A DNA stretch of 33,387 nucleotides, from NCBI GenBank assembly GCA_017635095.1, contig JAGBMA010000125.1, positions 1-33,387 on the forward strand, in the 5' to 3' direction. Position numbers and translations under genes: made by a program. Within the stretch, counting starts at the first letter, position 1. Each line of letters begins with the position of its first letter. Source of the stretch: Ruminiclostridium sp. (lineage in GTDB: Bacteria > Bacillota > Clostridia > Oscillospirales > Ruminococcaceae). Below are positions 1-33,387 of the stretch, piece by piece. The notes beneath the pieces are model-generated. The model was not told the DNA's origin. It worked only from the letters and a program-made list of their open reading frames with translations, and ran no database searches.

Positions 1-102
1 ATTTGTGATAGTCAGGCAGCACGGGCAACCGCCCCTGACGGGCTGCTGCCCGGCTACCAGCCTATCACAGATAAACTCACCGTCAATAGGCTTTCGCGGC
101 AT
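1..102 (-). CDS. Possible 5' end of an unidentified gene leaving the window
   Basis: A minus-strand reading frame opens at ATG (complement of 100-102) and runs 34 codons to the window edge without a stop. The peptide begins MPRKPIDGEF and contains a CPCC motif that could bind metal. No clear ribosome binding site precedes the ATG, and the frame is open for a further 16 or so codons upstream without another good start, so it could also be the remnant of a longer gene. I do not recognise the family. The same DNA forms strong inverted repeats (see 4-69), which argues against a normal gene. Confidence 0.2.
   Translation of the reverse strand, partial: MPRKPIDGEFICDRLVAGQQPVRGGCPCCLTITN
4..69. 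other. Compact multi-hairpin inverted-repeat element
   Basis: An 8-bp outer stem (TGTGATAG at 4-11 with CTATCACA at 62-69) encloses three smaller inverted repeats. These are TCAGG/CCTGA (12-16/34-38, with GGGC/GCCC nested inside), CGGGC/GCCCG (39-43/48-52) and GCT/AGC (53-55/59-61). The alternative pairing GGCAGCA/TGCTGCC (15-21/44-50) competes with these. The cloverleaf-like outline is not a tRNA: it has no T-loop consensus and the arm sizes are wrong. It could be a structured RNA, a small palindromic repeat or chance in a coding end. Confidence 0.35.
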
Positions 103-181
103 AAAGTATCGCGGCTTATTTACGATTTTGGAAGTAGAACCGGCTCAAAAAAACAATATATGGTATGCCGCGCTTTCTCTA

Positions 182-210
182 TTGACAATATGTACTGTCG
201 GTGGTATAAT
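182..210 (+). promoter_or_regulatory. Sigma-A promoter of the SH3b/serine hydrolase gene
   Basis: TTGACA at 182-187 and TATAAT at 205-210 are separated by 17 bases, a perfect consensus. Predicted transcription start is near 217, giving a leader of about 65 nt before the ATG at 282. Confidence 0.85.
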
Positions 211-222
211 TATATCGTGAAA

Positions 223-229
223 TGTCGAA
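223..229 (+). promoter_or_regulatory. Possible Spo0A box just downstream of the promoter
   Basis: TGTCGAA at 223-229 is an exact match to the Spo0A box consensus and lies about 6 nt after the predicted transcription start, a position where binding would be expected to repress. A 7-mer match on either strand is expected a few times by chance in a window this size, so this is tentative. Confidence 0.25.
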
Positions 230-281
230 AGGAGCACGGGTGTGAAGATATGATCTCTTCAAAACCGACAGGAGGTAGTAC

Positions 282-1709
282 ATGAAGTTAAAAAAAGCGA
301 TAGCATCGGTATTTCTCGCCTGCAGCATCGCGATAAGTTCGTCTGCAGTCGTTTCTGCCGAAAGTGAAACGTCGAATGAAACACCGTACTATGTGCGGAT
401 ACTTACAAAGAATGTCAACATAAGGAACGGTCCGGGTACAAGCTATGATATAACTGCAAAGACAAAGGGCGCAAGTTCTTTCATCTATGTCGGTGCCCAG
501 TTCGATGATTTTGATATACTGTGGTATAAGTTTGAGGACAAGAACGGGAAAGTCGGCTGGGTATCAAGTGATTTTTCCCGCCGGTATCTGAAGAAGGCCG
601 CAAGACCGGAGATAGACCCGGTTGAGGAGTACGTTTCCGACGGAACGGCATACTCCGATATAATGAAAGTCGTTTCCGATACCGCGGTAAGCGCCAATGC
701 CATCGGTGTGCAGGTAGCGGCTATCCGAGGCAGCGACGGCAAGGTGATCGACTGGACTTGGGGATATTCAAAATACGGTGAAAAGGCTATCGGAAATGCC
801 ACAAAAATAAGGACCGCGTCCATAAGCAAGGTGGCTGTCGCGATCTGTGCGGTAAAGATGCAGGAGCAGGGAATACTTGACATCAACAAGAAGATAAGCA
901 AATACTGGGGAGAAAAGCTCCCGAAACCGGTATCGCTTGCGACTCTCCTTACCCATACATCGACCCTTGGCTACCTTTCAATGAAGACTGACAAGGAGAA
1001 GATACTCGATCAGCTCACAAAAGCCGGCAACTATACCGATAAGAAAATAGGTTCCGCAGCATCGTGGTATTATAACAACTACGGTATATCCGTGGCGGCT
1101 GCTACACTTGAGATCGCTTCCGATACTGTCCTTGAGGACTATGCACAGGAAAACCTCTTCAAACCCCTCGGGGTCGATATGTCGTTCTTCTCCGGAAATA
1201 TCGAGAAACAGTCCCGCCTTGCGACTCTCTATGAAGCGGATCACGGCGTTGAGCTGCTCCCGGGGGAGGCTAAGTATGTTCTGCCCGACGGTGTGGTTGG
1301 AAATAACTCCGGAAACTATGTCGGCGGACTCACAGGCTCCGCAAGAGATGTTGCGAAGATGTTCTTTATGCTTGCAAATGACGGTAAGTTCAAGTCAGAG
1401 CAGATACTTTCCCCCGAATCCGTTGAGATACTCGAAAAGAGATACTTCACCGCCACAGAGTACGGCGGTAAGTTCAAGCAGTGCATAGCTCTCCGTTACG
1501 GCAAAGAGCGCTACGGTACTCCGGGTGTGTATTATCATACCGGAAATGCTTACGGCGTGATCGCCCTTGCATCATACGATCCGGAAACAAAGAATACGGT
1601 CGTCGTCCTTACTACCGGTGCAAGTCACTCACGCGATGACGACGGAGTTTACAGTGTATGCTCGACCATAGCGGACAGCGTTTACAGAAATATAGACAAT
1701 ATCGTGTGA
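282..1709 (+). CDS. Secreted SH3b-domain serine hydrolase, beta-lactamase/DD-peptidase fold
   Basis: Predicted exported enzyme of 475 residues. A Sec signal peptide (KLKK, a hydrophobic core, then VSAES around residues 24-28) is followed by a bacterial SH3 domain (about 36-103), a module that often binds cell wall. The catalytic domain of the class C beta-lactamase/DD-carboxypeptidase superfamily (about 125-475) shows all three motifs: S180-I-S-K183, Y264-N-N266 and H419-T-G421. Family knowledge suggests action on peptidoglycan stem peptides or related D-amino acid substrates outside the cell. Whether it is a carboxypeptidase, an esterase or a beta-lactamase cannot be told from sequence. The start is secure: AGGAGG at 270-275 sits 6 nt before the ATG. 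It is a single-gene transcript between its own promoter and a hairpin terminator. Confidence 0.88.
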   Translation: MKLKKAIASVFLACSIAISSSAVVSAESETSNETPYYVRILTKNVNIRNGPGTSYDITAKTKGASSFIYVGAQFDDFDILWYKFEDKNGKVGWVSSDFSRRYLKKAARPEIDPVEEYVSDGTAYSDIMKVVSDTAVSANAIGVQVAAIRGSDGKVIDWTWGYSKYGEKAIGNATKIRTASISKVAVAICAVKMQEQGILDINKKISKYWGEKLPKPVSLATLLTHTSTLGYLSMKTDKEKILDQLTKAGNYTDKKIGSAASWYYNNYGISVAAATLEIASDTVLEDYAQENLFKPLGVDMSFFSGNIEKQSRLATLYEADHGVELLPGEAKYVLPDGVVGNNSGNYVGGLTGSARDVAKMFFMLANDGKFKSEQILSPESVEILEKRYFTATEYGGKFKQCIALRYGKERYGTPGVYYHTGNAYGVIALASYDPETKNTVVVLTTGASHSRDDDGVYSVCSTIADSVYRNIDNIV

Positions 1710-1718
1710 CGGTTATCC

Positions 1719-1748
1719 TTTCCCCGTGCAGCAAAATGCACGGGGAAA
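1719..1748 (+). terminator. Hairpin terminator after the serine hydrolase gene
   Basis: A perfect 12-bp stem, TTTCCCCGTGCA (1719-1730) with TGCACGGGGAAA (1737-1748), has a 6-nt loop GCAAAA and lies 10 bases after the stop codon. The following bases are only moderately T-rich, so termination may be incomplete. Confidence 0.65.
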
Positions 1749-1811
1749 TGCCCTGTTTATGCGGCACCGAAAAAAATATTCCAAAAATTTTAAAAAATTT
1801 TCAAAAAACAC

Positions 1812-1840
1812 TTGACAAATCGTGAAGTTTCGTGTATAAT
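1812..1840 (+). promoter_or_regulatory. Sigma-A promoter of the tRNA operon
   Basis: TTGACA at 1812-1817 and TATAAT at 1835-1840 are separated by 17 bases, with A/T-rich sequence upstream resembling an UP element. This is a perfect consensus, as expected for a stable RNA operon. The first tRNA starts 22 bases after the -10 box. Confidence 0.9.
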
Positions 1841-1861
1841 GAAACAGTCGCTTGAAGACAT

Positions 1862-1937
1862 GGGAGTTTAGCTCAGCTGGGAGAGCGTCTGCCCTACAAG
1901 CAGAGGGTCACAGGTTCGAGCCCTGTAACTCCCACCA
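1862..1937 (+). tRNA. tRNA-Val (anticodon TAC)
   Basis: Full cloverleaf. Acceptor GGGAGTT (1862-1868) pairs with AACTCCC (1927-1933), and the anticodon stem TCTGC/GCAGA encloses CCTACAA with anticodon TAC. The T loop reads GGTTCGAG. The 3' CCA is encoded (1935-1937). It is the first gene of a four-tRNA operon. Confidence 0.97.
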
Positions 1938-1955
1938 TGTTTACAAGCGATGTAC

Positions 1956-2032
1956 GGCCCGGTAGTTCAGCTGGTTAGAACGCTAGCCTGTCACGCTAGA
2001 GGTCATGGGTTCGAGCCCCATTCGGGTCGCCA
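1956..2032 (+). tRNA. tRNA-Asp (anticodon GTC)
   Basis: Acceptor GGCCCGG (1956-1962) pairs with TTCGGGTC-side bases 2022-2028, using G-T wobbles. The anticodon stem CTAGC/GCTAG encloses CTGTCAC, anticodon GTC. Discriminator G2029 is typical of tRNA-Asp. CCA is encoded at 2030-2032. Confidence 0.97.
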
Positions 2033-2062
2033 ATTCCGTTCGTTATCGGGCGGAGAAAATGT

Positions 2063-2138
2063 GCTTCTGTAGCTCAGTCGGTAGAGCAGGGGACTGAAAA
2101 TCCCCGTGTCGTTGGTTCGATTCCGACCGGAAGCACCA
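2063..2138 (+). tRNA. tRNA-Phe (anticodon GAA)
   Basis: Acceptor GCTTCTG (2063-2069) pairs with CGGAAGC (2128-2134). The anticodon stem GGGGA/TCCCC encloses CTGAAAA, anticodon GAA. The T loop GGTTCGATTCC is present and CCA is encoded at 2136-2138. Only three bases separate it from the next tRNA. Confidence 0.97.
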
Positions 2139-2141
2139 TTT

Positions 2142-2217
2142 GCGGATTTAGCTCATCTGGTAGAGCGCCACCTTGCCAAGGTGGAGGTAGCGAGTTCGAG
2201 CCTCGTAATCCGCTCCA
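2142..2217 (+). tRNA. tRNA-Gly (anticodon GCC)
   Basis: Acceptor GCGGATT (2142-2148) pairs with AATCCGC (2207-2213). The anticodon stem CCACC/GGTGG encloses TTGCCAA, anticodon GCC. Discriminator T2214 is usual for tRNA-Gly and CCA is encoded at 2215-2217. It is the last gene of the tRNA operon. Confidence 0.97.
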
Positions 2218-2226
2218 TAGAATTGG

Positions 2227-2262
2227 TTTACCGCGCAGATTGTTCTGTGCGGTAAATTGTTA
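2227..2262 (+). terminator. Hairpin terminator of the tRNA operon
   Basis: A 12-bp stem with one G-T wobble, TTTACCGCGCAG (2227-2238) with CTGTGCGGTAAA (2245-2256), has loop ATTGTT and is followed by a T-rich tail. It begins 10 bases after tRNA-Gly. Confidence 0.75.
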
Positions 2263-2347
2263 TAGGTGACACTCTCTGAAACCCCCGTAAGGTTTTGGGC
2301 GGTGTTGCATGAAGATCCGGAACCGGGACGTTCAAAGGAGGTAAACC

Positions 2348-2857
2348 ATGAATGTAACATCTGCTCAGGCTGCAAAAATACTGAGAAAGTATGAAGATGA
2401 AATGGAAGGCATAATCTCAAATGAGACCCTCAGCCGTGAGTTCCTTGCCGCGGTAGGTGAGGACGTAGAAAGCGTCCGTCCTGCATATAACTACTCCGAA
2501 ACACAGGCTAAAATCGTTGAGCTTGAGGATAAGATCCGTAAGCTCAAACACGCTCTGAATGTTTTCAATACCAAGGAGAAACTGCCTGGATTCGGTCTGA
2601 CAATAGATCAGGCCCTCATCTATATGCCTCAGCTTTCACGACGCCGTGAAAAGCTCCGTACAATGAAGAGCGTTCTCCCGAAAGCCCGTGAAGAAAACCG
2701 GTTCGGAAAGGCAAGCAATATCATTGATTATCGCTACGCAAATTATGATATAGCTGCCGTGGAGAAAGATTACAACGAAGTCTCTGATCTTCTCGCGAAA
2801 CTTCAGACTGCACTCGATACCGTGAACAATACGGTGACTTTCGATATTGAGGTATAA
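2348..2857 (+). CDS. DIP1984-like (DUF6847) helical protein, function unknown
   Basis: A 169-residue cytoplasmic protein without signal peptide or membrane segment. It is mostly helical and charged, with likely coiled-coil stretches near residues 50-75 and 135-160. The overall pattern (an N-terminal helix pair, an ELEDKIRKLKHALN helix, then LTIDQALIYMPQLSRRREKL) resembles the DIP1984/DUF6847 family of small helical proteins, which has no assigned function. That family call comes from memory of its style and is moderate. The start is supported by AAAGGAGG about 7 nt before the ATG. It follows the tRNA operon terminator by roughly 85 bases, has no recognisable consensus promoter of its own, and ends at a strong terminator (3034-3073). 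Confidence 0.75.
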   Translation: MNVTSAQAAKILRKYEDEMEGIISNETLSREFLAAVGEDVESVRPAYNYSETQAKIVELEDKIRKLKHALNVFNTKEKLPGFGLTIDQALIYMPQLSRRREKLRTMKSVLPKAREENRFGKASNIIDYRYANYDIAAVEKDYNEVSDLLAKLQTALDTVNNTVTFDIEV

Positions 2858-3033
2858 ATATTTTTCCGTCGGACAGAACCCTTTTTGTTTTGACTAAATG
2901 CTGTTCAATGTTCGGGTTTTCCTTTATTCCTTTTTGTTATAAGTTTTAAGGTTATGTTCAGTGTTAAGGAAAATTCATTTTTTGATCCTGAGAACTGCTT
3001 TGCATTTCTCTCTCTGTTCGTAAAAACTTTTCC

Positions 3034-3073
3034 GCGCAGCCGAAGTACGGTTATAGGCTGCGTATTTTTTTTT
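3034..3073 (+). terminator. Rho-independent terminator
   Basis: The stem CGCAGCC (3035-3041) with GGCTGCG (3056-3062) is extended by a G-T pair, with a 14-nt loop and a run of nine T at 3065-3073. The 316-base gap 2858-3173 otherwise holds nothing I can support as a gene. A weak A/T-rich promoter-like stretch near 3110-3120 may serve the lipoprotein gene. Confidence 0.85.
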
Positions 3074-3173
3074 GCAACCTTTCATGCTGCTGTATGGTGT
3101 TATATACGAAGCGCCTTTATGCACCACATAAAATGCCGCCTACGCACCTTTTGCACCATGAAAGGAGAAACCT

Positions 3174-4679
3174 ATGAACATACGAAGAAAAGTATCCGTT
3201 TTATGTGCAGCCGCCATTCTGCTGTCCCTTACGGGCTGCAAGCAGGGAGGAGCTGCCGCATCAGATGAAGCTGAAACTCTTACACAGCCTGCGGTGGAGA
3301 CTGTATATAACGAGGGAGCAGCCGCTTCTTCTGCCTATGATCCTTCGTCACAGCAGTCTTATGAAACTACAGTGATAAATGGCGAGAGCTATATCGTTAT
3401 GACTACATCGAGCGGTCTTTATGAAACTACGAAAGCGCCTGAAAGCGAAGATGCTCCTGTGATAACCGCACCGGACGCGACGTTCTCAAAGGAAGATGTA
3501 AAGCTGACAATTGAGAGCGGTGCCGACAGGATAACGACTGCCGTGGATTACATCACGCTCCGTACAGAATACACCGGACCCGGTAATGTGATACTGACTA
3601 CCGGTGAGCAATACAGCCTCGAAAAGTACGAGAACGGGTGCTGGAGAACGATAGATTTCTCGGGTGAGAAGTACTGGATCATGCTTGCATACGAGATCTC
3701 GGCATATTCCAGACCAACTTTCGAGATAAGTCTTGAGGACGGAATTTATACAGAGCCGATAACTGCCGGAAAATACCGTGTTGCAAAGCAGATAAGCTCG
3801 ATTGCCCCAGGTGGCTACGATACTTATTACGCCGAGTTCGAGGTCGAGGACAGTGACAGTGAGCCTCAGTACGAGGTCGCGGAGGAAAACGGCTATATCA
3901 AGCTTCGCATCGTTGACATTCAGCCGGATAAGTATGAGTGCGCGCTTACATTCCCGCACCCTGACAGGTATTTTGTTATCTGCGATACTTCGGATTATCC
4001 AGATCTTTGCATCGGTGATGATATTGACGTTGATTTCTCGGTAATGTACAGGATCTCGGAGCGTATCTTCCGTATTATGCCCACATCTGTGGCGTTCAGT
4101 ACCCGGGAAATGCCGTCGGCAGCCGGCACTACTGCTGCTGCTAAGCCTGTCATTTACCTATATCCCGAGAAGAGAACTCAGGTAGATGTTAAGCTCGATT
4201 ATAACGGCGAATGGACGCTTGCGATACCGAAGTACCGTGACGGCTGGACTGTGACAGCAAGCCCGGACGGAACGCTCGAATGTGAGGGCAGGGAATACCC
4301 GTATCTGTTCTGGGAGGGAAGGAACGCGTTCGCTCTCGATACTTCTCACGGCTTTTGTGTGAGCGGGGAAGACACGGAAGCGTTCCTCTCGGAAAAGCTT
4401 TCATACCTCGGTCTGAATGAAAGTGAAGCTGAGGAATTTATGGAATACTGGCTGCCGCTGATGAGGGATAATGCATATAATGTCATCACCTTCGCGGGCG
4501 AGGATTACACAGATAATGCGGCGCTGGATATTACACCCATGCCCGATACGGTAATTCGTGTGTTTATGGCATTTACTCCGTCAAAAGAGCCTGTTGCTAT
4601 TCCTGCCCAGCAGCTTGCGGAAGCTCCCGCAAGAAACGGATTTACTGTTGTGGAGTGGGGCGGAGCGATAGAACGATGA
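3174..4679 (+). CDS. Lipoprotein with Ig-like domain and C-terminal KPVIYLYPEK domain
   Basis: A 501-residue predicted lipoprotein of unknown function. The N-terminus has a basic start, a hydrophobic segment and a lipobox LTGC with Cys22 as the acylation site, so the mature protein should be anchored on the outer face of the membrane. A Ser/Thr-rich linker (about 25-105) carries two copies of a YETT motif. Next comes a domain resembling the bacterial Ig-like Big_14 family (about 107-225, GEQYSLEKYENGCW and TAGKYRVAKQI) and a middle beta-rich segment (235-310). The C-terminal domain (about 324-501) starts KPVIYLYPEK, a motif I recall from uncharacterised Clostridia surface proteins. The ribosome binding site AAAGGAG lies about 7 nt upstream. 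It is monocistronic and ends at a bidirectional terminator. Confidence 0.8.
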   Translation: MNIRRKVSVLCAAAILLSLTGCKQGGAAASDEAETLTQPAVETVYNEGAAASSAYDPSSQQSYETTVINGESYIVMTTSSGLYETTKAPESEDAPVITAPDATFSKEDVKLTIESGADRITTAVDYITLRTEYTGPGNVILTTGEQYSLEKYENGCWRTIDFSGEKYWIMLAYEISAYSRPTFEISLEDGIYTEPITAGKYRVAKQISSIAPGGYDTYYAEFEVEDSDSEPQYEVAEENGYIKLRIVDIQPDKYECALTFPHPDRYFVICDTSDYPDLCIGDDIDVDFSVMYRISERIFRIMPTSVAFSTREMPSAAGTTAAAKPVIYLYPEKRTQVDVKLDYNGEWTLAIPKYRDGWTVTASPDGTLECEGREYPYLFWEGRNAFALDTSHGFCVSGEDTEAFLSEKLSYLGLNESEAEEFMEYWLPLMRDNAYNVITFAGEDYTDNAALDITPMPDTVIRVFMAFTPSKEPVAIPAQQLAEAPARNGFTVVEWGGAIER

Positions 4680-4693
4680 GATCGAAATAAAAG

Positions 4694-4727
4694 AAAAACT
4701 CCCGAAGATGATCTCCGGGAGTTTTTT
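4694..4727. terminator. Bidirectional terminator between convergent genes
   Basis: The stem ACTCCCG (4698-4704) with CGGGAGT (4716-4722) is flanked by an A run (4694-4698) and a T run (4722-4727), so it can terminate both the plus-strand lipoprotein transcript and the minus-strand zinc-ribbon transcript. Confidence 0.85.
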
Positions 4728-4799
4728 ATGTCATTGGTATAATACGAAATAACTGAGCGAAAGCGGAGTATATCTCATAAATCAATGATGTCCGGGCTA

Positions 4800-5072
4800 T
4801 TATTCACCCTTCTGCTTTGCGAAACACTCGCTGCAATATACGGGCCTGTCGTCGCGCGGTTTGAACGGAACAACAGCTTCTTTGCCGCAGCTTGCGCATA
4901 TTGCCGTGAACATCTCCCTGTTTCTGGAAGCGTTCTTCTTTGCATCTCTGCACTGCTTGCAGCGCTGGGGTTCGTTTGTGAAACCTTTTTCTGCATAGAA
5001 TTCCTGCTCACCGGCGGTGAAGATGAATTCTTTTCCGCAGTCCTTGCATACAAGCGTTTTGTCTGTGTACAT
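4800..5072 (-). CDS. Two-zinc-ribbon protein (CxxC-x17-CxxC)
   Basis: A 90-residue protein made almost entirely of two zinc ribbons. The first has C9-x2-C12 and C38-x2-C41 around the conserved FTAGEQEFYAEKGFTNEP stretch. The second has C59-x2-C62, then exactly 17 residues, then C80-x2-C83, matching the family NCBI calls CxxC-x17-CxxC. It probably binds nucleic acid or protein, but no specific function is known. I chose the internal ATG at 5072 because GAGGT sits 7 nt before it and the protein starts cleanly at MYTDKTLVCKDC. A longer frame to 5132 lacks a good ribosome binding site. It lies 72 bases after the SigH-like sigma factor gene and is probably co-transcribed with it. Confidence 0.85.
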   Translation of the reverse strand: MYTDKTLVCKDCGKEFIFTAGEQEFYAEKGFTNEPQRCKQCRDAKKNASRNREMFTAICASCGKEAVVPFKPRDDRPVYCSECFAKQKGE

Positions 5073-5144
5073 ACGATATACCTCGCCATAAAATATAATA
5101 TTGACCGTTTGCGGGTTTGCACCGCACAGCACTCTATGCAGCGG

Positions 5145-5690
5145 TCATAAAAGCGCTTTTAGTTTTTTTCTTGCCCTCGAAAGTGCATTATCAGCGGATT
5201 TCGGAGTAATATCAAGCTTTTCTGCGATCTGCTTATAAGAATAACCGTCGAGAAAAAGCTTCATAACGCTGTATTCTTTCTGGGAAAGAAAGGAGAGAAG
5301 ATGCTCCACGACTTCGTTATCCTCTTTGGTGATGATGTAATCATCTGCGGAGGAGCCTGCGTCGGGTATCTGTGCAAGATCAAAGTCGTCGTCCTTTTCA
5401 AGTCTGCCGCGGGCTTTGAGCACAGCGTTCTTCATTCTGTTTGTGATGCAGGTGCCTGCAAAAGCAGAAAAAGAGCCCTTATCTCTGTCGAATGCACGGA
5501 GTGCATCAAAAAGAGCAAGATACCCTTCCTGGCACAAGTCCTCGGATTCGACATCTTTGGTGCGCAGTTTTGCGGCTTTTATGCGGATAACAGGGGAGTA
5601 GCGTGATATTAGAAGCGCCATCTCACTGCTTTGCATCGGATCGGGTTGTTCTCTGATAATGCCGACAAGATCTTCATCGGAAACTTTCAT
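5145..5690 (-). CDS. RNA polymerase sigma-70 family factor, SigH-like
   Basis: A 181-residue sigma factor. Region 2 (about residues 27-97) has the core-binding helix EDLCQEGYLALFDALRAFD and the -10-recognition helix with FAGTCITNRMKNAV. Region 4 (about 127-181) has a helix-turn-helix, YSYKQIAEKLDITPKSADNALSRARKKLK. It has no region 1.1 or region 3. Layout and the ITNRM and KSADNALSRARKKL signatures are closest to SigH (Spo0H), the stationary-phase and early sporulation sigma factor, although it is shorter than the usual roughly 210 residues. The frame extends to a GTG at 5699, but the GGAAAGG ribosome binding site abuts that GTG and is 9 nt from the ATG at 5690, so ATG is the start. The promoter is consensus sigma-A (5722-5750). 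The two-zinc-ribbon gene follows in the same direction. Confidence 0.85.
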   Translation of the reverse strand: MKVSDEDLVGIIREQPDPMQSSEMALLISRYSPVIRIKAAKLRTKDVESEDLCQEGYLALFDALRAFDRDKGSFSAFAGTCITNRMKNAVLKARGRLEKDDDFDLAQIPDAGSSADDYIITKEDNEVVEHLLSFLSQKEYSVMKLFLDGYSYKQIAEKLDITPKSADNALSRARKKLKALL

Positions 5691-5721
5691 AGAAATCACC
5701 CTTTCCGAAGCATCTAAGCTG

Positions 5722-5750
5722 ATTATATCACTAAATTATCACAATGTCAA
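5722..5750 (-). promoter_or_regulatory. Sigma-A promoter of the sigma factor gene
   Basis: Read on the minus strand, TTGACA (5750-5745) and TATAAT (5727-5722) are separated by 17 bases. Both boxes are perfect consensus. The leader to the ATG is about 25 nt. Confidence 0.88.
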
Positions 5751-5768
5751 CATAATTATGATTTTTTC

Positions 5769-6317
5769 TTATGTTCGGCGATATTTTTTTCGACCCTCGG
5801 TAAATATGTTGCCTCCGTGGCAATCAATAGCCACTGTAAGCGGGAAATCCTCGATATAAAGCTTTTTGACGCTTTCACAGCCGAGATCTTCAAACGCTAT
5901 GACTTCGCAGCTTTTGATGCATTTGCAGGCTAACGCGCCTGCACCGCCTACAGCGCAGAAATACACTGCCTTGTTGCGTTCTATCGCTTCGATCACAGCC
6001 TGACTGCGTTCGCCTTTACCGATCATTGCGGCAAGACCTCTGTCAAGGAAATACGGTGCGAATTTGTCCATTCTTCCGGAAGTCGTGGGACCGCAGCTCC
6101 CTATGACCATACCTTCTTTTGTTCCGGTAGGGCCGACGTAATAGATCACTGCGCCGTTAAGTTCATAGGGGATAGGTTTTCCTGCTTCAATAAGCTCTGT
6201 TATTCTTTTGTGTGCCGCGTCACGGGAGGTGAAAACCGTTCCCGAAAGCATGACCTTATCCCCGGCACAGAGCTCGGGGGATAAGGTCTTAAGCTGTTCA
6301 ACATTAATTTTTCTCAT
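5769..6317 (-). CDS. Class I fumarate hydratase/tartrate dehydratase beta subunit
   Basis: A 182-residue protein matching the C-terminal (beta) domain of Fe-S-dependent class I fumarases and L-tartrate dehydratases, which reversibly hydrate fumarate to malate. Diagnostic segments are AGDKVMLSGTVFTSRDAAHKR, VGPTGTKEGMVIGSCGPTTSGRMD (substrate-binding loop) and AVGGAGALA. Length is slightly short for the family (185-205). The beta subunit works with an alpha subunit that carries the 4Fe-4S cluster and is normally encoded directly upstream. Here the upstream gene is instead a DivIVA-like coiled-coil protein, whose TGA overlaps this ATG in an ATGA motif (6314-6317), implying translational coupling. 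No alpha subunit is present in the window. I infer it is a genuine beta subunit whose partner is elsewhere. Another hydro-lyase role is possible. Confidence 0.88.
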   Translation of the reverse strand: MRKINVEQLKTLSPELCAGDKVMLSGTVFTSRDAAHKRITELIEAGKPIPYELNGAVIYYVGPTGTKEGMVIGSCGPTTSGRMDKFAPYFLDRGLAAMIGKGERSQAVIEAIERNKAVYFCAVGGAGALACKCIKSCEVIAFEDLGCESVKKLYIEDFPLTVAIDCHGGNIFTEGRKKYRRT

Positions 6318-8605
6318 ATAAGAAGATCCGAAAGGTCAGAATCCGCACCGGGGTCGCTGCCGAATCCCCAGTCATCATTGCTTGATGAGCTCTTGAATGC
6401 GGGTTTTTCATTCTTTTTGGGCTGAGAACTTGTCTGAGATGAGCCTGCAGCGAACAGATCTGCAAATTCACCGAAGTCGTCATCAATAGAGCTGCTCGGC
6501 AGGGTATTCTCTTCGTCGAAGTTGAGGTCTGCGGGAGTGAAGTCTCTGTTTGCAGACTGTTCAGACTTTGCCGCATCAGCCATCATATTTGCAAGAGTAT
6601 CGTCGTCCGTTCCGGCAGGATCTATCGCGATATCGAATATGTCCGCGCCGAGATCGCTTCCCTTGTCGGGCTTTGAAGCCTTATCAATAGGTGTGATGTC
6701 GAAATCACCGCCAATGGGCTCGGGAGCCGCGTCGAGAGAGAAGTCATCGACAACGCCGACACCTTCCATATTGATGAGCGGAATGTCGCCGGACAGGTCG
6801 TCGTCCTTGGGTTCAGTGAGGAAGAAGTCCTCAAAGTCTGCATCAAGACCGGGTCTTTCAGCCTTGGCAGAATTATCGGGTCTGGGTGCTTCCTTCACTG
6901 CGGGCTTTGCGGGCTCGGGCTCGGGCTCGGGCTTGGTCTCCTCGAATACCGGAGCAGTGATAACGTCGGGCACATCTGCCATAAGATCATCGTCGCTTGG
7001 GATATTTGTTTCGGGAGAGTCTATTTCGATCGAAGAAATGATGTCGCTGTCCTCGAAATCGTCATCATCTGCAACATCAGGTGCGCTTCCGTCGGATTCG
7101 ATCGTTGCTTCGACTTTGAGCTTTCTCTTGATCGCATCGAACTTATCTGCGCTGAATTTACTGTCGTCAAACTCAGGCATAACGAATCTTGCCTTGAGGG
7201 AGCCGACTGCAAGAGCGATCTCTTCGCCGATCTTTGCGATAGGGGAGAGGTCTGCTGCACTTGCCTGAGAGTCTGCGGCTGTCTGTGCTTCGGCAACACC
7301 GGACTTGGCGGTATCGAGCTTTGATTTTGCTACATCAACGATCTTCGTGATGTCGTCAACACCGGACTTAGCGCTGTTGAGCTTGTCGCCGAAACCACTC
7401 ATCTGCTTTGAAGCCTCGCCTATGAGACCGGAAGTTTCGCTTATCTTCTTTGAAGTCTCGCTTATCATACCGGTAGTCTCGTTCATCTTTCTCGATGCTT
7501 CGGTTATCATACCGGTAGTTTCGTTCATCTGTCTGGAAGCGTCATTGATCTTTTCGGTGGTCTCGCTTATCGTTCTTGCAAATCCGGTGATCTGCGATGA
7601 TGTCTCATTGATCTGTTTGGAAACACTGTCTATCTGTGAAGTAGTCTCGTTGATCTGCTTTGAAACGCTGTCGATCTGTGATGTGGTATCGCTTATCTGC
7701 TTTGCAACGCTGCCGATCTGACCGGTCGTCTCGTTGAACTGTTTGCAGATACTGTCGATGTTTTCGGTCACACCTGAGATCTGTGTGTTTACCGAGCTGA
7801 ACTGTAAAGCGAAGGAGTCGAACAGGGAAGTGAGCGCACCGATCTTTCCCGTTACTTCCTTTACTTTCTTTGCAGACTCAGCCTGTTCTGCCTCAGTCTT
7901 CCTGATCTGTGCTTCAAGTCTGCTCTTTATGTCATTGAGCTTATTGGAACGTTCCTTTAGCTCTGCTTCAACTTCTGCCTTGTACTTGTCCGCAGCGCGT
8001 ACTGCCTCAGCGGAATAGCTCTTTGCCGCAGCGATTATCTCCTTTGCGTAAGCGCTTGCCTCTGCCATGACCTCATCTGCGTTGCTTTTAGCGACCGCCT
8101 TGCCGGAAACGGTACCGCCGCCGCTCTTTTTGAGAGTGAGGTACCTATCCTTGAGCTTTTCGTACTCTTCGCGAACTTTTTTCTCGGACATCTTCGCCAT
8201 AGCGCATTCCTTGTCGAACTTAGCGACATTTCTGCGCTCGTCGAGAATGCTCTTGCGGAGCTCCATGATCTTCTTGTCGCTCTCGGCCTTGAGGTTATCT
8301 ATAAGTTTCTTTGTCTCTGCGGAGCTATCCTTTATAATGGGAGCGGACGCTGCAGCGGCAGCTTGTTCTGCGCTCTTTTTATCGACCTTTGCTTTTGCAA
8401 CTTCCTTGTTTGCGTCTTCAAGGTTTGTCTGGAGGTTGTTGAGTCGTTTTTCGTACTCTTCAGCCTGCTCCTTCATCTGCTTTCTGAGCTTGTTTATGTA
8501 CAGGTTGACTTCATTTTTGTCAAAACCGCCCATGACGGTCTTAAAGCCGGCACCTTCACTGTTTACCTCTTTTTTCTTGTTATTATCCTGTTTAGCGTCT
8601 GCCAT
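6314..8605 (-). CDS. DivIVA-like coiled-coil protein with 14-residue repeats and acidic tail
   Basis: A 763-residue cytoplasmic protein. Residues about 21-36 (FKTVMGGFDKNEVNLYIN) resemble the N-terminal DivIVA/GpsB membrane-binding motif. A long coiled coil rich in Lys, Glu and Ala follows (about 40-265). Next come nine tandem 14-residue units (residues 280-405) with consensus near T-x-Q-I-x-x-x-S-K-Q-I-N-E-T, then a helical stretch to about 500. The tail (500-763) is acidic, disordered and Pro/Asp-rich. By analogy with DivIVA proteins it may organise the cell pole, septum or wall synthesis, but no function is proven. The start ATG at 8605 has GGAGGT 6 nt upstream, while the frame to 8650 has no such site. 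A consensus promoter lies at 8683-8711. The stop overlaps the fumarase beta-subunit start. Confidence 0.72.
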   Translation of the reverse strand: MADAKQDNNKKKEVNSEGAGFKTVMGGFDKNEVNLYINKLRKQMKEQAEEYEKRLNNLQTNLEDANKEVAKAKVDKKSAEQAAAAASAPIIKDSSAETKKLIDNLKAESDKKIMELRKSILDERRNVAKFDKECAMAKMSEKKVREEYEKLKDRYLTLKKSGGGTVSGKAVAKSNADEVMAEASAYAKEIIAAAKSYSAEAVRAADKYKAEVEAELKERSNKLNDIKSRLEAQIRKTEAEQAESAKKVKEVTGKIGALTSLFDSFALQFSSVNTQISGVTENIDSICKQFNETTGQIGSVAKQISDTTSQIDSVSKQINETTSQIDSVSKQINETSSQITGFARTISETTEKINDASRQMNETTGMITEASRKMNETTGMISETSKKISETSGLIGEASKQMSGFGDKLNSAKSGVDDITKIVDVAKSKLDTAKSGVAEAQTAADSQASAADLSPIAKIGEEIALAVGSLKARFVMPEFDDSKFSADKFDAIKRKLKVEATIESDGSAPDVADDDDFEDSDIISSIEIDSPETNIPSDDDLMADVPDVITAPVFEETKPEPEPEPAKPAVKEAPRPDNSAKAERPGLDADFEDFFLTEPKDDDLSGDIPLINMEGVGVVDDFSLDAAPEPIGGDFDITPIDKASKPDKGSDLGADIFDIAIDPAGTDDDTLANMMADAAKSEQSANRDFTPADLNFDEENTLPSSSIDDDFGEFADLFAAGSSQTSSQPKKNEKPAFKSSSSNDDWGFGSDPGADSDLSDLLI
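7391..7768 (-). repeat. Nine tandem 42-bp units encoding 14-residue coiled-coil repeats
   Basis: Nine consecutive 14-residue units (two heptads each), from TENIDSICKQFNET to SGLIGEASKQMSGF, can be aligned without gaps. Two adjacent units (TSQIDSVSKQINET) are identical in protein. Strong DNA similarity between neighbours suggests expansion by duplication, so copy number may vary between strains. Confidence 0.9.
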
Positions 8606-8682
8606 AAAGCTACCTCCATAGAAAACGGAACCGCCCGTGATCGGATACAACTAAAAACGGGGTACAGTTCCCTAATATTTAT

Positions 8683-8711
8683 ATTATAACAAAACATTAT
8701 CTATCTTTCAA
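8683..8711 (-). promoter_or_regulatory. Sigma-A promoter of the DivIVA-like/fumarase-beta operon
   Basis: On the minus strand, TTGAAA (8711-8706) and TATAAT (8688-8683) are separated by 17 bases. The leader to the ATG at 8605 is about 70 nt. It diverges from the ireB promoter 74 bases away. Confidence 0.82.
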
Positions 8712-8784
8712 TAGTCATTATTGATAAAAATGCACAATAATTTTTTATCTTTTAAAAGAAAAACAGTTTTTTTGAAAAAAAGTA

Positions 8785-8812
8785 TTGTAATTTTCAAGAA
8801 AATGTGTATAAT
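8785..8812 (+). promoter_or_regulatory. Sigma-A promoter of ireB
   Basis: TTGTAA at 8785-8790 and TATAAT at 8807-8812 are separated by 16 bases in A/T-rich DNA. A second TATAAT overlaps at 8812-8817. Predicted start is near 8819, leaving a leader of about 130 nt before the coding region. Confidence 0.7.
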
Positions 8813-8818
8813 ATAATA

Positions 8819-8948
8819 GAGGGATAATATATGTGTATGTTCCGGAAGCTCTGACATCCGGAAAACGGTGCTTCCCGTTGCTGTGCCGCTTTGCGGGACG
8901 TCTTCGGAAAAGCTGTTCCCGTGAATATCTGTAAGGAAGGAAATGGAT
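8819..8948 (+). other. Structured 5' leader of ireB
   Basis: The predicted untranslated leader holds successive inverted repeats: TTCCGGA/TCCGGAA (8840-8846/8857-8863), AACGG/CCGTT (8864-8868/8875-8879) and CCGC/GCGG (8886-8889/8893-8896). A possible long-range pair is GGGA/TCCC (8895-8898/8916-8919). It matches no riboswitch consensus that I recognise and has no clear terminator. Confidence 0.4.
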
Positions 8949-9194
8949 ATGCAGGATAAAACGATGACATTCTCCGTTAAGGATGAACGCGATCATGAAA
9001 TGAAAGAGATACTTATGACGGTATATCAGGCGCTTAATGAAAAGGGATATAATCCCATAAATCAGCTTGTCGGGTATATCCTGTCCGAGGATCCCACTTA
9101 CATAACCACTTATAACAATGCAAGAAGTCTCATCAGAAGGATCGACCGTGATGAGCTGCTTCAGGCGCTCGTAAAGAATTATCTCGGCGAATGA
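8949..9194 (+). CDS. ireB: IreB family regulatory phosphoprotein (UPF0297)
   Basis: An 81-residue protein of the IreB/ReoM family (UPF0297). The family core [54 protein letters not shown] is almost unchanged. In enterococci IreB is phosphorylated near its N-terminus by the PASTA kinase IreK. In Listeria the homologue ReoM controls degradation of MurA and so wall synthesis. Thr5 and Thr7 here (MQDKTMTF) are the likely phosphosites. I prefer the ATG at 8949 because it matches family N-termini and sits 8 nt after GGAAGG. The ATG at 8943 is only 2 nt from that site. It is usually followed by ruvX and a DUF1292 gene, but here it is alone between a promoter and a terminator. Confidence 0.92.
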
Positions 9195-9206
9195 CGGAAA
9201 TAAGCG

Positions 9207-9240
9207 CGGCCCGTGAGCTTTATGTTCACGGGTCGTTTTT
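9207..9240 (+). terminator. Rho-independent terminator of ireB
   Basis: A 10-bp stem including one G-T pair (9207-9216 with 9226-9235, core CCCGTGA/TCACGGG) has a 9-nt loop and is followed by TTTTT at 9236-9240. The minus-strand DUF6734-like gene ends inside this hairpin: its TGA is the complement of 9226-9228. Confidence 0.85.
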
Positions 9241-10074
9241 GGTGTGTTCATCTATTGCTTCTATAACGTAGGCGTATTCGGGGAAATCGCTCATGATCCT
9301 TTTCCTGCAGCGTCCGAGAAATCCGTTCCGCAGGTCGCTGTTGTCCCGCATTGCCTGTTTTGCACCCCAGAGATGAGTATAGTCTTCCTGGGCAATGAAA
9401 AGCCTGTTCATATCCATGAGCGCTTCTATCGGGGTATCTGTGAGCGCGCACAGCATAGCAAGGAGCCTCTGTTCCGCAAACACCATTCTGCAGAGCCTGT
9501 CATCGCTTTTCTTCTCCGAGCATTCCTTCATGAACGCAATGGACTGGTTCGCGTAGAAAAGCCGAAGTGAGTTGTCGGGAATATACAGAAAAGCGGTGTT
9601 GCAGGGCAGAACGTTCATATCGAGCCTGTCCAAAAGACTGAACTCTGTAACTCCGAAACATCTCGGGTCGGGATAGATCTCAGGAGAGATATATTCGCGG
9701 TGCGCACAGGTCACTGCCGTATCCGACAGCTCAAGCGTCTTCCAGATTATGAGATCCTCATCTACGAGAGCCGCGTTTTCTGGAATGTCGCGAAGTGCCA
9801 GCAATTTACCCGCCGCCCAGAACATCAGCGGATCTATGCCTTCTGTGTCCGTCGGCAGTATTTCTGTAACGCTGTCCCATACCTTGTCTATGCCGATCCT
9901 GCGGTAGTATTCCGCGGCAACATTGTCCGTTACCATAAATATAGCGCCGTTATGCTTACGCCACTCAAGCGCGGATATGACCTCGCAGTAAAGACCGAAG
10001 TCCTCTATGCGGTATTCCGCGCCGGGGTTCCTTGCAAAAAACGGCGCTGTTGAGTTTACATGGATCCCGTTCAT
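9226..10074 (-). CDS. DUF6734-like protein, possible GT-A type glycosyltransferase
   Basis: A 282-residue cytoplasmic protein starting MNGIHVNSTAPFFARNPG. I recognise a DUF6734-like pattern but no proven function. Features that recall GT-A glycosyltransferases are a D-E-D triad in NAALVDEDLIIWKTL (about residues 105-120), a preceding GIDKVWDSVTEILP stretch, a conserved PCNTAFLYI and FAEQRLLAML. These are inference only. The frame is open upstream to 10407, but that part is the repeat region of the preceding gene read out of frame. The correct start is the ATG at 10074, which overlaps the TGA of the octapeptide-repeat gene (ATGA, 10071-10074). The two genes are therefore translationally coupled and probably act together. 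The stop lies inside the ireB terminator. Confidence 0.75.
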   Translation of the reverse strand: MNGIHVNSTAPFFARNPGAEYRIEDFGLYCEVISALEWRKHNGAIFMVTDNVAAEYYRRIGIDKVWDSVTEILPTDTEGIDPLMFWAAGKLLALRDIPENAALVDEDLIIWKTLELSDTAVTCAHREYISPEIYPDPRCFGVTEFSLLDRLDMNVLPCNTAFLYIPDNSLRLFYANQSIAFMKECSEKKSDDRLCRMVFAEQRLLAMLCALTDTPIEALMDMNRLFIAQEDYTHLWGAKQAMRDNSDLRNGFLGRCRKRIMSDFPEYAYVIEAIDEHTKNDP

Positions 10075-11009
10075 ACCAGATTTATACCGTATCCGTAGGC
10101 GTTTAGCGGGCAGGAAGAGAGGTTGATGAGCGTCCTGTGATATTCTTCGGCAGTTATCGTGATGCCTGCCGCATTGTATCTGAAGCTTCCTTCGCCGAAG
10201 AAATCGTGGATATTGCCGAAGCTTCCGTAACTGCCGGAGCCGTTGCCGTACATCCCGAGCTTTCCGAGAAGCGCCAGCAGGAACGAGCCATAGTAAGAAC
10301 CGCCGGAAGAACCTATGAGCCTTCCGTACTTGCCGAAGAGCCATGCGAAGCTTCCGTAACTGAAGGAAGACAGCGTAAATGAACCGTATTTGCCGCTGTT
10401 GAGCCAATGCTGACCGAATAACAGCGAAAAGCTGCCGGCAGAGGACGAGAATGCGGAAGAGGCGATACTAAGAGCCTGTCCGCTGACGAAAGCGGAGTAT
10501 GAACTAAGATTGAAGCTTGAAAAACTCGATGCGGACAAAGCAGACAGTGCGTTTCCGATCACGGAGTTGAATGAGCTTTCCGAAAGTGCAGTGAACGAAC
10601 CGAGTACAGCGGCGGTGAATGAGCTTTCTGTCGCAGCAGCAAAGGAACTTACGGAAGGTAAACCGAAAAACGAGCCGGTATAAACAGCGGTATCGCCGGT
10701 CTGAATGCTTTCCGCGGGCACGGTTATTACCGGTCCAGGTCCGTCAGCCGGATCGGGTGCCGGCATCTCCGGCTTTTTGTCCGGTGAAACGCCGAAAGCG
10801 AATTCGAGCTGTCTTCCGATATCGCCGCCGAGGTCAATAGTCGAAAGGCGCCTGATTATCTCATATTCACCCAGGTCGGAGAGCCACTTCATGAGACTTC
10901 CGCCCAGGAAATAACCGGTAAGGAGCGCTGTATCGAAGTTTTCTCTGAGCTGTCTTATGTTATATATCCGGCTCCCGCTGAGCCACAGATACCAACTGCA
11001 GTTGTTCAC
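10071..11009 (-). CDS. Octapeptide-repeat (GSF/SSF) protein, function unknown
   Basis: A 312-residue protein in three parts. Residues 1-75 (WLSGSRIYNIRQLRENFD, then GSLMKWLSDLGE and GGDIGRQLEFAFGV) form a small helical domain of a kind seen at the N-terminus of other repeat proteins in Firmicutes. A Pro-rich linker follows (76-110). Residues about 112-276 are very rich in Ser, Gly and Phe, with [SG]-S-F recurring every eight residues (Phe at 123, 131, 139, 147, 163, 187, 211 and 243). The C-terminus (about 277-312) is non-repetitive and ends GYGINLV. There is no signal peptide. The GTG start at 11009 follows GTGAGG closely and gives a complete N-terminal domain. It has its own promoter and a leader hairpin. 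It is coupled to the DUF6734-like gene. A solenoid or FG-repeat-like disordered segment are both possible. Confidence 0.7.
   Translation of the reverse strand: MNNCSWYLWLSGSRIYNIRQLRENFDTALLTGYFLGGSLMKWLSDLGEYEIIRRLSTIDLGGDIGRQLEFAFGVSPDKKPEMPAPDPADGPGPVITVPAESIQTGDTAVYTGSFFGLPSVSSFAAATESSFTAAVLGSFTALSESSFNSVIGNALSALSASSFSSFNLSSYSAFVSGQALSIASSAFSSSAGSFSLLFGQHWLNSGKYGSFTLSSFSYGSFAWLFGKYGRLIGSSGGSYYGSFLLALLGKLGMYGNGSGSYGSFGNIHDFFGEGSFRYNAAGITITAEEYHRTLINLSSCPLNAYGYGINLV
10266..10649 (-). repeat. Octapeptide (24-bp) tandem repeat region
   Basis: This encodes residues 121-248 of the repeat protein. Successive octads read SSFAAATE, SSFTAAVL, GSFTALSE, SSFNSVIG, NALSALSA and SSFSSFNL, then become more degenerate and Gly/Tyr-rich. 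The repeat is clear in protein and partly eroded in DNA. Confidence 0.75.
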
Positions 11010-11060
11010 GCTTCCTCACCACATTTCCTTCTAAAATACGGATATGTATGCATCAGAACG

Positions 11061-11082
11061 GCGTTTTCCTGCAAGAAAACGC
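11061..11082 (-). other. Leader hairpin of the octapeptide-repeat operon
   Basis: A perfect 8-bp stem, GCGTTTTC (11061-11068) with GAAAACGC (11075-11082), has a 6-nt loop and lies between the promoter and the GTG start, about 50 nt upstream of the start. No T tract follows, so it is not an evident attenuator. Confidence 0.5.
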
Positions 11083-11106
11083 TTCAAGGCATAATATCAT
11101 TTATAC

Positions 11107-11135
11107 ATTATACCACAAAACAAGTTATATTGCAA
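11107..11135 (-). promoter_or_regulatory. Sigma-A promoter of the octapeptide-repeat/DUF6734 operon
   Basis: On the minus strand, TTGCAA (11135-11130) and TATAAT (11112-11107) are separated by 17 bases. The -10 is perfect and the -35 is moderate. The leader is about 90 nt. Confidence 0.75.
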
Positions 11136-11200
11136 TAAAGTAAGGAAATTTTTTAGGTAAAAAAACGTGATTTGTCATTGTGAACAAAATTATTTATTAT

Positions 11201-11229
11201 TATTTAAATGCTGAACAATAAAATCAGCA
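11201..11229 (-). terminator. Weak terminator candidate after spoIIE
   Basis: The stem TGCTGA (11209-11214) with TCAGCA (11224-11229) lies about 20 bases past the spoIIE stop. On the minus strand it is followed by an A/T-rich stretch starting TTTAAATAATAATAAAT. The stem is short, so read-through into the next operon is likely. Confidence 0.4.
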
Positions 11230-11248
11230 AATGTTTTCCGGTCTTAAT

Positions 11249-13528
11249 TCATCTTACGAGCTTCACTCCTATGACCGTAACATCGTCTTCGGTCTCTTTG
11301 TCTGCCGCCAGTCTTACTGCTTCACCCGCAGTTTCGACGATCTTTTCTATATCCGCGTGTCTGTCGCGCATCACGAGTTGTTCAAGCCATTTTTCGTCAA
11401 GCTGGGCTCCGTCGCTTGTCATTATTATAACATCACCGTCGGATATGCGGAAAAGCTTGCCCTTGTAATCCGCTTCAAACCCTACGCCGAGCGGCATACC
11501 GTCTTCATCTATCTTAGCGAACGTGTCGCCGCAGCGTATATACGTTGACGCGCCGCCTGCCTTGCACAGCATAACGTCGCCCGTGTTAAGGTCTATCCTG
11601 CACAGATCAAGCGTTGCGAAGCTCTCGTCCGAGGATTTTACCAGCAGGGAAGTGTTGAGCATCTCAAGAGACGCGTCAAGATCTATCCCTGCTTTAAGCA
11701 GCTTCGCAAGCATACCGCAGGAAAAAGCGCTGTCGATCCTTGCACGGCTCCCGCTTCCCATTCCGTCGGAAAGTATCATGTACACGTTCCCGCGCCCGTC
11801 GTTGAAGCATTCCGTGCAGTCTCCGCTGTGGCGGCTCCCGCCTTTGTTTTTGCGGAATGTCTTTATCTGTGCGTCGTAACGGGCTCTTTCGGATACGGTG
11901 ACATGAGTGCGGCCGTTCGTTACACTTATCACCGGACTGTCGAACTCGCGCCTCAGAGCGAAGGAGAGCCTGTCGGCAAGCTCGTCCGGCTCCATGGTCA
12001 GGGTCCCTGTTCCGTAAGCGTCGATACTCAGTTTGTTGTTGATGATAAGGGCGATGACCGAAACCGTACCGAGTCCGGATACGCCGAAGACTTTTTCTGC
12101 TTCAAGAGCCGCTCTTTCGTCATATGTATCGTTGCGTTCAAGTTCCTCGGACATCTTTTTCAGCATCGTGCCGGTCGCACCGAGCTGACCGGTAAGCACG
12201 CTCCGCATCTCCGAGACCTTTCTTGACGCGCTCTCGGCGGAGCAGTAAACCGCGTACTGCTTATTTAGTGCTGCTGCGATCCTTCCGCGTTCCCTGCATG
12301 ATGTTTGAAGATGTCCGCCAAGCATCTCCTCGCTTATGAAGCTTCCGCTGCGGAGAGTTTCACAAGCCTTGTTCATGATATCCGTGGTATCGTTGTAAAG
12401 CTGGCCCCAGCACTTCATATTCGACGGGCATTTCTTGCATATCTCGTCGGCAGTCTTGTTATAGACCCATGATATATCATTCAGGTTCTCCGCGTCGAGC
12501 GCGTTAGCTGTACGGATAACCGCAGCCCGCATCTCTTCGATCGTGTCGCCCATACTGTCCAGTTTTTTGCTGAATGCAGAAAACGGTCGTGTGTTTGTTG
12601 CGAGCTCCGCGCGGCTTATGACAGCCGAAAAGGGTGTGTATCGCTCGGGTATTGCCATGTAGATGACTGCTGCCGCAACTGCTGAGGTAGCTGCGGCGCC
12701 GTTGGTCTCGGTCATACCGGTGATTATGAGCCCCGTTCCGACTGTGAGAATGAACGCACAGGCTCTTGTTATGCGCCCGAACCGGTCGAGAAGCATTATT
12801 ACCGGTGCCGTTACCGATATCATGATGCAGGAAGCGGCATAATCCGTGTTTCCGGCGGCGATCCCCGCAGATGACAGAACAGCGCATACCGCGGCGGAGG
12901 CCTCGGCTTTCATTTCCGACGAGTACAGCACTGCAAGCACCGAGACAAGCACGCCTATATTTATGACACCTGCCTGAAGGCTCGTAAGCGCCGCAGTAAG
13001 AAGTACGAACAATACGCACAGAGCGGCTTTGGCTGCTGTTTTGTTCTGTTCCGAAAGAGCGTGCAGTCCCGATGATCTGAGCTTGTCCGCACAGTATGAG
13101 AAAATGAGTGAGACTGCCGCGAAGGAGACGGACAGAAATATCTCATATACACTGCGGGCGTTGAATATGTTTGCCGCAAAAACACATACCGCCGCAGCAG
13201 CAGCCCGTATGATACGCAAAAATTCCGAGCGTTCCGTGTGAACGAACGCGCCGAAAGCGAGCTGCATTATCGTAAGTGCGCCCATGGCGGCTATGTACGG
13301 AACGCATATCTCGACACCGCCGTTTATTATATATCCCGCGGCGGCACCTATAAACATGAAAACACACTCAAAACCGCTGAGAGCACTTATGGAGGCAGCT
13401 GCAAAAGGCGCAGGCAGACCGAAAAGTCTTGTGAGCGCGAGGAAAAATCCCGCCGCGCTTAAAGCACACCCCTTTAAAAAGCCGATATCCCTTTCTCTGA
13501 CAGTATTTTCCGAAATACTTCTTTCCAT
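11249..13528 (-). CDS. spoIIE: Stage II sporulation protein E (PP2C phosphatase)
   Basis: A 759-residue membrane phosphatase. The N-terminal part (about 15-310) has roughly ten hydrophobic segments, as in SpoIIE. A linker region with a Cys-containing KKCPSNMKCWG motif follows (about 310-540). The C-terminal PPM/PP2C domain (about 560-759) has metal-binding acidic motifs: ILSDGMGSGSRA with Asp588, MTSDGAQ with Asp706, and the terminal EDDVTVIGVKL. In sporulation SpoIIE sits at the polar septum and dephosphorylates SpoIIAA, freeing sigma F in the forespore. The length is a little below the usual 800-830. The start ATG at 13528 is 8 nt after AAAGGA, and an upstream frame to 13579 has no site. 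The promoter has a 21-base spacer, as known for Spo0A-activated promoters. The downstream neighbours usual in Clostridia (tilS, hpt, ftsH) are absent. Confidence 0.93.
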   Translation of the reverse strand: MERSISENTVRERDIGFLKGCALSAAGFFLALTRLFGLPAPFAAASISALSGFECVFMFIGAAAGYIINGGVEICVPYIAAMGALTIMQLAFGAFVHTERSEFLRIIRAAAAAVCVFAANIFNARSVYEIFLSVSFAAVSLIFSYCADKLRSSGLHALSEQNKTAAKAALCVLFVLLTAALTSLQAGVINIGVLVSVLAVLYSSEMKAEASAAVCAVLSSAGIAAGNTDYAASCIMISVTAPVIMLLDRFGRITRACAFILTVGTGLIITGMTETNGAAATSAVAAAVIYMAIPERYTPFSAVISRAELATNTRPFSAFSKKLDSMGDTIEEMRAAVIRTANALDAENLNDISWVYNKTADEICKKCPSNMKCWGQLYNDTTDIMNKACETLRSGSFISEEMLGGHLQTSCRERGRIAAALNKQYAVYCSAESASRKVSEMRSVLTGQLGATGTMLKKMSEELERNDTYDERAALEAEKVFGVSGLGTVSVIALIINNKLSIDAYGTGTLTMEPDELADRLSFALRREFDSPVISVTNGRTHVTVSERARYDAQIKTFRKNKGGSRHSGDCTECFNDGRGNVYMILSDGMGSGSRARIDSAFSCGMLAKLLKAGIDLDASLEMLNTSLLVKSSDESFATLDLCRIDLNTGDVMLCKAGGASTYIRCGDTFAKIDEDGMPLGVGFEADYKGKLFRISDGDVIIMTSDGAQLDEKWLEQLVMRDRHADIEKIVETAGEAVRLAADKETEDDVTVIGVKLVR

Positions 13529-13548
13529 TTTCAACGTCCTTTCGCTGT

Positions 13549-13570
13549 TATTGGTATCTGTATGCCAATA
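13549..13570. promoter_or_regulatory. Inverted repeat overlapping the spoIIE -10/start region
   Basis: TATTGGTAT (13549-13557) and ATGCCAATA (13562-13570) form a 9-bp stem with one wobble around CTGT. The repeat overlaps the predicted -10 box and transcription start of spoIIE, so it could be an operator or a leader hairpin. Confidence 0.45.
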
Positions 13571-13600
13571 ATAGCACAAACGCTGTGAAAATTATGTCAA
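13568..13600 (-). promoter_or_regulatory. spoIIE promoter with 21-base spacer (Spo0A-type)
   Basis: On the minus strand, TTGACA (13600-13595) is followed 21 bases later by TATTAT (13573-13568). In Bacillus the Spo0A-activated sigma-A promoters of spoIIE and spoIIG have the same oversized 21-22 base spacing with 0A boxes overlapping the -35. The complement here reads TGTCAAA, one mismatch from the 0A box TGTCGAA. Confidence 0.6.
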
Positions 13601-13613
13601 AGAAAGGGATAAT

Positions 13614-14474
13614 TTATTTTGCCGATGAAATTTTTTCGCAGAGCGCGACAATATCTTCCATTTTAAGCTCTTCGGGTCTTGCGGTCGGCTTTATGCCGCA
13701 TTCTTCGAGCATCTTCGCAAGCTCCGCTTTCCCGATGCCGAGTGCAGAACTCAGCGGGTTGAGTATCTGTTTGCGGCGCTGGGCGAAAGACGACCGAACT
13801 ATCCGGAAGAAGAGCTTCTCATCTGTTACGTCAAATCTCGGCTTTTCGGGGATATCGAGCCGGATCACCGCGCTGTCAACGTTAGGGGAGGGCATGAAGC
13901 TCCCTCGCCCTACCTTGAAGAGCAGTTTCGGTGTGCTGTAGTAGTTCACCGCTGCCGTAACAGCGCCGCATTCTCTGCTGCCGACCTTTGCGCAAAGGCG
14001 TTCTGCCGCTTCTTTCTGCACCATGACTGTGACGGAGCGTATGGGCGGACGCTCTTCGAGAAGCTTCATTATCACCGGTGAAGTGATGTAGTAGGGGAGA
14101 TTCGCGCATACCACTATATCACTGTATCCTGAAAGCTTTTCGGTTATGAGCGCATTCACATCGGTCTTGAGAATATCCGCAAAAACGATCTCGATATTGT
14201 CATATTCCGCGAGCGTTTCATCGAGCACCGGCTTCAGCCGTTCGTCTATCTCTACTGCAAGAACGCGGTCACAGCGTATCGCGAGTTCTTTGGTGAGAAC
14301 TCCCACGCCCGTTCCTATCTCAATTGCAGCAGCGCCTTTTTTGCAGCCTCCGAGCTCCGCTATTTTCGGACATACAGCCGGGTTGATGAGGAAGTTCTGT
14401 CCGAGGGATTTGGTGAACGAAACTCCGTTCCTGGTCATAACATCTTTGATCGTGCTTATATTTGTAAGTTCCAT
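13614..14474 (-). CDS. rsmA: 16S rRNA dimethyladenosine transferase RsmA/KsgA
   Basis: A 286-residue SAM-dependent methyltransferase that dimethylates two adjacent adenines (A1518 and A1519 in E. coli numbering) near the 3' end of 16S rRNA during small-subunit maturation. Family marks are the N-terminal FTKSLGQNFL (20-29), the SAM loop EIGTGVGVL (52-60), the acidic VEID strand (74-77), the catalytic NLPYYITSP motif (125-133) and the C-terminal small domain with SFAQRRKQILNPL. Length is normal. It follows the U32 tRNA hydroxylase gene in the same direction after a gap holding a strong hairpin, and spoIIE lies downstream with its own promoter just past the stop codon. Confidence 0.96.
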   Translation of the reverse strand: MELTNISTIKDVMTRNGVSFTKSLGQNFLINPAVCPKIAELGGCKKGAAAIEIGTGVGVLTKELAIRCDRVLAVEIDERLKPVLDETLAEYDNIEIVFADILKTDVNALITEKLSGYSDIVVCANLPYYITSPVIMKLLEERPPIRSVTVMVQKEAAERLCAKVGSRECGAVTAAVNYYSTPKLLFKVGRGSFMPSPNVDSAVIRLDIPEKPRFDVTDEKLFFRIVRSSFAQRRKQILNPLSSALGIGKAELAKMLEECGIKPTARPEELKMEDIVALCEKISSAK

Positions 14475-14489
14475 GTTTCATCAATAGTT

Positions 14490-14534
14490 GTGGTGCCGTC
14501 TGTTACGGGTGAAGCTCCCGGCGGACGGCACCAC
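14490..14534. other. Strong intergenic hairpin between trhP and rsmA
   Basis: A perfect 11-bp stem, GTGGTGCCGTC (14490-14500) with GACGGCACCAC (14524-14534), has a second small stem, CGGG/CCCG, in the loop. No T tract follows on the minus strand, so it may pause, partly terminate or mark RNA processing between the two genes. Confidence 0.55.
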
Positions 14535-14541
14535 TTTTCTG

Positions 14542-15756
14542 TCATCTGTTGTTTTTGGCTCTGATTATGGACTTCGGGGGAAACGCGCTCCCGTAAGGTA
14601 TGTAATACCTGTCCATTGCGCGGTTCGCGGCTCTTACCGGCTCCTCGTTCTTGTCGAACATCTCGGACGGAGTGAATACTACCGGTTCGCCTTTCGGCGG
14701 AAGCACCTCAAGCTCCTGGTCGAGGGTGAAGTAATTCCTGAGCGTTATGAGAAGCCTTCCGTTCTCGTATCCGTCAATAATTCCCGCGAATTCGTAGTCG
14801 CGGCAGTACTGGCTGTCGGGGTAATACTGTTCGGCATTGTCATGATCGTAGAAGAAGCCCGTGCAGTATGGTCTGTGGCTGACTCTGTACACTTCGTTCA
14901 CAATGCTTTCCGGGACTTTCTTACCGTCCAGTGCATATCCGAGCGCCTTTTTGTACGCATTCGTCATAGTTGCGGTATAGTATGCGGATTTTGCCCGTCC
15001 TTCGATCTTCATGCTTGAAACACCGGCATCTATAAGGTCATCGAGGTGGTCTATCATGCAGAGATCCTTTGCGTTGAGTATATAGGTCCCACGCTCGTCC
15101 TCGGTTATGTCGTAGCTTACGCCCGGGCGCTGTTCCTCGATAAGGTGATAGTTCCAGCGGCAGGGCTGAGCGCACTGTCCGCGGTTCGCGTCACGGCCGG
15201 TCATGTATTTTGACAGCAGGCATCTTCCGGAGAAAGACACACACATCGCACCATGCACGAACACTTCTATTTCCATATCTTCGGGGATATTCCTGCGTAT
15301 CACGGCTATGTCTCTGAGCGGGACTTCTCTTGCAAGAACGATGCGCTTTGCGCCGAGTCTGTAAAGTTCATTGGCAGTGGTATAGTTCATTATCCCGACC
15401 TGTGTTGACATATGTATGTCGAGCCCGGGAGCGTGCTTCTTCGTCATCGCCATAACGCCGATATCCGCTATTATTGCCGCGTCGATACCGGCATCATAAG
15501 CTTCGGCAATGAACTTCGGGTATGCCTCGGCTTCATCGTTCGTGGGAACGGTATTGCAGGTCAGATAAAGCTTCGAGCCGCCGTTGTGAGCGTATTTTAC
15601 CGCATCGGCAAGACCCTGCATATCGAAATTCTTCGGACCTGCGCGCATACCGAAGGTCTGACCGCCGACATAGACTGCGTCGCATCCGAAATCCACCGCG
15701 GCTTCAAGGCATTCGCGGTCGCCGGCGGGGGAGAGTATCTCAGGCTTGTTATTCAA
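14542..15756 (-). CDS. U32 family tRNA hydroxylation protein (TrhP-like)
   Basis: A peptidase-U32 family protein of about 405 residues. Despite the name, characterised bacterial members (TrhP, RlhA) install hydroxyl groups on RNA. TrhP makes 5-hydroxyuridine at the tRNA wobble position using prephenate. The core PEILSPAGDRECLEAAVDFGCDAVY is at the very N-terminus. The conserved Cys cluster, FVHGAMCVSFSGRCLLS followed by NRGQCAQPCRW, would bind an Fe-S cluster. I place the start at a TTG (15756): GGGGAGGG lies 8 nt before it and the protein then begins (M)NNKPEILSPAGD as in homologues. Longer starts at 15774 or 15816 add residues that overlap mltG out of frame. The start overlaps the mltG stop by 8 bases. 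Confidence 0.88.
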   Translation of the reverse strand: MNNKPEILSPAGDRECLEAAVDFGCDAVYVGGQTFGMRAGPKNFDMQGLADAVKYAHNGGSKLYLTCNTVPTNDEAEAYPKFIAEAYDAGIDAAIIADIGVMAMTKKHAPGLDIHMSTQVGIMNYTTANELYRLGAKRIVLAREVPLRDIAVIRRNIPEDMEIEVFVHGAMCVSFSGRCLLSKYMTGRDANRGQCAQPCRWNYHLIEEQRPGVSYDITEDERGTYILNAKDLCMIDHLDDLIDAGVSSMKIEGRAKSAYYTATMTNAYKKALGYALDGKKVPESIVNEVYRVSHRPYCTGFFYDHDNAEQYYPDSQYCRDYEFAGIIDGYENGRLLITLRNYFTLDQELEVLPPKGEPVVFTPSEMFDKNEEPVRAANRAMDRYYIPYGSAFPPKSIIRAKNNR

Positions 15757-17875
15757 TTCCGCTGCCCTCCCCATACGGCTCGGGAGATGTCTGTTCTCCC
15801 GCTGTGAGACCTGCAAGTATCAGGTTCTGTTCATGTTCTTCGTGAGTCTGTGCGTAGTAGATCTCGCCGGTCTCCTCATTCGCGCAGAAGTAGAAATACG
15901 GTGTTTCCGGCGCGTATAGTACGGCATTTATCGCACTGATACCGGGGTTGCAGACTGCTCCAGCGGGTATCCCGGTGCAGGTATAGGTGTTGTATGCGTC
16001 AAAAATGCGCTGTTTGAAGGCGTCTGTACCGTTGATATACGGTTTTATCTCGTTCTCGACATAAAGCACGGTCACGTCAGACTGGAGATATGGGAACTCG
16101 CCGGAGTTGCGTATTCTGTTCAGGAAAACGCTTGCGACGTTGCCCATATCTTCTTCGGAAGCCGCTTCTTTCTGTACCATAGACGCGAGTGCAATGGTGT
16201 CGTCGAGGGTGAAATGCATCTCGCCCATTTTCTTGTACATAGAGCGTGTTATTTTGCTGTTGAAGTTGGAATACATTTTTCTTGCGGCTTCCATAGCGTT
16301 CTCTTCCGAGGCCTTCTTCGTTTTCTCATAGGCTTCTTCGACAGTCTGACCCTTTTCGGGCTTACCGCCGTTCTCCATTTCGTTTACCACATAGAATTCG
16401 TAGGTATCGGGGAAGAGGTAGCCTTCGAGCTGGTTGAATTTAAGGGAGTTTTCCTTTACTCTGCGCTCAAAGTCGTAATTGTTCTGGATATTCTTGTAGT
16501 ATTTTTCAAAGTCCTCCGCGAAGCACACGTTATTTTCTTCGAGAAGCACCGCTATGTCATGAGCTGTCATGCCCTCGACTATGCGGACGCTTATGGTCTT
16601 TCTGACCGATTCCTTCGTGCGCAGTATCGAAAGCAGGGTGCTGTAGGACATGGTTGAGCTTACGGTATATTTTCCACCGATGAATTCAGCGGGAGTTTCA
16701 TCTTTTTTGAGTTTGTCTGCAAATTCGGAATAGAACTTGAAGAATTTCGCGTCGCTTATGATGTTGTTCTCGGAAAGGATAGCCGCAACAGTATCTATGT
16801 TTGCGTCGTCGGGTATGGTCACGTCGAGCTGGAATTCGGTAGATGCGACTCCGGTGAAATCGAGCGCCCATTTCACGATATACGTCGATGCGTATGCCGC
16901 AGCACCGAGTATCGCGGCGCACAGCAGCAGAGCAATGAGGATATACGCAAGGGTGCGGGTGCTTTGTTTCTGACGTTCGTAGTTGAGACGGAGCCGTGCC
17001 GCCATGATCCTCTCGGCGCGTTCTTCCTCTTCTTCTTCATCAGCATCGTCCTTCATGGAGATGCTTCTTGCATGAGGATCGTTTACCGCGTTCATCAGGC
17101 GGGTAGCGGTATTGTCGAACTCCTCTTCTTCATCGCTGCCTTCCTCGATATCGAACACTTCCGGGATATCCTCGGGCGGGAGCTCATTCCTTCTCTGTTC
17201 TACGATCTCCGCAGCCTTCTCACCAAGTGCTGCGGAAAGGCTTGCCGCAAGAGCGGGTATCTCTTCCCGGGGTTCGTCTGCGGCAGGTCGCGGTCTTTCA
17301 TGTTTCGGAGACTTTGCGGGTCTCTCCGGCTTTTCGTGCTTCACGGGAGCGCTTTCGGTCTCCGTGATCTCCTCGTATTCTGCCTTTTCCCGCTCTTTTT
17401 CCGAAGCGTTCTCTTTTATTTCATCGAGCTTGTTTTTTGCGCCGGAAACTATGGAGTCAAGCTTTTTCTTTGCATTCTCCGCAAACGAGCCGTGTTCCTG
17501 TTTTTTAGGTCTCGGACGGGCAGCGGTATGCCTTTCCGCAGTCCCGTTTTCTGCTCGCATAATCGGGTTGGCGGGAACCGACGGATCCGCTTTCACCGTA
17601 TTTTTCCTGCGCTTCGGGGATTCCGAAAAATCGGGCTCGGGATCCGGCGTCATAAGTGATGCATGAGATCGGTTCCTGCCCTCTATGCTGAAAAGTACGC
17701 CTTCGAGCTCGCTGCTGCCGCGTACTTCTTCCGACTCGGGCGGAAGTCCCATCTCCTCGCGTTCTCCGGCTGATCTTTCTTCCTGCATCTTACCGCTATG
17801 TAAAAAAGCGGCAAGGCTTTCTATATCGTTATATTCCGTTTCTTCCGCTTTGTTCATATTTTCTTTGTCGTTCAA
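15749..17875 (-). CDS. mltG: Endolytic transglycosylase MltG with long cytoplasmic extension
   Basis: A protein of about 708 residues. The C-terminal half is MltG/YceG: one membrane helix (about 307-334), a LysM-like segment with VRIVEGMTAHDIAVLLEENN and a catalytic domain with EGYLFPDTYEF. The catalytic glutamate lies in MVQKEAASEEDMGNVASVFLNR (about Glu570). MltG cuts nascent glycan strands outside the membrane and is thought to terminate elongation. The N-terminal 305 residues are predicted cytoplasmic, disordered and charged, with acidic runs and Pro/Lys stretches. Typical MltG proteins total 330-390 residues, though pneumococcal MltG also has a cytoplasmic region. I favour the TTG start at 17875, 6-8 nt after AAGGGGTG. 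The GTG at 17884 abuts that site and the ATG at 17857 is too far away. Confidence 0.92.
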   Translation of the reverse strand: MNDKENMNKAEETEYNDIESLAAFLHSGKMQEERSAGEREEMGLPPESEEVRGSSELEGVLFSIEGRNRSHASLMTPDPEPDFSESPKRRKNTVKADPSVPANPIMRAENGTAERHTAARPRPKKQEHGSFAENAKKKLDSIVSGAKNKLDEIKENASEKEREKAEYEEITETESAPVKHEKPERPAKSPKHERPRPAADEPREEIPALAASLSAALGEKAAEIVEQRRNELPPEDIPEVFDIEEGSDEEEEFDNTATRLMNAVNDPHARSISMKDDADEEEEEERAERIMAARLRLNYERQKQSTRTLAYILIALLLCAAILGAAAYASTYIVKWALDFTGVASTEFQLDVTIPDDANIDTVAAILSENNIISDAKFFKFYSEFADKLKKDETPAEFIGGKYTVSSTMSYSTLLSILRTKESVRKTISVRIVEGMTAHDIAVLLEENNVCFAEDFEKYYKNIQNNYDFERRVKENSLKFNQLEGYLFPDTYEFYVVNEMENGGKPEKGQTVEEAYEKTKKASEENAMEAARKMYSNFNSKITRSMYKKMGEMHFTLDDTIALASMVQKEAASEEDMGNVASVFLNRIRNSGEFPYLQSDVTVLYVENEIKPYINGTDAFKQRIFDAYNTYTCTGIPAGAVCNPGISAINAVLYAPETPYFYFCANEETGEIYYAQTHEEHEQNLILAGLTAGEQTSPEPYGEGSGIE

Positions 17876-17906
17876 CCGGATCACCCCTTTCTGTAAGAGT
17901 ATCTGT

Positions 17907-18461
17907 CTATTTATAAAGGCTGTAAATGCCGTTTTCGGTAATGACCATATCTACCGGGATATCGTGATCGTTTTTCGGTACTTCGCCGCAGCACTGCTCA
18001 TAGCATATACCTACGGAAACGCCGCTGTAGCCGGAAAGAAACCTGTCATAAAATCCGCCGCCCCAGCCGATCCTGTGACCGCTTCGGTCAAACCGCAGGG
18101 CAGGGACGATGCACACGGTATCGGAGAAGTGGGCAATTTCGCTCCCGTCAACAGGCTCATCTACGCCGAATCTGCTTCTGACGAGCGAGGAAAGCGAGTT
18201 TATTGCAAGAAAACGCATATCTTTTCCGACACATTTCGGCACGGCTACGGTCTTTCCGGCTGCAAGAGCCGCATCTATGAAACGCCTTGTGTCCACCTCG
18301 GCGGGAGAGGAAGCGTAAACGAGGAACGTCCCGCATTCTTTTACACAGTCAAGTCCTCTGAGATTATTATATATTCTTTCGTCAATTTCTTTCCTGACGT
18401 TTTTTTCCATATCGGCGCGAAGCTGCAGGAGCTCCGCCCTGAGTGACTTTTTATCGGACAC
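17907..18461 (-). CDS. 5-formyltetrahydrofolate cyclo-ligase
   Basis: A 185-residue enzyme that converts 5-formyl-THF to 5,10-methenyl-THF with ATP, returning a storage or inhibitory folate to one-carbon metabolism. Family marks are the N-terminal KKSLRAELLQLR, the substrate-binding YASSPAEVDTRRFID stretch, and the diagnostic glycine-rich GHRIGWGGGFYDRFL (about 130-143). The GTG at 18461 is the likely start. It gives MSDKKSLRAELL, the usual N-terminus, and overlaps the end of the DJ-1 gene by 11 bases. The longer frame to 18515 is the DJ-1 gene read out of frame. The mltG gene follows after about 31 bases. Confidence 0.93.
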   Translation of the reverse strand: MSDKKSLRAELLQLRADMEKNVRKEIDERIYNNLRGLDCVKECGTFLVYASSPAEVDTRRFIDAALAAGKTVAVPKCVGKDMRFLAINSLSSLVRSRFGVDEPVDGSEIAHFSDTVCIVPALRFDRSGHRIGWGGGFYDRFLSGYSGVSVGICYEQCCGEVPKNDHDIPVDMVITENGIYSLYK

Positions 18462-18996
18462 AGCGCATGGATTCTCTGATCTTGTCGGAAGCGGGCTTGC
18501 CGGAAAGCACTTCAACCAGCTTCAGACCGAACTCGACTGCAACTCCCGCACCGCGTGCGGTGATGAAGTTGCCGTCCTGCTCCACAGGACCGCCGGTGAA
18601 GTCAGCTCCTTCGAGAAATTCCTCGAAACCCGGGAAACAGGTGGCTTTCCTGCCTTTGAGAAGACCCTTCTTGCCGATTATCGAAGGTGCGGCGCAGATA
18701 GCACCGATATATTTTCCGTTCTTCGCGCAGTAATCTATGGTGTCCTGCACAGCTTTCGACTTCTCAAGATTGAGTGTTCCGGGCATACCACCGGGAAGTA
18801 CGATCATATCTATCTCGTCGCTTAAAGCAAGTTCAAGCTCGGTGGCGTCGGTAGCGACAGTTACGCCGTGAGAACCGGTGATGACTTCTTCGCCGATGCC
18901 GACTGTGACTACCTTCTGTCCGTTTCTGCGGAGAATGTCTATAGGCGCGATCGCCTCTGTTTCTTCAAAACCGTTTGCGAGAAATACAAGTACCAT
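18451..18996 (-). CDS. DJ-1/PfpI family protein
   Basis: A 181-residue protein of the DJ-1/ThiJ/YajL branch. It has the N-terminal GFEETEA with the conserved Glu near residue 15, the VLPGGMPGT loop (67-74) and the nucleophile elbow GAICAAPSIIG with Cys101. Close relatives have been linked to protein deglycation, glyoxalase-like activity and oxidative stress protection, and their physiological role is debated. The ribosome binding site AAAGGA lies 8 nt before the ATG. It sits 17 bases after tmk and overlaps the cyclo-ligase gene. Confidence 0.93.
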   Translation of the reverse strand: MVLVFLANGFEETEAIAPIDILRRNGQKVVTVGIGEEVITGSHGVTVATDATELELALSDEIDMIVLPGGMPGTLNLEKSKAVQDTIDYCAKNGKYIGAICAAPSIIGKKGLLKGRKATCFPGFEEFLEGADFTGGPVEQDGNFITARGAGVAVEFGLKLVEVLSGKPASDKIRESMRCVR

Positions 18997-19013
18997 TTTT
19001 ATCGTCCTTTCGT

Positions 19014-19667
19014 TTATCCGATGCAGTTTCTTATCTTCTGCATGAGAGTGCTGTTGATCTCATCTATGCTCTTCGGTTCGCCGTCTTTGCTGCAGGGTAT
19101 CACGTCCCAGCCGTATCTTGAGGCTGCATACAGAGCGGCGTCCCTGCATCTTCTGAGGTATGCGGTATCGCGCTCGTGGATATCCTTTTTGCTCTCGTCA
19201 CCGCCGTACCGTCCGGAAAGAAGCTTCTGTGACACATCGGTGGGCATATCAAGAAAGATCGTAAGATCGGGTTCCGGCATACCGAGTTTCTTATACTCAA
19301 GGTCGGTGAGCCAGTCAAGATAGCTTTCCCATTCGGCTTCATCGAGCTTTGTCATCTGATAGACCGCGTTTGACGAAACGTATCTTGCCGAGATCACGGG
19401 TCTTCCGCTTTCATAAAGAGCTCCCCAGTGCGTTCTGAAGCTCGTGTACCGGTCAACGGCGTACATAATGCTTGCGGAATATGCACTTTTATTCGGGTCT
19501 TTCTCGTCAAATTCACCGCGGAGATACGCGCTTATGATACGTCCGCTTTCCGATTCATAGCAGGGGAAAGTGATGAAATGAGCGTCGGGCAAATTCTTAC
19601 GGAGCAGTTCAAGCTGAGTGGATTTGCCGCTTCCGTCAAGGCCTTCGATAACTATGAGCTTGCTCAT
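19014..19667 (-). CDS. tmk: Thymidylate kinase
   Basis: A 217-residue P-loop kinase phosphorylating dTMP to dTDP. The P-loop is EGLDGSGKST (residues 8-17). The DR-type nucleotide-binding motif appears as YAVDRYTSF, then YVSSNAVYQ, and a lid-type LDMPTDVSQKLLSGR follows. The start is ATG 19667, where GGAGG sits 7 nt upstream. An earlier in-frame ATG is unsupported. It is the first gene of the long minus-strand run, behind its own promoter (19702-19730), and is divergent from maf. Confidence 0.94.
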   Translation of the reverse strand: MSKLIVIEGLDGSGKSTQLELLRKNLPDAHFITFPCYESESGRIISAYLRGEFDEKDPNKSAYSASIMYAVDRYTSFRTHWGALYESGRPVISARYVSSNAVYQMTKLDEAEWESYLDWLTDLEYKKLGMPEPDLTIFLDMPTDVSQKLLSGRYGGDESKKDIHERDTAYLRRCRDAALYAASRYGWDVIPCSKDGEPKSIDEINSTLMQKIRNCIG

Positions 19668-19701
19668 GAGCATACCTCCGTTCATATCACATTATCACTA
19701 T

Positions 19702-19730
19702 ATTTTATCATATTTAATTCTTCCAGTCAA
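19702..19730 (-). promoter_or_regulatory. Sigma-A promoter of the tmk gene cluster
   Basis: On the minus strand, TTGACT (19730-19725) and TAAAAT (19707-19702) are separated by 17 bases. The leader to the tmk ATG is about 30 nt. Confidence 0.8.
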
Positions 19731-19772
19731 TACTTTTTGCAAAATATGATGCAAAGATCGTGATATATGCAT

Positions 19773-19801
19773 TTGACAAAAGAGAGGAAAAATGATAAAA
19801 T
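19773..19801 (+). promoter_or_regulatory. Sigma-A promoter reading into the structured repeat and maf
   Basis: TTGACA at 19773-19778 and TAAAAT at 19796-19801 are separated by 17 bases, with an extended -10 TG at 19793-19794. The predicted transcription start near 19808 coincides with the first base pairs of structured repeat copy 1. No other promoter is visible between the repeat and maf. Confidence 0.82.
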
Positions 19802-19806
19802 AAGTT

Positions 19807-20065
19807 AATATGTCCTCAATAACTGCCTTTTGGCAGTTATTGCCTGAAAGTCTGTAAAACAGACTTTCAGATGTTGTTCCAATGCAACTGCGGCTCATTG
19901 GATCAACGGACACATTACTTGATGTCAGGCTCATTTCGTTCTTCGGACGAACAAAAGTGCAAGGAAAATCTTAAAATATATAAATTTTCCTTGCACTTTT
20001 GCAACCGTGAAAAGCCTTCAAGCTGCGCTATGAAGACTTTTCGCGGTTGATGAGCAGACATTAAG
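19807..20065 (+). repeat. Structured covarying repeat, copy 1 (six hairpins)
   Basis: A two-module palindromic element. Module 1 is closed by AATATGTCC (19807-19815) with GGACACATT (19908-19916). It holds hairpins CAATAACTGCC/GGCAGTTATTG (19817-19842), CTGAAAGTCTG/CAGACTTTCAG (19844-19870) and GTTGTTCCAATG/CATTGGATCAAC (19873-19907). Module 2 is closed by CTTGATGTC plus CTCAT (19918-19934) with ATGAG plus GACATTAAG (20050-20065). It holds a small hairpin (19935-19951), a perfect 17-bp stem (19953-19969 with 19984-20000) and an 18-bp stem (20003-20020 with 20031-20048). An inverted second copy is at 33154-33387, with compensating changes in the stems. Transcription from the promoter at 19773-19801 would make it the 5' leader of maf or a separate RNA. 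Short reading frames inside it are not convincing genes. The rest of the 19668-20092 gap is the two divergent promoters. Confidence 0.88.
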
Positions 20066-20092
20066 TTATTCTTACAGGAAAGCGGTGTTTTT

Positions 20093-20644
20093 ATGATAAT
20101 TCTTGCGAGTAAGTCTCCCCGGCGAAAGGAGCTTCTTTCGCTTATTACAAGGGATTTTGAGGTGATACCGGCTGTCGGCGAAGAGATCGCGGACAGGTCG
20201 CTTCCGCCGTCAGAATATGTTGCAGAGCTTGCAAGACATAAAGCGGAAGAAGTTGCTCGTTCATATCCCGATGATATTGTGATCGGAGCAGATACGATAG
20301 TCTCGGTGAACGGCGAGATCCTCGGAAAGCCGAAAGATGAGGCAGATGCAAAGAGAATGCTGAAGATTCTGTCCGGCTGTGAACATTCAGTATTCACGAG
20401 TGTGTGCATAAAGTGCGGAGATAAGAACAATGCGTTCTGTGAAGAAACAAAAGTTCGCTTTTTTGAGCTTACCGAACAGGAGTTAAATGAATACACCTCG
20501 ACCGGCGAACCTTTTGATAAAGCCGGCGCGTATGGTATCCAGGGGCTCGGAGCGCTGCTTGTGAGCGGGATAACCGGCGATTACTACAATGTCATGGGGC
20601 TCCCTGTGGGAAAACTTGCCCGGGAATTGAAAAAATTTGGTTGA
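20093..20644 (+). CDS. Maf family nucleoside triphosphate pyrophosphatase
   Basis: A 183-residue Maf/YhdE-type enzyme. The family hydrolyses dTTP, UTP or modified nucleotides to monophosphates, a house-cleaning role linked in Bacillus to septum control. Motifs are the N-terminal LASKSPRRKELL (4-15), GADTIVSVNGEILGKPKDEADAKRML with the catalytic Asp, and the C-terminal GAYGIQGLGALLVSGITGDYYNVMGLP. The Arg-rich N-terminal signature suggests the dTTP/UTP subfamily. A weak ACAGGAAAG ribosome binding site lies about 8 nt upstream of the ATG. The only promoter seen upstream lies beyond the structured repeat, giving a 5' leader of about 285 nt. In a typical Firmicute maf is near radC and mreB, not here. 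Confidence 0.93.
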   Translation: MIILASKSPRRKELLSLITRDFEVIPAVGEEIADRSLPPSEYVAELARHKAEEVARSYPDDIVIGADTIVSVNGEILGKPKDEADAKRMLKILSGCEHSVFTSVCIKCGDKNNAFCEETKVRFFELTEQELNEYTSTGEPFDKAGAYGIQGLGALLVSGITGDYYNVMGLPVGKLARELKKFG

Positions 20645-20669
20645 TTTTATGCTCAGAGTATGGTATAAT
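20641..20669 (+). promoter_or_regulatory. Sigma-A promoter before remA
   Basis: TTGATT at 20641-20646 and TATAAT at 20664-20669 are separated by 17 bases. The -35 overlaps the last bases of maf. It lets remA and the genes after it be expressed independently of maf. Confidence 0.8.
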
Positions 20670-20701
20670 ATAATTTATGGTGTTTTAGGGCGGTGAGGCA
20701 G

Positions 20702-20923
20702 TTGAAACTCATAGATGTAGGTTACGGCAACAGGATCAACAGTGATCGCATAGTTGCGGTCATCGGCGCGGATTCTGCGCCCGCAAAGCGCGTTGTTTCC
20801 TCTGCGAAGGACAAGAACATGGCTATAGATGCTACTTGCGGAAAAAAGACCAAGACCGTTATCGTTATGGACAGCGGTCATATCGTTATGTCCGCTAAGG
20901 ATCCCGGAACGATAGAAGAGTGA
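20702..20923 (+). CDS. remA: RemA/DUF370 DNA-binding regulator
   Basis: A 73-residue protein matching RemA (YlzA, DUF370), in Bacillus a small DNA-binding activator of biofilm matrix and osmoprotection genes. Conserved features are KLIDVGYGNRINSDRIVAVIG at the N-terminus, SAPAKRVVSSAKDKNMAIDATCGKKTKTVIVMDSGHIVMSA in the middle, and a short C-terminus. I choose the TTG at 20702, because it gives the usual N-terminus (M)KLIDVGYGN. A GTG at 20693 would add three residues and overlaps the likely GGTGAGG ribosome binding site. Placement just before gmk, with one gene between, is the normal Firmicutes context. Confidence 0.9.
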   Translation: MKLIDVGYGNRINSDRIVAVIGADSAPAKRVVSSAKDKNMAIDATCGKKTKTVIVMDSGHIVMSAKDPGTIEE

Positions 20924-20956
20924 TGTTCACGCTTTCTTGCAGGAGGAACGCTGCTG

Positions 20957-21502
20957 ATGAAGAAGGAAAAGATAAGTAAGCTCATTGATAAAGCTATATT
21001 CGGTCTGAAGAGCATCAGCTGCATTATGAAGCATGACGACGTGTATTTCAATCTTGTCCCGCTCCGCAGAGACGGTGACTTTGTTCTGGCTGCCATAGAC
21101 AGGGATTTTCAGATCGACGGTTATGTGATCTTCAGTATCGGCGATGTCAGAAGCGCTGAAACAAAGGGCATGATGTATGACAGCATAATGCGAAGCGAAA
21201 AGGTGCTTGACTCTCATACAGTGCCGCCTGTGGATATGCGTTCATTTGTCAGTATTTTCGGAACATTTCTTGAAAACGCTATCCCCGTTTCAATGGATAC
21301 GAAATACGGATTTTACATAGGAAATGTAATAAAGGTCGGATCGAAAAAAGTGAAGATCTCACATTTTGACCCGGAATGCAGGCTATCCGGCATGGTAAAA
21401 CTGCCGTATGATGACATTTACATGATATATTTCGGTAACAGATACACTGAGATATATTCAAAATATGCAAATGTTCATGATGATGCGAAAAGTGAAAAAT
21501 AA
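20957..21502 (+). CDS. Hypothetical protein between remA and gmk
   Basis: A 181-residue cytoplasmic protein that I do not recognise. It has a basic, helical N-terminus (residues 1-25) and two beta-rich segments. The first (about 28-75) reads DVYFNLVPLRRDGDFVLAAIDRD. The second (about 115-170) has GFYIGNVIKVGSKKVKISHFDPECRLSG followed by LPYDDIYMIYFGNRYTEIYSKY. The last part recalls small Sm/SH3-like barrels in uncharacterised Clostridia proteins. No catalytic motif or membrane segment is evident. AGGAGG precedes the ATG by about 10 nt. Tight packing (33 bases after remA, 17 before gmk) places it in the same operon. Confidence 0.7.
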   Translation: MKKEKISKLIDKAIFGLKSISCIMKHDDVYFNLVPLRRDGDFVLAAIDRDFQIDGYVIFSIGDVRSAETKGMMYDSIMRSEKVLDSHTVPPVDMRSFVSIFGTFLENAIPVSMDTKYGFYIGNVIKVGSKKVKISHFDPECRLSGMVKLPYDDIYMIYFGNRYTEIYSKYANVHDDAKSEK

Positions 21503-21519
21503 TACTTAGGAGTGAAATT

Positions 21520-22125
21520 ATGTCAAAAGGTATTCTTATAGTCGTATCGGCACCCGCGGGATGCGGAAAAGACACGATACTTGAACAGGCTCTGAAAGCC
21601 AACGACAACCTGTTCTACTCTGTATCGGCTACTTCGAGGGCGATGCGTCCGGGCGAGACCGACGGTGTGAGCTACTATTTCAAGACCCGTGAACAGTTCG
21701 AGGAAATGATACAGAACGGCGAACTGCTCGAATATACGGAGTATGTCGGAAATTACTACGGAACACCGAAAAAGGCTGTTTCGGATATGCTTGAAGCGGG
21801 TAAGGACGTTATACTCAAGATCGAGATCGAGGGCGCGGCGAATGTGAAGAAGATGTTCCCCGAATGCACGATGGTGTTCATACTTCCGCCGTCTTTTGCG
21901 GAACTCGACAGGAGACTGCACAAACGCGGTACGGAGACAGATGATGTGATAAAGCAGAGGCTTGCGACTGCGCGAAAAGAGCTTGGATACGCGAAGAACT
22001 ATGATTACCTGATAACGAACGCGGCTCTTGAGGACGCCGTTGATGACTTTCTTTCCGTGGTTCGTGCAGAAAAATGCCGCCGTGTGAACAGGCCCGGAGC
22101 GATAGAGGAGCTTCTTTCCGAATGA
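21520..22125 (+). CDS. gmk: Guanylate kinase
   Basis: A 201-residue GMP kinase converting GMP to GDP with ATP. The P-loop reads SAPAGCGKDT (10-19). The GMP-binding segment is SVSATSRAMRPGETDGVSYYF, followed by the ELLEYTEYVGNYYGTPK motif, and the lid contains RLHKRGTETDDVIKQRL. The P-loop has Ala instead of the first Gly and Asp-Thr after the Lys, a variant sometimes seen in this family. The gene ends TGA overlapping the priA ATG (ATGA). The rpoZ and coaBC genes often found between gmk and priA are absent here. Confidence 0.95.
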   Translation: MSKGILIVVSAPAGCGKDTILEQALKANDNLFYSVSATSRAMRPGETDGVSYYFKTREQFEEMIQNGELLEYTEYVGNYYGTPKKAVSDMLEAGKDVILKIEIEGAANVKKMFPECTMVFILPPSFAELDRRLHKRGTETDDVIKQRLATARKELGYAKNYDYLITNAALEDAVDDFLSVVRAEKCRRVNRPGAIEELLSE

Positions 22126-24566
22126 ATCCCGGAGATACCCGGTATGCTCTTGTTGCAGTAGAAAAGACAACGTTTGCATTCGATTCTCTGTTCACATATG
22201 AAGTTCCCGGTGAACTCGACATTAAAACCGGTATGCGCGTGATCGTTCCGTTCGGACGTGTGAACAAACATCGTATCGGTGTTGTTTTCGGGTTTACCGA
22301 TAAAAAGCCAGGAGGAGAAGTCAAGCGTATCTTTGCCGCGGCTGATGACGGCAGTTTCCTTACGGAAGAAATGCTGGATATAGCCGGATATATGCATGAA
22401 AGTACACTTTGTACATATTATGACGCTGTGCGCACGATGCTGCCACCGGGATTGGCTGTATATATCAACCGCACTCACACTCTCAATACGAGTGCGGCGA
22501 GACTTGCGCAGGCAGACGGTGAGCTGTCTGATAAGGAAATTGAGCTTGTGGAAGCGGCTTTGGGCTGTGAGAACGAGAAAGCTCTTGAGGAAATGTTATC
22601 CGATCCCGAAAATGCCGCTGTCGTGAAGCTGCTCGCGGAAAAACGCATCGTCATGGTGCATGAGAATGTAAAGCGTAGGGTGGGTGACGAGACCGAAAAG
22701 ACGGTCACTCTTGTCGATCAGTTAAACGATGATCTGAAACTTTCGCCAAAACAGCGGGCTGTGACAGACACGCTTGCCGATGTGGGTGCCGCTTCTTTGA
22801 AGGAGCTCTGTTATCTCTGCGGAGTCACAGATGCTGTCGTGAAGCGGCTTGCTGATAAAGGTGTCGTATGCATAACCGAGACTAAGGTGTCGAGGTCTGA
22901 AAGCGTGAATGCCGTGGTAACGGAAAAGCTCTCGGATATTGTCTTTTCGCCGCTGCAGCAGCGTACCTACGACGGGCTTTTAGGATTGCTTGACGCAGAA
23001 CGCCCGAAATGTGCGCTGCTCCACGGGATAACCGGAAGCGGCAAGACTTCCGTGTTCATAAAACTTATCGAGCATTGTCGGGATATCGGAAAGACTTCGA
23101 TACTGCTCGTGCCGGAAATAGCACTTACTCCCCAGACTGTCGGCAAGTTCCGCAGTCTTTTCGGAAGTTCCGTTGCTATTGTTCACAGCAGTCTTTCCCT
23201 CGGAAAGCGGGCTGATGAGTACAAGCGCATACGCTCCGGCGAAGCCCGCATAGTTATCGGAACGAGAAGCGCGGTTTTTGCTCCCTGCGACAACATCGGG
23301 ATAATCGTTATCGACGAAGAGGGCGAGCATACATACAAATCCGAGATGTCGCCCCGGTATCATGCCCGCGATATTGCAAAACAGCGCTGTTTCAGGCATA
23401 ATGCGCTTCTGCTCCTCGCGTCGGCGACACCGTCATTTGACAGCTACTATAACGCACTCAGCGGACGTTACAGTCTGTTTGAAATGAACGAACGATACAG
23501 CAAAGCCGTGCTGCCGGACGTTGAGATGATAGATATGCGTGTTGAAGCCGAGCGCGGCAACCGCGGTAATTTCAGTGAGGAACTGCTGCATCAGCTTACT
23601 ATCAACCTCGACCGGGGTGAGCAGTCCATGCTGCTGCTGAACCGGCGCGGTTATCATACCTATGTGAACTGCGTGAGCTGCGGGACAGTAGAGGAATGCC
23701 CGAACTGCAATATCCCGCTCACTTACCATAAAGTCAATAACAGCCTGATCTGTCACTATTGCGGGTTCCGGAAACCGATGCCGGTCGCCTGTGAGAAGTG
23801 CGGGAGCAGGTTCATATACTCCTCCGGCACAGGCACTCAGCGCATAGAGGACGAGATAAAGCAGTTTTTCCCGAGTGCCCGTGTGCTTCGCATGGACGCC
23901 GATACGACCATGTCGAAATATTCGTATGAGAAGCGGTTTCGGGAGTTTGCGGACAACGAGTACGATATAATGGTCGGTACGCAGATGATCGCGAAAGGGC
24001 TGAATTTTGAAAATGTCACGCTTGTGGGCGTACTGCTCATAGACCGGTCGCTTTACGCGGGGGATTATCTCGGATATGAGAAGACTTTCTCGCTTATAAC
24101 CCAGGTCGTCGGACGTTCGGGGCGCGGTGACAAGAAAGGCAGAGCTTATATCCAGACATTTTCTCCCGAGCACTACGTTCTTGAGCTTGCAGCAAAGCAG
24201 GATTACAAAGGCTTTTACGAGCAGGAATCCGAAGTCCGCAAAGCGCTTATTTTCCCGCCGTACTGTGATCTTTGCATGATCGCGTTCTCTTCGGCGGAGG
24301 AAGATGCCGTGAATACTGCATCAGTCAGGTTCCGTGACATATTGAAGCGCGTATCGGCGGATCAGGGCAGCGATATGCCTGTCATAATACTCGGTCCCAC
24401 ATCCGGCGGACGGATAAACGGCAGCTTCCGTGCAAAAATAATCGTGAAGTGCCGCAATAACAGAAAGTTCCGCGATATGTTGAGAACGGTGATGCATTCG
24501 GCGGAGAAAATGCATGAATTCAGGAAAGTAAGTTTTTACGTTGATTTCAACGGTGAAATTATATAA
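22122..24566 (+). CDS. priA: Primosomal replication restart helicase PriA
   Basis: An 814-residue superfamily 2 DNA helicase that reloads the replisome at stalled forks. It has an N-terminal DNA-binding domain (about 5-110), a winged-helix region (about 205-270), Walker A GITGSGKT (302-309) and a Walker B segment [14 protein letters not shown] (398-401 is DEEG rather than the classic DEEH). A zinc-binding domain has four CxxC pairs (Cys517/520, 526/529, 544/547, 557/560), followed by helicase motifs [14 protein letters not shown] and [13 protein letters not shown]. The start is the ATG at 22122, overlapping the gmk stop. A longer frame from 22074 lies wholly within gmk. GAGGAG is 11 nt upstream. 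Length is slightly above the E. coli protein. Confidence 0.96.
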
Positions 24567-24598
24567 GCAATACCGGAAAAGGAAAGGAAAAGATCAAA

Positions 24599-25081
24599 AT
24601 GGCACTCAGAAACATAGTGAAGTTCGGAGACGAGAGACTCAGAAAGAAATGCAGGGAAGTTACGGAGTTCAACGATAAACTCTGGGTAATGCTCGATGAT
24701 ATGTATGAAACGATGAAGGCGTCGGACGGCGTTGGTCTTGCAGCCCCGCAGATCGGCATTCTCCGCAGAGTTGTGGTCATAGACGTGGGCGACGGACCTA
24801 TCGAGCTCATAAACCCGGTCATAACATCTATGCACGGCAAGCAGCGCGAAGTTGAGGGCTGTCTTTCCTCGCCCAACCAGTGGGGATATGTAAAACGTCC
24901 CGCGAAAGTTAAAGTCACCGCGTTCAACCGCTACGGCAAGGAGTTCAAGATAGAGGGGACCGAGCTTCTCGCAAGGGCGCTGTGCCATGAGATAGACCAC
25001 CTCAACGGCGTTCTGTTTACCGATCTCGCGGACGAAATGGTAGAACCGGAAGAAGTTGAAGAAAAGAGAAAGAAGAGATAA
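24599..25081 (+). CDS. def: Peptide deformylase
   Basis: A 160-residue metalloenzyme removing the formyl group from the N-terminal Met of new proteins. All three motifs are intact: GVGLAAPQ (44-51), EGCLS with metal ligand Cys88 (86-90) and HEIDH with His130 and His134 as ligands and Glu131 as the catalytic base (130-134). The C-terminus ends in a Lys/Glu-rich tail. AAGGAAAGG lies about 8-10 nt upstream. It is followed after 3 bases by fmt, the enzyme adding the formyl group, a near-universal pairing. Confidence 0.97.
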
Positions 25082-25084
25082 AGT

Positions 25085-26026
25085 ATGAAGATCGTTTTTA
25101 TGGGGACTCCCGATTTTGCAGTTCCCTGTCTTGATGCGCTCATAAATGCCGGTCATGAAGTAGCGGCTGTCTTCACCCAGCCCGATAAGCCCAAGAACCG
25201 CGGTCATAAGATGACCCCGCCGCCGGTAAAGGAATGCGCGCTTCTTCACGGCATTCCCGTATATCAGCCCCTTTCTCTGCGCAGAAATAAGAGCGAGGAC
25301 GCCGCAGCCGCGTTCGATACGCTTAAAAGTATAGCGCCGGACTGCATTGTGGTGGTGGCATATGGTCAGATATTGCCGAAAGAAGTACTTGACCTGCCGG
25401 AGTACGGCTGCATAAACGTACACGCGTCCCTTCTTCCGAGATACCGCGGCGCAGCGCCTATCCAGCACTGCATAATAAACGGCGAGAAGGAAACGGGAGT
25501 CACCACCATGTACATGGCGGAGGGGCTCGATACTGGAGACATGATACTCACCGACAGGATCGCTATAGATGAAAAGATGACAGCATCTGAGCTGCACGAC
25601 AGGCTCTCGGAAATGGGGGCTTCGCTTATAGTGAAGACGCTCGATGAAGTCGGAAAGGGTATCGCCCCCCGGATCGCGCAGACAGATGAGAATACCTGCT
25701 ACGCTTCAATGATAACAAAAGAGATGTGCAGGATAGATTTCTCCCAGCCGATAGAGAAAGTTTACGATCTTATACGCGGAATGTCCGCAAGCCCGTGCGC
25801 CTTCACGTTCCTTGACGGTAAGCGCTTCAAAGTGTATTTTGCGGAGAAAACGGATATAAAGACAGACGCTCCGGCGGGAACAGCCGCTGATGACAGGCTC
25901 GGCGTATCCTGCGGCGGATATGTGCTTCGACTGACGGACGTTCAGGCGGAGGGCAGCAAAAGAATGTCCGCTGACGATTATCTCAGAGGAAAGAAAGTCC
26001 CCGCAGGAACAGTCTTCGGGGAATAA
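25085..26026 (+). CDS. fmt: Methionyl-tRNA formyltransferase
   Basis: A 313-residue enzyme transferring the formyl group of 10-formyl-THF to Met-tRNA of the initiator type. The catalytic triad is visible as Asn111 and His113 in CINVHASLLPRYRGAAPIQ and Asp149 in GLDTGDMI. The N-terminus MKIVFMGTPDFAVPCL and the C-terminal OB-fold domain with GVSCGGYVLRLTDVQAEGSKRMSADDYLRG are typical. The start is ATG 25085, whose ribosome binding site lies in the end of def (GAAAGAAG). It sits in the operon priA-def-fmt, as in Bacillus. Confidence 0.97.
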   Translation: MKIVFMGTPDFAVPCLDALINAGHEVAAVFTQPDKPKNRGHKMTPPPVKECALLHGIPVYQPLSLRRNKSEDAAAAFDTLKSIAPDCIVVVAYGQILPKEVLDLPEYGCINVHASLLPRYRGAAPIQHCIINGEKETGVTTMYMAEGLDTGDMILTDRIAIDEKMTASELHDRLSEMGASLIVKTLDEVGKGIAPRIAQTDENTCYASMITKEMCRIDFSQPIEKVYDLIRGMSASPCAFTFLDGKRFKVYFAEKTDIKTDAPAGTAADDRLGVSCGGYVLRLTDVQAEGSKRMSADDYLRGKKVPAGTVFGE

Positions 26027-26035
26027 GGAGATATT

Positions 26036-26770
26036 ATGGGTTTAGCTGCTGCAAATGCAAAAATGGCGATAGACCTTATGTTCGATGTTTTCGCGGGCAG
26101 ATTCTCGGGTCTTGTGCTTATCGGAATGCTCTTATTTTCGGTGTTCTGCCAGATAAAGGTAAAATCCACCTTCAGCAAGTACAATCTTGTAACGCCTGCA
26201 AACAGAATGCGCGCACACGAGGCAGCAAGAATGATACTTGATGACAACGGGCTGTACAATGTGGCAGTCGTACACGTCCCGGGAAATCTTACGGATCACT
26301 ACGATCCCCGCACCAATACGGTGTGTCTCTCCGACAGCACTTACAACATCAACTCGATAGGCGCGATCGGAGTTGCAGCCCACGAATGCGGTCACGCGAT
26401 ACAGTATGCCAGAAATTATACGCCCATAAAGATAAGGCAGACTATCTATCCTGCGGTGAGCTTTTGTTCCACAGCATGGTTCTGGGTTCTTGCGCTGGGA
26501 TTTTTCCTTGAATGGGCTGTTGCAATAGAGGCAGGGATCGCGTTCTATTCTTTCGTTGTACTGTTCCAGCTCGTAACGCTTCCCGTTGAATTCAACGCGA
26601 GCAGGCGGGCGATAGATACTATCTATGCCAACAACATTCTCACCGGATCTGAGCTTGACGGCGCGAGGAAAGTGCTCAGCGCCGCTGCAATGACTTATGT
26701 TGCAAGTTTCCTGACGTCGCTTTTACAGCTGCTCAGACTGATCCTCAATTTCTCAAGAAGGCGGAGCTGA
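26036..26770 (+). CDS. YugP-type membrane zinc metallopeptidase
   Basis: A 244-residue membrane protein of the YugP (Zn_peptidase_2) family. The N-terminal segment (about 25-40) is hydrophobic. The zinc motif HECGH (His116, Glu117, His120) follows at GVAAHECGHAIQYARNY. Two or more further membrane segments lie at about 140-155 and 165-185. The third ligand region FNASRRAIDTIY (about 188-200) has the conserved acidic and Arg residues. A C-terminal hydrophobic stretch follows. Its substrate is unknown. AAGGAG sits about 7 nt before the ATG. In Bacillus and Clostridia this gene is often placed between fmt and rsmB, as here. Confidence 0.92.
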   Translation: MGLAAANAKMAIDLMFDVFAGRFSGLVLIGMLLFSVFCQIKVKSTFSKYNLVTPANRMRAHEAARMILDDNGLYNVAVVHVPGNLTDHYDPRTNTVCLSDSTYNINSIGAIGVAAHECGHAIQYARNYTPIKIRQTIYPAVSFCSTAWFWVLALGFFLEWAVAIEAGIAFYSFVVLFQLVTLPVEFNASRRAIDTIYANNILTGSELDGARKVLSAAAMTYVASFLTSLLQLLRLILNFSRRRS

Positions 26771-26771
26771 T

Positions 26772-28028
26772 ATGAACGGCAGAGAACGGGTGCTCTCGCT
26801 TCTTGTGAGGGCGCAGAAAGACGGGTCATACTCAAATATAGCGCTTGACGCGGAACTCGCTAAGAACAGCAGCGAGAAAGCGTTCATCACCGCCCTTTTC
26901 TACGGTGTGACCGAGCGCAGAATGACCCTCGATCATATAATACGTTCGCACTCGAAGACCGAGTTCGACGATATAGATAACGAAACGCTGCAGCTCCTGA
27001 GAATGGGGCTGTATCAGCTTTTGTATATGGAGATCCCGGAAAGTGCCGCAGTCAATGAGACTGTCGCGCTTGCGCCGGAGCGTTCAAAGGGATTCGTGAA
27101 CGCCGTGCTGCGCGCGTTCATACGTTCGGGAAAACATATCGTCCTTGACGGGCTTGACGAGCTCGGAAAACTTTCGGTAGGTTATTCCTGTGCCCGCTGG
27201 ATAGTAAAGATGTGGGTGAACGAATACGGAGCGGAACGCACAGAGAAGATTCTTGCCGCGTCGTTCGGCAGACCTCCGGTATTTGCCCGGGTAAATACTC
27301 TGGTATGCGACGCGGAGGATCTTGTGTACGAGCTTGCGGAGGACGGGATAAAGTCCGATGTATGCGACGAAAGCGGGAGGTGTGTGGTCATCTCCGGTTC
27401 CGGCAGTATCGAAAAGCTTCGTGCATACAGAAACGGTCTTTTCCATATCCAGGATCTTTCGTCGCAGAAGTGCTGTGAGCTGCTCGCGCCCCGTCCGGGA
27501 GATACGGTCATTGATATGTGCGCAGCGCCGGGAGGAAAGAGCTTCACTGTCGCGGAGCTTATGAACAACAAGGGTGCTGTGTATTCGTCCGACCTGTACG
27601 AGAGCAGGGTAAGGCTCATATCCGACGGCGCGGCACGGCTCGGACTTGACATAGTGAATGCGCGTGTCGCGGACGCCTCGGTGCATAACGATACTCTTCC
27701 CGAAGCGGACAGGGTGCTGTGCGATGTGCCGTGCTCGGGACTTGGTGTTATCCGCCGCAAGCCCGAGATAAAGTACAAGAAGAAGGCTGAGATCGAGGGG
27801 CTCCCGGAGATTCAGCGCAAGATACTGGAAAACGGGGCGGGATATGTGAAGAAAGGCGGTCGGCTCGTGTATTCGACCTGTACTCTGAACCGGGCGGAAA
27901 ATGAGGACGTTGCGGAGTGGTTTGCCGCGGAGAACAGAGAATTTGAGCTGAAAGAGATGAAGACCTTCTTCCCGTGTGAGGACGGCGGCGACGGATTTTT
28001 CTGTGCTGCTTTTGACAGGAAAAGCTGA
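26772..28028 (+). CDS. rsmB: 16S rRNA (cytosine-967-C5)-methyltransferase RsmB
   Basis: A 418-residue two-domain enzyme. Residues 1-125 form a NusB-like RNA-binding domain. The SAM-dependent methyltransferase domain covers about 165-418, with the SAM loop DMCAAPGGKS (248-257). The two conserved cysteines lie in CDVPCSGLGVIRRKPEIK (Cys321, PCS motif) and STCTLNRAENE (Cys370, STC motif). It methylates C967 in helix 31 of 16S rRNA (E. coli numbering). The ATG starts one base after the peptidase stop codon, showing tight operon packing. Confidence 0.96.
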   Translation: MNGRERVLSLLVRAQKDGSYSNIALDAELAKNSSEKAFITALFYGVTERRMTLDHIIRSHSKTEFDDIDNETLQLLRMGLYQLLYMEIPESAAVNETVALAPERSKGFVNAVLRAFIRSGKHIVLDGLDELGKLSVGYSCARWIVKMWVNEYGAERTEKILAASFGRPPVFARVNTLVCDAEDLVYELAEDGIKSDVCDESGRCVVISGSGSIEKLRAYRNGLFHIQDLSSQKCCELLAPRPGDTVIDMCAAPGGKSFTVAELMNNKGAVYSSDLYESRVRLISDGAARLGLDIVNARVADASVHNDTLPEADRVLCDVPCSGLGVIRRKPEIKYKKKAEIEGLPEIQRKILENGAGYVKKGGRLVYSTCTLNRAENEDVAEWFAAENREFELKEMKTFFPCEDGGDGFFCAAFDRKS

Positions 28029-28057
28029 AAAATACATCACATACAGATAAAGGTGAA

Positions 28058-29089
28058 ATGGACAAAAAAGACATACTATCATTGACGCTCCCCGAGCTTG
28101 AAGCGGAGATCACCGCTCTCGGCGAGAAGAAATTCCGTGCGGGACAGCTTTTTGGCTGGCTGCACGAAAAGAAAATAACATCGTTCGCGGAATGCACAAA
28201 TCTCCCGAAAGCGTTCATAGAGCAGCTCGACGCCGATTATTTCATTATGGTGCCGGCGGTGAAAAGAAAGCTTGAATCAAAGATCGACGGAACTGTGAAG
28301 TTCCTCTACGAATTTCCCGACGGCGAGCGTGCAGAAACGGTAATGATGAGCTATAAGCACGGAAACTCCCTTTGCATTTCAACTCAGGTGGGCTGTAAAA
28401 TGGGGTGCAGCTTCTGTGCATCTACGAAAGCCGGCTTTGTCCGTGATCTCGCACCGTCGGAGATGCTTGCACAGGTTTACGGGAGTGAGCGTGAAAGCGG
28501 CAGGAAAGTCGAGAGCCTTGTACTAATGGGCATCGGTGAGCCGCTCGACAATTTCGGCAACGTTCTGCGTTTTTTGCAGCTTCTGTCCTCCGAAAAGGGG
28601 AAGAACATGAGCCTGCGGCACGTTTCGCTTTCTACCTGCGGGATAGTACCGCGCATACGGGAGCTTGCGGATATGAAGACCGGACTCACACTTTCGGTCT
28701 CGCTCCACGCGCCGACGGACGAAAAGCGAAGTGCGATAATGCCGATAAACAAGCGGTACGATACAGCCGAGCTCATAGATGCCTGCAAATATTACTTTTC
28801 ACAGACCGGACGGCGCATAAGCTTTGAATTTGCACTTATTGACGGGGTAAACGATGACGCGGTGACTGCGAAAGAGCTGGTGAAGCTTCTGAAGCCGGTC
28901 TCCCCGTGCCATGTCAACCTTATCCCCGTAAACGAGATAAAAGAGCGTGAATACCGCAAGAGCAGCAGGGTAAAGGAGTTCACGAAGCTGCTTTGCGACA
29001 GCGGTATCAACGCTACCGTCCGCCGTACTCTCGGCGCAGATATAAACGCCGCCTGCGGTCAGCTCAGACGCGATAGTATGGAGAATTGA
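28058..29089 (+). CDS. rlmN: Dual-specificity RNA methyltransferase RlmN
   Basis: A 343-residue radical-SAM enzyme that makes 2-methyladenosine at A2503 of 23S rRNA and often at A37 of tRNAs. The 4Fe-4S ligands are CKMGCSFC (Cys113, Cys117, Cys120). The GEPLDNF loop, SVSLHAPTDEKRSAIMPINKRY and a C-terminal Cys in AACGQL (mechanistic Cys near residue 335) complete the pattern. AAAGGTGA lies just before the ATG. It is the last gene of the maf-side operon, and a new promoter follows. Confidence 0.97.
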   Translation: MDKKDILSLTLPELEAEITALGEKKFRAGQLFGWLHEKKITSFAECTNLPKAFIEQLDADYFIMVPAVKRKLESKIDGTVKFLYEFPDGERAETVMMSYKHGNSLCISTQVGCKMGCSFCASTKAGFVRDLAPSEMLAQVYGSERESGRKVESLVLMGIGEPLDNFGNVLRFLQLLSSEKGKNMSLRHVSLSTCGIVPRIRELADMKTGLTLSVSLHAPTDEKRSAIMPINKRYDTAELIDACKYYFSQTGRRISFEFALIDGVNDDAVTAKELVKLLKPVSPCHVNLIPVNEIKEREYRKSSRVKEFTKLLCDSGINATVRRTLGADINAACGQLRRDSMEN

Positions 29090-29142
29090 CCAAATGCCCA
29101 AAAATATTACACCAATGTAATAAATTTGTAATCATTTTACAG

Positions 29143-29171
29143 TTGATTTATTTGAAAAAAAAGTGTATAAT
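29143..29171 (+). promoter_or_regulatory. Sigma-A promoter of the stp-prkC-rsgA operon
   Basis: TTGATT at 29143-29148 and TATAAT at 29166-29171 are separated by 17 bases. The leader to the stp start is about 55 nt and holds a small hairpin, TGGCA/TGCCA near 29190-29202. A second A/T-rich inverted repeat, ATTACA/TGTAAT, just after rlmN may weaken read-through. Confidence 0.82.
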
Positions 29172-29233
29172 AGATAGGATAGAGATTTGTGGCATTTTGC
29201 CAATAGTAACACCCAAATGAAAGAAGGGTCGGT

Positions 29234-29962
29234 ATGAAATGCTTTTCCAAGACCGATATCGGTCTTAAAAGAACCGAAAATCAGGACAGAGTGTGGACAG
29301 ATATGCTCGAAGAAGACGCGGTCGCAGTTATCCTCTGTGACGGTATGGGCGGAGAGAACGCGGGAAGCGTCGCAAGCGAGATGACTGTTGAATTCATGTC
29401 GGACAGGATCAGAAAAGGCTTCCGCGGCAACATCAACCGCAACTTCATACGAAATCTGCTCATAACCTCGGTGACTGCGGCAAACAGCCTTGTTTTTGAC
29501 CGCGCATCAAAGGAGTCCGATAAGTATGGTATGGGTACGACCTGCGTGGCGGGTATAATCTATGCCGGAAGAGCTTACATAATCAACGTTGGCGACAGCC
29601 GCGCGTATCATATATTCGATGACAGTATCCAGCAGATCACCAAGGATCACACATATGTCAGAAAACTTGTGGAACGCGGAGAGATCACCGAAGAAGAAAG
29701 CCGCATCCACCCCGACCGCAACCGTATAACCCGGGCTGTAGGCGCTGAGCGCAATATTACCCCGGATTATTTCGAGATCGACCTTGAAGAGGGACATATC
29801 CTTCTGTTTTCTTCCGACGGGCTTCACTCTTACGGCGATGACGCGGAAATAGCGGAGATAATCGTTAACAATCCTATCTCCCGCGCCTGTGATCTGCTCA
29901 TAGACTATGCACTCGGAAACGGCGGACGGGACAATGTTTCCGTTGCAGTAGTCGAGGTCTGA
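29234..29962 (+). CDS. stp: PP2C-type Ser/Thr phosphatase (Stp/IreP/PrpC)
   Basis: A 242-residue PPM-family phosphatase that reverses PASTA-kinase signalling. Metal-binding and catalytic motifs in order are TDIGLKRTENQD (7-18), ILCDGMGGENAG with Asp36, KYGMGTTCVAG, NVGDSRAYHI, TKDHTYV and LLFSSDGLHSYGDD, ending GGRDNVSVAVVEV. The protein is entirely cytoplasmic. AAGAAGGG lies about 6 nt before the ATG. It is followed after 58 bases by the kinase gene, the usual phosphatase-kinase pair. Confidence 0.96.
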   Translation: MKCFSKTDIGLKRTENQDRVWTDMLEEDAVAVILCDGMGGENAGSVASEMTVEFMSDRIRKGFRGNINRNFIRNLLITSVTAANSLVFDRASKESDKYGMGTTCVAGIIYAGRAYIINVGDSRAYHIFDDSIQQITKDHTYVRKLVERGEITEEESRIHPDRNRITRAVGAERNITPDYFEIDLEEGHILLFSSDGLHSYGDDAEIAEIIVNNPISRACDLLIDYALGNGGRDNVSVAVVEV

Positions 29963-30020
29963 AAGTCCTGACACACAGACGAACTCAAAGAGAACTGTCC
30001 CATGAAAGGAACTGAGCTTA

Positions 30021-32264
30021 ATGGACAAAAACATAGGCAAGAAGCTTGACAACCGGTATGAGCTTACCGAACTCATCGGCGTCGGCGGAATGGCTGATAT
30101 ATATAAAGCTACCGATATAATAGAGAATAAGACTGTTGCAGTCAAGATCCTCAAGAATGAATTTGCAAAAAGCGAGGATTTCACAAGACGCTTCCGCAAC
30201 GAGTCAAAGGCTATCGCGCTTCTTTCTCATAAAAACATAGTAAAGATCTACGATGTCGGCTTTACGGACAAGATCCAGTACATCGTAATGGAATATATAG
30301 ACGGTATCACTCTTACGGAGTATATCGAGCGCCAGGGAGTGCTCAAATGGCGCGATGCCGTTCACTTTACCACACAGATACTCCGTGCGCTCCAGCACGC
30401 ACATGACCGAGGCATAGTTCACCGCGATATAAAGTCCCAGAATGTTATGCTGCTCGCGGACGGTACCATAAAGGTCATGGATTTCGGCATTGCTCACTTC
30501 AACCGTGAGACCGACAAGACCATCTCCGAAAAGGCGATAGGTTCCGTGCATTATATCAGCCCGGAACAGGCAAGAGGCGAAGTTACCGACGAGAAGAGCG
30601 ATATCTACTCCGTCGGCGTAATGCTCTATGAGATGCTCACCGGCGTTAAGCCATTTGACGGTGATAACCCCGTTTCTATTGCATTGAAGCATATGCAGAC
30701 CAAGCCCCGGAAGATGACCGAGATCAACAGCTCGATACCGGAGGGACTTGAGGAGATAACGATGAAGGCGATGCAGAAAGAGCCTTCGGAACGTTATCAG
30801 ACTGCCGGCGAGATGATAAAGGATATCGAGGAGTTCAAGAAAAATCCGAGCATCGTTTTCGAGTATAAGTATTTCTCCACCGACGGTTCAACGAAGTACT
30901 TTGACAAGATAACCCCCGAGACTGTAAAGGAACAGGGCGGAAGCAAAGCCAGAAAGCGTGCGGTAGAAGTCGGCGATGACGACGGAGATGACAGCTATGA
31001 CGACGAATACGAGGACAATGAGGAGTATTTCGACGATGAATTCTACTATGAGCGCAGAAGACGTTCGCCGGTGCTTCCGATCCTGTTCGCACTCGCCACT
31101 GCGTTCGTCATAATGACGGCATGGCTCATCTATAACGTCGTTACCGTCAATGTCGGATCAATAGAAAGCCAGGCGGGCGAGGAAGTAAAAATGCCCAGTC
31201 TCCTGAATATGACATGGGACGAAGTGCTCACGGAGTACGGCGATTTCAACCTCACTCCGACGCTCAAGTATGACTCAAAATACCCGAAGAATATCGTCAT
31301 GAACCAGAGCGTCATGCCCGGAAGGACCATAAGAAAGAATCAGAACGTAGAAGTCACTGTCAGCAACGGCCCTCAGCTCGTGGAGATAGACGATTTCTCC
31401 GGCAAGCCCATTAACGACGTTATCACAATGCTGTCGAGACAGGGTCTCAAGTACGATATAATCAGGCAGGACGACGATACGGTCCCTGCAAACTGCATAA
31501 TAAGAACTAACCCCGCAGCGCAGGAGTTCGTTGAGGTGGGAACTACCGTGACCTGCTATGTGAGCCAGGGCGCAAGCGATGAGACCACCGCGGTACCTCA
31601 GCTCATCAATCTTTCTCTTGCAAGTGCGGAGATGCGCGCTAAGGAGTATGATATACTGCTTACCGTTGTCCGTGAACCAAGCAGCGAGGTCGAAGAGGGC
31701 AGAGTTATCCGCCAGAGTATCGACCCGACGACAGTCGTTGTCAAGAACACGATGGTTGAGATCGTGGTATCAAGCGGCGGCGCGCAGGAGAGAGAGACTT
31801 CCATAAAGATCTCGATCAAGGGCACAGCTTCCGGTGAGTTCGATTTCAAATACTATATCGACGGTACACTGCAGGAAAATATGACCGAGACAAAGAATAT
31901 GAGCCTTATCGACAACTTCGTATGGACGTTCTCCAACAGCGGTCAGCATGAGTACGCCGTAAGGGTTCGCTCCGTAGATACCGGCGCAGAAGGCACATTC
32001 TTCAACTGCATGGTCGATTTCACAAAGGATCCTCCCGAGAAGGATTACGGCGATACCTTCAACGGCAAGGTGTTCAAGCAGCTTCTCGGCGCGGTACCCA
32101 CGGACAATGCCGGAAGCAATACCGAGGACGAGAACGGTAATGGCACCGGCGAGGATAACAGGAACGAAAACGATGAGACAGACACGGATCGCGACGATAA
32201 CGTGAACGGAGAAGATATTCCGGTTATCCCGTCTGATGACGAGCAGATCGTTGCTGAGGGCTGA
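30021..32264 (+). CDS. prkC: PASTA-domain Ser/Thr protein kinase (PrkC/IreK/StkP)
   Basis: A 747-residue membrane kinase. The kinase domain (about 10-275) has the Gly-rich loop GVGGMADIY, catalytic Lys42, HRDIKSQNVM (134-143), DFG (154-156) and activation loop TDKTISEKAIGSVHYISPEQARG. A very acidic juxtamembrane stretch follows (316-343), then one membrane helix (about 350-372) and three PASTA units outside (about 386-450, 451-517, 524-586) that sense muropeptides or lipid II. Beyond these lies an extra beta-rich segment (590-675) and an Asp/Glu/Asn-rich low-complexity tail (690-747). It phosphorylates wall and division regulators, including IreB in relatives. Its stop overlaps the rsgA start by one base. 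Confidence 0.96.
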   Translation: MDKNIGKKLDNRYELTELIGVGGMADIYKATDIIENKTVAVKILKNEFAKSEDFTRRFRNESKAIALLSHKNIVKIYDVGFTDKIQYIVMEYIDGITLTEYIERQGVLKWRDAVHFTTQILRALQHAHDRGIVHRDIKSQNVMLLADGTIKVMDFGIAHFNRETDKTISEKAIGSVHYISPEQARGEVTDEKSDIYSVGVMLYEMLTGVKPFDGDNPVSIALKHMQTKPRKMTEINSSIPEGLEEITMKAMQKEPSERYQTAGEMIKDIEEFKKNPSIVFEYKYFSTDGSTKYFDKITPETVKEQGGSKARKRAVEVGDDDGDDSYDDEYEDNEEYFDDEFYYERRRRSPVLPILFALATAFVIMTAWLIYNVVTVNVGSIESQAGEEVKMPSLLNMTWDEVLTEYGDFNLTPTLKYDSKYPKNIVMNQSVMPGRTIRKNQNVEVTVSNGPQLVEIDDFSGKPINDVITMLSRQGLKYDIIRQDDDTVPANCIIRTNPAAQEFVEVGTTVTCYVSQGASDETTAVPQLINLSLASAEMRAKEYDILLTVVREPSSEVEEGRVIRQSIDPTTVVVKNTMVEIVVSSGGAQERETSIKISIKGTASGEFDFKYYIDGTLQENMTETKNMSLIDNFVWTFSNSGQHEYAVRVRSVDTGAEGTFFNCMVDFTKDPPEKDYGDTFNGKVFKQLLGAVPTDNAGSNTEDENGNGTGEDNRNENDETDTDRDDNVNGEDIPVIPSDDEQIVAEG

Positions 32265-33136
32265 TGGAAAAGCTCGGCGGAAAGATAATAAAGGCGGTCG
32301 GAGGTATATACTATACCGAAACTGCCGAAGGAGTGCTCCCTTGCAAGGCAAGAGGGATCTTCCGGAATAAATCGCTCTCTCCCGCGGTCGGTGACAATGT
32401 TGCGGTGATCGCGGACGATAATGCGGAACCGGTGATCGACAGCGTGGAGGAGCGTAAAAACTACCTCGTGCGGCCGCCCCTTGCAAATCTTGATATGGTT
32501 CTGTTTGTGGTGTCATCGTGTGAGCCGGCGCCCAATGCGTATATCATAGACAAGCTCATCTCGATATTTGAGAGCAAGGATATAGAGACTGCTCTCATCT
32601 TCACAAAGACAGACAAGCAGGGCTGTGCCGATATTTCGGATATTTACTCTGGTGCAGGATACAAATGCTTCTTCTCCGATATGACCAGCGATGTCAGGGA
32701 GATACGGGCCTATGCTGCAGGAAAGGTGACTGCGCTTATCGGCAACTCCGGTGTCGGTAAATCGAGCCTTATGAACAGGATCTTTCCTGAGCTTGAGAGC
32801 GCTACAGGAGAAATAAGCCGGAAGCTCGGACGCGGACGGCATACGACCCGTGAGGTCTGTATGCACCCCCTTGACGGAGGATATATCGCTGATACACCCG
32901 GTTTTTCGACAGTTGATATCGAGCGTTACGGAAGGATCCCGAAAGAGGAGCTTGCAGACTGTTTCCGTGAGTTCGCACCGTACATCGGTAAATGCAGATT
33001 CAGTGATTGTGCGCATTTAAGAGAGATAGGCTGTGCGGTTACCGAAGCAGTTTCGTCAGGCGTTATCCCGCGCCTCAGATATGACAGCTATGCAAGGCTG
33101 TATTCGGAAGCTGCGGAACGTGAAAAAAAGTATTGA
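32264..33136 (+). CDS. rsgA: Ribosome small-subunit GTPase RsgA
   Basis: A 290-residue circularly permuted GTPase that checks late 30S maturation. It has an N-terminal OB-fold, then motifs in permuted order: G4 TKTD (114-117), G1 GNSGVGKS (160-167) and G3 DTPG (210-213), with the switch segment GRGRHTTREV. The C-terminal zinc site is C244, C249, H251 and C257 (CRFSDCAH with GC). The ATG overlaps the prkC TGA by one base. The stp-prkC-rsgA order is the Firmicutes norm, and the rpe gene that often follows is not within the window. Structured repeat copy 2 begins 18 bases after the stop. Confidence 0.96.
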   Translation: MEKLGGKIIKAVGGIYYTETAEGVLPCKARGIFRNKSLSPAVGDNVAVIADDNAEPVIDSVEERKNYLVRPPLANLDMVLFVVSSCEPAPNAYIIDKLISIFESKDIETALIFTKTDKQGCADISDIYSGAGYKCFFSDMTSDVREIRAYAAGKVTALIGNSGVGKSSLMNRIFPELESATGEISRKLGRGRHTTREVCMHPLDGGYIADTPGFSTVDIERYGRIPKEELADCFREFAPYIGKCRFSDCAHLREIGCAVTEAVSSGVIPRLRYDSYARLYSEAAEREKKY

Positions 33137-33153
33137 ACTCAAGAGGCATACTA

Positions 33154-33387
33154 CTTAATGTCTGCTCATCAGCCAATAAATTGCTTCATAGCGCAGCTTG
33201 AAGCAGTTTATTGGCTGCAAAAGTGCAAGGAAAATTTTTATTTTTTAGGATTTTCCTTGCACTTTTGTTCGTCTGAAGGACGAAATGAGCTTGACATCAA
33301 GGAATGTGTCCGTTGTTTAAATGCACCGCAGGAGCATTTAAACAACATCTGAAAATCTGTTTTGCAGATTTTCAGTCAATAACTGCC
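33154..33387 (-). repeat. Structured covarying repeat, copy 2 (inverted, cut by window end)
   Basis: This is the second copy of the element at 19807-20065, in reverse orientation. Outer stem CTTAATGTC plus CTCAT (33154-33169) pairs with ATGAG plus GACATCAAG (33285-33301). Inside are an 18-bp stem (33171-33188 with 33199-33216, one wobble), the same perfect 17-bp stem as copy 1 (33219-33235 with 33250-33266) and a 6-bp hairpin TTCGTC/GACGAA (33268-33284). The next module has GTTGTTTAAATG/CATTTAAACAAC (33312-33346) and CTGAAAATCTG/CAGATTTTCAG (33349-33375), and the window ends inside the first arm of the last hairpin (CAATAACTGCC, 33377-33387). A 64-codon frame across it is a by-product of the repeat. 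No classical terminator for rsgA is seen before it, so it may serve as one. Confidence 0.88.

Follow-up and report, generated by a model that had tools for sequence, protein, structure and literature searches.

What kind of sequence lies twice, in opposite orientations, in a 33,387-nucleotide stretch of Ruminiclostridium DNA (contig JAGBMA010000125.1 of assembly GCA_017635095.1; the window hereafter), and what makes its hairpin stems change in matched pairs while loops stay fixed? A sequence-only reading had placed inverted copies of a shared architecture at 19807–20065 and 33154–33387. The inverted repeats were found, with arms 19832–20066 and 33153–33387 that are 86% complementary, and both copies fold far better than dinucleotide shuffles (z of −15.0 and −12.8). 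Comparison across the family shifts the borders to 19808–20061 (plus strand) and 33158–33387 (minus strand). Copy 1 folds into two closed modules of three hairpins each; in copy 2, of which the left end is missing, the fold retains a closed module B together with H2 and H3 of module A. The only open frame listed over copy 1 is a mechanical one on the minus strand (19915–20496) running through maf into the element, and the element of about 254 bp is apparently non-coding. Elsewhere in the window, positions 7388–7718 hold 12 imperfect copies of a 21-nt spaced repeat that, if coding, would specify a 7-residue protein repeat. The features around the two copies are:

19014–19685, minus strand: upstream divergent gene, thymidylate kinase (Pfam PF02223)
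19773–19801, plus strand: promoter-like TTGACA-17-TAAAAT directly 5′ of copy 1, reading into copy 1 and on to maf (putative, from sequence and a family-wide left/right asymmetry)
19801–19807, plus strand: left target-site duplication TAAGTTA, touching the −10 box
19808–20061, plus strand: copy 1, six-hairpin mobile element of 254 bp
19808–19915, plus strand: module A, closing stem ATRTGTCC/GGACACAT (folds and pair counts), with hairpins H1 CAATAACTGCC.., H2 CTGAAAGTCTG.. and H3 GTTGTTCCAATG..
19922–20061, plus strand: module B, closing stem ATGTC..GCTCAT/ATGAGC.GACAT (folds and pair counts), with hairpins H4 (UUCG loop), H5 CAAAAGTGCAAGG.. (18-bp stem, invertible loop) and H6 (loop AAGCTGCGCTAT)
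20062–20068, plus strand: right target-site duplication TAAGTTA
20093–20644, plus strand: downstream gene maf, Maf-like protein (Pfam PF02545)
33158–33387, minus strand: copy 2, right end at 33158, left part lost at the contig end, flank TACTTA (TAAGTA in the element sense)

The paired changes between the two copies were re-examined by eye. The stem described earlier as 18 bp long is that of H6, and the perfectly paired 18-bp hairpin with a flipping loop is a different one, H5. About five compensating pairs had been claimed for H6; six both-sided differences are present (four Watson-Crick to Watson-Crick, one T.G to A-T and one C.A to G-C), while one further, one-sided difference breaks a pair. 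The H6 loop TAGCGCAGCT is common to both copies, as had been stated. Likewise, the C-G to T-A and C-G to A-T changes in the 12-bp stem of H3, with its shared loop CCGCAG, and the G-C to A-T change in the 11-bp stem of H2 are as first described.

Further copies with compensatory changes exist both in the same genome and in its relatives. In the genome of origin (236 contigs, 3.83 Mb), a search for the left end AATGTGTCCTCAATAACTGCC allowing up to 3 mismatches gives 59 places, against none for the reversed pattern, and one for the right end ATGTCTGCTCATC allowing up to 1 mismatch gives 53, against 3 for the control. A contig end is touched by 18 of the highest-scoring family places there, and the element may be partly responsible for how fragmented this assembly is. 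Within the genus at least 21 of 71 genomes, the genome of origin included, carry the element by DNA matches (at least 8 of the 41 most complete), and its spread over species is patchy. The matches listed for an inner 20-mer, from which the genome of origin was possibly left out, are metagenome-assembled genomes titled Ruminiclostridium, uncultured Ruminococcus, Ruminococcaceae or Clostridia; the titles that give a source name rumen, omasum or abomasum. A search with a covariance model of module B gave matches in two samples: 14 of 396 genomes from the family, representing 9 of 126 genera with the own genus counted, and 6 of 394 genomes from the order, namely three of the same genus and three of other families. 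Copies were delimited from 7 of the 15 matching genomes outside the genus; they measure 230–253 bp and have six hairpins in the same order, with the GTGCAAG hairpin kept and the other stems mostly different. Two of these seven (G719 and G753) belong to other families, and the third match in another family (G602) lies outside the seven. In some outside copies the closing stems pair unlike those of the window copies in the lowest-energy fold. A phage origin was considered and rejected, the single IMG/VR match having only the 20-base pattern, without the element.

The sequence-only reading could not see that the repeat is mobile, that it is flanked by target duplications or that it inserts at promoters. 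A set of 88 elements was assembled in which both ends lie 40–330 bases apart, at least 60 flanking bases are present and the flanks are distinct. The elements span ATGTGTCC to GAGCAGACAT between copies of TAAWWA; their length is 254 bp in copy 1 of the window, with indels among copies, and their terminal inverted repeats are short and imperfect (ATGTGTCC versus ATGTCTGC). A target-site duplication of 6–7 bp flanks 67 of the 88 (62 exact at 6 bp and five more over 7 bp), whereas with the flanks re-paired randomly 1000 times the number of exact 6-bp matches averaged 16.8 and never exceeded 31; the other 21 show no exact duplication of either length. An empty site was found for copy L012 (contig C159 of the same genome, 230–487), which interrupts a periplasmic-binding-protein gene. 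Three relatives (G032, G055 and G047) carry a single TAAATA there at 98–99% identity, with the frame open across the site, and PF01497 was found at the empty-site gene in the two relatives tested (G032 and G055). Weaker matches across junctions come from L004 in G055 (80%) and G047 (74%), L001 in G060 (77%), L054 in G032 (71%) and L009 in G002 (71%). The flanking duplications and the empty site in three relatives together show that the element moves. Neighbouring or tandem copies, in which one element starts in or beside the duplication of another, occur in L029, L074, L092, L098, L143 and L208 (13437–13751).

The consensus of the left flank is TATAATTA; TTG forms a weak peak 17 bp before the −10 box, and the right flank past the duplication carries little signal. 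TATAAT is found in the last 10 nt at the left end of 39 of the 88 elements versus 3 at the right end, and TTGACA-16/17/18-TATAAT with up to 2 mismatches in 25 versus 2. A good promoter match is thus present in well under half of the copies, yet the side is strongly biased, and the element prefers to insert at the −10 box (TATAATTA) in sense orientation. In the window the promoter-like TTGACA-17-TAAAAT reaches up to the duplication, and copy 1 sits between this site and the start codon of maf, which begins 31 bp past the element. By crude open-frame calls the nearest gene on the right is oriented away from the element in 56 of 73 contexts (76 of the 88 elements were taken, 73 of them with a right-hand gene call). 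Because insertion at the −10 box is sense-oriented, the element should become the 5′ leader of an mRNA. Three copies (L005, L054 and L056) lie just after a long open frame, and L012 lies inside a gene.

Covariation was followed in an alignment of 51 copies, made up of distinct copies of 245–262 nt from the set of 88 and of two divergent ones (L098 and L099) included by hand, and thinned below 95% identity to 21 diverse copies. In these 21, 95.4% of the cells pair and 45 of 93 pairs show both-sided changes. Controls with the partners slid by 1–3 columns gave 33.8–41.1% pairing and 6–13 both-sided pairs, so much lower on both counts that the paired changes are not due to chance. The covariation score was 0.306, compared with 0.121 when columns were shuffled and no more than 0.067 when partners were slid; the shuffle tests are inflated by relatedness, which the slid controls keep. 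Further pair types, the weak one of five measures, numbered 79 versus 73.4 in shuffles, of which 25 in 500 reached 79. Both-sided covariation above the controls, as found in the 21 copies, is what a structured RNA under selection is expected to give.

Two further observations concern H3. In L003, L004, L005 and L008 its left arm comes from one subfamily and its right arm from another, which suggests recombination between copies within the hairpin. In L147, L190 (322 bp), L214 (near 1036–1360) and L186, about 68 extra hairpin-rich bases stand at its apical loop, and the surrounding hairpins differ.

Shortened derivatives that keep both ends are 51–226 bp long, and a junction repeat of 3–9 bases is found in 21 of 31. 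In the 125/126-bp form module B is lost precisely, by a join at TTGATG/TGATG in all seven copies, and the closest full copies of these seven are four different ones. That the short derivatives are independent transposons was considered and set aside, since the junction repeats and the differing closest full copies favour deletion in situ, which is the more likely origin of the 125/126-bp and the other derivatives. Such derivatives therefore do not prove that the ends suffice for movement. Their junction repeats would fit expectation if the hairpins extrude in vivo. Hairpins of 46 bp in which two left ends face each other were also seen, as pattern matches only in two contigs of the same genome (C198:9096–9141 and C17:1426–1471) and as a reduced module A in L039 (592–637).

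The pairing had been proposed at the outset to be either under selection or regenerated by copying, and there is evidence for both halves. Loop or spacer inversion and homogenisation of arms have been described as footprints of template switching (PMC8794818, PMC8604942). In 23 of the 51 copies the apical loop of H5 has the forward orientation and in 21 the inverted one, with 7 ambiguous copies, whereas in the rRNA system of PMC8794818, which shares compensatory pairs and inverted loops as footprints, loop inversions are rare. The inverted match of L071 was reached by none of 100,000 shuffles, and the small loops of H1 and H2 also occur inverted (TTTT/AAAA and TAAAA/TTTTA). With one fixed T.G pair left out of the counts, there are 34 distinct A.C mismatch states versus 24 G.U, and 12 versus 9 when only states shared by at least two copies are taken. 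The inverted loops and this parity of G.U and A.C argue for copying at the DNA level; the hairpins seem to be renewed by template switching, which we hold to supply most of the paired changes. The selection half is argued by loops that never flip and by the six hairpins kept across families. The H4 loop reads C(TNCG)G in 39 of the 51 copies and the H6 loop AAGCTRCGCT in 46, and the reverse of either occurs in none, a sign of strand-specific selection on the RNA side; UNCG is described, in excerpts of PMC8794818, as stable in RNA only. The layout is probably fixed by selection, probably on RNA, a statement made less firmly than that on template switching.

A rival reading is that the element is a plain miniature inverted-repeat transposable element (MITE) whose internal hairpins have no role and whose arms persist only through re-perfection of palindromes by template switching. 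Loop inversion, the parity of G.U and A.C, and palindrome-linked deletions such as the loss of module B in seven copies speak for it. This is nevertheless unlikely, because the seven outside copies keep the same six-hairpin order, the GTGCAAG hairpin and a length of 230–253 bp while their stems are otherwise different, and because the loops of H4 and H6 do not flip.

Alternatively, the copies may belong to a functional family of cis-regulatory or other structured RNA that spreads passively, with compensatory changes arising through two-step selection on the sense RNA. The sense orientation downstream of promoter-like sites, the UNCG loop of H4, the fixed loop of H6 and the maintenance of six hairpins across families are all in keeping with it. 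Selection on a sense RNA should, however, favour G.U over A.C and a lower energy of the sense strand, and neither preference was found in the 51-copy set: A.C is as frequent as G.U among the shared states, and the sense fold is lower in energy than the antisense in 22 of the 51, which is no sense advantage. The inversion of the H5 loop and the copies that follow a long open frame or lie inside a gene speak against it as well, and we regard it as decidedly improbable. Searches for known RNA families agree with the earlier statement that no named one fits. At the Rfam gathering threshold the window gives only 4 tRNAs and 12 related loci give nothing; relaxing to E≤10 yields, besides tRNAs, nothing but weak matches that fall far short of it. 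The four tRNA genes stand in a row on the plus strand at 1862–2214. A hammerhead-like CTGATGAG noticed by eye near the right end was dropped, as many copies read TTGATGAG.

No parent transposon was found among matches to TAANWAATGTSTSC with up to 1 mismatch, inspected by eye in G060, G002 and the genome of origin (for the last, 100 of 129 matches were listed); in this material no such end without a short-range partner brackets a gene of 0.6–5 kb. Sites of a duplication plus an end that were left over in the three genomes proved to be copies that had decayed or been truncated, or else matched by chance within genes. The one formal case, two inward right ends 3.3 kb apart on contig C2 of the genome of origin, consists of a short derivative and a truncated remnant. 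A composite transposon was also rejected: in L077, L048 and L208 the long frames that separate neighbouring copies encode GGDEF, Band 7 or ABC transporter proteins or match no family, and Pfam gave no transposase in these three intervals. From the duplication alone, the default guess would be a DDE-type enzyme acting in trans.

A more radical reading is that the folded element, as transcript or single strand, forms part of the mobilisation complex and that integration is aimed at transcription open complexes, by an enzyme that is host-encoded or an unknown integrase and not the product of a decayed insertion sequence. It is suggested by the duplicated TAAWWA, which lies inside the DNA melted by RNA polymerase at the −10 box, and we give it a slim chance. 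Movement of a REP/BIME-like element by a Y1 transposase (IS200/IS605- or RAYT-type) acting on single-stranded hairpins is largely refuted and very improbable: the element is hairpin-rich, repeated and mostly between genes, and carriers G060 and G293 have Y1 genes, but target duplications are present, which Y1 enzymes are not known to make, and PF01797 was not found in 6 of the 8 carriers tested (G000, G032, G047, G059, G326 and G719). Genome G001 of the same genus has seven near-identical Y1 transposase genes, with no element copy among the matches listed.

No description of the element was found in the open-licence papers searched. By the available parts of PMC10969869, it shares with prokaryotic MITEs a length within 50–500 bp, an apparent lack of coding, inverted ends, direct repeats of the target, AT-rich sites and predicted foldable transcripts; unlike them, as described there, it has no parent insertion sequence among the matches inspected, a fold of two modules whose six hairpins covary across the family, and an orientation-specific preference for the −10 box. 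A match to a MITE had been named as a refutation of the sequence-only reading; in kind the element is indeed MITE-like, without being assigned to any named MITE or MITE family.

Compared by description in portions of PMC3446304 and PMC2267715, the bcr1–bcr18 repeats of the Bacillus cereus group are likewise interspersed and MITE-like (bcr1–3) and are transcribed in UTRs, as the element should be, and bcr10 and bcr18 have a conserved secondary structure, like the element; they differ in host group and in length (bcr1, 147–167 bp), and those portions mention neither −10 box targeting nor loop inversion. Similarly, BOX, RUP and SPRITE of Streptococcus pneumoniae, as described in part of PMC3049150, are small mobile-looking repeats with extensive folds that are co-transcribed; BOX is modular, and the ends of BOX and of RUP pair with each other. 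They are over-represented between convergent genes, whereas the element prefers promoters in the sense direction. The element resembles bcr and BOX in that it is a repeat that folds, looks mobile and is predicted to be co-transcribed, and is set apart from them, by their descriptions, in its layout, its sense −10 box preference and its frequent loop inversion. Palindromic repeats are shared with REP/BIME and RAYT (excerpts of PMC2817692 and PMC3733652), which differ from the element in its target duplication and in that no Y1 enzyme was found in most of the carriers tested; REP/RAYT has a GTAG/CGTC tag beside a hairpin of 20–40 bp (PMC3733652), against six hairpins in 254 bp here.

The best explanation overall, to which we give a probability of roughly two thirds, is a non-autonomous, MITE-like mobile element that relies on a transposase in trans, has a role as a leader and is shaped by template switching and selection. 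A transposase supplied in trans would recognise the short ends ATGTGTCC.. and ..GAGCAGACAT and insert double-stranded DNA. Judging from its spacing, the promoter kept at the insertion site would give transcripts that begin in the first bases of the element, and the folded element would become the 5′ leader of the host mRNA. Most paired changes would come from replication switching template between the arms of a hairpin, copying one arm onto the other and sometimes inverting the loop, and selection for the folded form, probably as RNA, would decide which variants spread.

This hairpin series, present in many copies in several genera, makes compensatory change and loop inversion directly readable, and therefore whether selection or template switching produces paired changes can be tested outside rRNA. 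If real, the preference for one orientation at the −10 box would be an unusual way for a bacterial mobile element to choose its targets. Should the reading with transcription open complexes prove true, the element would represent a new class of mobile element, in which insertion along transcription leads to a new copy that is born transcribed. Insertion at the −10 box would mean that the 5′ leaders of many host genes have been rewritten.
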